A DNA stretch of 64,000 nt from Longimicrobiales bacterium (GTDB lineage Bacteria > Gemmatimonadota > Gemmatimonadetes > Longimicrobiales > Gaopeijiaceae), in assembly GCA_028278645.1 (NCBI GenBank), contig JANQDZ010000034.1, positions 62,001 to 126,000 of the forward strand, written 5' to 3'. The stretch's first letter is position 1. The number at the start of each line of letters is the position of its first letter. Positions 1 through 64,000 of the stretch are shown in pieces. The position numbers and the translations under genes are program-made. The notes under the pieces are model-generated. The model saw only the letters and a list, made by a program, of their open reading frames with translations. It was not told where the DNA came from and searched no databases.

Positions 1-258
1 GCCCAGAACCGGCAACACAGTGTGAGCTGCTACGACCCCCGCCAGATGGGCTGCCCCTCCCGCTGCGGCGATAATCACCTCGAGCCCTCGGCCTTCGGCC
101 AGGGAAGCCCAGTCGGCCACCTCGTGAGGAGTCCTATGAGCTGACAGGGCCAGCGTTTCCGTGGGTATTCCCAGGCCTTCCAGGGTGTCCACGGCGTGTC
201 TCATCGTTTCCCAATCGGAGCGGGACCCCATAATCACACCAACCAAAGGATCCTTCAT
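1..258 (-). CDS. purE: N5-carboxyaminoimidazole ribonucleotide mutase, partial
   Basis: Class I PurE interconverts N5-CAIR and CAIR in de novo purine synthesis in the cytoplasm. Only the first 86 codons lie in the window; the gene runs off the left edge. From ATG 258 the protein starts [15 protein letters not shown] and shows the class I PurE signatures GSRSD (residues 11-15) and SAHRTP (39-44), followed by an [11 protein letters not shown] segment typical of the substrate-binding loop. A GAGAGG Shine-Dalgarno precedes the ATG. It is divergent from the outer-membrane protein gene at 478; the 219 bp between them must hold both promoters. The usual partner purK is not visible and may lie further left. 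The family call is secure despite the truncation. Confidence 0.93.
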
Positions 259-477
259 CAGTCGTCCTCTCTTCCGGAGTTTGAATAAGACGGCAAGGAT
301 GGCCCCTGCGATATGCCAGGTCAAGGCAAGGCAGGGTCAAAAAGCCCCATGAAGAACGAACCGCTTGTTTCAACCCCCCTGGGGAGGGCATTTTGTAATA
401 GAGGAAGGATTTCTCTGAGAGTTGGTCTTTCTGCCGGGCTTCCCGGCCCGGCGCCCGTGCCTCCGGAGGAAGTGATA

Positions 478-1530
478 ATGGTTCGCAAGATCGCAGGCTC
501 CCTACCCCTGGTAGTTCTCCTGGCCCTTTCCCAACCGCTCGCCGCCCAAACCGATCCGCCCCACGAATGGACCCCCGATCGGGCGGATGCCGAAGCCCCC
601 GCCAGCATTACTCAGGACAGAGTCCTGCCAAAAGGGGCCTTCCAGCTGGGTGTGCGTTTCCTCTACTCAGGTATGAGTGGCCAGGGCTACGGAACCGACT
701 CCCTGACCGTGGACCAGGTACTGACCCTGTTCGACGTGGCCAACAGCGAGATGGTCACCCAAGGATTGGCTGTCGACGTTCTCATGGGAGTGACCGACCG
801 AGTCACGGTGACCGCCACCGGGGTTTTTGCTCAGAAGGCAATGGATCACCTGTCCGGCCTCGAGGGCCAGCCCAACGCCTTCCTTTTCTATGAAACCGAG
901 GCATCCGGACTTCAGGACCTCTCGGTCCACGCCCTCTATGACGTTCTGAGCAGCGGTGATCTCCGATTCCACCTCCATGGCGGCGTTTCAATACCGGTCG
1001 GATCCATCGACTCCGGTGACGTAACTCCGTTCTCGAACCCGGATGAAACCCAACTCCCCTACATGCAACAGTTGGGGTCTGGGACCATTGATCTCACCCC
1101 CGGCTTCACCTTCAACATTCAGAACCATCGGGCCTCCCTCGGAGTCCAGGGCAAGGCGACGATTCGCATGGGCGAGAATGACCGGGGTTGGGCCTTGGGG
1201 GACCTTTACCTGGCCAATATGTGGGCAGGCATCAAGGCCTCTGAATGGGCCTCAGCCTCCCTCGGCCTCCAGTACTCTAATTGGGGGAACGTGGAGGGGT
1301 TCGACGAAGATCTGAACGCGAACGAGAGCCCAGCCCATAACACGCTTACCCAGGCAGGGTGGCGGGTGGATCTCCCGATAGGGGTGAACTTCGTCATGCC
1401 CGAGGGGCAGTTCGAGGGTCACCGGTTGAGCGTGGACTTCCTGTTCCCCATCCACCAGGACCTGGACGGGCCTCAGCTGAGGCACAACTGGAGCGTGGTG
1501 GCGGGGTGGAGCGTGGATATCGGGTTCTGA
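478..1530 (+). CDS. Outer-membrane beta-barrel protein of unknown function
   Basis: Predicted 350-residue exported protein. The start at ATG 478 was chosen because GGAGGA (465-470) sits 7 bases upstream and the residues after it form a clean signal peptide (MVRKIAGSLPLVVLLALSQPLAAQ region); longer upstream reading has no such features. The mature part has alternating hydrophobic/polar stretches, many Gly and aromatic residues, and ends in WSVDIGF, a terminal Phe like that recognised by the BAM machinery. Phrases such as LPKGAFQLGVRFLYSG and VTDRVTVTATGVFAQKAMD resemble transporter-like barrel proteins of the MetA/phenol-degradation type, which is a fold-level resemblance only. No substrate can be assigned. 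It is a single gene followed by a strong hairpin. Confidence 0.7.
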   Translation: MVRKIAGSLPLVVLLALSQPLAAQTDPPHEWTPDRADAEAPASITQDRVLPKGAFQLGVRFLYSGMSGQGYGTDSLTVDQVLTLFDVANSEMVTQGLAVDVLMGVTDRVTVTATGVFAQKAMDHLSGLEGQPNAFLFYETEASGLQDLSVHALYDVLSSGDLRFHLHGGVSIPVGSIDSGDVTPFSNPDETQLPYMQQLGSGTIDLTPGFTFNIQNHRASLGVQGKATIRMGENDRGWALGDLYLANMWAGIKASEWASASLGLQYSNWGNVEGFDEDLNANESPAHNTLTQAGWRVDLPIGVNFVMPEGQFEGHRLSVDFLFPIHQDLDGPQLRHNWSVVAGWSVDIGF

Positions 1531-1571
1531 TTCCCGCGGACGCTCTCCCAAAACCATACCGAGACTGGTCA

Positions 1572-1614
1572 GAGGGCCCCGCCAGCCATTGCCGGCGGGG
1601 CCCTCAGTTGGTTT
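1572..1614 (+). terminator. Rho-independent terminator after the outer-membrane protein gene
   Basis: A perfect 12-bp GC-rich stem (1572-1583 with 1594-1605, loop of 10) is followed by TTGGTTTT. It lies between convergent genes, so it can also limit read-through from tyrS, although the minus side lacks a T-run. Confidence 0.8.
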
Positions 1615-1635
1615 TCCTCCGGGAAGGGGCCTCGG

Positions 1636-2916
1636 TCAGCCCTGAATCTTCACCAGGTGGTAGTTCTTCTTCCCCTTTCTTAGGACCAAGAACTGACCTC
1701 CCAGGGCATCCCCCATCCCGGCCCTGGCTTCCACGTCCTCCACCCTGACATTGTTGAGATAGACACCTCCGCCTTGAATCGCCCGCCGTGCATCGCCCTT
1801 GGAGGAGGCCACCCCGGATTCCGCCAGGAGGTCCAGGAGAGGAGTCCCCTCCCCGGAGAGCGTCTCTTTCGAGACCTCTGACGCGGGCACATCCGAGAAG
1901 ATTTCCGAGACCTCCTCAGCAGTCAGCCCCTCCAAGGCACCCCCGAACAATACCTGGGTGGCCTGCTCGGCCCGTGAAAGACCCGTCTCACCGTGGACCC
2001 GGCGTGTAACGTCGGTGGCCAGGGCTCGTTGGGCCGCCCTCTCATGGGGCCGCTCCGCCAGGACCGCCTCCAGACCCTCAACCTCGCCCGGGCCAAAAAG
2101 CGTAAACAGCTTGAGATATGAAATGACGTCGCCGTCATCCGTGTTCAACCAGTACTGGTAGAACCGATATGGCGAAGTCCGTTCCGGGTCCAACCACACC
2201 GCTCCCTCTTCTGTCTTTCCGAACTTCGCCCCGGTCGCAGTGGTCAGCAGAGGGAAGACGAGCCCGAAAGCTTTTTCACCCCGCACCCGGCGAATGAGGT
2301 CGATGCCGGCCGTGATGTTACCCCATTGGTCACTGCCTCCCATCTGAACGGTGCATCCGTACCGCTCGTTCAGAACGAGGAAATCGTAGGATTGCATTAG
2401 GACGTAGCTGAACTCGGTGAAGGAAATCCCTCCCTCCTCCTCTTCCAGGCGCCTCCGGATGCTCTCTTTTCGCATGAGAGCATTCACGGAGAAATGCTTG
2501 CCTACCTCCCGGAGGAAATCGACCGTCTTCAACTCACCCAGCCACTCGAGGTTATTCACCATTCTGGCCGGGTTGGTGTTTGTCTCGAAGTCGAGGAAGT
2601 GCTCCAACTGGCCACGAATTCCCGCCAGGTTCTCGGCGGCCTGCTCTTTGGACAACAGCTGACGCTCCTGATCCTTCCCCGACGGATCTCCGATCAAGCC
2701 CGTTCCTCCTCCGACCAATCCGATGGGGGAATGCCCGGCCCTTTGGAGGTGGACCAGCCCCATGATGGTCAGGAGGTTCCCCACGTGGAGGGAAGAGGAA
2801 GTGGGATCGAACCCGATATAGGCGGTCCTCGGCTCCTCCGAGAAAGCTTCGTGCGCCCCCTCCGTCAGATCTTGGAGCATTCCTCGCCAATGGTATTCGT
2901 CTACAGGGTTCTTCAT
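1636..2916 (-). CDS. tyrS: Tyrosyl-tRNA synthetase
   Basis: Class I aminoacyl-tRNA synthetase that charges tRNA-Tyr with tyrosine using ATP; cytoplasmic. The 426-residue length fits bacterial TyrRS. Visible motifs are AYIGFDPTSSSLHVGN, with HVGN as the HIGH-type signature (residues 44-47), the tyrosine-binding segment QMGGSDQWGNITAG, and KFGKT near residue 230 as the KMSKS-type loop. The C-terminus (GVASSKGDARRAIQGGGVYL and on) is the S4-like RNA-binding domain. The ATG at 2916 has GGAGA just upstream. It follows menE on the same strand after 102 bp and may be read from the men operon or its own promoter. No T-box-like leader is evident. Confidence 0.96.
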   Translation of the reverse strand: MKNPVDEYHWRGMLQDLTEGAHEAFSEEPRTAYIGFDPTSSSLHVGNLLTIMGLVHLQRAGHSPIGLVGGGTGLIGDPSGKDQERQLLSKEQAAENLAGIRGQLEHFLDFETNTNPARMVNNLEWLGELKTVDFLREVGKHFSVNALMRKESIRRRLEEEEGGISFTEFSYVLMQSYDFLVLNERYGCTVQMGGSDQWGNITAGIDLIRRVRGEKAFGLVFPLLTTATGAKFGKTEEGAVWLDPERTSPYRFYQYWLNTDDGDVISYLKLFTLFGPGEVEGLEAVLAERPHERAAQRALATDVTRRVHGETGLSRAEQATQVLFGGALEGLTAEEVSEIFSDVPASEVSKETLSGEGTPLLDLLAESGVASSKGDARRAIQGGGVYLNNVRVEDVEARAGMGDALGGQFLVLRKGKKNYHLVKIQG

Positions 2917-3018
2917 GCCGTCTCCACGCCCAGCTCAAAAGGGTTCATGGGCTCCCACCCACCCTTCTCTCGGCGGGTCGGAAATCAGAGAGAAAAATAG
3001 GGAAAAGGCGGTCGAAGG

Positions 3019-4368
3019 CTACCTGAACCGCGCCCGGACGGCGTCCCGATCCACTTTTCCGTTCGGGTTCCTCGGAATGGAACCCACTACTTCGAAGGCC
3101 TTTGGACACTTCGGCCCGGAGAGGTTCGACCGGGAATGGACGTCCAGCTCCCTCGACGAGAAAGATCCACCCGGCCGGATGGTCACCGCTGCCACGACCC
3201 TTTCGCCCCACTCTGGATCCGGGATTCCCACTACGGCCGCGGCCCTCACTTCCGGATGTTCTTCCAGCACGCTCTCCACCTCCAGGGGATCCACGTTGAC
3301 ACCACCGCTGATGATTCGATCGGAGAGCCGGCCGAGGATCCACAGATGTCCGTCCTCATCCTCTCGGGCCAGGTCCCCCGTCCGGAGCCATCCATCTGCA
3401 CCGGCCTGCCCCGGCGCCACCACCGGTCCTTTCACCAACAGCTCCCCTTCGGCCCCAATCCGGGATTCCAGCCCACGAAGAGGCAAGCCGACCGTCCCGG
3501 GTTTTTCCCGCACCAGGTCCGGTGGGGCTGTTGCCACCTGGGAGGCGGCCTGAGTCAAACCGTAGGTGAGGGCGATGGGGAATCCGGTTCGTAAGGCTGA
3601 GGAGACGAGATCCCGTTGGGCGGCGGCCCCTCCAATGAGAAGGCAGCGCAGGGACGCGGGTGCGGGTTTATCTCCCCACGCTGCAAGGACCCGGCTCAGC
3701 ATGGTGGGTACCAGCGAAGCGTGGGTGACCCCGCCCTCCTCCAGGAGTTGGAGGAATCCCGACACGGAGAACGGGCCACGACTGACCAGGCACGCCCCCA
3801 ACACCGCTGTCCGTGTGACCAACGCGATCCCGCCGACGTGCGCAGGCGACAAGGAGGCAAGCCAACGGTCCGCCGGGCCCAAACCCAACCTCGTCTTGGA
3901 TCCCTCGGCGCTAGCCAGGAGGTTTGCCACCGAGAGTGGGACGATCTTAGGTTCGCCGGAAGTGCCAGAGGTCAGAAGGCGCACCGCTTCCCGGGTCCCG
4001 TTGGACGGGGGGAGGGATGCCGTTGCCGGTGTTACCCCCGACAATGATGACAGCGGTGCGGACCCTTTCAGGATCAGAAAGGGAGATAGGGCTTCCAACG
4101 CCTTGGTCCTCTCCCGCTCGGTCCACGCTTCGTTGAGGGGAGCCGCCGATGCCCCGGCTCTCCATATGCCGTGAAGGGCCACCAGGCCATCCCGAGAAAC
4201 CGAGCCCGGCAGCGCCACCAGCTTCCCGGGTCCCGCTCCGAGAGCTTGCAGCTTCCGGGCGACCTCGTCGGCCCTTTCCAGGAGATCCTGATAAGAAAGA
4301 GACCCCTCTGCGTCGTCGAGGGCCAATGAGCTTGGCGCCTTTGAGCTCGCCGACGTCAGAAAGGGCAT
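3019..4368 (-). CDS. menE: o-Succinylbenzoate--CoA ligase (MenE)
   Basis: ANL-superfamily acyl-CoA synthetase that activates o-succinylbenzoate with ATP and CoA for menaquinone synthesis. The 449-residue protein has the AMP-binding P-loop LTSGTSGEPKIVPLS, the TYGLTQAAS adenylate motif, the hinge segment GWLRTGDLAREDEDGHLWILGR with RLSDRIISGG, and a C-terminal NPNGKVDRDAV with the catalytic lysine. It is the last gene of menF-D-B-A-E. Its ATG (4366-4368) overlaps the menA stop by one base (TGATG), so translation is probably coupled. The general family could include other acyl-CoA ligases, but the position makes MenE very likely. Confidence 0.92.
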   Translation of the reverse strand: MPFLTSASSKAPSSLALDDAEGSLSYQDLLERADEVARKLQALGAGPGKLVALPGSVSRDGLVALHGIWRAGASAAPLNEAWTERERTKALEALSPFLILKGSAPLSSLSGVTPATASLPPSNGTREAVRLLTSGTSGEPKIVPLSVANLLASAEGSKTRLGLGPADRWLASLSPAHVGGIALVTRTAVLGACLVSRGPFSVSGFLQLLEEGGVTHASLVPTMLSRVLAAWGDKPAPASLRCLLIGGAAAQRDLVSSALRTGFPIALTYGLTQAASQVATAPPDLVREKPGTVGLPLRGLESRIGAEGELLVKGPVVAPGQAGADGWLRTGDLAREDEDGHLWILGRLSDRIISGGVNVDPLEVESVLEEHPEVRAAAVVGIPDPEWGERVVAAVTIRPGGSFSSRELDVHSRSNLSGPKCPKAFEVVGSIPRNPNGKVDRDAVRARFR

Positions 4369-5258
4369 CAGCCCAAAGCCAGTGTAATCCCGAGAAGGAC
4401 TCCGTAGAGCCCCGCGGCTTGAGCGGTTCCACCCAATGGGGGGATCAGTGTTCGCGGGTCCCGCCCCTCATGGAACCGCAAGATTGACGAGATCGGCCTG
4501 AGGAGACGGACGGCAACCAACAGAGTGAGGAAGGTCAACGGGCTCCAACCAAAAAAGGCTATGCCGACGGCCGGTACGGAGAGGGCAAAAAGAACCAGGA
4601 GCACAAACTCGAATTTTGTCCCGAGCACGCCGATTCGGACCGCCAGGGTCCTTTTACCGGCCGCCTCGTCGGTCTTTATGTCTCGGAGGTTGTTCACGAC
4701 AAGGATGGCTGTGGCCATGGCTCCCATCCCCGCGCCGGCGAGAAGAACTTCGGCGCCAAAAGAGAGGGTTTGGACCCAGAACGTTCCACCCACAGCCACC
4801 AGACCGAAGAACACGAAGACAAAAACGTCCCCCAGGCCGTGGTACGCCAATGGGAACGGACCCCCAGTATAGGCGACAGCGCAAAGAACCGATGCGATCC
4901 CGATGATCAGAACGGGGACCCCGCCGACGCCCACGAGATACACCCCGAGGAGGAGGGCCAGGGCCAGGACCAGGAATGCACCGTTCCGTACGGTCTTTGG
5001 TGGCAGGAGGCCGGCTTGAGTAGCCCGTACGGGCCCGACCCGATCCTCGGTATCCCCACCCCTGAGGTGGTCGTAGTAGTCATTCGCCAGGTTGGTCCCG
5101 ATCTGGATCAGGAGGGCCCCGACCAGGGCGGCAAGGGCCGGCCCAACCCGCATACTCCCACTCCGCAGGGCCAGGCCGGTGCCCAACAGAACCGGGGCTG
5201 CGGCGGCTGTCAGAGTCCGAGGGCGAGATGCCAGTACCCAGATCTTGTACCTGGGCAT
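4368..5258 (-). CDS. menA: 1,4-dihydroxy-2-naphthoate polyprenyltransferase (MenA)
   Basis: UbiA-family integral membrane enzyme that attaches the polyprenyl tail to 1,4-dihydroxy-2-naphthoate, giving demethylmenaquinone. About 296 residues with roughly eight hydrophobic helices. The first Asp-rich motif is NLANDYYDHLRGGDTEDR and the second region is NNLRDIKTDEAAGKRTLAVRIG, both prenyl-diphosphate/Mg2+ binding. I chose ATG 5258 because MPRYKIWVLASRPRTLTAAA aligns with known MenA N-termini. An in-frame GTG at 5315 would overlap the menB stop by 16 bp and add 19 residues with no family support, but it cannot be excluded. It sits between menB and menE. Confidence 0.92.
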   Translation of the reverse strand: MPRYKIWVLASRPRTLTAAAAPVLLGTGLALRSGSMRVGPALAALVGALLIQIGTNLANDYYDHLRGGDTEDRVGPVRATQAGLLPPKTVRNGAFLVLALALLLGVYLVGVGGVPVLIIGIASVLCAVAYTGGPFPLAYHGLGDVFVFVFFGLVAVGGTFWVQTLSFGAEVLLAGAGMGAMATAILVVNNLRDIKTDEAAGKRTLAVRIGVLGTKFEFVLLVLFALSVPAVGIAFFGWSPLTFLTLLVAVRLLRPISSILRFHEGRDPRTLIPPLGGTAQAAGLYGVLLGITLALG

Positions 5259-5299
5259 TTCCTTCGGGCGGGAGTGCCTCCCGGCAGCGACGTACTTCC

Positions 5300-6139
5300 C
5301 TACCAGGGAAGCCACGGGTATTTCCGGAAGTCGGGTTTCCGCTTTTCTATGTAGGCGTTCTTCGCTTCCTGTGCCTCTTCAGTCATGTAAAACAGTAGCG
5401 TGGAGTTGCCCGCAAGCTCCTGGAGGCCGGCCTGACCGTCCACGGCCGCGTTGAAGGCGGACTTGAGAAGCCGGATGGAGAGGGGGCTCTTGTCCAGGAT
5501 CTCCTGAGCCCACTTCCAACCTTCCTCTTCCAGGGTTTCCACCGGAACCACCGCGTTGACAAGGCCCATGGCTTCGGCTTCCTCCGCTCCGTATTGGCGG
5601 CAGAGGAACCAGATTTCCCGGGCTTTTTTCTGCCCGATGATGCTCGCGAGGTAGGATGCCCCGAAGCCGCCATCGAAGCTCCCCACCTTGGGCCCGGTTT
5701 GACCGAACACGGCATTCTCGGCTGCGATCGTTAGGTCGCATATCACGTGAAGGACATGACCACCCCCGATGGCATACCCGGCCACGAGAGCGATGACCGG
5801 CTTGGGCATGCTCCGGATGTAACGTTGAAGCTCCAGAACGTTCAGCCTTGGCACACCGTCACTTCCCACATACCCGGCTTCCCCTCGGACCCGCTGATCC
5901 CCACCGGAGCAGAAAGCGTACTTCCCATCCTTGGCCGGGCCATTGCCCGTGAACAACACCACACCGATCTCCGTGTCCTCACCAGCATCTCGGAAGGCTT
6001 CTTGAAGCTCCAGGAGAGTATCCGGGCGGAAGGCGTTCCTCACCTCGGGCCGATTGAAGGCGATCCGGGCGACACCATCGCACTTGTGGTATGTGATGTC
6101 CTGATACTCCTTCACCTCTGTCCAGTCCGGTCTACTCAT
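5300..6139 (-). CDS. menB: 1,4-dihydroxy-2-naphthoyl-CoA synthase (MenB)
   Basis: Crotonase-fold enzyme that closes the second ring of o-succinylbenzoyl-CoA to give DHNA-CoA. The 279-residue protein has the oxyanion-hole and active-site segments [11 protein letters not shown] and [11 protein letters not shown], and [14 protein letters not shown], which is characteristic of MenB rather than other enoyl-CoA hydratases. I chose ATG 6139, which gives [12 protein letters not shown], because it overlaps the menD stop (ATGAGTAG), as the other junctions of this operon do. An upstream in-frame ATG at 6181 would lie deeper in menD. Confidence 0.95.
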
Positions 6140-7970
6140 TCGAATCAGTCCTTTGGGGTCCAAAACCTTCAAAAGCTCCAACCACGTTTTTGATCATCCG
6201 GGCTCGTCCCTCGTGGGTTTTCCGTCGATCGGTCCGTACCTCCAAAATGGCCGGTCCCCGGGCATCCAGCACCTTGGAGAACTCAGCCCGGAAACCTTGC
6301 AGGGTATCGGCTCGACCATACCGGATACCGTAGAGGTCAGCCGCCTTCCCGAAGTCCAGCCCGTGGGGCGTGGCAAAAAACCGAGTGAACGCCGGCTCGT
6401 GCTCCCTCACGGGAAGGGTGTGAAAGATCCCACCGCCATCATTGTTCACTACCACAAGAACGACCCGGGCCTGGAGATCCTTGAGTCCCAGAAGCCCGTT
6501 CATGTCATGGAAAAACGCCAAGTCTCCCAGGACCCCGACGGTGGGGGGACTCACATCGGATCCCTGGGAAATCCCCAACGTAGTTGACACCAGTCCATCG
6601 ATTCCGCTGACCCCCCGGTTCCCAAACACCTGGATCCCCGTTTCTCTGGACCCGGAAAAGGCGTCCAAGTCCCGGATGGGCATGCTGGAAGCCACCAGAA
6701 GGTCTGCCCCTTCCGGGAGGGCCTCGGTGACGGCGGCGAGAATCTCGCCCTCGAGGAGCTCCCCCGGTTCGCCGGATTCCAACGTCCGTCGGGTCCGGGC
6801 CTCGGCTTCGGCCCAAAGCTGGGTCCACCCGGACTCCTGGCTGGGACCTGGACCTTTTGTCAGCTGTGGTAGAATTCGGGCAGGCGACCCTGTGAGGTAG
6901 TCGTGGGCCGAGGCCAGGTGGTCCTTCCACCGGTGACCATCGTCGACCACAACCTGATAGGCATTGGACGCCTCCTCCAGGTACCGGAGGAGCGCAGCCG
7001 ACGTGGGCGACCCTCCGACACGCAAAACGAAGTCCGGAGCGAGAATTTCCCTGGCTCGCTCCGACCGTAAGAAAAAGTCATATCCGTTTACCACCGTCGC
7101 CCCTTCCGACGGCACGAACCGAGCGCCTGACAACGGGTCTGCCAACACCGGGATCCCCTTGGCTGCGCTCAGCGCCAAAACGGCAGGGCCAACTTCCTCG
7201 GCATTGGGAACCGGACCGGCCACGATCACCCCCCTCACTCCGGCTTCCATGGCACTCCGGACCCTGTCGAGCTCCGCTTCAGGCACCAAGATGGCTCGCG
7301 GAGAGACCTGAGTGAAGGCTTCACCGTCGGGACGCCCTACTCCCGCCCGAGGGTGTCGGTCACCGAACTCCTCCAGTTCCTCCCCCAGGGAGGGCCCCGG
7401 TTCCAAGTGCCCAGGGAGGTGTGCAACGGGCTCAAGCGGCTTCTCGAAAGGGAAATTTAGGTGTACCGGACCCCTGGGAGGCCCCATGGCCAAAAAAACG
7501 GCCCGGCCGGCCAGCGCCCTGAGATGCCGGATTGCCGGCCCGTCCAGGCGGGGAGGCTCCACCTCGAAGAACGCCCTGGGGAATGCCCCGAAAAGGCGCA
7601 GCTGGTCCATGGCCTGATTCCCGTCCGTGTCTCGGAGCCGATGCGGGCGGTCGGCGGTGAGGACCAAAAGTGGCACCTCCCCTTGGCAGGCTTCGATCAC
7701 GGCCGGGTAAAGGTTGGCCGCAGCAGTACCGGAAGTGGTGATCACGGCGGCCGGTCGGTTTGCTTTCTTCGCCACCCCCAGTGCGAAAAACCCAGCCGAG
7801 CGTTCATCAACGATGGAGAACATGCGGAACAGGCCGCTCTCGGCTGCCGCCAACACCAGGGGAGTCGATCGAGAGCCGGGGGCCACACAAACCTCCCGGA
7901 CCCCACTCCGGGCCAATTCCTCGAGAAAGGCTCGGGCCCAGATGGCGTTCTGGTTCCCTCGGCTCGTCAT
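6132..7970 (-). CDS. menD: SEPHCHC synthase (MenD)
   Basis: Thiamine-diphosphate enzyme that adds decarboxylated 2-oxoglutarate to isochorismate (Stetter-type addition), the first committed menaquinone step. 612 residues, close to the family norm. The N-terminal Pyr domain shows [23 protein letters not shown] (ThDP-activating Glu region) and [17 protein letters not shown]. The C-terminal PP domain has HDMNGLL and [15 protein letters not shown], the ThDP/Mg2+ motif. ATG 7970 overlaps the menF stop as ATGA, and an internal alignment with MenD N-termini supports it. Confidence 0.95.
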
Positions 7971-9379
7971 TCTCCGTGATCCTCCGGTCCCAGGTCGGTC
8001 CGTGCCCCGGAGAGGGCTTTCAGGACAGGCTGGAACTTGATCTGGGTTTCCGCCCACTCACCGGACGGGTCGGAGCCTGCCACGATCCCTGCGCCGGCGA
8101 ACAGCCGCCAGTCCTTCCCGATCCCTAGCGCCGACCGGAGAGCGGGGACAAAAACCCCATTCCCGTCGTTGTCGAACCACCCCACCGGCCCCGCATACCA
8201 CCCTCGTCGGAAGGGCTCTTCCGTTTTGAGCAGGTCCAGAGCTTTGTCGCGGGGAAAGCCGCATACCGCCGGTGTGGGGTGAAGGGCCTTGAGAGTGGAG
8301 ATGACGGTTTCTTCCGGATGGAGATTAGCGTTGATGACCGTTTCGAGGTGTTGGATCGTAGCCAGCGTAAGGACGTGTGGTTCGGCTTGGGCCCGAATCT
8401 CATCGGAAACACCCGCCAGCCGAGCCAACATATCCTCCACAGACACACGGTGTTCGTGCCGGTCTTTCTCGCTTTTGAGAAGCCGAGTCGCGTATTCCTC
8501 CTGCTCTTCTGCACTCGCACCCCGAGGGATGGACCCCGCCACCGCTGTCGCCTGGAATGCGCCGCCGGCCACCGTGGCCACTGTCTCTGGTGCAGCCCCA
8601 ACGAGGGCATGGCCAGGAACCGGCTCGAAGAGGAAGACATGAGATCCGGGGTTTTCTTTCCACAGATTCAAGACGACGTCCACCGGGTCCATGGCGCCCT
8701 CGAAGGACGCCGTGAGGGCCCGGGCCATGACAACTTTGGAGAGGTCGCCTCGAGACACTTCGAGCAGAGCCCGCTCGACCATTGCACCCCAGGTGTCTCG
8801 ATCCACGTCTGATCGCGTCGCCGGAACACACCGGCCTCGGTTTGCAGAGCCCGGGTCCTCGGCCACGAGGGAGTCCCGAACGGAGGCCAGCTCCTCCCGG
8901 AGTTCCTGCCGGCATCGAGCCGGATCCGGGGAGGGCGGGTGCAAGCGTCGGAGCGTGAGAATCCCGGTCGCCTCCCCTCCCACCATCTCCAGCTCGGGGA
9001 GGATAAACTGGGCGGAAGGGAAGTGGGCCCACTCCTCTCGCGCCTCATGATCGTCACTGAAGGAGAAGCCACCGAAGAGTCGCGGGGACGGTGGATTCAC
9101 CTGGGACCGCGGATCCTTCCAGGAACAGGAAAAGATCGTGCGGGCCTCCGACCAAACCTGGTCGAAGCGATCAGCGCCCTTTTTCCGGGAGTCCACCTCG
9201 ATGGAGGCGGCCGTTCCGATATGGGCAAACCAGCGACCCTCCCGAGCCCAGAATCCCCGGGGACCACCCCTTCCCCGCCGGAGGAGGATCGCCGGGTCCA
9301 CGTCCTCCAGGGGCACAGAGAGGGACACCAGTCGTTTTTCGACCGGAGTCGGATCCGTCACCGCCTTTGCCTTCGGCAT
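7967..9379 (-). CDS. menF: Isochorismate synthase (MenF)
   Basis: Chorismate-binding enzyme that converts chorismate to isochorismate, feeding MenD. About 470 residues from ATG 9379. The C-terminal catalytic core is plain: VAGSIPRGASAEEQEEYATR, KDRHEHRVSVEDML, HLETVINANLH, LHPTPAVCGFPRDKA, RGWYAGPVGWFDNDGNG and FAGAGIVAGSDPSGEWAET. The N-terminal third is poorly conserved, as is usual. A GGAGGTGA motif 10-13 bases upstream supports the ATG at 9379; in-frame starts further up have no support. It is the first gene of the men operon, so the operon promoter probably lies in 9380-9551. Confidence 0.93.
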   Translation of the reverse strand: MPKAKAVTDPTPVEKRLVSLSVPLEDVDPAILLRRGRGGPRGFWAREGRWFAHIGTAASIEVDSRKKGADRFDQVWSEARTIFSCSWKDPRSQVNPPSPRLFGGFSFSDDHEAREEWAHFPSAQFILPELEMVGGEATGILTLRRLHPPSPDPARCRQELREELASVRDSLVAEDPGSANRGRCVPATRSDVDRDTWGAMVERALLEVSRGDLSKVVMARALTASFEGAMDPVDVVLNLWKENPGSHVFLFEPVPGHALVGAAPETVATVAGGAFQATAVAGSIPRGASAEEQEEYATRLLKSEKDRHEHRVSVEDMLARLAGVSDEIRAQAEPHVLTLATIQHLETVINANLHPEETVISTLKALHPTPAVCGFPRDKALDLLKTEEPFRRGWYAGPVGWFDNDGNGVFVPALRSALGIGKDWRLFAGAGIVAGSDPSGEWAETQIKFQPVLKALSGARTDLGPEDHGE

Positions 9380-9551
9380 CCTGGCTTTGTCACCTCCATC
9401 GCATGTCAGGTGATCGCGGTCCAAAGTCCCGGAAAGCATGGAAATATAGGCCCCGCAACTCTTCCACCAAGAGGCGGGGGACCCATCCACGCCCTTTTCC
9501 GGGCGGATCCAGGGGTCGGTACCCGGAGGTAAGCCCAGCGATCCGGACGGC

Positions 9552-11570
9552 TCAAGGCTGGGACTCCCCCTCGACGACGATCTCGTCCACGAAGAGCCAG
9601 GCATTCTCCGGGACTCCGGGGTGCCACTCCGGAAGTGGACCCCGATTCCGGGCCCGGACTCGAACGAACCGGGGCCAATCTGCCCGGGGCATCGAGGGAA
9701 CTCCTACTTCGATCCTGACCGCTTCCTTCTCCAGCTTATTCTCCAGACGGACTTCCGTTCGATCCGCTCGAGTCCACTGGTCCCCGTCGACAGAGACGGA
9801 CACCTCGACCCATCGGGGAAGGAAGATCCAAGGGCCCTGTGCCCTGAGACAGTCCACTCCGACCTTCCTCACCGGCCTCGGTTGCCCAAGGTCGATGGTG
9901 GCGTCCAGATCTACTCCGCTCCACCCCATCCATCGTTCATCGTGGTGGTCTCGACTTCCCATCTTTCCGTCGCAAAGGCCGTCGGCGCCGGTGCCTGGAT
10001 AAGACGAGTCCGGTGGGGTTGTGAGGGAGATCTGAGCACCTACAGCCAGGTGATCCAAGTCGGCAGGCCGATCAAAGCTCGACCGGCCCGGCGGCCTGAC
10101 CTCGACTCCACTTCGACCCGTCAGCCGATCTCCCAGGGCCTCTCGGGCCTTTTCGGCCAGAGCGTCCAGGCGGGCCACCACCTCCGGGTGCTCCCCCGAG
10201 ACGTCCCGGGTCTCCCCGATGTCGTTCTCCAGGTCGTAGAGGGCGTCCGGCACAGTGGGAAAAGCGTGCGGGCCTGGGAGCCCTTCCATCCCCGGCTCGA
10301 CACCCTGGTAGGAGCGGGTCCTATGCTCGTAGACCCTTTTCCACCGGCCCTCCCGGATCCCCCTGAGTTGGCCATCGTAGTAGAACAGGAACTGGTTCCT
10401 GGGTTTGGCGCCCTCCTCCCCGAGGAGGAGGGGCCCGATGTCCACACCGTCGATAGGGACTTCCGGCAGCGCGGCCCCTGTGACAGCCGCAATGGTAGGC
10501 ATCACATCCAAAGTGGATGCCATACTCGGATTGACCGACCCGGCTTCGATTTTTCCTGGCCACCACCAAATGGCCGGCACCCTCGGGCCTCCCTCGAAGG
10601 CCGTCCCCTTCCCTTCCCGAAGGGGCCCCGCCGATCCGGCGTGATCCCCGAAGTTCAGCCACGGGCCGTTGTCACTGGTGAAAATCACCAGAGTATTCTC
10701 CGACACACCCTCCCGTTCCAGGGTCTCCATGACCTGACCCACCGACCAGTCGATCTCCTCCATGACATCCCCGAAGAGGCCTTGGGCCGTCGTTCCTCTG
10801 AACCGTGCCGACACCCCCAGAGGCACATGAACCATCGAGTGGGCCAGGTAGAGGAAAAACGGCCTGTTCGAGTTCCGGCCGATGAAGTCCACCGATCGCT
10901 GTGTGAACAAAGTCGTCAGCTGATCCTGCCCAGCCTGGTCACCGATGGTTTGTACGGTCTCGTTTCCATCGATCAGCGGAAGGGGGGGGTGGGCCGCTTT
11001 TGCCCCTTCAACGGCAGGGGTGCCGTCATATTCCACCGGCCACATGTCGTTTGAGTAGGGGACCCCAAGGTACTCGTCGAATCCGTGTTGCAGCGGCAGG
11101 AACTCCCGATGATGCCCCAGGTGCCATTTCCCGAAGATCGCGGTGGCGTAGCCCTCCTCCTTGAGCATCTCACCGATGGTAACCTCATCGGGGTGGAGAC
11201 CCACCTCGGAAGAGGGAGAGAGAGCGCCTCGGATTGACACCCGCTCGGCATAGCAGCCAGTGAGAAGGGATGCCCTGGACGCCGAGCATACGGCTTGAGA
11301 AGCGTAAAAATCGGTGAATATCATGCCCTCGGCGGCCATTCGGTCCAAGTTCGGGGTCCGGAAGCCTTCTGCCCCGTAGGCTCCGATGTCCGCGTAGCCG
11401 AGGTCGTCAATGAAGATCAGGACGACGTTCGGCGGCCGGACCTCCCGGTCACCCGGCGAACAGGTCTGGGGCAACCCCCCAGCTGATAGAGCCAACCCGG
11501 CGAGTCCCATCCTCCTTAGGAACTCCCTCCGGTTGGGGTGATGGGCCATGAGCTCGTGAAAAGGGTCCAT
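9552..11570 (-). CDS. Tat-exported S1-type sulfatase with C-terminal discoidin-like domain
   Basis: Sulfatase family S1 enzyme of 672 residues, predicted to hydrolyse an organic sulfate ester outside the cytoplasm. The N-terminus has a twin-arginine signal (NRREFLRRMGLAGLALS). The metal-binding segment is NVVLIFIDDLGYAD, and CSASR with Cys at residue 95 is the CxSxR-type site converted to formylglycine. FGKWHLGHH and FTSDNGPWLNFGDHAG are further sulfatase motifs. After about residue 500 an extra beta-rich region (VKVGVDCL-like, RWVEVSVSVDGDQWTR) resembles F5/8-type C or discoidin carbohydrate-binding domains. ATG 11570 starts directly before the Tat signal. It is divergent from a second sulfatase at 11721. 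A formylglycine-generating enzyme is not seen in the window. Confidence 0.87.
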   Translation of the reverse strand: MDPFHELMAHHPNRREFLRRMGLAGLALSAGGLPQTCSPGDREVRPPNVVLIFIDDLGYADIGAYGAEGFRTPNLDRMAAEGMIFTDFYASQAVCSASRASLLTGCYAERVSIRGALSPSSEVGLHPDEVTIGEMLKEEGYATAIFGKWHLGHHREFLPLQHGFDEYLGVPYSNDMWPVEYDGTPAVEGAKAAHPPLPLIDGNETVQTIGDQAGQDQLTTLFTQRSVDFIGRNSNRPFFLYLAHSMVHVPLGVSARFRGTTAQGLFGDVMEEIDWSVGQVMETLEREGVSENTLVIFTSDNGPWLNFGDHAGSAGPLREGKGTAFEGGPRVPAIWWWPGKIEAGSVNPSMASTLDVMPTIAAVTGAALPEVPIDGVDIGPLLLGEEGAKPRNQFLFYYDGQLRGIREGRWKRVYEHRTRSYQGVEPGMEGLPGPHAFPTVPDALYDLENDIGETRDVSGEHPEVVARLDALAEKAREALGDRLTGRSGVEVRPPGRSSFDRPADLDHLAVGAQISLTTPPDSSYPGTGADGLCDGKMGSRDHHDERWMGWSGVDLDATIDLGQPRPVRKVGVDCLRAQGPWIFLPRWVEVSVSVDGDQWTRADRTEVRLENKLEKEAVRIEVGVPSMPRADWPRFVRVRARNRGPLPEWHPGVPENAWLFVDEIVVEGESQP

Positions 11571-11720
11571 TCGTGGTCCGGTGCGGAAGAGGCCGAAGAA
11601 ACTGGGTGGGGAAGATACGGTGGGCCAGGGCACGCCAGCAAAAGGTGAGGGTTGCCCCCTTCGAGGTCCGACCTCTACCCTCCCACCGTCTGGGAAGACC
11701 AGTTCGCACAGGAGGGAACC

Positions 11721-13334
11721 ATGTCCAAAAGACGGAACATGAACCGACGAGAGGTAGTCCGAATCGGAGCCGGAGCGGCTGCCTTCGGGGCCATGACCCC
11801 ACTCCTGGGAGTTCCCCTCCTGGAGGGGTGCCAGTGGGGACCAAAAGGTCCGCCCAACATTCTCTTCATCTTCTCCGACGATCACGCTTGCCAGGCCATT
11901 TCGGCATACGGATCCCGGATCAACCGGACCCCCAACATTGACCGGATCGCCCGTGAAGGCGCGATCTTTCAGAACTCCTTTTGCTCGAACTCGATTTGTG
12001 CCCCGAGCCGGGCCGTGGTTCTCACCGGGAAGTTCAGTCACCTGAATGGGAAGATCGACAACCGGGCGGACCCATTTGACACAGCCCAACCCACCTTCAA
12101 CAAAGCTCTGCAGGCCGCGGGGTATCAGACCGCCATGATCGGGAAGTGGCATCTGCGAAACGATCCCGAAGGTTTCGACTACTGGAGAGTGTTGCCGGGG
12201 CAGGGCCACTACTATAACCCTGATTTCCGGACGCCCTCGGGCACCGAAAGGATCGAGGGGTACGTGACCGACATCGTCACCGATCTTTCTCTCGAGTGGC
12301 TCGAAAACGGCCGTGATCCGGAGAAACCTTTCCTTCTCATGAGCCAACACAAGGCACCGCACCGGAGCTGGATGCCGGGGCCGAACCACCTGCGGATGTT
12401 CGAGGGTGACGAGATTCCTGAACCGGAAACGCTCCTGGACGATTATCAGGGACGGGCTTCCCCCGCATCAAACCAGGAGATGTCTATCCGGGATCATTTC
12501 TTCCCGGCCTATGATTTAAAAATCACGCCTCCCGAAGCCGACGCCGAGTCGGATCAGAATTTGTGGGCCGCCACATACGACCGCATGACGCCAGCACAGC
12601 AGGCTCTCTGGGATTCGGTGTATGAGCCCAGGAACGCGGCTTTCCGGGAGGCCGATCTCGAAGGGGAGGACCTCGTGAGGGCCTACTACCAGAGGTACAT
12701 CAAGGACTACCTACGGTGCATCGCCTCGATCGACGACAACGTGGGGAGGATCCTCGACTACCTGGACCGAACCGGCTTGGCGGAAAACACCCTCATCATC
12801 TATTCCTCCGACCAAGGTTTTTACCTCGGGGAGCACGGATGGTATGACAAGCGATGGATGTATGAGGAATCCCTCAGGATGCCGTTTGTGGCCAGATGGC
12901 CCGGGCGGATCGATCCGGGGACCCGAGTCGACCACATGATCCAGAACATCGATTACGCGCCGACGTTCCTCGAGGCGGCCGGTGTGTCCATCCCTGAAGA
13001 CATCCAGGGTGAGAGCCTGCTACCCCTCATGGAAGGCCGGCGCATTGATGGGTGGCGGGACAGCATCTACTACCACTACTACGAGTTCCCTGCCGTCCAC
13101 ATGGTGGCGAAACACTACGGTGTCCGGACAGAGAGGTACAAGCTCATCCACTACTACGAGACAAGGGAATGGGAGTGCTTCGACCTCCAGACCGATCCCC
13201 AAGAGCTCACCAGCGTCTATGACCACCCTGATTACCAGAACGTGGTGGAGGAGCTGAAGACGGAACTGAGACGGCTCAGGGAGTATTATCGCGACGAAAC
13301 GGGGGTTCCCATATCTGCCGGGGCCACGACCTGA
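11721..13334 (+). CDS. Tat-exported sulfatase
   Basis: Second S1 sulfatase, 537 residues. A perfect GGAGG (11711-11715) precedes ATG 11721. The protein starts with a twin-arginine-like signal (NRREVVRIGAGAAAFGAM) and a possible lipobox LLEGC near residue 37. Active-site features are ILFIFSDDHACQAISAYG (metal Asp pair), CAPSR with Cys at residue 93 (formylglycine site), MIGKWHL and IIYSSDQGFYLGEHGWYDKR. The family is sulfatases of the type often annotated as arylsulfatase or mucin/heparan-type sulfatase; the substrate cannot be read from sequence. It shares a 150-bp divergent promoter region with the sulfatase at 9552-11570, suggesting co-expression. Confidence 0.88.
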   Translation: MSKRRNMNRREVVRIGAGAAAFGAMTPLLGVPLLEGCQWGPKGPPNILFIFSDDHACQAISAYGSRINRTPNIDRIAREGAIFQNSFCSNSICAPSRAVVLTGKFSHLNGKIDNRADPFDTAQPTFNKALQAAGYQTAMIGKWHLRNDPEGFDYWRVLPGQGHYYNPDFRTPSGTERIEGYVTDIVTDLSLEWLENGRDPEKPFLLMSQHKAPHRSWMPGPNHLRMFEGDEIPEPETLLDDYQGRASPASNQEMSIRDHFFPAYDLKITPPEADAESDQNLWAATYDRMTPAQQALWDSVYEPRNAAFREADLEGEDLVRAYYQRYIKDYLRCIASIDDNVGRILDYLDRTGLAENTLIIYSSDQGFYLGEHGWYDKRWMYEESLRMPFVARWPGRIDPGTRVDHMIQNIDYAPTFLEAAGVSIPEDIQGESLLPLMEGRRIDGWRDSIYYHYYEFPAVHMVAKHYGVRTERYKLIHYYETREWECFDLQTDPQELTSVYDHPDYQNVVEELKTELRRLREYYRDETGVPISAGATT

Positions 13335-13340
13335 TTGCAT

Positions 13341-13378
13341 GAAGTGGAGGTGGCCCCTGAAGGAGCCACCTCCGCTTC
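13341..13378. terminator. Bidirectional hairpin between convergent genes
   Basis: A 14-bp stem with one G-T wobble (13341-13354 with 13365-13378, loop of 10) lies between the sulfatase and the S9 peptidase stops. There is no long T-run on either side, so efficiency is uncertain. Confidence 0.6.
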
Positions 13379-13403
13379 AGTCGGCACGGGATTTGTTTCC
13401 CGG

Positions 13404-16298
13404 TCAACCCGATGGCTTAATCCCCACATCGCCTTTTTCTTTCTCCTCTTCGTCCTTCGCCTTACCCCAGAAGGTCCCGTCCATCATCTCCCTTGGGTTA
13501 GCAAACTCCTTCTCCAGGAAGGGTACCCCCTCCACCATCCACTTGGCCTTCTGGGTTCCCTTCAGGTAGTGGTCGAAGTACTGCATCATCCGGATCTGAA
13601 AGTCGATCCGGTTCTCCTTGGTCTCGAGGTGATGACCCTGATCGGGGTAGGAGAGGAGGATGACTTCTTTCCCCAACCGCCGGGCCATGGCGTAGTATTC
13701 CAGTCCCTGGCCATAGTCCACGGCACCGTCCGCCGTCCCATGGAGGATCATGAAGGGCGTCGTGATCTTGTCGGCGTGGTGAATGGGCGACTGACTCACG
13801 TAGAGATCGAAGTCCTCGAACGGAGTGGTCCCCATCCGGACCTGCCCGACCTCGGTGATACCCTGCTGGATGTTTCCGCTGCTCCGATACAGGGTGTTGT
13901 AGAAGGAGATGAGGTTGGTGGGGGGAGCACCCGTCACCACCGCAGCAAACATGTCGGTCTGCGTCACCACGAACGACGACTGGTAGCCGCTCCAGGAATG
14001 CCCCTGGAGGCCGATGCGTTCCGGATCGGCATATCCCAATTCGATGACCTTGTCGATGGAGGAGGTCAGGTCGTCCAAGGCCGACGAGCCAGGTTTTCCA
14101 ATGGTGTAGACGATATCCGGCTGCAGGACCAGGTATCCGTTGGAGGCGTACGTGGCCATGTGGGGCCGGTCGTCGTAGGCGGGGCCCTGGTAGGAATGGT
14201 GCCGCTGACTCATGGTCTCGTAGAAGTACACGAGCATGGGATACCGGTTACCCTCTTCGTAGCCGGCGGGCAGCCCCAACGTGGCTTGAAGCTCGTTGCC
14301 GCGCTCATCCACATAGTCGATCAGGACGCGACCCGGGCTCCAGGCGAAATCGGCCTGTTGAGGGTTCGCATCGGTAACCTTCCTGGGGCTTCTGAAACGG
14401 GTATCGCTGACCCAGTAGTCAGGGAACTCCACGAACGTCTGTTGAGTGAAGATGATCCGGTCGGCGTCCTCTGCTTTTGTCGGGCGGCCGACCGACTTGT
14501 CCAGCCAGATGAGGGGCTGGGGCTCCCGGCCCTTTTTAACCTCGAAGTACCCGCTCTTCTTGGTCCGGTCACCGTAGGCCGAAAGGAATAGGGGTTCGTC
14601 CAGGTCGATCCCTTCGTCGTTACCCCCACCAAATCCACCTCCACGTCCCCCGCCCATTCGTGTCACCCGAAAGCGGATCCGGTCGGCGGCCCCCATTCCC
14701 CGGGTGAGGTTCACAGCCTCCCCCCCGTCGAGCGGCACCTGCCAAATGTCGTACCGATCATAGAGGACCGCGCTTTCTCCATCCGTGGTCCAGCCGGCTA
14801 CCCCGTAAGTGGGAAGCTCATATGGATGGTCGTCCTGGCGGTTCACGAAATCCACGCCGGAGCTCTCCGTCAGGTTCACTTCCTCTCCGGAGGCCAGGTC
14901 CCTGGCGATCACCTGCTCGTCCCTCAGGAAAAGCCACCAGGCGCCGTCATCGGAGGCCCCCATCTGCCTGCCGACCCCCTCTGCTAGGGGTTGCCGCTCA
15001 CCGGTATCAAGATCGACCCGGAAGTAGTCCGCTTTGCTCCCGCCCCAGGAAACCTCGTACTGGTAGGGCGTGGGATCCCGGCCGATGCCCCAATCGGACG
15101 CTCCCGCTGGGGTGACGGACTCCATGGAGTCGTCGGCCAGGCGGACAAAGGAAAGCCTGGCTCCATCCAGGTTCACCACCGAAGCCCAGGTCCGGTTCTT
15201 TTCCCGGTTTGCCCTTACCCGTTGGACCGACTGGGGCTGGACATCGGCCCAATGGTACACGTCCACGTTGGCCCGGCCCTCCAACTCTTCCCTCTCGTCG
15301 GCCTGCTCCTTGATCCCCAGGAAGATGCGCTCAGAATCATCCGACCAGTTCAAACCGGTCAACTCGCTCAGAACAAATCCTTCCGGGAAGCCTGGGGCCT
15401 CCCCCGGGTCCAGGACCGAGAGCTGGTCGGGACGGTCCAGGTCCCGAAGGACCAGCAGTGAATTCTCTCGCTGGACTTTGTCCTCCGGCACGCTCCCTCC
15501 AAAGGCAGCCAGCGCATCCCCTCCTTCGTTCCAGGTGAGTTCGGAATAGGTCGCCTCGTCCGTGTGCAGGCGGTGGCTCCGGTTCGTGCCGAACTCAAAC
15601 AGGTAAAGCCCATTCCCTGCGTCGTCCGCAGCATCCACCAGGTAGGCCAGGTGCGACCCCGGTTCGTTGACGGCGTAGTCGGACACGTTCCCGATATTCA
15701 ACGATGTCCCTCGGTTCGGGTGGTGAACGACCAGATCCGAACCGTCGAAGTCCGCTTCATCCCCCCCGCCCCGCTTGCGGATCAACAGAACCTGCGTGTT
15801 GTCTGGAAATGAGAACGACGCCACATCCGGAAACGTTACTGAGTCGCCGCTGGCCAGATTCTTCAACACCATCGTCCGCCCCGGCCTCCCACCACCCCCC
15901 TGGCCGGGTCTCTGGCCAGGCCGGGAACCGTCCGCTTCGCCCCCACCCTCCCGCTCAGGCGGAGAGAGCTGATACGCCACCCACCGGGAATCCTGGGAAA
16001 AAGCCGGGGCAGATCCCCTCGGTACGACAAACGAAGCTCCGCCGTCCAAGCCCGCGACGTGTAAAGTGTCCTCGCCCTCCAATCGATCATACGCATAGCT
16101 CATCCACGACCCATCAGGGGAAAGGGACGCAGACGTGATGCGTTTCCATTGTCCGTAATCGTCCACGGTGATGGACGGTTTCTCCTGCGCTGACAGGAAG
16201 CCAGGGGAAAGAGCCACAAGGAGAAGGCCGAAGGTCCCGGGTAGGAGCCTCGATTGAGAACGCGAGGTGATCTGAGGTCGCCGACACGAGCGGGCCAT
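13404..16298 (-). CDS. Exported S9 (prolyl oligopeptidase family) peptidase
   Basis: Large secreted serine peptidase of 964 residues. ATG 16298 has GGAGG 7 bases upstream and starts a basic, hydrophobic signal peptide ending LSPGFLSAQ. Residues 40-600 form a beta-propeller-like region (repeats such as SLSPDGSWMSYAYD and LTWNEGGDALAAF). The C-terminal alpha/beta-hydrolase has GHSWSGYQ (nucleophile Ser near residue 765), HGTADGAVD (Asp) and DQGHHL (His). Two Gly-rich low-complexity stretches (one near GGGRGGGFGGGNDEG) interrupt the propeller. Likely role: trimming oligopeptides in the periplasm or outside the cell. It is convergent with the sulfatase gene and divergent from an exported amidohydrolase. 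Confidence 0.9.
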   Translation of the reverse strand: MARSCRRPQITSRSQSRLLPGTFGLLLVALSPGFLSAQEKPSITVDDYGQWKRITSASLSPDGSWMSYAYDRLEGEDTLHVAGLDGGASFVVPRGSAPAFSQDSRWVAYQLSPPEREGGGEADGSRPGQRPGQGGGGRPGRTMVLKNLASGDSVTFPDVASFSFPDNTQVLLIRKRGGGDEADFDGSDLVVHHPNRGTSLNIGNVSDYAVNEPGSHLAYLVDAADDAGNGLYLFEFGTNRSHRLHTDEATYSELTWNEGGDALAAFGGSVPEDKVQRENSLLVLRDLDRPDQLSVLDPGEAPGFPEGFVLSELTGLNWSDDSERIFLGIKEQADEREELEGRANVDVYHWADVQPQSVQRVRANREKNRTWASVVNLDGARLSFVRLADDSMESVTPAGASDWGIGRDPTPYQYEVSWGGSKADYFRVDLDTGERQPLAEGVGRQMGASDDGAWWLFLRDEQVIARDLASGEEVNLTESSGVDFVNRQDDHPYELPTYGVAGWTTDGESAVLYDRYDIWQVPLDGGEAVNLTRGMGAADRIRFRVTRMGGGRGGGFGGGNDEGIDLDEPLFLSAYGDRTKKSGYFEVKKGREPQPLIWLDKSVGRPTKAEDADRIIFTQQTFVEFPDYWVSDTRFRSPRKVTDANPQQADFAWSPGRVLIDYVDERGNELQATLGLPAGYEEGNRYPMLVYFYETMSQRHHSYQGPAYDDRPHMATYASNGYLVLQPDIVYTIGKPGSSALDDLTSSIDKVIELGYADPERIGLQGHSWSGYQSSFVVTQTDMFAAVVTGAPPTNLISFYNTLYRSSGNIQQGITEVGQVRMGTTPFEDFDLYVSQSPIHHADKITTPFMILHGTADGAVDYGQGLEYYAMARRLGKEVILLSYPDQGHHLETKENRIDFQIRMMQYFDHYLKGTQKAKWMVEGVPFLEKEFANPREMMDGTFWGKAKDEEEKEKGDVGIKPSG

Positions 16299-16496
16299 GG
16301 GTGCCCTCCAAAAAAGGGGAATTCCAGAGCTCCGCACCTTAAGAGGGGGATCTGGCGGGCGCCAGAGCCGCCAGACTGGTGGTGGACCAGCGACAGGGGC
16401 ACTTTGTCGAAAAGTTCTTATACTCTTGGGCCAAGGCTCAGCCCGGTGAGACGAGAGGGCACACACCCTTGGCCGACCACCCGTTGGAGGGTCCCT

Positions 16497-18248
16497 ATGA
16501 CTGCCCTGAGGCCGCTTGGAACGGCTGCTCTCGGTCTCTTCACCTCACTTTCCTGCGCATCCCCAGAGTCTGGAACCGGCTTCGCGGATCTCCTTCTCAC
16601 CAACGGGCGTGTCTACACCTTGGACTGGTCCGAGCCCGATTCCCAGGGGAACCCAGCGCCTGACGCACCGTTCGACGCCGAGACCGGATGGCATCCGGAC
16701 GCAGAAGCAGTCGGGGTCAAGGACGGGACCATCATGTTCGTGGGATCGGTGGCTGAGGCTGAGGGAATCGCAGGCCCTGAAACCAGGGTTCTCGACCTCG
16801 AGGGAGCCACGCTCATCCCGGGCCTCATCGAATCTCACGTACACGTGGTGCAGCTCGGAGAGTTTCTGACCCAGGTCGACCTCGTGGATGTCGACACGGA
16901 AGAGGAGGCCGTGCGCCTGGCCCAAGAGGCAGCGTCCGACGCGCCTCCTGGCACCTGGATCCTGGGCTTCGGATGGGACGAGGGAGCATGGGCACACCGG
17001 TATCCTACCATGGAGCTTCTCTCGGAAGCCGTACCGGACCACCCAGTCTACCTGAGGGGGCTCCACGGTTTCGCCGGGTGGGGGAACCAGATGGCTTTCG
17101 AGATCGCAGGGATCGCCCCCGATACGCCAGATCCCAATGGCGGCCAACTGGTCCGGGACGGACAGGGACGGCCTTCAGGTGTCCTCCTCAACCGAGCCAT
17201 TCTCCTCCTGGAGGACCATATCCCCGTGCCCTCAGTGGAAGAAACGATGGGGCATGTGGAGGCCGGGTTGGAGGTCATGGCCCAGTATGGCTACACCTCC
17301 GTCCATGAGGCCGGATCGAGTCGGCGCTATCAGGAGGCTTTCGAGCGCCTGGAGGCGGAAGATCGGCTGAAGTTGAGGGTCTATTCCATGCTGGCGGCCA
17401 GAGACGCGGAGCTATGCGAGGAATGGATCCCGAAGGGCCCCGACACCGATACCGAGTCCATGCTCCGGACCATGTCTGTGAAGGCCTTTTACGACGCAGC
17501 GTTGGGATCCCGGGGAGCCCGAATGATCGACGATTATTCGGACATGCCGGGGCATAGGGGGACAAGCGGAGCCGACTACGGCTTCGATCAGGAGCTGGTG
17601 GCGAGGATGATCCGAGCTGGGTTCCAAGCCGAGGTCCACGCCATCGGTGACGCGGGAAACCGTGAAACGCTGGACTTCTTCGAGGACGTCCTCTCGAGTT
17701 ACCCGGAAGGAAAGGCCCTGAGGCACAAGATCGTCCACGCCCAGGTCGTCCACCCCGACGATTTCCAGCGGTTCGCGGACCTGGGCCTCGCGGCGTCCAT
17801 GCAACCTCCCCACGTGGCAGAGGATAAGGCGTGGGCGGAGGAAAGGGTCGGGCCGGAGAGGATCAAAGGGGCATATGCATGGCGTACAATGAGGAAAACC
17901 GGGATCCGGCTTCTCCTCAATTCCGACCTTCCCGGTTCCGACTGGGACGTCTTCTACGGCTTGCACGCAGCCATCACCCGACGTGACAAGGAGGCCCAGC
18001 CGCCCGACGGATGGTATCCGGAGCAATCCTTCACCCCTGAGGAGGCGATCAGGGGCTACACGACTTGGGGGGCGTGGGCCGAATTCCTGGAGGAGGTGAC
18101 GGGGATTCTACGGGTCGGCATGAGGGGAGATTTAACGGTGATGAATATCGATCCGTTCGTGGTCGGGTCCAACAATCCTGGGGATCTCCTGGATGGGGAA
18201 ATCCTGGCAACGGTAGTGGGCGGGACCGTCGTTTTTGAGAAAGACTGA
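16497..18248 (+). CDS. YtcJ-like amidohydrolase lipoprotein
   Basis: Amidohydrolase superfamily, family 3 (YtcJ/N-acyl-D-amino-acid deacylase type), 583 residues. GGAGG at 16486-16490 fixes ATG 16497. The N-terminus (LGLFTSLSCAS) has a lipobox, so the enzyme should be anchored to the outer or inner membrane. Motifs are LLTNGRVYTLDW, LIPGLIESHVHVVQ (HxH metal pair), GWDEGAW, VHAIGDAGNRETLDFF (metal His) and SDLPGSDWDVFYGL (catalytic Asp). Such enzymes hydrolyse amide or cyclic ureide bonds; the substrate is not predictable. It ends in a hairpin at 18286. Confidence 0.87.
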   Translation: MTALRPLGTAALGLFTSLSCASPESGTGFADLLLTNGRVYTLDWSEPDSQGNPAPDAPFDAETGWHPDAEAVGVKDGTIMFVGSVAEAEGIAGPETRVLDLEGATLIPGLIESHVHVVQLGEFLTQVDLVDVDTEEEAVRLAQEAASDAPPGTWILGFGWDEGAWAHRYPTMELLSEAVPDHPVYLRGLHGFAGWGNQMAFEIAGIAPDTPDPNGGQLVRDGQGRPSGVLLNRAILLLEDHIPVPSVEETMGHVEAGLEVMAQYGYTSVHEAGSSRRYQEAFERLEAEDRLKLRVYSMLAARDAELCEEWIPKGPDTDTESMLRTMSVKAFYDAALGSRGARMIDDYSDMPGHRGTSGADYGFDQELVARMIRAGFQAEVHAIGDAGNRETLDFFEDVLSSYPEGKALRHKIVHAQVVHPDDFQRFADLGLAASMQPPHVAEDKAWAEERVGPERIKGAYAWRTMRKTGIRLLLNSDLPGSDWDVFYGLHAAITRRDKEAQPPDGWYPEQSFTPEEAIRGYTTWGAWAEFLEEVTGILRVGMRGDLTVMNIDPFVVGSNNPGDLLDGEILATVVGGTVVFEKD

Positions 18249-18285
18249 CCGGGCCGGGCGGACTCGGTCGGGGAGGGATTAACTG

Positions 18286-18314
18286 GGGCGGGGCCTGGGT
18301 TGGCCCCGCCCTTT
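18286..18314 (+). terminator. Terminator after the amidohydrolase gene
   Basis: A perfect 10-bp stem (18286-18295 with 18302-18311, loop TGGGTT) is followed by TTTG. It lies 11 bp before the stop of the convergent gene. Confidence 0.75.
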
Positions 18315-18324
18315 GTTCAGTCTT

Positions 18325-19449
18325 CTACCGCCGTTTGTGGGTCACAGGCGTGGGCTCGGTCTGATACGGACGGAGATACCAATCAGTGAAGGTCCACGTC
18401 CGATTCCAAACGTCGATCTGTTCCGGCGTGTCGTCCCTCTCCAGCGTCGTACGGTCCACCAGACGGCTGAATCCATGACCACCAGGAGGATCGATATAGA
18501 CCTTGGTGTCGGTGATGGTCGGATGCAGATCCCGGAGCTTGTACACGAGTTGGGACGCTTCAACGAAGTTCACGTCCGTGTCATTGGTCGCCAGGTCCAC
18601 CTGGAGTGGGGTCGTGAGATTGTCCACCCGATAGTAGGGGGACCGCTCGACGTAGATGTCCCGTCTCTCGAACGGAAGACCCTGGATCCTCTGTTGGGTG
18701 GAGAAGTTCCGCTGATACCCGGGGCCTTTGTACGACAATCGGAAGATCAGGTTGGTTACGGGGACATTCGCCACCCCCACCTGGAAGGGATGATCGTCGC
18801 GGGTGATGGCGTGAATGGTGATGAACCCACCGTGGCTCCACCCCATGATACCCACTCGGTCCGGATCCACGTGCGGAAGGTTATCGATCATCCAGTCGTA
18901 AGCCGTCATTACGTCGTCCACCTCGTACCCGCCGTAGTCGATGGCCTCGTGGTGCTCCACCCCGTACCCGGTGCTCCCCCGGTATTCAGGCGCGATGATG
19001 ACGTACCCCCGGGCTACCGCCTCTTTCACAAAGGGCCACATGCTGGTGCCCCAGTTGCCGTGGACCCCTCCGTGGACCCATACCATGGCCGGGTGGCCTC
19101 CGGGGCCTCTTTTTTCCAGGGGTTGGTAGACATAGGCCGGGATATCCATGTCTCCGATCCGGCTCCGATAGGTGATTTTTTGGTAGTCGACGACTCCCTC
19201 CGTTACGGATGCATAGATGCTGTCCGTGATCATCTTACCGATAATGGCCCGGTCGTAGTTGGAGTCCGGGTGGTCCTCCCAACGGTTGCTTACGAAGAGC
19301 CGATGAGCTCTCGCCGTATCAGTAATCACCGGAAGAGGGCGAGTTCGCTCCTGGGCAGAAGCCTGGAGTGGGATCAAAAGGGCCATGGTCACCAGAGAGG
19401 CCGGCAATAGAAGCCTCCTCGAGCCGGAAGATCCAATCTTCGGAATCAT
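18325..19449 (-). CDS. Exported S9-type alpha/beta hydrolase
   Basis: 374-residue secreted hydrolase related to the catalytic domain of dipeptidyl/acylaminoacyl peptidases. A signal peptide (RRLLLPASLVTMALLIPLQASAQ) is present. The fold is shown by AMVWVHGGVHGNWG (oxyanion segment), APEYRGSTGYG, GIMGWSHGGF with the nucleophile Ser, and PPGGHGF with the catalytic His. There is no N-terminal propeller, so it is a stand-alone catalytic domain and may be an esterase rather than a peptidase. Its start region is back-to-back with the regulated tryptophan locus. Confidence 0.85.
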   Translation of the reverse strand: MIPKIGSSGSRRLLLPASLVTMALLIPLQASAQERTRPLPVITDTARAHRLFVSNRWEDHPDSNYDRAIIGKMITDSIYASVTEGVVDYQKITYRSRIGDMDIPAYVYQPLEKRGPGGHPAMVWVHGGVHGNWGTSMWPFVKEAVARGYVIIAPEYRGSTGYGVEHHEAIDYGGYEVDDVMTAYDWMIDNLPHVDPDRVGIMGWSHGGFITIHAITRDDHPFQVGVANVPVTNLIFRLSYKGPGYQRNFSTQQRIQGLPFERRDIYVERSPYYRVDNLTTPLQVDLATNDTDVNFVEASQLVYKLRDLHPTITDTKVYIDPPGGHGFSRLVDRTTLERDDTPEQIDVWNRTWTFTDWYLRPYQTEPTPVTHKRR

Positions 19450-19568
19450 CTTTTCCGCTCCTTGGGGGGTGGAGATCGAACGGGATCAGGCCTGAGGATC
19501 GACCGGGGCAGATTCCCTGTCAAGGAACCGGAAGCATGCCAGGCCCGGGAACGAACGGCCGCTACTCC

Positions 19569-19597
19569 TTGACGGGAGAAGTCCCGGAGAGTATTGA
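19569..19597 (+). promoter_or_regulatory. Candidate promoter of the trp leader operon
   Basis: TTGACG (19569-19574), a 17-bp spacer and TATTGA (19592-19597) resemble a sigma-70 promoter. It would start transcription near 19604, about 50 bases before the leader ORF. This is from consensus match only. Confidence 0.45.
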
Positions 19598-19655
19598 GAA
19601 ACCTCCATGAGGGGAATCCACCCCTCCCGATCGTCGAAGGTGAGGGCCGAAGAAC

Positions 19656-19736
19656 ATGAAGTCCAAGGGGATTCATACCTGGTGGTGGTGGCGCTCGCAC
19701 CCGAGCGGCGGGAGGGGTGTGGACTTCTTCGACTAG
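19656..19736 (+). CDS. trpL: Tryptophan leader peptide with four tandem Trp codons
   Basis: A 26-codon ORF starts at ATG 19656 and stops at TAG 19734-19736. The peptide begins MKSKGIHTWWWWRSHP: four consecutive TGG codons occupy 19680-19691. A purine-rich AAGGTGAGG lies about 10 bases upstream of the ATG as a Shine-Dalgarno. The ORF is followed 30 bases later by a terminator hairpin that ends 15 bases before the next gene. This is the layout of a ribosome-mediated attenuation leader: slow decoding of TGG codons when charged tRNA-Trp is scarce would stall the ribosome and alter RNA folding downstream. Four tandem Trp codons are very unlikely by chance, and the WWW-x-x-H-P pattern resembles known trp leader peptides. 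The peptide itself probably has no other function. Confidence 0.85.
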   Translation: MKSKGIHTWWWWRSHPSGGRGVDFFD

Positions 19737-19796
19737 GAACTCACCACACTTCGAACAAGGTCTTCCCGCTGCAGCTGACTGCAGCGGTTTTTTTTT
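19692..19796 (+). promoter_or_regulatory. Transcription attenuator (1:2, 2:3 antiterminator and 3:4 terminator pairings)
   Basis: Three mutually exclusive helices can be drawn. 1:2 pairs CGCTCG (19692-19697, immediately after the Trp codons) with CGAGCG (19702-19707). 2:3, the antiterminator, pairs 19705-19715 with 19762-19772 over 11 positions, two of them G-U. 3:4, the terminator, pairs CCGCTGCAG (19766-19774) with CTGCAGCGG (19779-19787). Region 2 overlaps helix 1:2 and region 3 overlaps the terminator, so a ribosome stalled on the TGG codons would mask region 1, free region 2 and favour read-through. The pairing was found by eye; energies were not calculated. Confidence 0.8.
19766..19796 (+). 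terminator. Attenuator terminator hairpin with T9 tract
   Basis: A perfect 9-bp stem with CTGA loop (19766-19787) is followed by nine consecutive T's (19788-19796). It lies upstream of, not after, a gene: the next start codon is at 19812 with its own GAGAGGA ribosome site at 19797-19803. Confidence 0.9.
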
Positions 19797-19811
19797 GAGA
19801 GGAACCGGAAA

Positions 19812-20666
19812 ATGTCCGGGAGAAAATATCTGGAGAAAAACGGAGAGTTGAAGGTCGGCGAGTTACCCGAACTTCATATCGTATCGTTGAACGATGTGGT
19901 CCTCCATGAGGATCCAGACATGGAGAGGGTGGCCCGCCTCGTGGACCGTTTCAGCGCGGATGGGATCCTGAAGAACCCTCCGATAGTGGGCCGCTCCAAG
20001 GGTCATCGACGGATAGTACTGGATGGCGCCAATCGAATTACAGCCCTCAGGAAACTCGGGTACACGGATGTATTGGTTCAGGAACTAGACCTGTTCGATC
20101 CGGGCCTGTCGCTGGGAACCTGGCACCACGCAATCGAACGCCTGACCGCCGCGGAACTCCTGGACCACGCGGGATCGATTTCTGGGGTGACTCTGGAAGA
20201 GGAGGGGGAAGTCGACATAGACTCGGTACCAAAACTGGCCAGATTCCATCTCCCCAGCGGGCAAGCAGTCTCTCTAGTAGGGGCCGACGGGCTGGATGAG
20301 AGAGTCATCCAATTACACAGCCTCACCAAGGTCTATCACCGATTCGCCTTCTTCGATCGGGTCAGCTACGCAAATATGGACGATCTGGTCCGTAACTATC
20401 GGAACTTCACGGCTCTCCTCACGTTCCGTCCCTTTTCTCTGGAGGACCTTCAGGAGCTGACCCATTGGGACCGCCGGGTCCCCAGCGGGGTGACTCGAAT
20501 CCTCCTTCCGAAGAGAGCCCTACGGTTCAACCTCCAACTGGAGATGCTACGTGCCGGCCTCTCGGTGGAGGAAAAGGAGACCTGGCTGCAACAGACGATC
20601 CTGGAGAAGGTCGGGGACAAATCGATCCGTTTCTACCGCGAGCCCACCTTCTTCTTCGACGAATAA
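19812..20666 (+). CDS. ParB-fold SerK/SbnI-like protein, candidate free L-serine kinase
   Basis: 284 residues with an N-terminal ParB/sulfiredoxin-type domain: LHEDPDMERVARLVDRF, GILKNPPIV and LDGANRITALRKLGY (residues 31-84). Unlike chromosome-partition ParB there is no helix-turn-helix domain. Recalled sequences of the archaeal ADP-dependent serine kinase SerK and staphylococcal SbnI have a Glu in a PHE-type motif, an Asp in a DGHHR-type motif and a C-terminal P-x-x-T-R-x-(I/L)-P stretch. Here the equivalents are Glu33, Asp71 and VPSGVTRILLP (223 on), although the DGHHR His pair is replaced by Ala-Asn. SerK and SbnI make O-phospho-L-serine from free serine. The gene lies behind a Trp attenuator and 66 bp before trpB2, so supply of O-phosphoserine to TrpB2 is the favoured hypothesis. 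A regulatory ParB-like role remains possible. Confidence 0.65.
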   Translation: MSGRKYLEKNGELKVGELPELHIVSLNDVVLHEDPDMERVARLVDRFSADGILKNPPIVGRSKGHRRIVLDGANRITALRKLGYTDVLVQELDLFDPGLSLGTWHHAIERLTAAELLDHAGSISGVTLEEEGEVDIDSVPKLARFHLPSGQAVSLVGADGLDERVIQLHSLTKVYHRFAFFDRVSYANMDDLVRNYRNFTALLTFRPFSLEDLQELTHWDRRVPSGVTRILLPKRALRFNLQLEMLRAGLSVEEKETWLQQTILEKVGDKSIRFYREPTFFFDE

Positions 20667-20732
20667 GACATACGTGAATCAGATTCTTTCCGCTCCATGC
20701 ACGCCCACGAAGGGCACACCCAAGGAGAAACC

Positions 20733-22091
20733 ATGGACTCCGTGAAGATCTTCCTAGCCGAGGAGGATATGCCCCGGCACTGGTATAACATCCAGGCCGA
20801 CTTACCCGAACCCATGCCCCCGGTGATCCATCCCGGTACTCACGAGCCCATCGGGCCGGACGACCTCGCACCCCTCTTCCCAATGGGCCTGATCGCTCAG
20901 GAGGTGAGTCAGGAGCGGTATATCGAGATTCCGGACGAAATCCTGGACATCTACAAGATTTGGCGGCCTTCCCCCCTAGTGAGAGCCCGGAATTGGGAAA
21001 AGGCGCTAGGGACTCCCGCGAAGATCTACTACAAATGGGAGGGTGTGAGCCCAGCGGGGAGCCACAAGCCCAACACCTCCATCGCTCAGGCGTGGTACAA
21101 CAAGGAAGAGGGTGTCCAGCGGATCACGACGGAGACCGGTGCGGGGCAATGGGGCAGCGCACTCTCCCTGGCCTGCAACTTCTTCGGCATCGAGTGCAAG
21201 GTTTACATGGTACGTGTTTCCTTTGACCAGAAGCCCTACCGCCGGCTCATGATGCAGAGCTGGGGAGCCACCTGCATCCCCAGCCCCAGCGACCAAACCA
21301 ACGCTGGACGGAAGATCCTCGAGATGGATCCTGACACCCCCGGCTCCTTGGGTATCGCCATCAGCGAGGCGGTCGAGGAGGCCGCCATGAGGGAGGATAC
21401 GAAGTATTCCCTGGGGAGTGTTCTGAACCATGTCATGCTCCACCAGACCATCATCGGACTAGAAAGCATCATGCAGTTCGAGATGGCCGGAGACTATCCG
21501 GACGTGGTGATCGGCTGCGCGGGGGGTGGATCGAACTTCGCGGGATTCGCCTTCCCGTTTGTGCGGGATATGCTCGTCGATGAGAAGAAGACCAAGGTGA
21601 TCGCGGTTGAGCCAAAGGCATGCCCCACGCTCACGAGGGGACTCTACAAGTACGACTTCGGGGATACCGCTTGCACAACTCCGCTAATTCGGATGCACAC
21701 CTTGGGGCACGATTTTGTACCTGCTCCACTTCACGCCGGTGGCCTCCGGTATCACGGTATGGCCCCGTCCGTCAGTCATCTCTATGAGAAGGGCTACATC
21801 GGCGCCCAAGCCTACCACCAGAAAGAGTGCTTCGACGCCGCCCTGGGTTTCGCTCGGGCCGAAGGGCATCTGGTAGCCCCAGAAACGTCCCACGCCGTGA
21901 AGGCCGCGATGGACGAAGCCCTTGCCTGCAAGGAGAGCGGAGAGGCGAAGGTTGTAGCCTTCAATGCCAGTGGTCACGGCCATTTCGACATGGGCGCCTA
22001 CGAGAAATACTTCGCCGGAGACCTCGTGAACTACGAGTATCCGGAGCGGAAGATCGAGGAAGCTCTCTCCAAACTGCCTCCATTGGACTGA
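20733..22091 (+). CDS. trpB2: TrpB2-type tryptophan synthase beta chain
   Basis: Pyridoxal-phosphate enzyme joining indole to a serine-derived aminoacrylate to form tryptophan. 452 residues, longer than classical TrpB (about 400), with the N-terminal extension ([31 protein letters not shown]) typical of TrpB2. The PLP lysine is Lys112 in [12 protein letters not shown]; the phosphate-binding loop is [23 protein letters not shown] is the conserved catalytic-Glu region. AAGGAG at 20722-20727 supports ATG 20733. No trpA lies next to it, which is common for trpB2. TrpB2 enzymes are reported in the literature to prefer O-phospho-L-serine over serine, matching the adjoining SerK-like gene. Confidence 0.9.
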
Positions 22092-22120
22092 GGCGAACCG
22101 AGCCTACCGGGCCGAGCCGG

Positions 22121-22153
22121 CCCGCCTCCCGAAAGGGGGGCGGGTCACTTTTT
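22121..22153 (+). terminator. Terminator after trpB2
   Basis: A 10-bp stem with one G-U (22121-22130 with 22135-22144) is closed by a GAAA tetraloop and followed by TCACTTTTT. It ends the trp module, separating it from the TRAP operon. Confidence 0.88.
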
Positions 22154-22190
22154 CCCCGAGCGTCTTCGAAAGACCACAGGCCAATCCGTA

Positions 22191-22234
22191 CCTACGTAAA
22201 CAACGCAACACGCCTACGTAAGCATTCGTATAAA
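22191..22234 (+). promoter_or_regulatory. Paired CCTACGTAA repeats next to a -10-like element
   Basis: CCTACGTAA occurs at 22191-22199 and again at 22213-22221, a spacing of 22 bp (two helical turns); each contains the palindrome TACGTA. TATAAA at 22229-22234 could be the -10 box of the TRAP operon. This looks like a two-site operator, but no regulator for it can be named. Confidence 0.45.
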
Positions 22235-22330
22235 GGACAAAACAGCATAGTTGCATTATCCACCGAAGCCGAATGAGATTGTCAGGCAATACCTGAAATC
22301 TTCGAGCACTTCGATTGGAGGTGGCGCAGC

Positions 22331-23293
22331 ATGCATCCATCGAGTCATCGCCCTCATCCATCCCAGGTCCGGAGGAGGTCGGCGCCTCTCCTTTTGCTCC
22401 CCCTCTTCTCCCTGGCGATTTCCGGCTGCTCGATTAAGGGCATGGCCGTCAACAGCGTGGCTGACGCCCTCTCCGGCGCAGGAGGTAACGGGGGAAGCAA
22501 CGTCTATTTGACGGACGACGATCCAATCCTGGTAGGCCAAGCTCTCCCCTTCAGCCTGAAACTCATGGAGACCATCCTCCAGGAGACACCGGAGCATGAA
22601 GACCTCCTCGTGGCTACAGCCGCAGGCTTCACCTCTTACGCCGAGATGTGGGTGTTGAGGCCATCGAGGTACCAGGAGGAAACCGACGTCCACGCGGCGC
22701 GAGCCCAAAGGATGCGGGCCAAGGCCCTCTTCCTGAGAGCCAGAGGATATGCAGGCCGCGCATTGGAAGTGAAATACCCGGGGATCGAGCCCAGATTGCT
22801 CATGACTCCGGATTCTGCGGTTGTAGAGCTTACCGCGGACGACCTTCCTGCGATGTACTGGTTTGCGGCGGCCCATGGTCGTGCGATAACCAGCGACCTG
22901 AGTGATGCCGAGCTGATGGTGAAAGGCAACACGGTTCTGGCTTTGCTCGAAAGAGCAATCGAGCTCGACGAGACCTGGAACCGAGGCGCTTTTCATGAGC
23001 TCTTTATGGCCCTTCCAAAGCAGCTCGGGGGAAGTCCCGAAAAGGCCGAGGAACACTACCAAAGGGCGATGGAGCTGAATGGCGGCTCGTCGGTTGGCCC
23101 CATGGTCTCCCTGGCGGAATCGGTATACCTCAAGCGACAGGATCGGGCGAACTTCACCCGGATCCTCAACGAGGTCTTGGCCTTTGACCTCGACGAACAC
23201 CCGGAGAACCGGCTGGCAAACACATTAGCGCAGGAACACGCCGCCTGGCTGCTCTCAAGAATCGACGAACTCTTCTGGATGGACTCGGAGTAG
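22331..23293 (+). CDS. tatT: TRAP transporter TatT component family lipoprotein
   Basis: 320-residue helical lipoprotein: a basic signal with LAISGCS lipobox places the lipidated Cys at residue 33. The rest is alpha-helical, with TPR-like pieces (LLVATAAGFTSYAEMWVL, AELMVKGNTVLALLERAIELD, AEEHYQRAMELNGGSSVGPMVSLAE). This matches the TatT family first described beside a spirochaete TRAP transporter, where TatT forms a trimer with a pore and binds the TatP substrate protein. GGAGGTG upstream fixes ATG 22331. It is first in a three-gene TRAP operon with a 37-bp gap to the next gene. Confidence 0.87.
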   Translation: MHPSSHRPHPSQVRRRSAPLLLLPLFSLAISGCSIKGMAVNSVADALSGAGGNGGSNVYLTDDDPILVGQALPFSLKLMETILQETPEHEDLLVATAAGFTSYAEMWVLRPSRYQEETDVHAARAQRMRAKALFLRARGYAGRALEVKYPGIEPRLLMTPDSAVVELTADDLPAMYWFAAAHGRAITSDLSDAELMVKGNTVLALLERAIELDETWNRGAFHELFMALPKQLGGSPEKAEEHYQRAMELNGGSSVGPMVSLAESVYLKRQDRANFTRILNEVLAFDLDEHPENRLANTLAQEHAAWLLSRIDELFWMDSE

Positions 23294-23330
23294 TCAGGCC
23301 GTCCTACAATACAAGGAGATCGAGGACCCA

Positions 23331-24365
23331 ATGACCCTCCAACTTCATCAGAAGCTTTTCCGAGGCTTTTCCATTCCGGTATTGGCTCTGCTACTCCTCT
23401 GCCTGACCGCCACCCCGGGCCTGAGTCAGCGCGATAAGATCGTCATCAAGATGGCCTCCCTCGCACCCATCAATTCGGATTGGGATTTCGCCCTGAAGGA
23501 CATGGCGGAGAAATGGGAGGCCGCCAGCAACGGAATGGTCGAGCTCCGAATTTACGGAGGTGGGCAGGGGGGGGAGGAAAAGGACGTCATACGAAGGATC
23601 AAGCTCGGGCAGTTCCAGGCCGGCGGTTTCACCGTGGCCGGCCTCCAAAACCTGACGAATGCCGTCGTCTCCTTGGCCATCCCTATGCTCATGGAAGATC
23701 AGGAGGACCTCCGCAGAGTAAGAGAGGTGATCGGGCCGAAGCTGGAGGCGGTATTTGAAAGGCAGGGGTTTGTGCTGCTCCACTGGGCGGACCTGGGGTG
23801 GATGAGGTTTTTCACACCCGGACCGTCCGCTTCCCCTGACGCGGTCAGCAGTTACGTCTACGTCCAGTGGGGAGAGGATTCCATGGGTGATATCTGGAGG
23901 GACGCCGGGTTCTCCCCGGGGACCCGGCTCCCAATCGACCAGGTATCCTCCGGGCTTCAGACCGGAATGGTGAACGCCATCAACACTGCTCCCCTTGTTG
24001 TGGCTGGATATCAGTGGTTCCCATATCTGGACTATATGATCGACCTGCGGTGGGCTCCCCTTACCGGCGCAACTCTCGTGGACAAGAGGACATGGGATAG
24101 AATCCCTGCGGATTTGAGGACTGAACTCATGCAAATCGCCAAGGAAACAGGGGCGACGGTCCGAGCACAGCTCGCCGAATGGGAAGGGGCAGCCATCGAG
24201 AGCATGAAGTCCCATGGCCTGGAGGTCATAGTCCCTGATCAGGCGTCATTGGACCAGTGGGAGGCACTCTTTCAAAGGACCATGCCTCTCCTGATTGGCC
24301 CGATGGTTCCAGAAGATTGGTATGCGGAGGCAGTACAGGCCGTCGAGGAAGGGAGGGGTGGATGA
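23331..24365 (+). CDS. TRAP transporter substrate-binding protein (DctP/TatP type)
   Basis: 344-residue periplasmic solute receptor. The signal peptide (ALLLLCLTATPGLSQ) precedes DKIVIKMASLAPINSDWDFALKDMA, the usual DctP beginning. Other family features are GMVELRIYGGGQGGEEKDVIRRIKLGQFQAGGFT and LIPIDQV-like QVSSGLQTGMVNAINTAPLVVAGYQW. It delivers ligand to the permease encoded 3 bp downstream and probably contacts TatT. TatT-linked receptors have been suggested to bind hydrophobic ligands; no ligand is evident here. Confidence 0.9.
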   Translation: MTLQLHQKLFRGFSIPVLALLLLCLTATPGLSQRDKIVIKMASLAPINSDWDFALKDMAEKWEAASNGMVELRIYGGGQGGEEKDVIRRIKLGQFQAGGFTVAGLQNLTNAVVSLAIPMLMEDQEDLRRVREVIGPKLEAVFERQGFVLLHWADLGWMRFFTPGPSASPDAVSSYVYVQWGEDSMGDIWRDAGFSPGTRLPIDQVSSGLQTGMVNAINTAPLVVAGYQWFPYLDYMIDLRWAPLTGATLVDKRTWDRIPADLRTELMQIAKETGATVRAQLAEWEGAAIESMKSHGLEVIVPDQASLDQWEALFQRTMPLLIGPMVPEDWYAEAVQAVEEGRGG

Positions 24366-24368
24366 TCC

Positions 24369-26258
24369 ATGAAGGACACCTGGGAGAACACCTCATCTGA
24401 CGGTTTGAACGGGGGGGGCTCTCACTGGGCGTTTAAGCTGGCCGGAGCCGTGGCCCTCCTGGCCCTGGGAGCCATGGTAGTCCTTCCCCTACTCCAGGCA
24501 GGGTCCAGAGTAGTCAACCGAAGACTCCTGTCGGTCCCCGTTCCCAATACCGTTGAGTGGGTCAGGCATCTGACACTTTGGACTGGCCTCCTGGGAGCCC
24601 TCTTTGCTTCTTGGAAGGACCGACACCTCGCCATAGCAGTGGGTGAAGCCGTCCGGTCTTCCGCTTGGAAAGCTCGATTTTCAGCTCTCAGCCGCGGGGG
24701 AGCCGTTGGCATCCTGGTCTGCCTCACAGTTTCTTCCACCCAACTCGGATTGGCCTACGCAGGAATGGGGGACTTCGGCCAGATAGGCGGCTGGCTCCCT
24801 CTGTGGGTCGCCATGGCACCGATGCCCCTGGCTTTCGGGGCCATGACGGTGGCTACCTACTGGCGCCCCGGAGAAGCCTGGTCTTCCCGCTTTTGGATTC
24901 TCCTGCTGGCACTCTTGGTAGGGCCGGTCCTCGTGCTCATCCCGCTCGGGGACGGGGCCTTCCTGAGGGCCGTCGGCATCCTCGCCATCTGTATGTTGGC
25001 CGGGGTCGGCATGCCGCTTTTTGCCGCCCTCGGCGGCACCGCCCTCCTGCTTTTCTTCCTCGATCCAGCTGGGAGTGTGACCTGGCCTTTGGATCAGACC
25101 TACCGAATCACGTCCGAAGGCCTCCTTCCCTGCATCCCCTTATTCGTGCTGGCCGGTGTGATTCTGGCGCGAGGGGAAGCCGCAACTCGTCTCATAAAGG
25201 TTGCACGGACATGGACCGGATGGGTCCCGGGAGGGGCCTCGGTGGCAACCATCCTGGCTTGCGCCTTTTTCACAGCTGTCACCGGAGCTTCCGGGGTGAC
25301 CATCTTGGCCCTCGGCGGCCTCCTCCTCCCTGTGCTCATTGCCGCCAAACATACGGAACGCTTCAGCCTCGGTTTGGTGACCGCTTCGGGTTCGGTCGGC
25401 CTCCTCTTTTTCCCGAGTATCCCGGTGATCTTGTACGCCGTGAGAGGTAGTTCGATGGTGGCTCCTCTGGGCGTCAAAGAACTCTTCCTGGCGGGGCTTA
25501 TCCCTGGCATGCTGCTCCTTTTGATTCTCGCTGCCTACAGCATGTTCCAGGTCAGGAGCAGTTGGGCCACCCGCCCCTCTTTCACACTCCGGGAGGCCAT
25601 GGGCGCCGCCCGGATCGCCTGGGGAGACCTCCTCTTACCGGTCCTCGTTGTCGTGGCGTTCTTCGGTGGGCTGATGACCCTCGTTGAGACTGCGGCGCTG
25701 GTCGCGGTCTGGGCCTTTCTCTTGGAGTTCGTGGTCCACAGGACCCTCCGGCTAAGGAAGGACCTCCTAGCCACTTTCTTTGAGAGTTGCCTGGTGGTGG
25801 GAGCATTGGTCGCTGTAATCGGGATGGCGTTCGGGCTCTTTTCCTTCCTTATGGATCACCAGGTGCCGGAAACCGTTGCAACCTGGCTAACAAGCACGAT
25901 TGAATCGAAGCTGGTGTTCCTCCTTGTCTTGAACGTCCTTCTTCTGGTGGTGGGGGCCCTGATCGACATCTTCTCGGCGATCGTCCTCATCGTCCCTATC
26001 CTCGCCGCCGTGGCCCCGGAATACGGGATAGGTCCGGCTCATCTGGGCATTGTTTTCCTGGCGAACCTCGAACTCGGATACTTGACCCCTCCGGTCGGGA
26101 TGAACCTATTCCTGTCCTCACTCACCTTCGACAAGCCAGTGCTGAAGGTGTGGAGAGCGGCCCTACCATTCCTGGCCATCTTCGCGATCTGGGTCCTATT
26201 GGTGACATACGTACCTTTTCTCTCACAGGGTATCGTCGATCTGGTCCTGGGCCGCTAG
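24369..26258 (+). CDS. TRAP transporter permease, fused DctQ-DctM
   Basis: 629-residue inner-membrane protein. The first about 190 residues carry four hydrophobic helices like the small DctQ subunit (VRHLTLWTGLLGALFASWKDRHLAIAV is its conserved stretch). The rest is the large DctM subunit with about 12 helices and conserved segments GVGMPLFAALGGTALLLF, EGLLPCIPLFVLAGVILARGEAATRL, ASGSVGLLFFPSIPVILYA and LGYLTPPVGMNLFL. It uses a cation gradient to import the receptor-bound ligand. The start follows the receptor stop by 3 bp. Fusion of the two permease subunits is a recognised TRAP variant. Confidence 0.92.
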   Translation: MKDTWENTSSDGLNGGGSHWAFKLAGAVALLALGAMVVLPLLQAGSRVVNRRLLSVPVPNTVEWVRHLTLWTGLLGALFASWKDRHLAIAVGEAVRSSAWKARFSALSRGGAVGILVCLTVSSTQLGLAYAGMGDFGQIGGWLPLWVAMAPMPLAFGAMTVATYWRPGEAWSSRFWILLLALLVGPVLVLIPLGDGAFLRAVGILAICMLAGVGMPLFAALGGTALLLFFLDPAGSVTWPLDQTYRITSEGLLPCIPLFVLAGVILARGEAATRLIKVARTWTGWVPGGASVATILACAFFTAVTGASGVTILALGGLLLPVLIAAKHTERFSLGLVTASGSVGLLFFPSIPVILYAVRGSSMVAPLGVKELFLAGLIPGMLLLLILAAYSMFQVRSSWATRPSFTLREAMGAARIAWGDLLLPVLVVVAFFGGLMTLVETAALVAVWAFLLEFVVHRTLRLRKDLLATFFESCLVVGALVAVIGMAFGLFSFLMDHQVPETVATWLTSTIESKLVFLLVLNVLLLVVGALIDIFSAIVLIVPILAAVAPEYGIGPAHLGIVFLANLELGYLTPPVGMNLFLSSLTFDKPVLKVWRAALPFLAIFAIWVLLVTYVPFLSQGIVDLVLGR

Positions 26259-26266
26259 CGTCGCAC

Positions 26267-26291
26267 CCCCCGGCATCTCTTGCGCCGGGGG
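26267..26291 (+). terminator. GC hairpin after the TRAP operon
   Basis: An 8-bp stem (26267-26274 with 26284-26291, loop 9) follows the permease gene by 8 bp. No T-run follows, so termination may be weak. Confidence 0.4.
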
Positions 26292-26411
26292 CCCATCGGC
26301 ACGGACGACTCGCCGGCTGTCGCCTGCTCCCATTTGACCCCTCCCCTCTTTGCCCCCAATCTTTTTGCCTTCCGAGACAGGACCGAACTAGTGGACGAAG
26401 GAGCAAAACGG

Positions 26412-27911
26412 ATGAGGTGTTTTGAGGCGACGCAGGTCGTTGGGAAGGTGAGAAAAGCCAGGGCGTTGGGCATGATCCTGGGCCTTGGCCTCATGGCGGC
26501 AGGATCCGTTACGGCAGGAGCCGCCCAGGAATTGGCGGAGGAAAAAGCCACCACCCTCTCGGTAGTGGAGGGCCTGAAGGGTGACATCCTGCACATGTCC
26601 ATGGCTCTCTGGGATTTCTCCGAACTCGCTCTCCTGGAAACCCAGTCCGCCGAATACCTGGCCGCCTTCCTCGAGGCCGAAGGCTTCAGTGTGGAGCGGG
26701 GGGTGGCTGACATGCCCACGGCTTTTGTGGCGACTTTCGGGGCAGGAGAGCCGGTAATCGGGGTCCTTGCTGAGTTCGACGCCCTCCCCTCCATCGGGAA
26801 TGCCAAGGTCCCCAGGAGGGAGCCCAGAGAAGACGGTCACCCCCACGGACAAGGATGCGGACACAACCTCTTCGGCGCTGGTTCCGTGGGCGCGGCCGTG
26901 GCCATCAAGCGGACCATTGAAGCCCACGGCCTATCGGGCACGGTGAAGCTGTACGGTACGCCGGCGGAGGAGACCGTCGTTGGCAAAGTCTACATGGCGA
27001 AGGCCGGGGTATTCGACGACGCCGATGCGGTCCTGGACTGGCACCCCGGCCTTGAGACCGGTGTGAGGAACCAGGCCGGCCAGGCCATGAACAACTTCGA
27101 GGTGGAGTTTTTTGGCCAGGCGGCCCATTCGGCTGCGGATCCCTGGAACGGCCGGTCGGCCCTGGATGCCGTGGAGATGATGAACTACGGGGCCAACATG
27201 CTCCGCGAGCATGTTCGACCCACCACGCGAATCCACTACGTGATTCCGAGCGCAGGGGAAGCTCCGAACGTTGTACCGGAGTATGCCCGGGTTTGGTACT
27301 ACGTCCGGGATACGGCCCGGGTCCGAGTCGAAGGCTATTACGATCGGCTGCTGAAGATCGCCGAAGGAGCTGCTCTGGCCACCGCGACAGAACACAAAGT
27401 CACCCTCCTCACCGGTGTCCACGCCATGCTCCTGAACCGACCTCTGCAGGAAGCGATGCAGGAGAACCTGGAGGCCGTGGGCGGTCCTGAATTCACCGAG
27501 GAAGACCAGGAGTTCGCAAAAGAACTTCAAAGGTTCCTGGGGGTGGAAGAGAAGGGTTTGGATGTGGAGCCGAAGCCCCTCAAATCCGAACCTGAGCCAC
27601 CCGGAGGCGGCTCGACCGACGTGGCGGAGGTGAGCTGGATCACGCCGGTGGTTTCACTCCGGGTTACCACCGCCGCCGCGGGAATTCCTTGGCACAGCTG
27701 GGCTGCGTCCGCTTCCCACGGCACTGAGGGATCGGTGGAGGGTGCGGTGGTGGCTGCCAAAGTTCTGGCCCTGACCGGGGTAGATCTTCTCATCAATCCG
27801 GAGCTGCTGAGGGCAGCAAAGGCCTACTTCGACGAGGAAACCGAAGGGAAGCCTTATGTATCGCCGGTTCCTGCCGATCAAAAGCCCCCCATGCCAAGAA
27901 AGGGCGGTTGA
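26412..27911 (+). CDS. Exported M20-family amidohydrolase (AbgB-like)
   Basis: 499-residue metallohydrolase resembling subunit B of p-aminobenzoyl-glutamate hydrolase and other M20D amidohydrolases. GAAGGAG (26397-26403) lies 8 bases before ATG 26412. A signal sequence (ALGMILGLGLMAAGSVTAGAAQ) suggests export. Metal and active-site segments are VIGVLAEFDALP, HPHGQGCGHNLFGAG, YGTPAEETVVGKVYMAKAG (catalytic Glu), DWHPG and a dimerisation segment FFGQAAHSAADPWNGRSALDAVEMM. The late SEPEPPGGGSTDVAEVSWITP segment carries the conserved GSTDV-x-x-VS. It follows the TRAP genes by 153 bp, so it might act on the transported ligand, but that link is speculative. Confidence 0.87.
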   Translation: MRCFEATQVVGKVRKARALGMILGLGLMAAGSVTAGAAQELAEEKATTLSVVEGLKGDILHMSMALWDFSELALLETQSAEYLAAFLEAEGFSVERGVADMPTAFVATFGAGEPVIGVLAEFDALPSIGNAKVPRREPREDGHPHGQGCGHNLFGAGSVGAAVAIKRTIEAHGLSGTVKLYGTPAEETVVGKVYMAKAGVFDDADAVLDWHPGLETGVRNQAGQAMNNFEVEFFGQAAHSAADPWNGRSALDAVEMMNYGANMLREHVRPTTRIHYVIPSAGEAPNVVPEYARVWYYVRDTARVRVEGYYDRLLKIAEGAALATATEHKVTLLTGVHAMLLNRPLQEAMQENLEAVGGPEFTEEDQEFAKELQRFLGVEEKGLDVEPKPLKSEPEPPGGGSTDVAEVSWITPVVSLRVTTAAAGIPWHSWAASASHGTEGSVEGAVVAAKVLALTGVDLLINPELLRAAKAYFDEETEGKPYVSPVPADQKPPMPRKGG

Positions 27912-27940
27912 GGAAGCCCGGGCTTCAGACGGCCGCTGAC

Positions 27941-28285
27941 CTACCCCATCCACTCCTTCCAGACCTCCTCGGCAAGCCCGACGCTGAGGAGGTTCTTAGT
28001 TCGTACAAGAGGCATCCGCAGAAGGAGAGGTTCTTCGGCCATTATCTCCAGCCACTTCTGTTCTGAATAGTGGGCTGATCCGAGGCCTAAGTTGGAAAAC
28101 CGTTTTGACTCCCGATCGAGGACAGCGTCCACCCCGAACTTCTGAATGAAACGGGTCAGTTCGCCCTTGGACGCGGCGCGGGTCTTCAGGTCGACAAAGT
28201 GGACTTTGACCCTCCGCTCCTTGAAGAAGCGAAGGGCCTTCCGTGTATCGGCGCTCTTCTGGACCCCAAATATCTGAACTTCCAT
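27941..28285 (-). CDS. ArsC/Spx-fold protein lacking the catalytic cysteine
   Basis: 114-residue thioredoxin-fold protein of the ArsC/YffB group. The start MEVQIFGVQKSADTRKALRF matches family members that read FGTKKC-x-DTKKA, and KERRVKVHFVDLKTR, SKGELTRFI and MPLVRTKNLLSVGL are also typical. The position of the active Cys is Ser11, and there is no Cys anywhere in the protein. It therefore cannot use the normal thiol chemistry of arsenate reductases. It may be a structural or regulatory descendant (Spx-like proteins bind RNA polymerase) or a variant enzyme. It is convergent with the AbgB-like gene. Confidence 0.75.
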   Translation of the reverse strand: MEVQIFGVQKSADTRKALRFFKERRVKVHFVDLKTRAASKGELTRFIQKFGVDAVLDRESKRFSNLGLGSAHYSEQKWLEIMAEEPLLLRMPLVRTKNLLSVGLAEEVWKEWMG

Positions 28286-28317
28286 CCCAACCTCTCTCTC
28301 TCATTCTGTCGGCGAGG

Positions 28318-28895
28318 TCAACGGGGTACGCGAACGGCTGCGCCGATACGGTAGGTTATGAAACTAGCTCGGGTAGCAATAGGAGAGATTGAGAATGTCC
28401 CATCCGGGTTCTCGACCACAGCTTCGCTGGGAATGTGCCTGACCCATCCGAACCGGTGATATTGGACCCCCACTGAAACAACGAAGGGATTCTGCCATTC
28501 CCCGATCTTCAGATCCACCCCACCACCCATCCCCCAGGAGGTGTTGTCATGAGGCCTGAGTCCGGTTTCGATGACGTAATCGGAAAAAGCCTCCCTGATC
28601 CTCTCACTGGTACTGATGGCCGCGATGCCGATTGAGAGGTTCAGAAAGGGCCGTAGGCGCCCTTTTGGCCAGGAAAGCTCCGGGCCGAGCCCCAGAAAAG
28701 TCTCCCCACCATCTCAAGCCCTACGCCTAGAGCGTTGGACTCGGACAGCTCCCCCATGGACTGGTTCGCCATAAGGGAGACGCCCACCTAGCCCCGAGTC
28801 GGATGGGTGGACTCCTCTTGACCACGCAGATTCCCGTTTCCGGCCGCCAAGGCCAGACTCCAGGCCAGGAGGCCTACCCTCGCGAGAGAACCCAC
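28318..28895 (-). pseudogene. Decayed tandem copy of the adjoining beta-barrel gene
   Basis: This stretch can be aligned by eye to the intact gene at 28914-29648. GTG 28895, with AAGGAG upstream, begins a signal peptide ending near LRGQEEST. A TAG stop follows within about 36 codons. Beyond it the frame continues with VGVSLMANQSMGELSESNALG, similar to VGVNFILSDPVGEFDHFVGTG of the intact copy. About 50 residues are then missing, the frame shifts near 28710, and GPELSWPKGRLRPFLNLSIG through RPHDNTSWGMGGGVDLKIG matches the rest, ending in YRIGAAVRVPR. A premature stop, a frameshift and an internal deletion make a functional product unlikely; the final 70-90 codons remain open. Confidence 0.8.
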
Positions 28896-28913
28896 GGGGC
28901 TCCTTCGGTTCAC

Positions 28914-29648
28914 TTATCGATGGTCGTGGTCGCCTCCGCCCCTCGGGATCCCTATGGAGATCCCTATGTGATAGGACATGAGGTTCGCTTCGCTCGAGAC
29001 CGGATACAGAGTCAAGCTCCCGTCGGGGTTATCCACGATGTCCCCCTTGGTCAGGTACTCCACCCGGCCATTGTCGTGGTACCGGAACCCGAGGTTGAGA
29101 TCGATGGGAACCCTTCCCTGGCTCAGGTTCATCTCCAGACCACCACCCACACCCCACGACATCGTCCCGTCCCCGTAGTTCTCGGTGTCGAATTCCGAGT
29201 CATGGCCCCAGAGGTCCTCGAGGCTCGAGGTGGTGTTGAAGTAGGAGAATCCCACAAAGGCGTGGACATAAGGCCGGGCCCGTTTCAGCGGTATGGCCAA
29301 CTCCGGACCGATCCCACCAAAGAAGATGTTATTACTGGTTTGAAGTCGGGCCTGAACACGGCATCCCACACCCTCGAAACAGACCCGCTTCGACTCATAC
29401 CCGTAGATGAGGAATCCAAGGTCAGCCCTCAGGCTGAGGAAACCCATGGGATCCATGGGAAGCCGGCCGAAGAGATCAGCCCCCGCCCCGGTTCCGACGA
29501 AATGGTCGAACTCACCCACCGGATCACTGAGAATGAAGTTCACTCCCACCCCGGCTCGGGGAGGGCCAAACCAGTCCTCCTGCCCTTCCAGGTCCGGTGA
29601 TAGGAAAACCAGAGCCAGCATCGCACCAACGACACCCCGGGCTAACAT
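28914..29648 (-). CDS. Outer-membrane beta-barrel protein
   Basis: 244-residue exported protein with a signal peptide (MLARGVVGAMLALVFLSPDLEG). The body shows alternating beta-strand patterns (RAGVGVNFILSD, LSLRADLGFLIYGYES, NIFFGGIGPELAIPL, YVHAFVGFSYFN, MSWGVGGGLEMNL, PIDLNLGFRYHD, SYHIGISIGIP), consistent with an eight-stranded OmpX/OmpW-like barrel. A short His/Asp-rich tail (GGGDHDHR) ends it. Two Cys (in RVCFEGVGCRV) might form a disulfide. Function unknown. A decayed duplicate lies 18 bp downstream in the same orientation. Confidence 0.75.
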   Translation of the reverse strand: MLARGVVGAMLALVFLSPDLEGQEDWFGPPRAGVGVNFILSDPVGEFDHFVGTGAGADLFGRLPMDPMGFLSLRADLGFLIYGYESKRVCFEGVGCRVQARLQTSNNIFFGGIGPELAIPLKRARPYVHAFVGFSYFNTTSSLEDLWGHDSEFDTENYGDGTMSWGVGGGLEMNLSQGRVPIDLNLGFRYHDNGRVEYLTKGDIVDNPDGSLTLYPVSSEANLMSYHIGISIGIPRGGGDHDHR

Positions 29649-30013
29649 TCTTTCCTCCCATGCAAACAGTTCATAGACCCGACGGGCCCTTCTCCCAACC
29701 GGAAGTGCAAAGGGGATACCCGTTTCCCGCCCGGGCCCTCAGGCCGGCTACTCGACGCCCGAGGCCATTCGTTCTGACTTCGTAACTTCTATTCTTTGTG
29801 TCACTTATGGAATCGGTGCCATCACTGGCTGGGGGTTTGGCCCCGGCCAAGTACGGCACCGGAACACAGAGACAGAAAAAGGAGGTGTCCTCCGAAAAGG
29901 ACACCTCCTGATTCCTACCCGCGCTCCCAGGAGGACGGTCAGACGGCCAGCCGGAGACGGCTTTTCAACCCTGGGCCATCCGGGCCGGAGCGGCCGTTCC
30001 GGGCAGCCGGTCT
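29649..30013. other. 365-bp intergenic region
   Basis: It holds the esterase terminator (29876-29909) and presumably the promoter of the beta-barrel gene near 29650-29820. I see no credible ORF or RNA gene here. Confidence 0.5.
29876..29909 (-). terminator. Rho-independent terminator of the esterase gene
   Basis: An 11-bp stem (29880-29890 with 29899-29909, loop 8) is followed on the minus strand by TTTTT. It lies 105 bp beyond the esterase stop. Confidence 0.85.
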
Positions 30014-31771
30014 TCAGTACCTCCAGCTCGTCAGATCGGCTCCGGCCGGAGCCCGTCCCCAGACCTCTTCGGCCCAATCCAGCCCGAACATTTGAACATA
30101 CCTGAGGCGGGAGATTGCGTTGGACACATCGTGGTCCCCATTCCAGCAGTGTTCGAACCGATCTCCGTAGTCGATCTCCCCGGCATAGTACGGATCGGTG
30201 GTGTTCTCCAGGAACTCCTCCGCCAGATACACGGCGTTGTTGAGATAGTAGTTGTCCATATCTCCGACGTAGATATGGATCTTCCCACGAAGCTTCGGAC
30301 CGATTGTATCCCAGTCCCGCTCCATGATGTACCGGAGGTCATAGTTCTCCTTCCAGTACTCGGCCACATCCTTGTCGATCTCCCCCGTCATCCGATCCCA
30401 AATGGGAGCCGGGTATCCGTCCTCAGCAACGGGGCTGTAGACCGCCTGCCAGATATCCCACTGACCTCCAGAGCGGCCCCTGGAAGCCAGCACCGACTCG
30501 AGATGGTTCTCCTGTTCGATCGTCGAGGTGATATGGCCGAGCCAATCACGATGGGCGGGCCGGTAGGTGGTTCCCCAATCCCGGTCGATTTTATAGGCGT
30601 TCTGGTCTTCGTAGATGTTCACCAGCTCGTACGCCCGGAAATCGATGGGATCTGGACAGGCGCCGTAGGCCCCATTGTACTCGTCGGGGTACATGATCTG
30701 GACCGCCAGAGCTTCCCACCCACCGGTGGAGCCACCGTACGTAAACCGGGCCCAGCCTTCCCCGATCCCCCGAAACTGCTCCTCGATATATGGAATCAGC
30801 TCATACGTAATGGCGTCGCCGTATGGCCCGTTGTTCTCCGAGTTCACGGCATAGGAGTCGTCATAATAGGGGGTCGGGTGTTGGACTTCGATCACCAGCA
30901 TCCTTGGGAAGTCAGGGCTGGTCCAGTCCTGGTATAGCTGGTATGCCAGTTCCTGTTGGGTCCTGTTGTAACATTCCCAATCGAATCGGGCGCTATAGGT
31001 ACACTCCAGGTCAGGGTCGGGAGGCTCCGTCCGCCATCCCCCGAAGTCCGCCGGGAAGTGGCCATGGAAGATGGCCAGGGGGTACCGGGCCTCGGGGTGG
31101 TCGTCGAACCCTGCAGGGAGCAGCACATGTGCTCCCAGGTACATATCGGTGCCCCAGAACTCCGAGAGGAGCTCGGATCGGATCCTGACGTGCTTCACCC
31201 ACTCGGTATCCTCGGGTGGGGTGATCTCCGGGATCTCCTGGTCCAGAACCATTTCCACCGTACCTCCCCCGGCAGGATCGATGGACACCCTCTGAGGGGC
31301 GGAGTAGAAGTTGCCCGGCTTCCTCGCCCACTGTTGGCCCTCTCCCCGGTCGGGAGGAAGCTTCACGGTATGGCCATCGGATCGGGCGAACGTCTCGTAC
31401 CGGTTCAGGATGGCCTGGACCGTGTAATCCCCTGCCGGGATCAGACCCAGGCCCTCCAAGGGGAACCCGAAAACGTCGTCATCGATGACCGCCTCGGCCC
31501 CTGGGGCCCACCCATCCACGTCGATACCAAAGACCTGCTGTCCTGTGGGGCCTCCACCCGTCTGAAAGCGGGGTTCCCCCTCGGTTTGCTTCGAGACCAC
31601 CAGGATCAGCCTACCGTCCTGGGCCTCGTCTGTGAGGGCATCGGAGAACGAAATGGAGAACTTGAGGTCGGAATCGGGCGCACCGTACTCGTTCAGGTCG
31701 TCGGCTGCGGTACAGGAAGAGGCAAGGAACGGAGAGAGGAGGAAGATGGGAACCGCCCACGATCGTTTCAT
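30014..31771 (-). CDS. Putative esterase lipoprotein (esterase D/enterochelin-esterase fold)
   Basis: 585-residue lipoprotein: signal and lipobox (FLLSPFLASSCTA) at the N-terminus, with AAGGAG 8 bases before ATG 31771. The first about 200 residues form a beta-rich Ig-like region (IPAGDYTVQAILNRYETF). The C-terminal part is an alpha/beta hydrolase of the putative-esterase family: YPLAIFHGHFPADFGGW, YGDAITYELIPYIEEQFRGIG, TYGGSTGGWEALA (nucleophile Ser) and HCWNGDHDVSN (catalytic His region). The substrate is unknown; enterochelin-esterase-like proteins cleave siderophore or sugar esters, but no siderophore genes are nearby. Confidence 0.8.
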   Translation of the reverse strand: MKRSWAVPIFLLSPFLASSCTAADDLNEYGAPDSDLKFSISFSDALTDEAQDGRLILVVSKQTEGEPRFQTGGGPTGQQVFGIDVDGWAPGAEAVIDDDVFGFPLEGLGLIPAGDYTVQAILNRYETFARSDGHTVKLPPDRGEGQQWARKPGNFYSAPQRVSIDPAGGGTVEMVLDQEIPEITPPEDTEWVKHVRIRSELLSEFWGTDMYLGAHVLLPAGFDDHPEARYPLAIFHGHFPADFGGWRTEPPDPDLECTYSARFDWECYNRTQQELAYQLYQDWTSPDFPRMLVIEVQHPTPYYDDSYAVNSENNGPYGDAITYELIPYIEEQFRGIGEGWARFTYGGSTGGWEALAVQIMYPDEYNGAYGACPDPIDFRAYELVNIYEDQNAYKIDRDWGTTYRPAHRDWLGHITSTIEQENHLESVLASRGRSGGQWDIWQAVYSPVAEDGYPAPIWDRMTGEIDKDVAEYWKENYDLRYIMERDWDTIGPKLRGKIHIYVGDMDNYYLNNAVYLAEEFLENTTDPYYAGEIDYGDRFEHCWNGDHDVSNAISRLRYVQMFGLDWAEEVWGRAPAGADLTSWRY

Positions 31772-31860
31772 GTTACGGGCTCCTTCCGAAGGTTCACTAC
31801 TCAACGCGAACGGCCGCCTGGGGGCCGACGATGTGCTTGACGTTTCGTGCCCCTCCTACC

Positions 31861-33165
31861 CTACGGCCAGTTCCCGAAGGGATCGTCGATGGAAGGACTC
31901 TGGGGCGTGAAGAGCGCTGCGCCGTCCTCGGTGATGTACATGTCGTCTTCCAACCGTACCCCGAACTCGCCGGGGATGTAAATCCCGGGTTCATCACTGA
32001 AGGTCATGCCCGGCTCCAGCAGGAGAGTGTTCCCCTTCACCAGATACGGCCATTCGTGCCCGTCCATCCCGATGCCGTGACCCACCCGGTGAGTGAAAAA
32101 CGTATACTCCGGCCCATATCCAGCCTCTTCGATGACCCTTCGGGCCGCGGCGTCGACCGCCTGGGCCTCCACCCCTGGGCCGGCGGCAGCCAACGCCGCT
32201 GATTGGGCCTGGAGTTCGATGTCGAACACTTGGCGCATCTTGTCCGTCGGCTCACCCAGGAGGAAGGTTCTGCTGATATCGGACCGGTACCCTTCAACAC
32301 CGCATCCGCCATCAATGAGGAGGATCGATCCCTCCTCGATGACTTGCGGCGTGACCGAACCATGAGGAAGGGCAGAGTACTGGCCGACCTGGACACCGGC
32401 CCCACCCGAGAAGCCCTGTTGGCTGTGGCCTAAGGAGACCAGGTTCCGGAAGTCACCCTGTGTCATCCCGGGTTCCAGCGCTTCGTAGGCCGCCTTGTAG
32501 GCGGCGAGGGTCACCTCACTTGCCAGCTGCATGAGGGCCAACTCATGCTCGTCCTTCACGCCGCGGCAGCCGGCGGTCACCGGGGTACCGCTGGTGAGGG
32601 TCAGGGCCGGCGCCGCTTTGGCCACACCGTCGCTGAACACAAACCGGACGGTCTCCTCGATCCCCAACCTCCCTGCGGCTAGGCCCCTTTCCCTGAGGCC
32701 GCCTCCAACCAGTGCGTAGGGACTCTCATGCTCATGCCAGGTCAGAACCTGGGTGTCTTCCAGGGGACCCCCGTGGAGCTGTTCCCTGGCCCTGTCTTCC
32801 TCGAAGGCGGGGCAGACCAGGAACGGTTGACCGCTCACCGGGATCACGATGGAGAAAAGCCTCTCGGAGAGGCCCCACCGGATGTAGGTGAAATAGACGA
32901 GAGAGGTGCCGCCAGTCAGCATCAACGCGTCGACGCCTTGATTGACCATGAGGCGCCGGGCTTTTTCGATCCTGGCTTGTCGCTCAGCGACGGAGATGGG
33001 AACGGGTTCGTTGGCCCTGGAGGAAAGAGCTGCGATAGACGCCGGAATCTCACTCCCGTCGGCGGTGGGGGACCCATCCACCCCCCCTCCAGGTGCCTGG
33101 CAGGAGGTGGCAGCCCCGGCCGCGGCCAGGGAGGAAACCCCGAGGAAATGGCGTCTGGTGATCAT
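31861..33165 (-). CDS. M24 family metallopeptidase (Xaa-Pro aminopeptidase-like), Tat lipoprotein
   Basis: 434 residues. The N-terminus MITRRHFLGVSSLAAAG is a twin-arginine signal followed by a possible lipobox (ATSC). The N-terminal creatinase-like domain precedes a pita-bread M24 fold with the five metal ligands visible: IDGGCGVEGYRSDISRT (two Asp), THRVGHGIG (His), SDEPGIY (Glu) and GVRLEDDMY (Glu). Such enzymes remove N-terminal residues before proline. It would act outside the cytoplasm alongside the other exported peptidases. It lies 89 bp upstream of the esterase gene on the same strand. Confidence 0.9.
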   Translation of the reverse strand: MITRRHFLGVSSLAAAGAATSCQAPGGGVDGSPTADGSEIPASIAALSSRANEPVPISVAERQARIEKARRLMVNQGVDALMLTGGTSLVYFTYIRWGLSERLFSIVIPVSGQPFLVCPAFEEDRAREQLHGGPLEDTQVLTWHEHESPYALVGGGLRERGLAAGRLGIEETVRFVFSDGVAKAAPALTLTSGTPVTAGCRGVKDEHELALMQLASEVTLAAYKAAYEALEPGMTQGDFRNLVSLGHSQQGFSGGAGVQVGQYSALPHGSVTPQVIEEGSILLIDGGCGVEGYRSDISRTFLLGEPTDKMRQVFDIELQAQSAALAAAGPGVEAQAVDAAARRVIEEAGYGPEYTFFTHRVGHGIGMDGHEWPYLVKGNTLLLEPGMTFSDEPGIYIPGEFGVRLEDDMYITEDGAALFTPQSPSIDDPFGNWP

Positions 33166-33538
33166 TGGCGGTCTCGTCTGAGTTCAAGGTTGCTCCAGGC
33201 CAGGCCTGCATCAGAGGGGAGCCCCAGCGACCCTGGACCCGGATCCCCTTGGGAGACCGCATCAGTTACACTGGAGTGCTATCCCCGTGGACGGGGCTCC
33301 GGCATATCAGCCACAACGTAGGCCATGACCGCCATGGCTGCCACGCACCGAGCGACCTCACACGGATCGAGTTTGTCCAGCGTATCCGCTCCGTCACGCC
33401 GCCCCAAAGGACCAGGAACCGGGCCGACAGAGGTCGGACTCGTACCATGAACGGGAATCTACGGATGTCAGGGAGGAAGGTTCGAAACCGAGAAGATCCA
33501 AACGAAATTGGCAGGCAAGTCTCGGCCCACCGGCAGGT
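33166..33538. other. 373-bp region without a supported gene
   Basis: It lies between the M24 start and the PAP2 stop, both on the minus strand. The short open frames here overlap in both strands and have no ribosome site, motif or signal. It should contain the M24 promoter; I could not pick one. Confidence 0.5.
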
Positions 33539-34072
33539 TCAGCCGAAGAGGCCCAACAGTGCCGGTGCCAACAGCACCGAAAGGGCGGCAAGTCCCCAAC
33601 CCGCCATTACGTCACCTGGATAGTGGACTCCCAGATAACACCGTGTGAGGCCGACGGACATCCCCAGGATCAAGACCGGGAGACCCAGGAAGAGGGGGAG
33701 AGCCAACGCCAGAGGAACGGCGATGGAGAGGGCGGCCGTCGCGTGGCCCGAAGGGAAACTGAACCGGTCGGGCGCTTGGATCAGGGAGGTTATCCCCACC
33801 GGAAGATCAGGACGGGTCCGGGAGAAGAACCTCTTGAGGACCTGAGCCAGAAGGAAGGAAAAGGACAAAGAAACGGCCGGAACGTACTGCAGCCCACCCA
33901 GGTCCCCGGCCGCACCGAGAGCGAGGCCACCGGCCAAAGCGATGGCTACCGGGGGATCCCCCAACCGGGTCAGGAACCGGACGAGAGTGTCCAGCCATCC
34001 CAACCTCCGGGTGACGACGGCATGGAGCAGCCTCTCGTCGTATTTGCCTAGGCGTAGAATCCAACTGGGCAT
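33539..34072 (-). CDS. PAP2-family membrane phosphatase
   Basis: 177-residue integral membrane protein with about five helices. The three-part PAP2 signature is complete: KRFFSRTRP, PSGHATAA and the later GLTRCYLGVHYPGDVMAGW with Arg, His and Asp. Such enzymes dephosphorylate lipid phosphates, for example undecaprenyl diphosphate or phosphatidate, on the periplasmic side. The divergent neighbour at 34357 is a polyprenol/diacylglycerol kinase-like protein, giving a kinase/phosphatase pair that could balance lipid-phosphate pools. The specific substrate is not readable. Confidence 0.88.
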   Translation of the reverse strand: MPSWILRLGKYDERLLHAVVTRRLGWLDTLVRFLTRLGDPPVAIALAGGLALGAAGDLGGLQYVPAVSLSFSFLLAQVLKRFFSRTRPDLPVGITSLIQAPDRFSFPSGHATAALSIAVPLALALPLFLGLPVLILGMSVGLTRCYLGVHYPGDVMAGWGLAALSVLLAPALLGLFG

Positions 34073-34356
34073 GGAGTTCCTCGAAATCAGGTCCTTCCTG
34101 GGTCCCTACGGCCAGCGGCCGACGGCGTTTCATCCTTTCGTGTCCAAATGTCGGCCCGCAACAGATACACCTTAACGGCGGCTTTGTAACAACCACGGTA
34201 CGGGTGGGCATCGAAGTGCGGCAAGGGTCCTGGCCGTCCCGAAAGGTTCAGAACCCTCATTGACCCAGCCGCCCACGGGACATCTTTTTGTTGAGGGTGG
34301 AGTTCGGGAGTTCCTACCTTTGCCTAACCTTCAGCGGCTCTTTAGAACCCGGAACC

Positions 34357-34989
34357 ATGGCCATTTCCAAAGACGGAAACGACAGAGAATCCCTCTCTGA
34401 AGCGATCCGAGAAACCGAGGGCCTTCAGCCCTGGCGGCGGGTATTCCATGCCACCAACGGTACTTTGATCGTGGTGGCAGTGGCCTTCTTGGGTTTGGGA
34501 GTCGAGACCACGGTCACGATCCTCGGGGTAATCCTCGGCCTCTCGGTGATCATGGACATCATCCGGCTCTTCGACCCAAAGATGAATGTCCTGTTCTTCC
34601 GAGCATTCTCTTCACTGGCGTCCCCGCGGGAGGCAAAAAGGATCGCGTCTTCCACCTGGTACGCCGTGTCCCTGCTTCTCGTGCTGTGGATCTTCCCGAC
34701 GCCGTATGCCCTCGCCGGGATCCTCACGCTGGCGTGGGCCGATCCGGCGGCAAGCGTGGTGGGGCAAAAGTGGGGGAAAAGACCGTTCCTCGCGGGAACA
34801 GTCCGGGGCACCACCACCTTCGCGGTGGTGGCCGTGGTCGCCATGCTCTTTTTTGTTCCCTGGTGGATGGCCATTCCCGCCGCAATGGTGACGGCGGTTT
34901 TGGAGGCTGCGCCGGTCGACCTGGACGACAACCTTATCGTCCCCCTCACGGTGGCATGCGTTCTCTCCCTGATTGGAGCTGTTATCTAG
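34357..34989 (+). CDS. CTP-dependent diacylglycerol/polyprenol kinase-like membrane protein
   Basis: 210 residues with six or so transmembrane helices after a short charged N-terminus. Features of the SEC59/DGK1/VTE5 group are RRVFHATNGTLIVVAVAF, LTLAWADPAASVVGQKWGKRPF and GTVRGTTTFAVVAVVAMLFF. These proteins phosphorylate isoprenoid alcohols or diacylglycerol using CTP. I chose ATG 34357 (weak GGAA upstream) over a TTG start at 34288. The 3' end overlaps the convergent beta-lactamase-like gene by 8 bp. Confidence 0.75.
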   Translation: MAISKDGNDRESLSEAIRETEGLQPWRRVFHATNGTLIVVAVAFLGLGVETTVTILGVILGLSVIMDIIRLFDPKMNVLFFRAFSSLASPREAKRIASSTWYAVSLLLVLWIFPTPYALAGILTLAWADPAASVVGQKWGKRPFLAGTVRGTTTFAVVAVVAMLFFVPWWMAIPAAMVTAVLEAAPVDLDDNLIVPLTVACVLSLIGAVI

Positions 34990-36127
34990 TCTCCAGGAGT
35001 CGCCAAAGGAGTTCCTGGGCCGCCCGGCCAAGATTGGTTTCTCCCCCACCGTAATTCCGAAGAAGCACAACTCCGATCCCGCTCTCGGGTTCGAACTTCA
35101 GATGGGCGTTGTAGCCCGCCACCGAACCTCCGTGTCCCACCAGGTCGGGAGCCCCCTCACGCCGAGAGATGGAGAATCCGAAGCTGTATCGGCTATTCCC
35201 TTCAGGCGTCTGGGAGGTTCGGATCAACCGCCGACCCTCCGGCCCGAGGGCGGGCACCGTAGCCGCTCCGGTCAGGCCGGCAACAAACCGAGCCAGGTCT
35301 CCCACCGTGGAGTAGATACCGCCGTTGGGGACCTTGTAGCCCCGCCCGACATGTTCTCGGTAGGGGATCTCGGAGTCGACGGACCCGTCCCGACGAACCA
35401 CATACCCGGTTGCCAGCTGCTCGGCCACAGCCGGCGTCACCACAAAACCGGACGAGTGCATGCCGAGGGGTCGTATGATGCTGGCATCCACTAGTTCCAT
35501 GAACGGGATGCCGGTTACCCGTGAGAGGGAATAACCCAGGATCCCGAAGCCGATGTTGGAGTACTGGTATGACTCACCGGGCAGGGCATAAAAAGACGTG
35601 GTGGGGATTGATGCCAGGATCTTGTCCTCCCAATACTCCAACGGTCCGTCTGTGGACCCCTCCAGCAGCGGCTCTCGAATCAGACCGGCCGTGTGGCTCG
35701 CCAGGTGCCTGAACGTGATGGAGCCCGCCCCTTCCGGGCGTTCCGCCAATCCAGAAAGTTCAGGGAGGACGCCGGCCACCGGATCGTCCAGGTCCAGGAA
35801 CCCCCTTTCCCACAGCTGGAGCAGGGCGATGCCGGTGAATGACTTGGATATGGAGCCCACCCTGTAGATCGTGTTCACCCCCGCGGGAATCTCACGATCG
35901 GTATCGGCCCATCCGAATCCCTGACCCCATACCAGATCCCGGCCCACCACGATCCCGGCCGAAATCCCACCGATTCCGTCTGTCTCAACGTCCCTCGCGA
36001 GCTGCTCGGCGAACTCCGAGATGGCCTCCTGCCACTCCGGAGAGGTCCCCTGTGCCTGGACCACGAGAGGGCTGAGAACAAGGAAGACGAGGAGGGCGAG
36101 GGGAGTTCTGTTCAGGTTGGTGATCAT
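34982..36127 (-). CDS. Exported beta-lactamase-family serine hydrolase
   Basis: 381-residue class C beta-lactamase/esterase-like protein. A signal peptide ends near LVVQAQG. The serine acylation motif is SISK (Ser92, Lys95), followed by YSN in YQYSNIG and HGG in VGHGGSVAGYN, the three active-site elements of the family. Such proteins act as esterases, D-aminopeptidases or transpeptidase-like enzymes more often than as true lactamases. It is followed after 10 bp by a lipoprotein gene on the same strand upstream, so the two may be co-transcribed. Confidence 0.88.
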   Translation of the reverse strand: MITNLNRTPLALLVFLVLSPLVVQAQGTSPEWQEAISEFAEQLARDVETDGIGGISAGIVVGRDLVWGQGFGWADTDREIPAGVNTIYRVGSISKSFTGIALLQLWERGFLDLDDPVAGVLPELSGLAERPEGAGSITFRHLASHTAGLIREPLLEGSTDGPLEYWEDKILASIPTTSFYALPGESYQYSNIGFGILGYSLSRVTGIPFMELVDASIIRPLGMHSSGFVVTPAVAEQLATGYVVRRDGSVDSEIPYREHVGRGYKVPNGGIYSTVGDLARFVAGLTGAATVPALGPEGRRLIRTSQTPEGNSRYSFGFSISRREGAPDLVGHGGSVAGYNAHLKFEPESGIGVVLLRNYGGGETNLGRAAQELLWRLLETR

Positions 36128-36137
36128 TGGAATACCC

Positions 36138-36950
36138 TCACCTTATGGAGACACAGAGCGTGTCCCGGTGATAAAGAATGAAGCGCCGCAGAAAACTCCC
36201 GATCTTGTCGGCCCCCTCGAAGCCGGCCGCTTTCGCGGCCCGGTCTTCCAGGTCCGCCGGAATGTCAGCGCTCTCAGAATAGTGTTTCAGGTCCCGGTAG
36301 AAGCCGAGGGTAAACGAGTCCCAGGGCCCTCCGGCTTCTCGAACGAAGATCAGGTTCTGAGGGCGTCCGATTCCCTCCAGATAGCGGTTTTCCATGCGAC
36401 GTTCATCCAAGAGGTCCCCGTGCCTTCCTGCCAGGGCCACAAACATCTCGATATGGAAGAAGTCGTTTTGAGAGAATCCCTGCCCAACCACCGACGGATC
36501 CGGCCCCCTGACGAACATCTCGTCCCGCCAGGAGGTGATGCGATCCACTTCCCGTTTCAGATCCTCTTCCGAGAGGCCCTTCTGGGTCCCTGACCCGAGA
36601 CGCCGAGCGGTCCGCTCAGGTTCGTAGTACTCATGGAAACTGCCTATGGGATACAAAAGGAGGAGATCCCACTGATCCCCTTGGGTGTGCCTCATCCAGT
36701 ACGGGACAGGCTCGTCCACGTCCCTCAGAAGATCCCGTTCTTCTTTGAGGAGCTCGATCAGGTCCAGCAAACGCCCCGGCGCGGCCCTGAGCATAACAAC
36801 GTGGTATAGATAGTCGCCCTCCAGGCTTTCGGCCGTTTGGGGCGCATGGTCCCGGCCTGGATCACCGGGGCTGCCCTCGCCTGAGGTGGGGTTACAGGCA
36901 ATGGCAAAAAGGATACAAACCAGGGTCGGAGCAGAGGAACGCTTGTGCAT
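36138..36950 (-). CDS. Lipoprotein with two related alpha/beta-barrel-like halves
   Basis: 270 residues. ATG 36950 has AGGGAG upstream and begins a lipoprotein signal (LVCILFAIACNPT). Two halves look alike: YLYHVVMLRAAPGRLLDLIELL and DFFHIEMFVALAGRHGDLLDER, each a beta-strand followed by a helix, then a second strand pair (WDLLLLYPIGSFHEYYE and WDSFTLGFYRDLKHYSE). This suggests a duplicated ferredoxin-like (dimeric alpha/beta barrel) fold. I do not recognise a named family. It lies upstream of, and probably in an operon with, the beta-lactamase-like gene. Confidence 0.65.
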   Translation of the reverse strand: MHKRSSAPTLVCILFAIACNPTSGEGSPGDPGRDHAPQTAESLEGDYLYHVVMLRAAPGRLLDLIELLKEERDLLRDVDEPVPYWMRHTQGDQWDLLLLYPIGSFHEYYEPERTARRLGSGTQKGLSEEDLKREVDRITSWRDEMFVRGPDPSVVGQGFSQNDFFHIEMFVALAGRHGDLLDERRMENRYLEGIGRPQNLIFVREAGGPWDSFTLGFYRDLKHYSESADIPADLEDRAAKAAGFEGADKIGSFLRRFILYHRDTLCVSIR

Positions 36951-37161
36951 CAAAAACTCCCTGAAGGTCGGTCGAACATGGTGGAGAAGCCTGGGGATTC
37001 CTTCGGGTATTCGCAACGTCGCCTCTCCCCGAGGAAGAACCGGGCTCGGCCAGGTGTGGTTCCGACCTGGCAAAAGGAAACCCTTGTACGGGCATTCTCC
37101 CAACGGCAGATTTTCCCAGTCTCGCACGATCACAAGCCACACCCGGGGGGAGGGTATCTTC

Positions 37162-37674
37162 CTGAAGACCGTACTTCTCCTTCGCCACGCCAAATCAAGT
37201 TGGGACCACCCAGGCCTTCCAGACCATTCCCGCCCTCTGGCTCGCCGGGGCCAAAAAGCCGCCCCTCGGATGGGCGCCTACATGGCGCGCACGGGGCTGG
37301 TCCCCGATCTCGTGCTCTGCTCCTCAGCCCATCGTGCCAGGGAGACCTGGGAGCTGGCCTCCGAGCAGATCGACCAGACGGTAGAGGCGGTGATCAGAGA
37401 CGACCTCTACCATGCTTCCCCGGGCAGCTTGATCGGTCTGATCCGGGACCTTCCCCAATCTGTCGACTCCGTCCTTCTCGTTGGCCATAACCCGACCTTT
37501 GAGGACCTGGCCCTGACTCTTTCCGGAAAGGGAGACCAGGATGGCTTGAGAGAAATGGCCTTCAAGTACCCGACGGGTGCCCTGGCCGTAATCGACTTTC
37601 CGATTATCGATTGGGAGGAACTGGGGGCCGGCGCCGGCTCGTTACGATCCTTCGTGAAACCACGTTCTCTTTAA
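37162..37674 (+). CDS. sixA: SixA-like phosphohistidine phosphatase, probable CTG start
   Basis: Histidine phosphatase superfamily protein of about 170 residues that removes phosphate from phosphohistidine or other small substrates. The N-terminus aligns as (M)KTVLLLRHAKSSWDHPG with the catalytic RHA, and later shows CSSAHRARET and LLVGHNPTFEDLA with the second His. The codon at the family start position is CTG (37162-37164), preceded by a perfect GGAGG (37149-37153) at 8-base spacing. In-frame alternatives are TTG 37084 and GTG 37054, which would add 26 or 36 residues with no family match. I favour CTG, with moderate certainty. Confidence 0.82.
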   Translation: MKTVLLLRHAKSSWDHPGLPDHSRPLARRGQKAAPRMGAYMARTGLVPDLVLCSSAHRARETWELASEQIDQTVEAVIRDDLYHASPGSLIGLIRDLPQSVDSVLLVGHNPTFEDLALTLSGKGDQDGLREMAFKYPTGALAVIDFPIIDWEELGAGAGSLRSFVKPRSL

Positions 37675-37853
37675 GGAGGGTGCCGCAAAAAGGATCGAGC
37701 CCCCTTTTTGCATCACCTTTCAATGCCGAAACCCTGCCTCTCCTCCAATGCATGAGGAAACAAAAAAGCAGGTGGGACCGTAGGCTTTGGTAGGGAGGAG
37801 TGAGGACGGAGGGGGTTACGAGAAGTCCCCTCACTTCAGGAAGGGATGTCGTA

Positions 37854-38066
37854 GTGAAGGCCGTAGTGAAGAAGGATATTCTCGCCATCATCACGTTCGC
37901 CACCACGGGCGTCCTTTTTTATCTGATTCAGGTTGGAGGGCCGCCGGCCAAGGCCGTCTCCGTGAATCAGGACGTCGGTGTGGTAGAAGCGGTGCAGGAC
38001 GGATCGTGTGACACCGTCACGCCCAAGGCCCTGATCACCAGTGAGGACGGGGGCCGAGACTCCTAG
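37854..38066 (+). CDS. Possible small single-pass membrane protein
   Basis: A 70-codon frame from GTG 37854, with AGGAAGGG about 9 bases upstream. It encodes one hydrophobic segment (ILAIITFATTGVLFYLIQV) and a polar tail containing one Cys. Its stop overlaps the convergent phosphatase gene by 4 bp. I do not recognise it. It could be chance, as GC-rich sequence opens many frames, but the ribosome site and the clear membrane segment argue for a gene. Confidence 0.4.
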   Translation: MKAVVKKDILAIITFATTGVLFYLIQVGGPPAKAVSVNQDVGVVEAVQDGSCDTVTPKALITSEDGGRDS

Positions 38067-39703
38067 TCGTTTCGGTCCAGTAGAGGCTTCCCGTCCAGGT
38101 CGGAGGGAAAAGGAATACCGGCCAGTGCAGCGAGCGTCGGCGCCAAGTCCATTGGACGAACGGCCTTCTCCACTTTCCCAGCCTCGATTCCGGGACCCAG
38201 CAACGCCATCGGAACCCAACGATCGTAATGGTACGGCGAGCCATGCGTGGTTCCCACCGGCATGCCCCAAGACAGGATATTCTCCTCCCACCACATCTCG
38301 ATCCCGTAGGTGCTCAACAGCCCCCCAAACCTTCCCGGGGTGTACGAGTGGCGGTAGAGGGCAGCCACGGAGTCCGAATCCAGTCCCCCTGCCAGCTGGT
38401 CGTGGGTGTAGGCCGGCCCCACAAAATCGAGAGGCTTCATGGCCTCCACCATAGCGTCGGCCGTGCTCAAATCCGGCCTGAGGCCCGCTTTCCTAGCGGC
38501 GGCCCCAAGCGCTTTACCCAACTTCTCTTGATGCTCTTCAGTGAGGCGGAGACCACTTTCGGGGATCCTTTCCGGGTTGTTCATCACCCCGTGGTCACTG
38601 GTGAATCCAAGGATGTAGTTCTCTCGGCCAACTTCCCGGTCCAGCGCAGTAAGGAGGTCTTCGAGGACCCGATCCAGCCTGAGGAGGTTGTCAAACTGCT
38701 CCCGGCTCAGGGGCCCATAGGCGTGACCGATGCGGTCCGTTTGCGAAAAGGAGATGGAGAGGAAGTCCGTGCGGCCGGCCTTTTTGCCCAGGTCCTCCGC
38801 ATCCATGGCCCTGAGAGCGACTTCCAGGGTGGCCCGGTCCAGCATGGGCGTACCTTCGAACCAGACGAAAAAGTCCCCTGGGAACGGGATCCTGACCTCC
38901 TGGTCGAAGCGATGGGGAAAGAAGGTATGGACGCCATTCCCTTCGAAGCTCGCGGTGTCGGGCGCGCTCAACCCAACGGCCTCCGGCGGAACCGTACTGG
39001 TCCACACCGAATCCTTCGCGAAATCCTTCAAGCCTTTCTCATTGTAGTCCCGCAGCCAGCCGGGATTCCTCGATCGGTAGAAGGTGGAGGTAACGAACCT
39101 CCCTGCTCGGGACTCGAACCAGTACACCTCCCCTTTACTTTTTCCGGCCATGAGGACCGCTGCCCGGTCCTTTGCTGAAACCGAGACCACCCGGGCTTCG
39201 TCGTTGGCCGCCTGGACCCAGTCTGCCAAACCGGTCCGCCTGAGAACCGCCGGTGAGGATCCAGGAAGGTCCGGAACGCCAACCAGGCCTTCACCGGGAT
39301 CCACAACATTGTAGATCGGAGTCATTTCTGACCCGTTGTTCTCCCTCCAGGCGTTGGAGGGAATCCCTGCCCGAGTCGGGTATACTCCAGTGGAGATGGT
39401 CGCATGCCCGGGTGACGTCTCAGTCTGGGCATGTGCGTGGAGGGCGTTGGTATAGTTCAGGCCCTCTTCCAGGATTCTTTTGAATCCCCCGGTGAACAGG
39501 GAGGAATAGCGATCGAGCATATCCCCCCTGAGCTGGTCCACAATCAGGAAAACGATGAGGGTCGGACCCTCCTCGGTTTGGGGATCCAGGGAGCCAGCGG
39601 ACGGCTGTGGGGTCCCAGCGGCCGTCGCACCCGCAAGCAGGACCAGGAGTACGGCGGAGACCCCCGCCCCCGGCGCCAACGCCCTTTTTGATCCCTTTTT
39701 CAT
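38063..39703 (-). CDS. Exported PafA-type alkaline phosphatase family protein
   Basis: 546-residue alkaline-phosphatase superfamily enzyme with a signal peptide (SAVLLVLLAGATAAG). Metal and nucleophile motifs: LIVFLIVDQLRGDML (metal Asp), QTETSPGHATISTG with a Thr in the PafA nucleophile position (Thr94 or Thr96), SFSQTDRIGHAYGP (metal Asp and His), FTSDHGV (Asp-His) and TTHGSPYHYDRWVPM (metal His). A Thr instead of Ser nucleophile is characteristic of PafA. It would release phosphate from organic phosphomonoesters in the periplasm, matching the polyphosphate/Pi genes further right. Confidence 0.87.
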   Translation of the reverse strand: MKKGSKRALAPGAGVSAVLLVLLAGATAAGTPQPSAGSLDPQTEEGPTLIVFLIVDQLRGDMLDRYSSLFTGGFKRILEEGLNYTNALHAHAQTETSPGHATISTGVYPTRAGIPSNAWRENNGSEMTPIYNVVDPGEGLVGVPDLPGSSPAVLRRTGLADWVQAANDEARVVSVSAKDRAAVLMAGKSKGEVYWFESRAGRFVTSTFYRSRNPGWLRDYNEKGLKDFAKDSVWTSTVPPEAVGLSAPDTASFEGNGVHTFFPHRFDQEVRIPFPGDFFVWFEGTPMLDRATLEVALRAMDAEDLGKKAGRTDFLSISFSQTDRIGHAYGPLSREQFDNLLRLDRVLEDLLTALDREVGRENYILGFTSDHGVMNNPERIPESGLRLTEEHQEKLGKALGAAARKAGLRPDLSTADAMVEAMKPLDFVGPAYTHDQLAGGLDSDSVAALYRHSYTPGRFGGLLSTYGIEMWWEENILSWGMPVGTTHGSPYHYDRWVPMALLGPGIEAGKVEKAVRPMDLAPTLAALAGIPFPSDLDGKPLLDRND

Positions 39704-39831
39704 TCTCGCCCTGCCACTGGACCTGATCGCCCGTTTTCCGGTAGAAAAGGATGGACCTGGTTAAACCCCAGGCATAGCTTTTTCTTCAATTCTCACATCG
39801 CGCCAACCGACCAACCTTGCGGAGACTTCCG

Positions 39832-40956
39832 ATGATTCGGCTGAAATCCCCGTATGTGACGGCCTTTCTTTGTTACACCTTGGTTGGTGCTTTTGGGCCG
39901 GCATGCGCACAAGAGACGCAGGAACCACCTACTCCGGAAGAGATCCAAGCAGCCGACTCTGCGCCCCTCTTCGCCTCCCATGAGGTCCTTCAACTCACTC
40001 TCGAAGCGGATTTTCACACCATCCGGCGGGAAGACCGAAGCGATGAGGACTCTGAGGAACGCCCCGCGGTCATGTCCTGGACGAACGCCGATGGAACGGT
40101 CGAGACCCAGGAGATCCAGGTCCAAACCAGGGGGATTTTCCGACTCGCGAGACGGAATTGTGACTTCCCCCCACTTCGCCTCAATGTGAAGAAAGGCCAG
40201 GTCAAAGGTACACTGTTCGAAGGTCAGGACAAGCTGAAAATGGTGTCGCCCTGTAAGCTCGGGCAGGATTACTGGCAGCAGTACGTGATCGCCGAATACC
40301 TCGTTTACCGGATGTTTAATCTTTTCGGTGACGCGAGCTTCCGAGTCCGTCCGATCCAGGTCACCTTCACCGACACCTCCGGGGAGGACGATGAGTTCAC
40401 CAGGATGGGCTTCCTGATCGAGGACGACGATGCTCTTGCTACCCGGAAGGGCGGCTGGAAAATCGATTGGGATAGCCAGTACCAGTTCGACCCCAGACGC
40501 CTCGATAAACGTCAGGCCATTCTCGTGGACGTTTTTCAATACATGATCGGGAACACGGATTGGTCCGGCGTGCAGATGCACAACGTCGAACTCATCCAGG
40601 TCCCCGAGTGGAACTTCCACACCATCCCTTACGACTTCGATTTCTCTGGAATCATCGATGCCCGCTATGCCAACCCGGCCGAAGAGCTGGACCTCCGCTC
40701 GGTCCGGGAACGGCAGTTCAGAGGTCTTTGTCCCGATGACATGAACCGATCAGAGGAAGAATACGAAGCTGTTTACGAGGAGTTCCGGCAGAAAAAAGGA
40801 GAGCTATACGCTCTGTGGAGGAACCAGGAGGGGCTGGAAGAGGGCCGCCTTAACCGGACCCTGGATTACCTGGACGATTTCTACAAAATCCTCGACGACC
40901 CGAGACAGATTCGAGTCCGGATGATCAATCAGTGCCGGTCCTTGGGGGGAAGGTAG
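39832..40956 (+). CDS. Exported protein of unknown function, weakly CotH-like
   Basis: 374 residues; GGAGA precedes ATG 39832, and the signal peptide ends at PACAQ. The mature protein has FHTIRREDRSDEDSEERPAVMSW, TRGIFRLARRNCDFPPLRLN, KLKMVSPCK, YVIAEYLVYRMFNLFGDASFRVRPIQVTF and IPYDFDFSGIIDARYA. The order (a strand with conserved basic residues, a helix beginning YVIAEYL, then a DFD-type acidic motif) loosely recalls the CotH kinase fold. That is a hand comparison and may be wrong. It is a single gene on the plus strand between two minus-strand genes. Confidence 0.65.
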   Translation: MIRLKSPYVTAFLCYTLVGAFGPACAQETQEPPTPEEIQAADSAPLFASHEVLQLTLEADFHTIRREDRSDEDSEERPAVMSWTNADGTVETQEIQVQTRGIFRLARRNCDFPPLRLNVKKGQVKGTLFEGQDKLKMVSPCKLGQDYWQQYVIAEYLVYRMFNLFGDASFRVRPIQVTFTDTSGEDDEFTRMGFLIEDDDALATRKGGWKIDWDSQYQFDPRRLDKRQAILVDVFQYMIGNTDWSGVQMHNVELIQVPEWNFHTIPYDFDFSGIIDARYANPAEELDLRSVRERQFRGLCPDDMNRSEEEYEAVYEEFRQKKGELYALWRNQEGLEEGRLNRTLDYLDDFYKILDDPRQIRVRMINQCRSLGGR

Positions 40957-40984
40957 GGACGGCGTCCTCCTCCCGGCGAGGACC

Positions 40985-41923
40985 TCAGGCCCGTTCACCA
41001 GCCACCCGAACACAATCCCCCCCGGCGGCTTTCGCCTCGTACATCGCCTGGTCGGCCGCGGCCAGGAGGCGGGTGGGCGTGTCCATCTTTTCGGTGAATC
41101 GGGCCACCCCAGCGCTCAAGGTTAACGATCCGTCCGGAAAAGCCTGATGGATTTCGGAGAGCACCCTCTCCGCGAAGATTTTAGCCCCTTCCACCGGTGT
41201 GTCGGAGAGCATGCTCAGAAACTCCTCCCCTCCCCACCGGGCGGTCAGGTTCATCTTCCGCGTCGAACCCACCAGGACCTCAGCGATGGTCTTCAGGGCC
41301 TCGTCACCGGCCAGATGGCCTCGGGTGTCGTTGAACGCTTTGAACCGGTCGACGTCGAAAAGCACCACAGCGAACGGAATCCCGCGTTTTGCCGCCGCAA
41401 AAGCCGCCTCGATAAAAACGACTGAGTGACGCCGGTTCGGCATCCCCGTGAGGGGATCCATGAGGGCTAACCGCTCCGCCCGGCGCCTTTCGACGTGGAG
41501 GAGCTCAGTGACCCAGCCGATCCCCAGGCTGGTGGCTAGGTAGACAAATACGACTCCGGTCAGCAACGCCCAGTTGTGGACCTTGATTCCACCCAGCACC
41601 AGAGCGACCTGAGTCAGGACCAGAGCCGCCATCCCCATGGCCAGCGCCAGGGACGCCCCTTGCCACCCCCGGTAGTATGTGAGGAGGAAGGCCGGCACAA
41701 GGGCCGTGAGCCACATGAGAAGCCCAGTGTCTTCACTGGCCCACGCGGGAAAAAACATGGCCGCTGAGACAGGGATGGAAAGAGCGGCGAAGGAGAGCCA
41801 GAGGGCACGGAGGGGGATGTGGCGAACCAGCTCCACGTCTCCCAGAATCTCCCTGGGGTTCCAAGAGCCTGGATCCAGCTCACTTATGGATTCAGGAGGT
41901 TGTTGGTTGGTTTGATCACTCAT
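40985..41923 (-). CDS. Membrane diguanylate cyclase (GGDEF)
   Basis: 312 residues with about five or six transmembrane helices (residues 35-145), then a GGDEF domain that makes cyclic di-GMP. DPLTGMPNRR, VVLFDVDRFKAFND, HLAGDEALK and ARWGGEEF (residues 231-235) are intact, so the enzyme should be active. The inhibitory I-site reads RKMN instead of RxxD, so product feedback may be lost. ATG 41923 overlaps the stop of the preceding M20 gene as ATGA, implying translational coupling between a peptidase and a c-di-GMP enzyme. Confidence 0.92.
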   Translation of the reverse strand: MSDQTNQQPPESISELDPGSWNPREILGDVELVRHIPLRALWLSFAALSIPVSAAMFFPAWASEDTGLLMWLTALVPAFLLTYYRGWQGASLALAMGMAALVLTQVALVLGGIKVHNWALLTGVVFVYLATSLGIGWVTELLHVERRRAERLALMDPLTGMPNRRHSVVFIEAAFAAAKRGIPFAVVLFDVDRFKAFNDTRGHLAGDEALKTIAEVLVGSTRKMNLTARWGGEEFLSMLSDTPVEGAKIFAERVLSEIHQAFPDGSLTLSAGVARFTEKMDTPTRLLAAADQAMYEAKAAGGDCVRVAGERA

Positions 41924-43188
41924 TCCTGGTATCCGCAAAAGCGAAGCGCAGTAAGCGCAAGGGTTTTTGCCGTCTTTTCCAAATCATCGACCGGCACGGA
42001 TTCATCGGCGGCATGGGCCATCCGGATGTCGCCTGGGCCAAAAAGGACCGTTGGGATCGATGCTTCCTGAACCAAAAGCCGCATGTCTGATCCGAAGGTA
42101 ACACCCCTCAGGCAAGCCTCACCGGTTCCGATAGACTTCAGGGCTCCCTGGATTTCGGCAATGATCGGATCATCCACGGGTATTCGGGCAGGCTCGAAAC
42201 GCCCTCCCCACCATACCAACTCCGGGGGATGGTCCCGGAGCCACGGATCGATGCGTCCGATCCTGTCCAGGGCTTCCTGGAACGCCACCTGGGCCTCGTT
42301 CATCCCTTCGTCGGGGGACAACCCGTAGCGGCCTTCCACCTGGACCCGGTCCGGGACCGAAGAAGCCCAATCCCCCCCTTCGATCTTCCCGACGGAAACG
42401 GGGAATGGGATCCGGTAGTCCCGGAACAGCGGGTCCCGACAATTATGGTTCCGGCGCTTCTCCAATGCCAACAACTCTTGGTGAACCAAGTGGTACTTCT
42501 CCAAGGCGCTGACGCCTTCTTCCCTCACACAGCCGTGGGCGGCCCTGCCCCGGATCGTGACCCGAAAGTTCAGGGCGCCGGCCTGAGCGGGGCAGATGGC
42601 CAACCCGGTCGGTTCCATGATCACAGCCCCATCCCCTCGATACCCCCGTAGGATCGCAGCCAGAGTCCCCACACCCCCGTCTTCTTCTCCGATGACGCTA
42701 TGGAGCTGGAGTTGGCCCGTCAGTTTGACGCCGGCATCACGTATGGCCTTCGCGGCGAACAGGGCCGAGGCCAAACCCCCTTTCATGTCCAGGGCACCTC
42801 GCCCGTAAACCCGGCCACCGTCCACCCTTCCTTCCCATGGTGGGGTTGTCCAAGAGGAAGGGTCTCCGGTTGGAACCACGTCCACGTGGCCGTTGAGAAT
42901 GAGGGTCCGGCCCCCGACCGCTTGGCCGATGGTTCCAACCACCCCCAGGCCCTCCTCACGGTTGATTTCGGCGGAGTAGGCCGGGTGAGTCCTCAGCGCC
43001 GGCAAATCCAAGGCCCACTTATCCACTTCGAAGCCGGCCCCCTCCATCCATTCCGCCACCCACTCTTGAGCCGCGGTCTCGTTGCCCCCTACCGAGGGAA
43101 TCCGTACCAGGTCGGAGATGAAGTCGAGCAGCCCCGAGATATCGAGTTTGGAGAGGACCCGGGATTCAGTGGGGGATAATGTCACCAT
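41920..43188 (-). CDS. M20 family ArgE/DapE-like deacylase
   Basis: 422-residue zinc metallohydrolase, apparently cytoplasmic (no signal). Motifs are LILNGHVDVVPTGD (metal His-x-Asp), VYGRGALDMKGGLAS (bridging Asp), HSVIGEEDGGVG (catalytic Glu pair), VIMEPTGLAICPAQAGAL and FGPGDIRMAHAADESV (metal His). These enzymes remove acyl groups from amino acids such as N-acetylornithine or N-succinyl-DAP; no arg or dap genes adjoin, so the substrate is open. It is coupled to the downstream GGDEF gene by ATGA. Confidence 0.88.
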   Translation of the reverse strand: MVTLSPTESRVLSKLDISGLLDFISDLVRIPSVGGNETAAQEWVAEWMEGAGFEVDKWALDLPALRTHPAYSAEINREEGLGVVGTIGQAVGGRTLILNGHVDVVPTGDPSSWTTPPWEGRVDGGRVYGRGALDMKGGLASALFAAKAIRDAGVKLTGQLQLHSVIGEEDGGVGTLAAILRGYRGDGAVIMEPTGLAICPAQAGALNFRVTIRGRAAHGCVREEGVSALEKYHLVHQELLALEKRRNHNCRDPLFRDYRIPFPVSVGKIEGGDWASSVPDRVQVEGRYGLSPDEGMNEAQVAFQEALDRIGRIDPWLRDHPPELVWWGGRFEPARIPVDDPIIAEIQGALKSIGTGEACLRGVTFGSDMRLLVQEASIPTVLFGPGDIRMAHAADESVPVDDLEKTAKTLALTALRFCGYQE

Positions 43189-43426
43189 ATCTCCAGGTTG
43201 GTGTCTTCACTAGGTCAGGACCTTCACCGGGGAACCAGAACCGGTCGCCCCTAGATAGGGTGTGGCTGAGCCCGTATCAAGTTCCCCTGGGCTTTTCCAG
43301 AGATCAGGGCTACCCTTGAATCAACGCCCCCCCCTGATTCGTAAGCAAGTGTGACCGCCCCCGAGTCCCTTGGTGAAGGTGAGGATCAGCCGGCGGTAGA
43401 CTCAACTGCAAAACGGGAATGGAAGC

Positions 43427-43765
43427 ATGCAGGCCACTCGACCAGTATTAGTCCGCGACTTCTTGATCTTCTGGCTGAAGTTGTGGATGGACGGAACCAA
43501 AGACCTCATCATGATTTGGCTCTCTCCGATAGCATTCGTGGTGGACATGTTCTTCGGGGGTCGGCGGAAACGTCTCTTCTACAAGGTCATGAGGTTGGGC
43601 GAACGCATCGACCTCTGGCTGAACCTCCACGGGGCTCTGTCGAAGGGAGAGGGTACGGGTGACGGGCTCTTTGGCGGGAGCAAGGCCGGATCTGATACCC
43701 TCATCGGGCAGATAGAACAAGCTGTGAGAGGGGGAGACGAGCCCCGACGACGAAAGTACCGCTAA
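43427..43765 (+). CDS. Small protein of unknown function
   Basis: 112 residues starting at ATG 43427. One amphipathic-hydrophobic segment (LVRDFLIFWLKLWMDGTKDLIMIWLSPIAFVVDMFF) suggests a membrane-associated protein, followed by GGRRKRLFYKVMRLGERIDLWLNL and a Gly/charged tail. Amino-acid composition and the ordered Trp/Arg pattern look like a real protein. It overlaps the convergent symporter gene by 4 bp. I do not recognise a family. Confidence 0.6.
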   Translation: MQATRPVLVRDFLIFWLKLWMDGTKDLIMIWLSPIAFVVDMFFGGRRKRLFYKVMRLGERIDLWLNLHGALSKGEGTGDGLFGGSKAGSDTLIGQIEQAVRGGDEPRRRKYR

Positions 43766-45447
43766 CCACCCTGTCCGGTGGCCACCAATACTCCCCGGGA
43801 CATCCGCTTCGAGAAGTAATAGACCCGCTTCAGGTTCTTCAGAACATCTACCTCCAAGGTGTACATCTCCAGCCGCCTCGGTTCGTCGGCAACGAGGCGC
43901 TGCACCTCGTGGAGAGACGCCATATCTGCCAGTTGGTTGATCTCCCCCTTCATATCGACCACCGCCTGCGCGGCTTCCCGGCTCCGTTGGCTCACTGCTT
44001 GAAGGGAGAGATCGAATGCCCGGAGGATGACCTTGTGGAACTCCAAGATGACCTCCTGGGTGACCTGGCTAACAACCAAACCCTCCTTGAGCCGTCCCAA
44101 ACCCTGCACGACCAGGTTGGTCTCGATGATATCCCCAACCGCTTCGAGGTCGTTGGCCGCCTCCATGATGCTCATCAGTTCCTGCGACACACCCTCCGAC
44201 AGGTTCTCCTGGTTCAGATGGCGCAGGTAGGTCACGATCCGCCCGTGGAGGAGGTCCACACCTTCGTCCAGAGCTTTGACCTCGATGAGATCCTCGTGGG
44301 CTCCATCGAAGAGAGCAGGCATGATCCGGGTGAGCATCCCTCGGACCCGATCACCCATATGGAGGACCTCCAACCGAGCCCGGTCCGCTGCCAGGGAGGG
44401 AGTTCTGATAAGCTCCATGTCCAGATAGCGGGGGCGAACCACGTCCAATTCGCTGGGCGGAAGCTCGGGGATCACTCTCTCAACGATCCTCACAAACAAG
44501 CCCGCCAGAGGTAAGAACAGAAGCGTGTTCACAACGTTGAAAAACGTGTGAGCATTGGCGATCTGGCGAGGTGTTTCCGCGGCAAGCCGATCCAGACCGG
44601 TCAAACCAGGCGACGAGGGTGATACCGATACCACCACCTCGGCCAATTGGTCGACGAACGCTATCCAAACGACCACACCCAGGACGTTGAAGAGGACATG
44701 GACAGCGGCAGCCCTGAGGGCCTCTCGCGGCTTCCCCAAGGCCGCCAAAACGGCTGTGACGCATGTCCCGATGTTTGCACCAAAGGCCAGGGCGATCCCG
44801 GCTGGGAGAGTGATAAACCCCTGGGTGGCCAGAACGATGACCACACCAGTGGTAGCCGAGGACGACTGGACCAGAGCCGTGAACGTGGCGCCGATGAGGA
44901 TCCCCCAGGTGGGGGTTTCCATTCCCTTCATCAGGTCGGTGAACAACGGCGACGAACGGAGCGGATCCATGGCGTCGCCCATGACGCCCATGCCGAAGAA
45001 AATCAGCCCCAACCCCATGAGGATCATGCCCTGATCTCGGACCCGCCTCCCACGTGCGAAAAACCGGACGGCAAAGCCGACGGCGATCAGGAGCAGTGCA
45101 TACTCAGTGACCTTGAAGGCGATGATCTGGGCCGTGATCGTGGTCCCGATGTTCGCCCCCATGATGACGCCCACGGACTGCACCATGGTCATCAGGCCAG
45201 CAGAGATGAATCCCACCACCAGCACCGTGGTGACGGAGGAGGACTGGATCACGGCGGTCACCAGAGCCCCTGAAAACGCCGCTGTGAGCCGGTTGGTGGT
45301 GAGACGGGAGAGGAGGGCTTTCATCCGTCCGCCGGCGACGGATTTGAGGGAGCTGGAGAGCTGGTCCATCCCAAAGAGGAACAGAGCCAGGCCCCCGAAA
45401 AGACCCATCAGAAGATGGAAAAGTTGAAGGTCAGACCCGTCGGCCAA
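43762..45447 (-). CDS. Na+/Pi cotransporter with PhoU-like tail (NptA type)
   Basis: 561-residue inner-membrane phosphate symporter. Two inverted repeats carry the family QSSS motifs: GALVTAVIQSSSVTTVLVVGFIS and GATFTALVQSSSATTGVVIVLATQG, each followed by a GANIGT motif. The C-terminal 200 residues are helical and PhoU-like (LIEVKALDEGVDLLHGRIVTYLRHL, MEAANDLEAVGDIIETN). It imports or exports phosphate driven by sodium. It lies 21 bp after ppk1, which suggests that phosphate uptake is made together with polyphosphate synthesis. Confidence 0.93.
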   Translation of the reverse strand: MADGSDLQLFHLLMGLFGGLALFLFGMDQLSSSLKSVAGGRMKALLSRLTTNRLTAAFSGALVTAVIQSSSVTTVLVVGFISAGLMTMVQSVGVIMGANIGTTITAQIIAFKVTEYALLLIAVGFAVRFFARGRRVRDQGMILMGLGLIFFGMGVMGDAMDPLRSSPLFTDLMKGMETPTWGILIGATFTALVQSSSATTGVVIVLATQGFITLPAGIALAFGANIGTCVTAVLAALGKPREALRAAAVHVLFNVLGVVVWIAFVDQLAEVVVSVSPSSPGLTGLDRLAAETPRQIANAHTFFNVVNTLLFLPLAGLFVRIVERVIPELPPSELDVVRPRYLDMELIRTPSLAADRARLEVLHMGDRVRGMLTRIMPALFDGAHEDLIEVKALDEGVDLLHGRIVTYLRHLNQENLSEGVSQELMSIMEAANDLEAVGDIIETNLVVQGLGRLKEGLVVSQVTQEVILEFHKVILRAFDLSLQAVSQRSREAAQAVVDMKGEINQLADMASLHEVQRLVADEPRRLEMYTLEVDVLKNLKRVYYFSKRMSRGVLVATGQGG

Positions 45448-45468
45448 ACGGTCCTCCGGGGGTGAGGA

Positions 45469-47817
45469 TTAGACTTTTTGGGACCCGTCACGGGGACCGA
45501 CGACCATGGGTTTCCGTTTTAGAACCTTCGCGGCCTTCCGGTGGCGTTTTTCGGTCCACTGGAGGAGGCGTTCCTGAGACCCAATCTCCTCGTCTTCCGA
45601 AGCCGGCCTCAGCTGCTCATAGCTGCCGTCGGGCCTCATCTCCCAGGCCGACCGCCGATCACCCAGCTGTGTGTCCAACAAGAACCTTAACAACTCCCTG
45701 GATTTCGGGTTCACCACGGGAGTGAGGATCTCGACCCTATTTGAAAGATTCCGCCGCATGATGTCGGCAGACCCGATAAGATACTCCTCATGTCCTCCTA
45801 TGCGGAAGTAAAACACCCGGGAATGTTCCAGGAACCGCCCGACGATGGAAACGACCCTGACATTCTCCGATAAGACCGGAATCCCAGGACGGAGCCTGCA
45901 GCTGTCCCGGATGATGAGGTCGACCTTTACTCCGGCCTGCGAAGCTTCGTACAACGCCCGGACCACACGGGGCTCTTCAAGGGCGTTCATCTTGAACTGC
46001 AGGAGGCTCGGAGTATCGGGTGAATGGGACCCGACGGCCGACTCGATCCGGTCCAGGAGGGCCTTCCTCATGGTCTTCGGGGCCTTGATGATCTTCCTGA
46101 AGTTCCGTTTCGGTTTGAATCCGGTCGTGAGATAGTTGAAGAGCTCGGTCAGGTCGTGACCGATATCGGCATCACTGGTAAAGAGCCCGAGGTCGGAGTA
46201 AAGGCGGGCGGTTACGGCGTGGTAGTTTCCGGTTCCGATATGGGCGTACCGCTGGATCCCGTCGTAGTCTTTCCGAACCACCAAAATAACTTTGCAGTGG
46301 GTCTTGAGCCCCACCACTCCGTAGGTCACATGGACGCCGGCCTCACTGAGCCGGTTGGCCCACCGAATGTTCGCTTCCTCATCGAAGCGGGCCTTCAACT
46401 CCATGACGACGGCCACCTGTTTCCCGTTTTTTGCTGCTTCGACGAGGTAGTCCAGGGCCTTGGTATCCTCTGACGTCCGGTAGAACGTCATCTTGATGGC
46501 CCGGACTTTTGGATCCCGGGCCGATTCCATCAACAACCGCTCCACTGATGTTTTGAAGGACTCGTATGGGTGGTGAACCAGGATTCCGCCGCAGTCACGA
46601 ATGACATGGAAGATGGAGCGGTCCGAGGCCACCGAGAGTTCGGAATTGTCCGCCGGCGCATGTGGCGGGTCCCGAAGCTCCGGGATATCCAGCTCCGCGA
46701 TCTCCATCAGGTCTCGGAGTGAAAGGAGGCCGTCCTTCTCGAAGACGTCAGCGTCCTCGTTCAGGCCCAACTCCGCTGCAAGCATCCCCCGGAGGGCCGG
46801 GTCCATGCCCGGTTGAGTTTCCAGCCTGACGATGGGGGCGAAGCGCCGTTCCCTCAGCTCAGACTGGATCACCGAAAGCAGATCGTCGGCCGTCTCTTCA
46901 TCCAACTCGGCGTTGGCATTCCTCGTCACCCTGAAGAGATCACAACTTTCGATCTCGAGGCCAGGGAATAAGAGATCCAGATTCTCCATCATGACCAGCT
47001 CGAGGGGAACGGCCACCCGCCGGTCACGCAGCCACACAAACCTGGACGTACCCGCACCCACGGGCACCTTCACCCGGGCCAGTGCCGAGGTCAGAGATCC
47101 GTTTTGTTGGATCCGGACAAGAAGGTTCAACGAGAGGTTCGAAATGAACGGGAAGGGATGGGCCGGATCGGTTCCCTGGGGCGTCACCAAGGGGTAGATG
47201 TTCTCCAGGTACTCCTCCCGTAGCTCTTCCTTCTCCTCCTCGGTCAGATCGTCGTAGGTCCCGACCAGCACGCCATGGCGCCGAAGGAGTTCGAGCACCT
47301 CGAGAAGCGTTTGGTTCTGGAGCTCTTCCAGATCCCGAACGATCTCGTAGCTGTCATCGATCTGCTCCCGGGGCGTTCGGCCATCGACCGTGAGCCGGCT
47401 CATACCTGCGCCGAGCTGTTGTTTCAGGCCGCCGATTCGTTTCATGAAAAACTCGTCGAGGTTTGATCCGACGATTGAAACGAACTTCACCCGTTCCAGG
47501 AGGGGTGTACGGGAATCCCGGGCTTCGTGGAGAACCCGGTAGTTGAAGTTCAGCCAGGTAAGCTCCCGATTCAGATAACATTCGGGGGCCATGAGGTCGA
47601 AGTCCCCTCCGGCATCGGGTTCGGGTCGCGGGGTTCCGTCGGCCGGGGTCCTTCCCCGCCCACCCTCGGGATCCGACCTGGACTCCGACCGTACGCCGGG
47701 GGAAATGACCTTCCCGGGGGTTTCAGGGGTCGACACCTGTTCGGAGGCCGGTTCCCCATCCGGGACGATTCGGAGGAGCCCCTCACCGTTCTCGATGGCT
47801 TTTCCTTCTTTTCCCAT
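45469..47817 (-). CDS. ppk1: Polyphosphate kinase 1
   Basis: 782-residue enzyme that polymerises the gamma-phosphate of ATP into polyphosphate. The first about 70 residues are a Pro/Gly/charged, probably disordered extension not seen in most PPK1 proteins. The core begins YLNRELTWLNFNYRVLHEA and has SNLDEFFMKRIGG, the catalytic His in YAHIGTGNYHAVTARLYSD and the later NVRVVSIVGRFLEHSRVFYF. ATG 47817 follows GAGG at 5-base spacing, 8 bp after the PPK2 stop. The operon order is PPK2-type AMP phosphotransferase, ppk1, Na/Pi symporter. Confidence 0.96.
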   Translation of the reverse strand: MGKEGKAIENGEGLLRIVPDGEPASEQVSTPETPGKVISPGVRSESRSDPEGGRGRTPADGTPRPEPDAGGDFDLMAPECYLNRELTWLNFNYRVLHEARDSRTPLLERVKFVSIVGSNLDEFFMKRIGGLKQQLGAGMSRLTVDGRTPREQIDDSYEIVRDLEELQNQTLLEVLELLRRHGVLVGTYDDLTEEEKEELREEYLENIYPLVTPQGTDPAHPFPFISNLSLNLLVRIQQNGSLTSALARVKVPVGAGTSRFVWLRDRRVAVPLELVMMENLDLLFPGLEIESCDLFRVTRNANAELDEETADDLLSVIQSELRERRFAPIVRLETQPGMDPALRGMLAAELGLNEDADVFEKDGLLSLRDLMEIAELDIPELRDPPHAPADNSELSVASDRSIFHVIRDCGGILVHHPYESFKTSVERLLMESARDPKVRAIKMTFYRTSEDTKALDYLVEAAKNGKQVAVVMELKARFDEEANIRWANRLSEAGVHVTYGVVGLKTHCKVILVVRKDYDGIQRYAHIGTGNYHAVTARLYSDLGLFTSDADIGHDLTELFNYLTTGFKPKRNFRKIIKAPKTMRKALLDRIESAVGSHSPDTPSLLQFKMNALEEPRVVRALYEASQAGVKVDLIIRDSCRLRPGIPVLSENVRVVSIVGRFLEHSRVFYFRIGGHEEYLIGSADIMRRNLSNRVEILTPVVNPKSRELLRFLLDTQLGDRRSAWEMRPDGSYEQLRPASEDEEIGSQERLLQWTEKRHRKAAKVLKRKPMVVGPRDGSQKV

Positions 47818-47824
47818 TATGACC

Positions 47825-49375
47825 TCAGAGTGCCTTTTCCAGGGCCGCGCAAACCTCGTCGAGGACGCGTACCCGAGCGTGTTTCTTGTCATTCCCCTCG
47901 ATCAAGACCCAGGGGGAAGTCTGGGTGCTGGTCCGCTCGACCATATCATTCACGGCTTGTTCGTAGGCTTCCCACCGATCCCGATTCCGCCAGTCCTCCT
48001 CGGTCAGCTTCCAGCTCTTGAGGGGGTCTTTCGCCCGGGCCTCGAATCTCTTCTCCTGCTCCTTCGGGGTGACGTGTATCCAGAACTTCTTCAGCACGAT
48101 CCCGTGTCCGGCGAGTTCCGATTCGAAATCGTTGATCTCGGCATAGGCCCGTCGCCACTCCTCCTCATGGGCGAAACCCTCAATACGCTCCACCAGGACC
48201 CGCCCATACCAACTGCGATCGAAGATGGTCACCCGACCAGCCCTGGGAACATTCCGCCAGAAACGCCAGAGGTAGTGATGAGCACGCTCCTCTTCGGTAG
48301 GCGCGGCCACGGCGATTACCTGATAAAAGCGGGCGTCGAGCTCCCGGACCAACCGTCGGATGGCGCCACCCTTTCCTGCCGCGTCCCACCCTTCGAAGAC
48401 GAGGATCATTGAGACCCCCTCCTTCCTGGCCGCCCGCTGCAAATCAAAAAGCCGGCTGTGGAGCTTCCCCAAAGCCTTCTTATACTCGGCTTTCCAGAGC
48501 CGTTTTCCCATATCGAGGGTTGAGAGAACAGTGGTCGTGGGGAGCCGAGGGGACTCTTCCCCGGCGGCCGCGGGTTCTGGGTTATCCCCCTCTTCGTATC
48601 CACTACGCCCCTCGAGGGACGGACCGACGATGTTGGCCTCTGGCCCCGCCTGGTACGAGTTCTTCTCTGCCGTCAGCCCTCGACGGATGGCGTGAAGGAG
48701 GGCCGTTCCCACCTCCAGGTTTCGGAATCGGGAGTCGAACCCCTCGATGATATGCCAGGGCGCGGACCCCGTGCTGGTCCGCATGATCAGGTGCTCCGCC
48801 ACCGGCACGAACTCATCGTATCGTTTCCAGTGCTCCCAGTCCTTCTTCGTCACCCTCCAGGCCTGAGCCGAATCCGATTCCAGCGTTTGGAAAGCCTTTT
48901 TCTGCTGTCTCTTTCCGAGGTGGAGCCAGAACTTGAGGATGACCGCCCCGTCCACGGCCAGCGTCCGCTCGAATGCCAGGTTGCGGGACAACGCCTGGTC
49001 GAAGCTGTCCTGACTGATCTCACCATACACCCGCTTCAAGAACGGGTCCGAATACCAGGCCTTGAGGAAGATCCCTGTTCGCCCGGCGGCAGGGAGATCC
49101 CGCCAATAGCGCCAGAAGGTCGGCCGCTCAGCCTCCTCCGTGGTGGGTCTGTCATAGGCTTGGGTGGTGATGAGCCGCGTGTCCATCCACTCATGAAGAG
49201 TATTGACCGTTTCGCCCTTACCGGCGCCATCGACGCCATGGAAAAGGACGATGACCGGGAACCCCGCCTTTTTCAGGCGGAACTGGGCGTCGAGGAGCTC
49301 CTTCCGCAGACCGACCACCCTCTCCTTATAGGTCGTTTTCGTGACCTTCTGGCCTAGTTCCGCTGTTTCGAACAT
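47825..49375 (-). CDS. pap: Polyphosphate:AMP phosphotransferase, two fused PPK2 domains
   Basis: 516 residues made of two PPK2 domains in tandem, the class II arrangement that phosphorylates AMP to ADP with polyphosphate. Walker A loops are GVDGAGKG (residues 47-54) and GWDAAGKG (329-336); matching Walker B/lid pieces are YDRPTTEEAERPTFWRYWRDLP and TIFDRSWYGRVLVERIEGFA. In such tandem proteins the second domain is usually the active one, and its loop here is the more canonical. It is the first gene of the polyP operon, divergent from the CHAD-ParA operon. Confidence 0.93.
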   Translation of the reverse strand: MFETAELGQKVTKTTYKERVVGLRKELLDAQFRLKKAGFPVIVLFHGVDGAGKGETVNTLHEWMDTRLITTQAYDRPTTEEAERPTFWRYWRDLPAAGRTGIFLKAWYSDPFLKRVYGEISQDSFDQALSRNLAFERTLAVDGAVILKFWLHLGKRQQKKAFQTLESDSAQAWRVTKKDWEHWKRYDEFVPVAEHLIMRTSTGSAPWHIIEGFDSRFRNLEVGTALLHAIRRGLTAEKNSYQAGPEANIVGPSLEGRSGYEEGDNPEPAAAGEESPRLPTTTVLSTLDMGKRLWKAEYKKALGKLHSRLFDLQRAARKEGVSMILVFEGWDAAGKGGAIRRLVRELDARFYQVIAVAAPTEEERAHHYLWRFWRNVPRAGRVTIFDRSWYGRVLVERIEGFAHEEEWRRAYAEINDFESELAGHGIVLKKFWIHVTPKEQEKRFEARAKDPLKSWKLTEEDWRNRDRWEAYEQAVNDMVERTSTQTSPWVLIEGNDKKHARVRVLDEVCAALEKAL

Positions 49376-49469
49376 TCATGCATCCCGCGTCGGCCGATGC
49401 TCTCCTACCCTGCATTGAGCTGGCATTTTGGTCCCCTCCCCTTCCACAGGTGAAAGGAGCCAAAAAAAC

Positions 49470-49506
49470 AAACTGGGCGAGCCGCCCGGTTTTTCCCCAT
49501 ATTATA
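49470..49506 (-). promoter_or_regulatory. Hairpin with T-tracts and TATAAT box in the divergent polyP region
   Basis: An 8-bp stem with AGC loop (49472-49490) is flanked by T-runs on both strands: five on plus, seven of eight on minus. On the minus strand TATAAT (49506-49501) lies just upstream, so a transcript toward the PPK2 gene could begin at or within this hairpin. No good -35 box is visible. Confidence 0.45.
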
Positions 49507-49577
49507 AACTACTGTTTACTCATGATCCGTGCACAGGATTTTGACCCCCCGGTACCGCAAAAGGGAGGTGAGGGCCG

Positions 49578-51203
49578 GTGTCTCTTTTCGTTCTGCGGGA
49601 AAAAACCCCACCAGACGAGTTGGTGAAAGAGCTGGGTGAGGTCTTTCCCATCGAGGTCCGGAAAGAACCCAAAGAGCGCGTAACCTACCATGATACCTTC
49701 GATTGGAGTTTGGACCGAGCCGGCCTCACCCTTGCGACGACGCGCATCGGAAGGCAGGTCCGGGTGGCCCTCACGACCACCGACGGCCGGGTCCTGGACT
49801 CCATCGCCCAAAATACCCCAGAATTTGCGTCCGACCTCGCACCGGCCCCTCTCCCGGGGATCGTGGAGCCCGTCGCCAAACACCGACGGCTATTACCGAG
49901 AGCCCGGGGGGAGTGGACGGGGATCTTCATCTCGATAGTGAATCCGGACGGAAAAGCCGTCGGTCGCCTGCGGATACGGATTGGGACCGCCACCCCTTCG
50001 AACGGCGAGGGGGAGATCGACTTGGCACCCCGGATCGAGTTCTTCGCCCTCAAAGGCTACAACGCCGAAGAAAAGCGAGTCACGGCTTTCCTGAAGGAGC
50101 GATTCCGGGTAAAGCGCGTGAAGCGGTCCGAACAGGCGGCGATTTACGATGCCGTCGGCTTGTCACCCGGGGACTATACGTCCTCACTCCGACTGAAACT
50201 CGACCCTGAGGCCCCCGCCGCCGGAGCGGCCAAACAGATCCATTTGGGGCTTCTGCGGATCATCGAGGCGAACCGAGAGGGGCTGACCAGGGACTGGGAT
50301 GCCGAGTTCCTGCACGACTTCCGCACCGCCGTCAGGAGGACGAGGTCAGCCCTCAGTCAGATTCGCGACGTATTCCCGCCTGATGTGGCCGATCACTTCA
50401 TGAAGGAGTTTCGGTGGCTGGGGTCAAAAACCGGACCAGCAAGGGACATCGACGTATACCTCCTGAAAATCCCGGCCTATCGGGCCGCCCTTTACCCCTC
50501 GGCCAGGAAGGATTTGGAGCCGCTTGTTCGGCTCCTCAAGGAGAAGAAAAAAGCCGAGCTCAGCCGCTTACGTCGGTGCATCCACTCCAGACGGTTCAAG
50601 AAACTGCTGGGGGATTGGCGGGTTTTCCTGGAGGACTCGGAGGGGGCGGAGGCCGTGGGTTCGGAGACCGGGGGCTCGGAAACGGAGGCCCCGGCACCTC
50701 TCCGGGCCAACACGCCCATCAAAGAGGTGGCGTCTTCGCGGATTTGGGCCGCCTTCAGGAAGGTCCAGAAAAAGGGGAGCCGGATTGGTCAGTTTTCTCC
50801 GGCTGAAGACCTGCACAAGCTCCGGTTGGACTGTAAGAAGCTCCGATACCTCCTGAGGTTCTTCCAGAGCCTTTACCCGGCAGATGCCCTGGACCCAGTG
50901 ATCAGGGAGATCAAGAACCTCCAGGATCATCTAGGGGACTACAACGATCTTCAGGTTCAGCGGGATGCCCTGAGAGGTTTCGCCGAGGAGATCATGGAAT
51001 CCAAAGCAGCTCCCCCTGCCACCCTCCTGGCCATGGGGCAGCTCATGGGACAGCTGGAAGGGAAACAGCATAAGGAGCGGGATCTCTTCCATGACCACTT
51101 CTCGAGATTCTCTCGAGAGCGAAACGTCAGGCGTTTCCGCCGACTTTTCGGTCCAGAGCCGGACACGGATGCCCAAACCCCATCCAAAAGGAAAAAACGG
51201 TGA
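49578..51203 (+). CDS. CHAD domain protein with degenerate CYTH-like N-terminus
   Basis: 541 residues, GTG start with GGAGGTGA 6 bases upstream. The N-terminal about 200 residues recall CYTH domains (RVTYHDTFDWSLDRAGLTL, PRIEFFALKGYN), but the catalytic E-x-E-x-K is missing. The C-terminal 320 residues are a CHAD domain: FLHDFRTAVRRTRSALSQIRDVF, GSKTGPARDIDVYL, LHKLRLDCKKLRYLLRFFQSLYP and LQDHLGDYNDLQV, rich in conserved His and Arg. CHAD proteins bind polyphosphate and can localise to polyP granules. The stop overlaps the parA-like gene start (GTGA), so the two proteins are made together. Confidence 0.88.
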   Translation: MSLFVLREKTPPDELVKELGEVFPIEVRKEPKERVTYHDTFDWSLDRAGLTLATTRIGRQVRVALTTTDGRVLDSIAQNTPEFASDLAPAPLPGIVEPVAKHRRLLPRARGEWTGIFISIVNPDGKAVGRLRIRIGTATPSNGEGEIDLAPRIEFFALKGYNAEEKRVTAFLKERFRVKRVKRSEQAAIYDAVGLSPGDYTSSLRLKLDPEAPAAGAAKQIHLGLLRIIEANREGLTRDWDAEFLHDFRTAVRRTRSALSQIRDVFPPDVADHFMKEFRWLGSKTGPARDIDVYLLKIPAYRAALYPSARKDLEPLVRLLKEKKKAELSRLRRCIHSRRFKKLLGDWRVFLEDSEGAEAVGSETGGSETEAPAPLRANTPIKEVASSRIWAAFRKVQKKGSRIGQFSPAEDLHKLRLDCKKLRYLLRFFQSLYPADALDPVIREIKNLQDHLGDYNDLQVQRDALRGFAEEIMESKAAPPATLLAMGQLMGQLEGKQHKERDLFHDHFSRFSRERNVRRFRRLFGPEPDTDAQTPSKRKKR

Positions 51204-51970
51204 GGATCCTGGCCACCTATAACTTCAAGGGTGGCGTAGGGAAGACGGCTACCGCCGTGAACCTGGCCTACCTGGCGGCCATGGACGGGGCCAAAACCCT
51301 CGTCTGGGACCTCGACCCTCAGGGCGCCGCGTCATTTTATTTCCGGGTAAAGCCAAGGGTAAAGGGAGGGGCGAGGAAACTCGCGAAGGGTGATCTGAAC
51401 CTGGGCGGGAGGATCAAAGCCACCGACTTCGAGAGCCTCGATTTACTCCCTGCCGATTTTTCATACCGCCACCTCGACCTCGACCTGGACAAGGCCAAAA
51501 AGCCCGAGAAGCAGATCTCCAGGATTCTCAAGCCTCTGAGAAAAGAATACGACCTCCTTTTTATCGACTGCGCGCCCAGCATATCCCTCGTGTCCGAGAG
51601 TGTATTCCGAGCGTCCGACGTCCTACTCGTACCCACTGTTCCAACGCCCCTTTCTCTCCGGACGCTGCTTCAACTGTTAAAAACCGTCCGAAAAGCCGGC
51701 CTGAAAGGACTGGGGATATTCCCGTTCTTTTGCATGGTGGACCGTCGCCGAACACTACACCGGGGTACGGCCGATCTGGCGGAGCAGATCCCGGTCCCGT
51801 TCCTCGGTACGGAGATCCCCTATTCCAGCCTGGTGGAGCAGATGGGTCTGAGGCGGGCTCCCCTCCACACGTTCGCCAGGAGATCAAAACCCGCTCTCGC
51901 CTACGAAGCGCTCTGGTACGAGATCGGCGACTGGCTGGAGGACGGGAGTGGGTATTTCACGAAGGGTTAG
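51200..51970 (+). CDS. ParA-family ATPase coupled to CHAD protein
   Basis: 256-residue ParA/MinD-type ATPase. The deviant Walker A is NFKGGVGKTATA with both the signature Lys10 and the P-loop Lys15; DLDPQGAAS is Walker A'; LLFIDCAPS is Walker B. A basic stretch around residues 45-65 (VKPRVKGGARKLAKG) could contact nucleoid DNA. There is no ParB gene or visible parS-like array nearby, so it is probably not a chromosome-partition ParA. Its GTG start overlaps the CHAD stop, so a role in positioning the CHAD/polyP structure is the natural hypothesis. Confidence 0.9.
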   Translation: MRILATYNFKGGVGKTATAVNLAYLAAMDGAKTLVWDLDPQGAASFYFRVKPRVKGGARKLAKGDLNLGGRIKATDFESLDLLPADFSYRHLDLDLDKAKKPEKQISRILKPLRKEYDLLFIDCAPSISLVSESVFRASDVLLVPTVPTPLSLRTLLQLLKTVRKAGLKGLGIFPFFCMVDRRRTLHRGTADLAEQIPVPFLGTEIPYSSLVEQMGLRRAPLHTFARRSKPALAYEALWYEIGDWLEDGSGYFTKG

Positions 51971-51982
51971 GTGGGGGCGGCC

Positions 51983-52003
51983 GGCCGGGTGCCACTCCCG
52001 GCC
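51983..52003. terminator. GC hairpin between convergent parA-like and CYTH genes
   Basis: A perfect 7-bp stem (51983-51989 with 51997-52003, loop 7). No T-run on either side, so it may be only a partial terminator. Confidence 0.4.
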
Positions 52004-52008
52004 CTGGA

Positions 52009-52611
52009 TCAGGCCAACCCGGCCGCCTCCTTGAACCGAGAATACTTCCCTATCATCGAGATGGTTGCCGACGGGGCGATGCTCTTGACCTTGGCCACCA
52101 GGGCATGATGCTGTTCTTCGGAAGGGCCTTCGATCTCCACCTCGTAGAGGACGGCCCCGTCAGGGAGAACAGTGCGGTCGAGCTCCACGGATCCCAGTCC
52201 CTGCCAATGGACAACCGATCTGTGATTCCTCATCCATCCGAGGCGCCTCAGACGGCTGGCCCCCAGGGCCCGCAGGTGCTCCGCGATGACCTCCGGCAGG
52301 TTGTCACCCACTGGAATCCACCGCTTTGGCCGGGGGGATAAACTCGGTCCGGCTTCGGAGAGGGGGTGCTCCAACTCCAGCATCTCCCTCATCACACCTT
52401 TCCACCCCACCGGGATTTTGAGGGTGGCCATCCCTCCCCCCCCGGCCTCCAGCCGCACCCTGAAATACCCCGATCGCTTCCCGATCAGGCCCGGGTCTTG
52501 AAAGTAGATGTTCAGCTGGTCCGTACTTTCCAGCAGCTGTCCGTCAGCCAGGACTCGTTGAAAGTCCCGCTCCGAAACGACCAGCTTGGTCTCCCTCTCG
52601 ATCGGTGACAT
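52009..52611 (-). CDS. CYTH domain protein (triphosphate tunnel enzyme family)
   Basis: 200 residues from ATG 52611. The N-terminal E5-x-E7-x-K9 (MSPIERETKL) is the CYTH signature; further charged strands are YFRVRLEAGG, MATLKIPV, REMLELEHPL, HRSVVHWQGLGSVELDRT and VLYEVEIEGPSEEQHH. CYTH enzymes bind triphosphate groups; activities include inorganic triphosphatase and adenylate or thiamine-triphosphate chemistry. Beside PPK1, PPK2 and CHAD genes, a role in short-chain polyphosphate turnover is likely. It is convergent with the ParA-like gene. Confidence 0.86.
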   Translation of the reverse strand: MSPIERETKLVVSERDFQRVLADGQLLESTDQLNIYFQDPGLIGKRSGYFRVRLEAGGGGMATLKIPVGWKGVMREMLELEHPLSEAGPSLSPRPKRWIPVGDNLPEVIAEHLRALGASRLRRLGWMRNHRSVVHWQGLGSVELDRTVLPDGAVLYEVEIEGPSEEQHHALVAKVKSIAPSATISMIGKYSRFKEAAGLA

Positions 52612-52660
52612 GGCTCCGGGATCCGAGGGTTCCCTCAAAAAGGGAGTCTAGAGGTCCAGG

Positions 52661-54835
52661 TCAGGCCATCAACCTCCAAACCTGGGCTACCAGAAAAGTA
52701 ACTATGAACCCGAGGGCCAGGGGCAGTCCTCCGGAGAGTGCGGTCCACCGCCAACTCTTCGTCTCCTGGTAAATCGTGTAGAGGGTCGTGGAGCAAGGGT
52801 TATGGAGTAGACTGAAGAGCATCAGGTTCACTCCGGTGAGCGTGGACCAACCGGCAAGGGTGAGGATCTCCCCCGTCACCGCCGATCCCCGCTCGAACAT
52901 GACACCCGCCCCCTCCCCGATCCCGGCCTCCGGCAGGAGCAGCGTGGTCAGCATGAGCACGGTGGGGATGACAATCTCGTTCGCCGGAATCGCCACTACG
53001 TAGGCCAGCAGAATGACCCCGTTCAAACCGAGGAGAAGGCCGAAAGGGTCCAGGGCACCAGCAACTGCGCCGGCGAGGCTACCTTCTCCGGCGGGGATAT
53101 TTGCCACGAGCCAAATGGCTGCCCCGGCAGGGAGGGCAAAGACAACCGCCCTCCAGAGCACGATGAGGGTCCGGTCGATAAGGGAGGTGTAGAGTGTCTG
53201 AAGGACCCTCGGCGGGCGGTACGGGGGCAGCTCGAGGCTGAATGTGGTCGCCTCACCTATCAGTACGGTCCTGGACAAGAACCATGAAGTGAGGAACATG
53301 AAGCCGATCCCCAGGACCGCCACAAAAACAACCGAAGCTGCCGAGAGCACACCCGCCAAATGGGCCGGGGCGAGGGTACCCAGGAAGATGGACGCGATCA
53401 GGATCTGAGTCGGCCACCGACCGTTACAGAGGGAGAAGTTGTTGGTGATGATGGCGATCAGGCGTTCACGGGGACTGTCGATAACTCGGGTCGCAACGAC
53501 ACCGGCCGCATTACACCCGAATCCCATGCACATGGTGAGGGCTTGCTTCCCGTGGGCCCCCGCTCTTCGGAAAAGGGAGTCCAGGTTGAAGGCCACCCTC
53601 GGGAGGTAACCGAAATCTTCCAAGAGCGTGAAGAGCGGGAAGAAGATGGCCATGGGTGGAAGCATGACCGAAATCACCCACGCTGTTGCCAAATACATAC
53701 CGTCGAACAACAAGCCGTTCAGCCACCATGGGAATCCGAGGCTTTCCCCCGCGCCCACGAGTACGGGATGGAAGCCGTCGATGAGGACGGACGCGAGGAA
53801 TGCTGACGGGACGTTTGCACCCTCGACGGTGATCCAAAAAACAACAGCCAGGACCAGGAGCATCAGGGGGAATCCGAACCACTTACTGGTCAGAAGGCCA
53901 TCCAGTTTTCGGTCCAATTCGAACCGTGCCTTCTTTACCCCCGCCGCCATTGATTCGCCAGCAATCTCCTCTGCAGCTCCAAACAAACTCTCTGTCAAAC
54001 GATCGTGGAATTCAGGGCTGAGGGTCCACCGAAGGGACGTGGCCAACTCGAGAACGGGCTCCGAGTCGACCTCAGCGCCGAACTCCCCCGACTGTAGAGC
54101 CTCCTCAACGCTCTCATCGGCATTGAGTAGCCTCAATGCGAGCCACCGGGCGTTGGGCACCCCGGGAATCGCACGCTCCACGGCGGGTTTGAGCTGGTCG
54201 ATGGCTGTCTCGACGTCGTTCGGTAGGCGCTCCAACCGGTAGGGTTTGGTTTCTCTTGCTCCGGTCGCCACCTCGTGGACCGCCTTCAGGAGGTCCTGGA
54301 TTCCACGTTTCTCCCTGGCGACCGTTGGGACGACTGGGACACCGAGGCGGGCCTCCAACGCCCCCACATCGATAGCGATCCCGTGCCGCTTCGCCTCGTC
54401 CATGAGATTGAGGCAAACCACCACGCGAGGGGTGATCTCAAGGATCTGAAGGACAAGGTTCAGGTTACGCTCGAGCCTGGTGGCGTCGACCACCACCACC
54501 GTGACATCGGGCCGCCCAAAAAGAATGAAGTCCCGCGCGACCTCTTCGTCCGCGCTTCCTGCCTGCAGAGAGTAGGTCCCTGGAAGGTCCACAAGTTTGA
54601 CCCGTTTTCCTTCGTTGGCAAAGACGCCTTCAGCCCGCACCACGGTCTTGCCGGGCCAGTTCCCCGTATGCTGTCGAAGGCCCGTCAGGGCGTTGAAGAC
54701 CGTGCTCTTCCCTGTGTTCGGATTCCCTGCTAACGCCACCAGAACGTCCCAGCGGTCAGGCTGAAGGCCCAGGGGGATAAGCTCTTCGTCCCTGTTTATG
54801 CGGGTCCTGGTGGGAGCGGACTCGGTGACCGACAT
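52661..54835 (-). CDS. feoB: Ferrous iron transporter B
   Basis: 724-residue Fe2+ uptake protein. The N-terminal G domain has G1 GNPNTGKST (residues 37-45), G3 DLPGTYS (83-89) and G4 NLMDEA; a helical GDI-like linker follows. The membrane part has the two gate motifs, here GFGCNAAGVVATRVI with the conserved Cys and NGRWPTQILI, and about ten helices. It starts 2 bp after the DtxR-FeoA gene stop and should be iron-repressed with it through the palindrome at 55904. There is no separate feoA or feoC; the FeoA function appears fused to the regulator. Confidence 0.96.
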   Translation of the reverse strand: MSVTESAPTRTRINRDEELIPLGLQPDRWDVLVALAGNPNTGKSTVFNALTGLRQHTGNWPGKTVVRAEGVFANEGKRVKLVDLPGTYSLQAGSADEEVARDFILFGRPDVTVVVVDATRLERNLNLVLQILEITPRVVVCLNLMDEAKRHGIAIDVGALEARLGVPVVPTVAREKRGIQDLLKAVHEVATGARETKPYRLERLPNDVETAIDQLKPAVERAIPGVPNARWLALRLLNADESVEEALQSGEFGAEVDSEPVLELATSLRWTLSPEFHDRLTESLFGAAEEIAGESMAAGVKKARFELDRKLDGLLTSKWFGFPLMLLVLAVVFWITVEGANVPSAFLASVLIDGFHPVLVGAGESLGFPWWLNGLLFDGMYLATAWVISVMLPPMAIFFPLFTLLEDFGYLPRVAFNLDSLFRRAGAHGKQALTMCMGFGCNAAGVVATRVIDSPRERLIAIITNNFSLCNGRWPTQILIASIFLGTLAPAHLAGVLSAASVVFVAVLGIGFMFLTSWFLSRTVLIGEATTFSLELPPYRPPRVLQTLYTSLIDRTLIVLWRAVVFALPAGAAIWLVANIPAGEGSLAGAVAGALDPFGLLLGLNGVILLAYVVAIPANEIVIPTVLMLTTLLLPEAGIGEGAGVMFERGSAVTGEILTLAGWSTLTGVNLMLFSLLHNPCSTTLYTIYQETKSWRWTALSGGLPLALGFIVTFLVAQVWRLMA

Positions 54836-54837
54836 GG

Positions 54838-55863
54838 TCAGGCCTCCACCCGCCGGTCAACCTGGATCCACCGTGATTGGTCCCTTCGAAGGGCAATCAA
54901 GGCACCACGGATGCGGTAAGCCACCGGATCTCCACCTGCGCTGTCCAGCTCCGCCTCTACGAGCGTGCCTGGAACGAGGCCCAGATCCAGAAGTCTACGA
55001 CGTTGAGGCCCCTGGAGAGAGGAGTTGATTCCCAGCACCCTGACCGTGTCCCCGGGTTCGACGCTCGCCAACGTCTCCAGGACGGAGGCGTCCAGTTCCG
55101 CCCCGGGCAGCCGCTCCACCGTGATATTCCTGGCGATTACGGCGGGTAGCTGATGCTCTTCCCCACCGACCTCGAAGCGAACCATCCCTGGCTCGCCCTG
55201 AAGGACCTTCACGGCCATCAACGGGGAGAGACCTGCCCTGGTGAGGGTTTCGTAGACTTCTTTCGGCTCGTCCCCTAGGTGGACGATGGACGCCACTTCT
55301 CCGGGATCCAACGCGGTAATCGGCACACCGGTGAGGGGCGGGAGCTCGCCTGAAGCTGTGGGGATGGGATCCCCGTGCGGATCGTAGACAGGGTGACCGA
55401 GCCTGGCCGCCAGGGACTCCCGATCTTCCGGGGAGAGGCGGTGCTCCCTTAGTTCAGCCTCCCCGTGCCAGTCCTCCGGGAGGACACCGGTCCGGTCGGC
55501 CAGGTACCTCTCAAGCAGCCGGTGTGTCCGGACGATGTGGAGAGCGTAGTCTCTACCTTGTTCTGAGAGTTCGAAACCCTCCCCCACGGCCCGGGCGTAT
55601 CCCAACTCCTCCAGTCGTGTCAGCAGGTGGATGGCCCTTGCTCGGGAAACCCCCACCGAACCGGCCACAGAGTCCACCGAGGAAGCTCGCCCCGAGTACT
55701 CCCCTTTGTAGAGGTGCTTCAGGGTGTCTTCAAGACGCACCCTTTCGGACATCCCCGCCAACCTTATAAGCCGGGAGCCCAAGCCGCGTTTTGGCCAGAA
55801 TAAGAAAACGGCAACCAAACAAAGGATGCCGAAGACCGTCAGGGCCAGAGCAGGATCGACCAT
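54838..55863 (-). CDS. Membrane-anchored DtxR-type regulator fused to two FeoA-like domains
   Basis: 341 residues in four parts. Residues 5-24 are one hydrophobic helix (LALTVFGILCLVAVFLFW). Residues 38-100 are a DtxR/MntR winged helix (MSERVRLEDTLKHLYKGEYSG, SVAGSVGVSRARAIHLLTRLEELGY). Residues 100-170 are the DtxR metal-binding/dimerisation region (LHIVRTHRLLERYLADRTGV, WHGEAELREHRLS). Two SH3/FeoA-like repeats follow (about 180-255 and 265-335), the second with GPQRRRLLDLGLVPGT, a classic FeoA motif. It could sense Fe2+, repress the operon and contact FeoB. An anchored DNA-binding regulator is unusual, but the family occurs in several phyla. Confidence 0.85.
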   Translation of the reverse strand: MVDPALALTVFGILCLVAVFLFWPKRGLGSRLIRLAGMSERVRLEDTLKHLYKGEYSGRASSVDSVAGSVGVSRARAIHLLTRLEELGYARAVGEGFELSEQGRDYALHIVRTHRLLERYLADRTGVLPEDWHGEAELREHRLSPEDRESLAARLGHPVYDPHGDPIPTASGELPPLTGVPITALDPGEVASIVHLGDEPKEVYETLTRAGLSPLMAVKVLQGEPGMVRFEVGGEEHQLPAVIARNITVERLPGAELDASVLETLASVEPGDTVRVLGINSSLQGPQRRRLLDLGLVPGTLVEAELDSAGGDPVAYRIRGALIALRRDQSRWIQVDRRVEA

Positions 55864-55903
55864 GTGACCAGGTTTTCCCTGTTGATGCGCAGACGAGGAA
55901 CGG

Positions 55904-55923
55904 AATTTAGGCTAGCCTAAATT
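55904..55923. promoter_or_regulatory. DtxR-like iron box palindrome
   Basis: AATTTAGGCTAGCCTAAATT is a perfect 20-bp palindrome centred 50 bp upstream of the DtxR-FeoA start codon. It matches the known DtxR/IdeR consensus layout TTAGG-TTAGSCTAA closely in its TTAGGCTAGCCTAA core. Iron-loaded regulator binding here would repress the regulator-feoB operon (autoregulation). Confidence 0.85.
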
Positions 55924-55956
55924 ATCATGGACCCCGGGAATCCGCAAGTGGGCTCT

Positions 55957-56931
55957 TCAGAGTGGAAGTTCAGTTCCGACCCCGACTTCCAGGGCTTTCT
56001 CAAAAATGATCCTTGCCGAAGCGACGTCCTCAATGGCCAGTCCCAGGTTCAAGCTCATCGTTCGTTCCTCGCTGCCTTCCCTTCCCGGTACCCGACCTGT
56101 GACGATTTCGCCCAGATCGGCATATGGCTCCGGCGTGTCGGAGAAATAACCCACGCTCCGGTAGTAGGAGAGTTGCCCCCGATCGTCCGTTGCGAGCTTA
56201 TCGGCTTGGCGGAAGGCGTCCCCGGTCCAGTAGCTGTCGAAGTCCAGGGGACACGCGAAACTCCCCGGTGAGAGCCAGTCGGGAGGGATGTTCGGTGTGG
56301 GCTCTTTCAGGATTGGTCCGCTGGTGACCACCAGGTCCAGTCCCTGGACCGCGTCCCTGACCCGATCCACCGGCTTTACTTCCAAGCCAAGCCGGTCGCT
56401 CATCTCCTCAGAGTATTCCTCGGCCACGGCCCGGTCGATATCGAATGCGTAGACCTCTTCCAGCGGGAACAGGCAGGCCATCGCTTCGAGGTTTGTACGC
56501 CCCTGGAGGCCACACGCCACCACCCCCATGGTTCGGGAATCGGGACGAGCCAGGTACTTCGCGGCAACGGCAGAGGCCGCACCGGTGCGGGCTCCGGTAA
56601 TCCAGGTGCAGTCCATTACCGAGAGGGGCAGGCCGGTCTCCACGTCGTTCAGGACAAAAAGACCGCTTATGTAGGGCAGCCCCTTCGGCAGGTTCTGCGG
56701 AAACCCGGACACCCATTTAAGGCCCGCAGCCTGCATGCCGGCCAAATAGGCCGGCATGGCATGAATAAAAGCATCCGCCCGAGGGTGGACCCCGGGCTTC
56801 GGCGGCATCTCGGCGCTGCCTTCCCCTTTCTCGCGTAGAGCGGATTCCACCGCCTCGATGATGTCTTCCATTGGGATTTCCAGAGACTCGACATCATCCC
56901 TGGAGAGGTATCGGAGTAGCGGCGCTCTCAT
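55957..56931 (-). CDS. Ornithine cyclodeaminase/mu-crystallin family protein
   Basis: 324 residues from ATG 56931 (GGAG 8 bases upstream). NAD(P)-binding enzyme family: PKPGVHPRADAFIHAMPAYL, GLPLSVMDCTWITGARTGAASAVAAKYLARPDS, the Rossmann piece MGVVACGLQGRTNLEAMACLFPLEEVYAFDID and DLGEIVTGRVPGREGSEERTM are characteristic. Members are ornithine cyclodeaminases, alanine dehydrogenases or ketimine reductases; which one applies cannot be read. The AGLKWVSGFPQNLPKGLPY region is the substrate-binding loop. It follows a terminator and ends near the iron box of the next operon. Confidence 0.88.
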   Translation of the reverse strand: MRAPLLRYLSRDDVESLEIPMEDIIEAVESALREKGEGSAEMPPKPGVHPRADAFIHAMPAYLAGMQAAGLKWVSGFPQNLPKGLPYISGLFVLNDVETGLPLSVMDCTWITGARTGAASAVAAKYLARPDSRTMGVVACGLQGRTNLEAMACLFPLEEVYAFDIDRAVAEEYSEEMSDRLGLEVKPVDRVRDAVQGLDLVVTSGPILKEPTPNIPPDWLSPGSFACPLDFDSYWTGDAFRQADKLATDDRGQLSYYRSVGYFSDTPEPYADLGEIVTGRVPGREGSEERTMSLNLGLAIEDVASARIIFEKALEVGVGTELPL

Positions 56932-56974
56932 GAGGAAGCTCCGGATGGAATTCAGGTCGAATAGGTAGCGGGCC

Positions 56975-57016
56975 ACAAAAAAGGCGGCCCCGAGGCAATT
57001 TCCCCAGGGCCGCCCC
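56975..57016 (-). terminator. Terminator of the repeat-protein gene
   Basis: An 8-bp stem (56983-56990 with 57007-57014) is followed on the minus strand by TTTTTT. Its T-run contains an in-frame GTG at 56976 that could be mistaken for the start of the next gene. Confidence 0.8.
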
Positions 57017-57060
57017 GTTTGCGCCAGGGGCTCGGCTTGATTGCCGGCGACTAGGTCGGA

Positions 57061-57984
57061 CTACCTGCCCTTCTTCTTTGGAATGTCCACTGTTCCGCTG
57101 ACGTTCTCGTATCGAATTCCGCCACTTCCATCCCCCCTTACGATGAAGTCCCCACCCACACCGTCCACCGAAATATCACCCGAGCTATCACCGAGGACGA
57201 TAACCGAGGCTCCAACGTCCTCGACCTCGATCTCCCCTGAGCTGTCCGCCAGGGTAACCGACCCGTTGACGCCCCGTACCTCGAGGTCCCCGGACGAATC
57301 GTGGATCTCGAGGTCAGCTCCAACGCCCTCCACCAAAATTTCTCCCGACCCGTCCTCCACCTTTACGGAGCCGGATACGCCGTAGACCTCCACCTCACCC
57401 GACCCATCCTGGATCGCCAGATCGCCCCGGATGCCCGTGGCAACGATTTCCCCGGACCCATCTTGGATCAAAAGGGATCCAAGATCCGAGACGGCAATCT
57501 CGCCCGAGCCGTCGAGGATCTCCGCAGCCATTCCAGCCGGCACCTCGATCCTCAGGTCCAGCCGCGCATATCGGTTACCGCCACGCCAACCACTCCAGTC
57601 AGGATGATGGGTTTCCATCACCATGGTGGAACCAACCATCTCCGACGTTATCTGGAGGTCGTCCAGGAACTCCTCATGAGACGCACAGGCCCGGCCCGTT
57701 GCCCGGACCTCGCCCAACCCCTCCACCCCCACAACTTCCAGGGACCCGGCCCCGGCTTTGAGGTCGAGGGCACGCATCGACCCGGCTGGTGCTGAAAGGG
57801 AGCGATCCGCTTCGAATTTACAGTCGCTCTGGTGGTCCCAGGTCACCTGAGCATGGTCCACCTTGTGGACGTGGGCTGCTTCATGAACGATGACGGAAAC
57901 GTTGTGGTGGCTTCTGGCTTTGATGAAGGGGGGGCCGAAGATGAGGAGACCGGCCATTCCGGAGAGAGCGATGACGGCTTTCAT
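57061..57984 (-). CDS. Exported DUF4097-type beta-helix protein with DGSGE repeats
   Basis: 307 residues from ATG 57984, with GGAG upstream and a signal sequence (MKAVIALSGMAGLLIFGPP). After a His-rich segment (HHNVSVIVHEAAHVHKVDH) and an irregular region with two Cys, residues 150-300 are about eight tandem repeats of 19-20 residues. Examples are IQDGSGEIVATGIRGDLA, IQDGSGEVEVYGVSGSVK and IHDSSGDLEVRGVNGSVT. These build a beta-helix of the DUF4097 (putative adhesin) kind. The protein ends in PKKKGR. It is divergent from a PadR regulator, and DUF4097 genes commonly accompany PadR or envelope-stress regulators. Confidence 0.8.
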   Translation of the reverse strand: MKAVIALSGMAGLLIFGPPFIKARSHHNVSVIVHEAAHVHKVDHAQVTWDHQSDCKFEADRSLSAPAGSMRALDLKAGAGSLEVVGVEGLGEVRATGRACASHEEFLDDLQITSEMVGSTMVMETHHPDWSGWRGGNRYARLDLRIEVPAGMAAEILDGSGEIAVSDLGSLLIQDGSGEIVATGIRGDLAIQDGSGEVEVYGVSGSVKVEDGSGEILVEGVGADLEIHDSSGDLEVRGVNGSVTLADSSGEIEVEDVGASVIVLGDSSGDISVDGVGGDFIVRGDGSGGIRYENVSGTVDIPKKKGR

Positions 57985-58019
57985 GTCCAACTCCTGGCGG
58001 GAGGTTGAGGTCAACCAGA

Positions 58020-58029
58020 CCTACGTAGG
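58020..58029. promoter_or_regulatory. CCTACGTAGG palindrome upstream of the repeat protein
   Basis: A perfect 10-bp palindrome lies 36 bp before the repeat-protein start codon. Its core equals the paired CCTACGTAA repeats at 22191 and 22213. It is a possible operator; the binding protein is unknown. Confidence 0.35.
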
Positions 58030-58175
58030 GAACCTCACCAAAGATTCACTCACACGTATGTCGGATTGGATGCTCGGATAGACCCAAAAGTTGGAATGAT
58101 GTTCCCGCTGCCCGTCCGGAGAGAACCAATGGCCAGGGGCCGTGCAGAACTCGGGAACCTTGCGTTCGTTCGTGT

Positions 58176-58210
58176 AACGATATATCGTTAGATATATCGG
58201 TCGATATATC
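58176..58210. promoter_or_regulatory. PadR operator array of ATATATCG inverted repeats
   Basis: AACGATATATCGTT (58176-58189) is a palindrome. It is followed at once by GATATATCG-GT-CGATATATC (58191-58210), a second inverted repeat. Together these give three copies of GATATATCG within 35 bp, ending 20 bp before the PadR start. PadR regulators bind AT-rich dyads of this kind, so autorepression is likely; the divergent repeat-protein gene may be controlled too. Confidence 0.75.
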
Positions 58211-58229
58211 AGAAAAGCGAGGGAATACC

Positions 58230-58835
58230 ATGGGCGAAAAAGCGGATTCCGGGCGCGACGACGGCTTCGACTTCGGGTTTGGGGCTTGGGCAAACCAACG
58301 AGGGCGCCGGTTCCGATGGCGGATCTTCGAGAGGGGTGACCTTAAGTTCGTGATCCTCCGTTTGGTGTCGGAGAAACCGATGCATGGCTACGAAGTCATG
58401 CAGGCCTTGGAGGAAGAGTCCTGCGGCTGCTACAAGGCCAGCCCGGGCTCGGTCTACCCGACCCTCCAGATGTTGGAGGACGAGGGTTACGTGAAGTCTC
58501 GGGAAGAGGACGGGAAGAAGACCTACGAGATCACCGACGAGGGGCGAACGTACCTCGAAGAGCACGGCGACATTGTCGACGAGATCTTCGAACGTATCAG
58601 CGCCTTCGCGGACCGTTTCTGGGGGAAGGACACCCGGGACCTCTCCGCGTCATTCTCTCGTCTTGCTCAATCCACCTTCGAGGGCGCCTTCGCTTGGGAG
58701 ACGGGCCCCGATATCCTGAGAAAGATGGCCGACGCCCTCGATCGGGCGTGTCAGGAGATGGAGGATCTGAAGAAGAAACCCGAGGAAGACCCGCCGGCCG
58801 AAGCAGCTGCGACAGAGGGGGAACAGCCGGAGTAG
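58230..58835 (+). CDS. PadR family transcriptional regulator
   Basis: 201 residues from ATG 58230. After about 35 Gly/aromatic residues comes the PadR winged helix: GDLKFVILRLVSEKPMHGYEVMQALEEESCGCYKASPGSVYPTLQMLEDEGYV, then KKTYEITDEGRTYL for the wing. The C-terminal helices (dimerisation) end in an acidic Glu/Ala tail. The two Cys in SCGCY are unusual for PadR and could sense metal or redox state. It probably represses itself and the divergent DUF4097-type gene through the dyads directly upstream. Confidence 0.93.
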   Translation: MGEKADSGRDDGFDFGFGAWANQRGRRFRWRIFERGDLKFVILRLVSEKPMHGYEVMQALEEESCGCYKASPGSVYPTLQMLEDEGYVKSREEDGKKTYEITDEGRTYLEEHGDIVDEIFERISAFADRFWGKDTRDLSASFSRLAQSTFEGAFAWETGPDILRKMADALDRACQEMEDLKKKPEEDPPAEAAATEGEQPE

Positions 58836-58883
58836 AAAAAAGCCGAAGGTTCCGATCCGGTCCACCCGGCAGGATGGTAAAAG

Positions 58884-58909
58884 GCCCCGGTAGCATCAGC
58901 TGCCGGGGC
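58884..58909 (+). terminator. Hairpin between padR and the racemase gene
   Basis: An 11-bp stem with one T-G pair (58884-58894 with 58899-58909, loop ATCA). Downstream sequence is only moderately T-rich (GGCTATTATT), so it may be a weak terminator. Confidence 0.5.
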
Positions 58910-58952
58910 GCGGCTATTATTCCTCTTTGGACCCCTCCCAGGAGATGCCTCA

Positions 58953-60212
58953 ATGAACATCTCTCGTCGTACCTTCCTGGGCGCCGCCGCCCTGGGAACC
59001 AGCCCGGGAATCCTCAAGGGTATCGGCCTGCCTGAAGACCAGATCGCCGACCCCCCGGGCGCACAGGCGGAAAAGCCGAGGGCCGGTTCCCTTCCCCACC
59101 TGGACCGATTCGATCCGTGGGTTGAGATCATTCCGAAAAACCTCAGAGCAGCCACGGCCGAGGTCCGTCGTCTTTCCGACAACCGTCCCATACTGGCCGT
59201 TGTGAAGAACAACGGGTACGGGCTGGGAACCAGAACGGTTGGAAGCCTCCTCGAGGACGATCCCGGAATCTCCGGGTTTGCGGTGGTAAAAGGGGAAAAG
59301 GCCCTGGAACTGCGGTCAGCAGGGATACGGAAACCGATCCTCCTCATGGGCATGTTCGCCCCCGAGGAGGGGCCCGAGCTGGCCAGGGCCAACGTGGAAT
59401 TCGCCGTCTTCACTCCCGACGCAGCCGAACGGATCGTCCCCCTCGCCAGGTCCCTTGGGCACCCGGTGGCGGTTCACTTCTACCTGGACACTGGCATGGG
59501 ACGAATGGGGATGTCGCACCGAAACGCGGTGCCTTGGATGACAGAGTTCGCTCGACATCCGGAGGTTAAGGTCCACGGTACCTTCACCGAGTTGGGTGAA
59601 GACCGGGTTTTTGATCCCGAGCAGCTCAGCCGGTTTATGACCGTCGTCCAGGAAGCGAAGGCCGCCGGCGTGGAAACCGGACGTCTCCATGCGGCGGCCT
59701 CAAACGGAGTCTTCTACCTCCCGGAAGGCCACCTCGACATCGTTCGGCCGGGGATAGCCCTTTTCGGCTCCTACCCAAGCAACCCGGCCACGGAACGGCA
59801 GATGGCGACCCTCCAATCGGCGCTCCGTTTCCGGACCCGGGTGGTCCGCGTCTCTCATCTCGAGGAAGGAGACGGTGTCGGATACGGGCGCCCCTGGAAA
59901 GCCGACCGACCGACCTGGGTGGCCACTCTCCCTGTCGGCCACGCCGACGGTTTCCCAAGGGAGGCCGTGAACGGGGCCGAGGTTTTGATCCGCGAAAACC
60001 TCTATCCGGTGATCGGTGCCGTAAGCGCAAGCCACTGCATCGTCGAGGTCGGCGACCACCCTACGGTCCAGGTGGGGGATACCGTCACCCTCATGGGCCC
60101 TGACCGACCGAGCCTCGAGCCCAACAACATGGCTGAAAGACTGGGCGTGTCCGTCTACGACCTTCTGATGCATGTGAACCCGGCACTCCCCCGCTACGTG
60201 GTGGAAAAATGA
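58953..60212 (+). CDS. Tat-exported alanine racemase-fold enzyme
   Basis: 419-residue PLP enzyme of the alanine racemase family. The N-terminus MNISRRTFLGAAALG is a twin-arginine signal, so the folded holoenzyme should be exported. LAVVKNNGYGLG carries the PLP lysine (Lys85), with Asn where the usual motif reads VKADAYG. FYLDTGMGRMGM, GVGYGRPWK (Tyr311, the second catalytic base) and LPVGHADGFPR are also conserved. Exported members include broad-specificity amino-acid racemases that release D-amino acids. Its stop overlaps the next gene as ATGA. Activity on alanine specifically is not established. Confidence 0.85.
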   Translation: MNISRRTFLGAAALGTSPGILKGIGLPEDQIADPPGAQAEKPRAGSLPHLDRFDPWVEIIPKNLRAATAEVRRLSDNRPILAVVKNNGYGLGTRTVGSLLEDDPGISGFAVVKGEKALELRSAGIRKPILLMGMFAPEEGPELARANVEFAVFTPDAAERIVPLARSLGHPVAVHFYLDTGMGRMGMSHRNAVPWMTEFARHPEVKVHGTFTELGEDRVFDPEQLSRFMTVVQEAKAAGVETGRLHAAASNGVFYLPEGHLDIVRPGIALFGSYPSNPATERQMATLQSALRFRTRVVRVSHLEEGDGVGYGRPWKADRPTWVATLPVGHADGFPREAVNGAEVLIRENLYPVIGAVSASHCIVEVGDHPTVQVGDTVTLMGPDRPSLEPNNMAERLGVSVYDLLMHVNPALPRYVVEK

Positions 60213-61282
60213 GCCGAGCGGGCCGATTCTGGCACGTCCTGGAAGACGGCCGGGTCCAGTGCGACCTGTGCCCTCGCTTCTGTAAGCTCCGGGATGGCCA
60301 GCGAGGGATGTGTTTCGTGCGGGCGAACCAGAACGGCGGGATGGTGTTGACCACATACGGGCGGTCCTCGGGTTTCTGCATCGATCCCATCGAAAAAAAA
60401 CCCCTGAACCATTTCCTTCCCGGAACCCCGGTCCTTTCCTTCGGGACTGCCGGATGCAACCTGGCGTGCAAGTTCTGTCAGAATTGGGACATCTCAAAAT
60501 CCAGGGAGATGGATCGGCTCATGGACCGAGCGTCGCCCGAGACCATCGCGAGAGCTGCCGAAAGCCTGGAATGCCGGAGCGTGGCATTCACTTACAACGA
60601 TCCGGTCATCTTCCATGAGTACGCAGTCGATGTGGCCCAGGCCTGCAGAGACAAGGGGATCAAAACGGTGGCAGTCACCGCGGGCTACGTCTGCCCGGAA
60701 CCCAGGGTAGAGTTCTATCGGCACATGGATGCGGCGAACATCGACTTGAAAGCGTTCTCGGAACGGTTCTACAGGAAGCTGGCCGCCGGACACCTCGATC
60801 CGGTCAAAGACACTCTCCAGTACGTGTGCAACGAAACGGAGGTGTGGGTTGAGTTGACGACCTTGATCATACCCGGCTGGAACGACTCCGAGAGCGAACT
60901 CCGGGAGATGGCCGAGTGGGTGGTGACGGATCTGGGTACCGATGTGCCGATGCACTTCACGGCCTTCCATCCCGATTGGAAACTGCGGGAGGTCCCGGCC
61001 ACCCCCGCCGGGACCCTGACGAGGGCAAGGGAGATCGCACGGGAATGCGGGGTCCGTTTTGCCTATACGGGAAACGTTCATGATAAGTCCGGGGGCAGCA
61101 CTTTCTGCCACGAATGTGGGGAGATCCTCGTGGGACGGGACTGGTACGTTTTGTCGGAATGGAACCTGACGGCAGAAGGCCTCTGTAGAGGCTGTGGCGC
61201 TCAGATCCCAGGAGTCTTCGAAGCCCAGCCCGGGACCTGGGGGCCCCGGAGGGAACCTGTCCGGCTGCGAGACTACCGCTGA
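60209..61282 (+). CDS. amrS: AmmeMemoRadiSam-type radical SAM enzyme
   Basis: 357-residue radical S-adenosylmethionine enzyme. The 4Fe-4S motif is GTAGCNLACKFCQNWDIS (Cys83, 87, 90). An N-terminal Cys cluster (CDLCPRFCKL) and a C-terminal zinc-like pair set (FCHECGEIL, LCRGCGAQIPG) are the features of the AmmeMemoRadiSam branch. FTYNDPVIFHEYAVDVAQACRDKGIKTVAVTAGYV is the SAM-barrel core. The substrate of this system is not established in general knowledge. Partner AMMECR1- and Memo-like genes are not adjacent. Translation is coupled to the racemase gene by ATGA. Confidence 0.9.
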   Translation: MSRAGRFWHVLEDGRVQCDLCPRFCKLRDGQRGMCFVRANQNGGMVLTTYGRSSGFCIDPIEKKPLNHFLPGTPVLSFGTAGCNLACKFCQNWDISKSREMDRLMDRASPETIARAAESLECRSVAFTYNDPVIFHEYAVDVAQACRDKGIKTVAVTAGYVCPEPRVEFYRHMDAANIDLKAFSERFYRKLAAGHLDPVKDTLQYVCNETEVWVELTTLIIPGWNDSESELREMAEWVVTDLGTDVPMHFTAFHPDWKLREVPATPAGTLTRAREIARECGVRFAYTGNVHDKSGGSTFCHECGEILVGRDWYVLSEWNLTAEGLCRGCGAQIPGVFEAQPGTWGPRREPVRLRDYR

Positions 61283-61317
61283 ACGCAGGCCTGAACCATG
61301 AGCCCGATCTCCCTCCC

Positions 61318-62268
61318 ATGACGCCTTTCGCCGGACCCGCAGACTTCACCCCGGCCTACCTCCGGTTACCATCCGGAGAACTGGCCTCCAGGGCCGAGCG
61401 CGCGATTGAAAGCCTGGCGAGCTGCAGGGTTTGTCCCAGGGACTGTGCCGTGGACCGGCTGGAAGACCGGTGGTCCGCCTGCAAGACCGGCCGTTTTGCG
61501 GTTGTGACCAGCGCATTTCCTCATATGGGCGAGGAAGACTGCCTCAGGGGGTGGAACGGCTCAGGTACAATCTTCTTCGGGCACTGCAACCTCCGGTGTG
61601 TGTTCTGCCAAAACTTCGATATCAGCCAGGGCCTTCGCCCGCGCACCGAGGGGACCCAACCCACCGTGCTGGCCGGTCTGATGCTTTCTCTTCAGCGGCA
61701 TGGGTGCCACAACATCAACTTCGTTACGCCGGAACACGTGGTACCGCAGGTCCTGGAGGCTCTCGTCATTGCGGCAGATCAGGGTCTCCGACTCCCAATC
61801 GTCTACAACACGAGCGCCTACGATTCACTCGAGAGCCTGGCCCTGTTGGACGGAATCGTGGACATATACATGCCCGACCTGAAGCTGTTCAGTCCCTCCC
61901 TTTCCAAGCGGTACCTGAAAGCCGAAGACTACCCTCCCGTGGCGAAGGCGGCCTTGCGAGAGATGCACCGCCAGGTGGGATTCCTGCACATCGACGCTTC
62001 AGGGTTGGCCCGACGCGGCGTCCTCATCCGCCATCTGGTGATGCCGGGGTTGCCCCATGAGTCCGAGTCGATCTTCCGCTGGATTGCACGGGAACTGGGA
62101 CCCGACACATACGTGAACGTGATGGGCCAGTACCGGCCCGGAGGGAAGGTGGGCCCAAAGGTCTGGCCGGAGCTGAACAAGCCGTTGGGGAGGGAGGAAC
62201 ACCGTTCCGCCCTGAGGGCGGCGGAAACCGCCGGCCTCCGGCGTCTCGATCCACGAAACATCCCCTAA
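61318..62268 (+). CDS. Radical SAM protein, PflA-like
   Basis: 316-residue radical SAM protein related to the pyruvate-formate-lyase-activase-like group. The cluster motif is GHCNLRCVFCQNFDIS (Cys90, 94, 97); an upstream Cys set (SCRVCPRDCAVDR) may hold a second metal or cluster. NFVTPEHVVPQVLEAL, VYNTSAYDSLESL, DIYMPDLKLFSPSLSKRYLKAEDYP and LIRHLVMPGLPHESESI are typical of this branch. No glycyl-radical enzyme is near, so the target is unknown. It lies 35 bp after the AmmeMemoRadiSam gene; together they form a two-enzyme radical SAM cassette. Confidence 0.88.
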   Translation: MTPFAGPADFTPAYLRLPSGELASRAERAIESLASCRVCPRDCAVDRLEDRWSACKTGRFAVVTSAFPHMGEEDCLRGWNGSGTIFFGHCNLRCVFCQNFDISQGLRPRTEGTQPTVLAGLMLSLQRHGCHNINFVTPEHVVPQVLEALVIAADQGLRLPIVYNTSAYDSLESLALLDGIVDIYMPDLKLFSPSLSKRYLKAEDYPPVAKAALREMHRQVGFLHIDASGLARRGVLIRHLVMPGLPHESESIFRWIARELGPDTYVNVMGQYRPGGKVGPKVWPELNKPLGREEHRSALRAAETAGLRRLDPRNIP

Positions 62269-62360
62269 AGCAGCACACTTCCCCGCTTTAAAGGCTTACC
62301 TCCGGAATGAAAACATTTGTTTTCAACGACGGTCCCTGCTAAGGTGGGAAAGGAGGTTTG

Positions 62361-62810
62361 GTGTGCCCCCCCATGCCGACCCGAAGCGGGGAGAACCCCA
62401 GCGTGCAGAATAAAAAAAGAACGAAGAACCTGGTCACATCGGACCGGAGCGGGCAAATCCACCCCGGGCTCGTGGTGGGACTTTTTCTGGTGCTTGGTCT
62501 CCTGCTCTGGTCGAACCGGGATGGTGGGACGGAAGGATCACCATACCCGATCGTGACATACCTCCAGGAAACGATCTACGTCACGGCCCTTGCCCTGGAC
62601 GCGGAATTCACCGACACCGGTGCGTATCCGCCTGATCTGGAGACGATAGGGATGGACGAGGAGGGCTTGGCTTATAGCCGGGTGGCGGAGGGATATACCC
62701 TCGTAGCTTCCGAGGGCGAGGTCACCGTGGCCTATGAATCCGGGGAGAACTTGGAGCCGTTCAGGCAGGCGTTCGAGGCCCTTCTCCCTCCATACGAGGA
62801 GGGCAAATGA
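62361..62810 (+). CDS. Small membrane protein coupled to a pseudopilin
   Basis: About 149 residues if GTG 62361 is the start (AGGAGG at 62351-62356). An alternative GTG at 62403 gives 135 residues with GGGAGA upstream. One membrane segment (HPGLVVGLFLVLGLLLW) is followed by a periplasmic domain with LQETIYVTALALDAEFTDTGAYPPDLETIGMDEEGLAYS, which resembles the C-terminal domains of minor pseudopilins (the TGAYPPDLE stretch is pilin-like). The N-terminal cleavage motif is absent. Its stop overlaps the next gene as ATGA, so the two probably act together. Confidence 0.65.
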   Translation: MCPPMPTRSGENPSVQNKKRTKNLVTSDRSGQIHPGLVVGLFLVLGLLLWSNRDGGTEGSPYPIVTYLQETIYVTALALDAEFTDTGAYPPDLETIGMDEEGLAYSRVAEGYTLVASEGEVTVAYESGENLEPFRQAFEALLPPYEEGK

Positions 62811-63274
62811 AGACACGCCGGAGTGATGGGACCCTCGGGTTCACGCTTGTCGAGCTTCTCACCGTCGTCGTCCTGATCGGGATCCTGGCGGCCATCGTAC
62901 TCCCCCATTTCCGGAGTGCCGTGCATAAGGCTCAAGCCACCGATATCCTCGGTGATGTCCGAGCGATCCAAATCGCCTACTCCCATTACATAGTTGATGG
63001 CGGCGAACGGACCCGAAACGCAGGGTGGGGGCGGGTACCCGGTGACCTGCGGCCTTACTTGCCGGACGGATTCACCTTCAGGACGGACCTTGCCGACTAT
63101 CGATGGGTTCGCCTCCGACCCAGAGCATCTCCCTGGGGGGTGGAGTCGGCAGAGCTCCGCGTCCGCCCGCAAAGGCGATTCCGGCCGGTCTTGGTGGATG
63201 TTCTCGCTGATATGGCGAACCAAACCATGATCGTAAAAAAACGGAACCACGTGCGGTTCTACATGGTCCCCTGA
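62807..63274 (+). CDS. Type IV pilin-like/GspG-like pseudopilin
   Basis: 155-residue protein with a type III (prepilin) signal: a basic start, then G-FTLVELLTVVVLIGILAAIVLPHF with cleavage expected after Gly and methylation of Phe. The rest (FRSAVHKAQATDILGDVRAIQIAYSHYIVDGGE) is the long pilin helix, followed by a small head domain. It needs a prepilin peptidase encoded elsewhere. Paired with the upstream small protein, it may be a minor pilin or type II secretion pseudopilin. Confidence 0.85.
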   Translation: MKTRRSDGTLGFTLVELLTVVVLIGILAAIVLPHFRSAVHKAQATDILGDVRAIQIAYSHYIVDGGERTRNAGWGRVPGDLRPYLPDGFTFRTDLADYRWVRLRPRASPWGVESAELRVRPQRRFRPVLVDVLADMANQTMIVKKRNHVRFYMVP

Positions 63275-63304
63275 AAAGCGGGCCCGGCCAGGAGAGAAAG
63301 GAGT

Positions 63305-63340
63305 AAGGAGGAGGGTCTTAGGACCCTCCTCCTTTTGTTT
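63305..63340 (+). terminator. Strong terminator after the pseudopilin gene
   Basis: An 11-bp stem (63307-63317 with 63322-63332, loop TTAG) extended by A-T pairs and followed by TTTTGTTT. Confidence 0.92.
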
Positions 63341-63396
63341 CCCTACTTCTTGGAAAGCCGAGCAGCCAGGAAGCTGTTGACCCTTTCAGCCGGGAC

Positions 63397-64000
63397 CTAC
63401 CCCTGAATCTCGGCAGCCACTCTCTCCACCTCTCGCCAGGCTCGGAGGAGGTTCCCACCCCATATCTTCATGATCTCCTCTTCGGAGTAACCCCGGCGGA
63501 CCAACTCCACTGTGACGTTCATTGCCTCGCTGGCGTCGTTGAACCCCGGGACTCCTCCTCCCCCGTCGAAGTCCGTACCGATCCCCACGTGGTCGATGCC
63601 AATGAGGTTCACGGCGTAATCGATATGGTCCACCATGGTCTGAACCGTAGGGCGCGGGTATTCCTCATCCAACTCCGCCATCCGAGACTCGTACTGAGGC
63701 ATGACCTCTTGCATCCGGGCCTGGTATGCGGCCCTCTCCTGCTCACTCATGCCCCTCAGGGTGCTCCGGTCGGCCATGCCGAGCTCCTGGCGAACCGCCG
63801 CCATGGCTTCACGTCGCTCCGGGGGATCCACCTGAAGGAACCCGCCCAGGGCCACGATCTGGATCACTCCTCCGTTTTCCTTCAGCGCGAGGAGTTGGGC
63901 GTCGTTCAGGTTCCGGGACACGTCAGCGATCCCGCTGACTCCGGAGTGGGAAGCCATGATGGGTGCCTTCGACAACTCGATGGCCTGCATCATCGTGTTG
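63397..64000 (-). CDS. Membrane dipeptidase (M19), partial
   Basis: C-terminal about 200 residues of an M19 renal-dipeptidase-like zinc enzyme; the N-terminus lies beyond the right edge. Visible are IMASHSGVSGIADVSRNLNDAQLLALKENGGVIQIV (metal His and strand), DHIDYAVNLIGIDHVGIGTDFDGGGGVPGF (the conserved GTDFDG) and YSEEEIMKIWGGNLLRAWREVE. Such enzymes split dipeptides, including those with D-residues. It would add to the exported peptidase set if a signal is present on the missing part. Confidence 0.9.
   Translation of the reverse strand, partial: NTMMQAIELSKAPIMASHSGVSGIADVSRNLNDAQLLALKENGGVIQIVALGGFLQVDPPERREAMAAVRQELGMADRSTLRGMSEQERAAYQARMQEVMPQYESRMAELDEEYPRPTVQTMVDHIDYAVNLIGIDHVGIGTDFDGGGGVPGFNDASEAMNVTVELVRRGYSEEEIMKIWGGNLLRAWREVERVAAEIQG

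Follow-up and report, generated by a model that had tools for sequence, protein, structure and literature searches.

A short open reading frame with four consecutive tryptophan codons stands immediately upstream of a serK-like gene and trpB2 in the 64,000-nucleotide stretch of Longimicrobiales DNA analysed here (the window), and this arrangement raises the question of whether the two genes are governed by the supply of tryptophan and, if so, to what end. Attenuation of transcription by ribosomes stalling on Trp codons is a classical mechanism, exemplified by E. coli trpL. From the sequences compared below, we are highly confident that the locus encodes a ribosome-mediated transcription attenuator that would sense charged tRNA-Trp and control serK-trpB2, a pair of genes that would serve phosphoserine-dependent tryptophan synthesis.

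Architecture of the Leader Region

A first-pass annotation of the window had described a 26-codon leader with four tandem TGG codons, a 9-bp terminator with nine T's placed 15 bp before the next start codon, an antiterminator pairing 19705-19715 with 19762-19772, and a competing 1:2 hairpin directly after the Trp codons, and had concluded that all classical parts of ribosome-mediated attenuation are present. Each of these parts was recovered (Table 1). The antiterminator can be drawn with 12 consecutive pairs between regions 2 and 3 (duplex -23.6 kcal/mol) and shares the 5′ arm of the terminator. The intrinsic terminator itself lies between the Trp-codon ORF and the first gene, its T-run ending 15 bases upstream of the serK ATG at 19812.

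Table 1. Features of the serK-trpB2 locus, in window coordinates.
Feature	Position	Strand	Basis or detail
Promoter-like pair TTGACG-N17-TATTGA	19569-19597	+	87 nt 5′ of leader ATG
Leader peptide ORF, 26 codons, MKSKGIHTWWWWRSHPSGGRGVDFFD	19656-19736	+	ATG 19656, stop codon 19734-19736
Four tandem TGG (Trp) codons, sensing codons	19680-19691	+	sequence
1:2 hairpin CGCTCG-CACC-CGAGCG (region 1 and start of region 2)	19692-19707	+	-9.2 kcal/mol
Region 2, antiterminator 5′ arm	19703-19715	+	
Region 3, antiterminator 3′ arm, overlapping terminator 5′ arm	19761-19772	+	
Intrinsic terminator (3:4 hairpin), 9-bp stem 19766-19787 and T9 19788-19796	19766-19796	+	-17.4 kcal/mol
serK-like gene, predicted free serine kinase of SerK/SbnI fold (ParB-CTPase-like)	19812-20666	+	predicted fold, structure matches, Glu alignment
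trpB2, TrpB-like PLP enzyme	20697-22091	+	NF009057, TIGR01415
Terminator-like hairpin 3′ of trpB2, probable operon end	22119-22146	+	12 pairs, 10 G-C

On both strands of the window, the leader locus is the only place where a short ORF with at least three Trp in six codons is followed by a terminator, and the chance level of this test is 0.03 per window (30 dinucleotide shuffles of the window). When an RNA model of the leader (R1) was searched over 395 genomes of the phylum under strict filters, strong scores were obtained only for the window and for G337, which represents the same locus as the L013 leader discussed below; the remaining matches (E 4.5e-4 to 0.1) may be due to chance.

Distribution of Trp-Rich Leaders

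Short translatable ORFs with tandem Trp codons occur at 40 loci including the window, 17 before serK loci (of which L102 and L143 have no trpB2 on the same contig) and 23 before trpB2 alone. The 39 leaders besides the window (16 and 23, respectively) fall in at least three further bacterial groups. Of 2100 shuffled versions of the approximately 105 trpB2/serK upstream regions, none passes the leader-and-terminator test, and neither do the reverse strands. The first-pass annotation had named a SerK-like protein and trpB2 as the controlled genes, which is correct for the window but does not hold as a property specific to the pair: because 23 leaders stand before trpB2 alone, control attaches to trpB2 and extends beyond the serK-trpB2 pair.

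Among close relatives, leaders precede serK in L051 (WWWW), L007 (WRWW), L008 (WWW), L102 (WWW), and the AT-rich L011 (WWWW). The trpB2 gene follows serK on the same contig in L051, L007, L008, and L011, while in the genome of L102 it is found at the start of another contig (L009). The L013 leader (WWW) stands before trpB2, and its genome yielded no serK. In the phylum of L011, SerK-like proteins occur in 17 and TrpB2 in 49 of 82 genomes, with leaders at 12 serK loci and at 21 trpB2 genes that lack serK. A MAG named as Acidobacteria (L045, 36-185) carries the leader MIQ...VWAWWCAGMSGGCGA and a terminator before trpB2. Among 21 leaders scanned, most (though not L007 and L013) have a promoter-like TTGACN-N16/17-TAT-like pair 46-95 nt upstream of the leader start codon, and many other leaders have TTGACA-N17-TATATT or a near variant.

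Loss of the Trp codons or of the pairing in close relatives that retain serK-trpB2 had been named beforehand as an outcome that would speak against attenuation. Relatives with serK-trpB2 and a readable upstream region keep both the Trp codons and the competing pairings, the 2:3 pairing being weak in a few AT-rich loci. Leaders are absent at serK homologues without a detected trpB2 (L140-L142 and G188). G188 (L092, G188:C136), a member of the family, is the only close relative with serK but without Trp codons; its SerK-like protein is 67% identical, and what remains upstream of the gene is a terminator-like hairpin that retains the CCCGCTGC arm but has a broken U-tract. This genome is not among the matches of the family-wide TrpB2 search, and its serK sits at a contig end. 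To judge from the sequence, this single case looks like decay after loss of trpB2 and not like a counter-example. Outside the leader-bearing groups, most trpB2 genes lack such a leader. At L150/L194 (G493) and L156 (G436), trpB2 loci of the L011 phylum, the upstream region has a T-run or terminator-like end with no Trp-run leader recognised; here the leader may have been missed or may have decayed.

The persistence of the codons also bears on whether the hairpins could answer to a signal other than translation, such as a T-box, a TRAP-like protein, or a riboswitch, with the ORF being incidental. A structured 5′ region with a terminator would be expected in that case as well, but 40 leaders retain the Trp codons, with an almost constant spacing of about 12 nt to region 2, and a search of the window against all 4227 Rfam families, including any Trp leader family, returned no match at gathering score. 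We regard such an explanation as hardly credible.

Codon Content of the Leader Peptides

The composition of the Trp run varies among relatives (WWWW, WRWW, WWW, WFWPWWW, WWGWWW, WFWYWYY, etc.). In G447, G448, and G449 the operon starts with a chorismate mutase gene followed by serK-trpB2, and the leader reads WFWCWYY or WFWYWYY, with Trp, Phe, and Tyr codons; leader codon content thus tracks the content of the operon. A DAHP-synthase-like gene lies 3′ of trpB2 in G447 and G448, not in G449. This order of chorismate mutase, serK, and trpB2, with an aromatic leader and its own terminator, is that of L175 (5700-9500), L176, and L177, with the DAHP-synthase-like gene next in L175 and L176. The attenuator of these three loci may respond jointly to Trp, Phe, and Tyr.

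A Trp-containing leader peptide before Trp-related genes is also what would be expected if the nascent chain sensed free tryptophan within the ribosome tunnel, as in TnaC-like arrest, with no stalling on Trp codons. However, the variable make-up of the codon runs and the presence of Phe and Tyr codons before aromatic-pathway genes both point to codon counting. The peptide outside the Trp residues and a Ser-Gly forced by region 2, which in many relatives reads as in-frame AGY GGG, is not conserved across groups, and an intrinsic terminator with alternative 2:3 and 3:4 pairings exists. Arrest of this kind is therefore very improbable, and stalling on the Trp codons remains the preferred reading.

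Competing Pairings and Covariation

Region 2 (GCRGCGGG), region 3 (CCCGCTGC), and region 4 (GCAGCGGG) compete for the same pairing, and in L011 all three have changed together, to AGTGGG, CCCACT, and AGTGGG. In the seven closest leaders, 11 nt (10 in L011) separate the last Trp codon from the start of region 2 as drawn; in most loci of the wide set this spacing is approximately 12 nt. The pattern TGGTGGTGG gave 344 in the window genome against 252 for the reversed pattern, which says little alone.

The first-pass annotation had proposed looking for covariation in related genomes, and compensatory change is found in the 1:2 hairpin and, on the wide set, in the 2:3 pairing. In an alignment of six sequences, 90% of cells in the 1:2 hairpin are paired and two pairs have changed on both sides, with 8 of 500 shuffles equally good; the two-sided changes are clearest in L007 (TGCCCC-GCGA-GGGGCA). 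For the antiterminator, no pair has changed on both sides in the same six-sequence alignment, and it does no better than column shuffles; its covariation is seen on the wide set only. There, cognate regions 2 and 3 of 32 loci form 8.03 of 9 pairs, compared to a mean of 7.17 and a maximum of 7.56 over 2000 swaps between loci, although part of this excess is built in, since region 2 was defined at each locus as the segment that pairs best there. The swap test was anchored on the Trp run, as the L143 and L151 peptides have a later Trp, and its strict region-3 search omits 8 of the 40 loci. Neither in this test nor in the wide-set covariation are the loci and lineages independent, relatedness being uncontrolled. 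At position 7 of region 3, the pair is C-G in 12 loci and U-A in 11. Position 4 forms a U-G pair in the antiterminator of 15 loci, whereas the terminator there has mostly G-C, a difference that would favour termination by default. An antiterminator that shares the terminator 5′ arm and would be free under a Trp stall is thus present, but in four AT-rich loci (L134, L139, L132, and L135) its pairing is weak, at -8 to -12 kcal/mol, and does not exceed that of swapped regions.

Folding of the leader RNA, which had also been proposed at the outset, gave the two expected states. When a ribosome masks the last Trp codon and region 4 has yet to be transcribed, each of the seven closest leaders folds into the antiterminator, with 8-11 bases of region 2 paired, and unoccupied leader RNA folds with the terminator. 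In the window, the antiterminator beats the terminator under the masked stall even on the full transcript. With region 4 present, the terminator is the minimum-energy fold even under a stall in L051, L013, L008, and L102, so that in these leaders kinetics must decide.

A Model for Control of serK-trpB2

The cis-acting parts, with their conservation, spacing, and covarying pairing, can be read in the sequences, and they suggest the following course of events. The promoter-like pair would start a transcript carrying the short leader ORF. When Trp-tRNA is scarce, the ribosome would stall on the TGG codons and cover the 5′ arm of the 1:2 hairpin (19692-19697). Region 2 would then be free to pair with region 3 before region 4 is made, no terminator would form, and serK-trpB2 would be transcribed. 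When Trp-tRNA is plentiful, the ribosome would pass region 2 and the 1:2 hairpin would close behind it, leaving region 3 to pair with region 4 so that transcription stops at the T-run.

The replete state deserves comment. The stop codon lies 14-21 nt beyond region 2 in the seven closest leaders, and it is doubtful whether a ribosome pausing there would shield region 2. In the window this distance is 18 nt, so the Trp-replete state requires the 1:2 hairpin and a moving ribosome rather than a parked one. We infer that, under Trp sufficiency, regions 2 and 3 are held apart by this hairpin as it re-forms behind the ribosome.

The Downstream Genes

The product of trpB2 belongs to the TrpB2 family by a wide margin, with 743.4 bits against NF009057 (cut-off 366) and 655.7 bits against TIGR01415 (cut-off 518.85), and the structures nearest to it are TrpB2-type tryptophan synthase beta chains. 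By comparison with L013, its true start is likely the ATG at 20733 (MDSVKIF...). TrpB2 enzymes are reported to be tryptophan synthases that depend on O-phosphoserine (Busch et al., 2014) and to have high indole affinity, both as cited in PMC11917138.

The SerK-like protein scores 63.2 bits with the NCBIfam equivalog model of SbnI, whose cut-off is 350, and 33.9 bits with that of SerK, whose cut-off is 380, and so lies below both. Its AlphaFold model (mean pLDDT 80) nevertheless has the fold of free serine kinases (PMC5120207; PMC12704722) over its whole length; its nine top-ranking PDB matches are without exception SbnI, SerK, or the P. furiosus homologue (TM 0.72-0.78, normalised to target length), and Glu33 aligns with the catalytic Glu30 of SerK (P. 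furiosus 1vk1). With the kinase activity and substrate use predicted in this way, the SerK-like protein would yield O-phospho-L-serine, which TrpB2 would combine with indole to form tryptophan.

Beyond trpB2 and its terminator-like hairpin lies a TRAP transporter set (22331-26258), comprising a TAtT protein (22331-23293), DctP, and a fused DctQM. Elsewhere in the window, on the minus strand (6132-9604), a probable menD (6132-8057) stands beside a probable isochorismate synthase gene (7967-9604) that is weakly matched by the trpE model.

Other Tryptophan Genes

Bacteria with TrpB2 usually have TrpB1 as well. The window genome conforms to this, having canonical trpB1 and trpA in a trpDCFB..A cluster on another contig. 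No Trp leader was seen in the part of that contig region that was read, nor upstream of trpE elsewhere in the genome, and among the trp genes checked the leader is present only at serK-trpB2. The cluster (L090, G000:C60) has the order trpD-C-F-B-x-x-A, in which two unrelated-looking ORFs (585 and 485 codons) separate trpB1 from trpA.

A second route to tryptophan in this genome leaves room for an operon that is attenuated by Trp but serves another purpose, such as supplying serine or phosphoserine elsewhere or carrying out beta-substitution with another nucleophile, particularly as both enzyme activities are predicted from sequence and structure. Against this, the amino acid sensed is Trp, 23 leaders stand before trpB2 without serK, and the reported activity of TrpB2 enzymes is tryptophan synthesis. 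Furthermore, among 13 serK-trpB2 genomes of the L011 phylum, TrpB1 above the TIGR00263 cut-off is present in three (G459, G460, and G490) and missing from ten (G425, G447, G448, G449, G458, G485, G486, G487, G489, and G492), an absence that is not proven, as these are draft genomes. We consider a role outside tryptophan synthesis unlikely and retain tryptophan synthesis as the probable function of the operon.

Comparison With Known Systems

The cellular role of TrpB2 has hitherto been obscure, although biochemically it is able to join indole to O-phosphoserine. That a switch for sensing Trp accompanies trpB2 in groups distant from one another is genetic evidence for TrpB2 in Trp synthesis, and the recurrence of this switch before about 40 trpB2 genes suggests that TrpB2 makes tryptophan when Trp runs short. 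The linkage to serK suggests a source for the phosphoserine. On balance, we lean towards the view that several groups, including one little-studied phylum, make tryptophan from phosphoserine through a module that is under Trp-tRNA control and in which a serine kinase of the ParB fold supplies TrpB2, with TrpB2 as the sole tryptophan synthase beta subunit in some. The RNA in control would then belong to an attenuator family that has not been described, AGYGGG-CCCRCT-AGYGGG being its usual core.

The first-pass annotation knew of no description of such control for a serK-trpB2 pair, and none was found in a literature search on trpB2 attenuation and serK-trpB2 that covered few subscription papers, so an earlier description is possible. 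The trpB2A operon of C. diphtheriae (PMC1262725) contains what we take to be a second ordinary trpB. As a protein, the window TrpB2 falls in the same family as known TrpB2 (COG1350, NF009057), for which the search turned up no account of Trp attenuation or of linkage to a serine kinase gene. The SerK-like protein shares the full-length fold, catalytic Glu, and DGxxR motif of SerK (TK0378) and SbnI, free serine kinases whose known product is O-phospho-L-serine. Unlike these, it is partnered with trpB2 and not with siderophore or cysteine genes.

Ribosome-mediated Trp attenuators have been predicted in the trp leaders of Actinobacteria, namely Corynebacterium and Streptomyces (PMC1262725). Like these and E. 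coli trpL, the leaders described here combine a short ORF with tandem Trp codons, alternative 2:3 and 3:4 helices, and an intrinsic terminator before a Trp-making gene. Unlike the attenuators of trp operons, they precede serK-trpB2 or trpB2 alone, and their ORF takes in region 2 and, in the seven closest leaders, ends 14-21 nt farther on. In E. coli the ribosome is parked on region 2 when Trp is sufficient, whereas in the window, with its stop codon 18 nt past region 2, that role would pass to the 1:2 hairpin and the moving ribosome. The usual core also differs from the actinobacterial gGCC-rGCy-GGCC, and this attenuator family of little-studied groups is absent from Rfam. The mechanism is thus the classical one, while its target and the RNA family appear to be undescribed.
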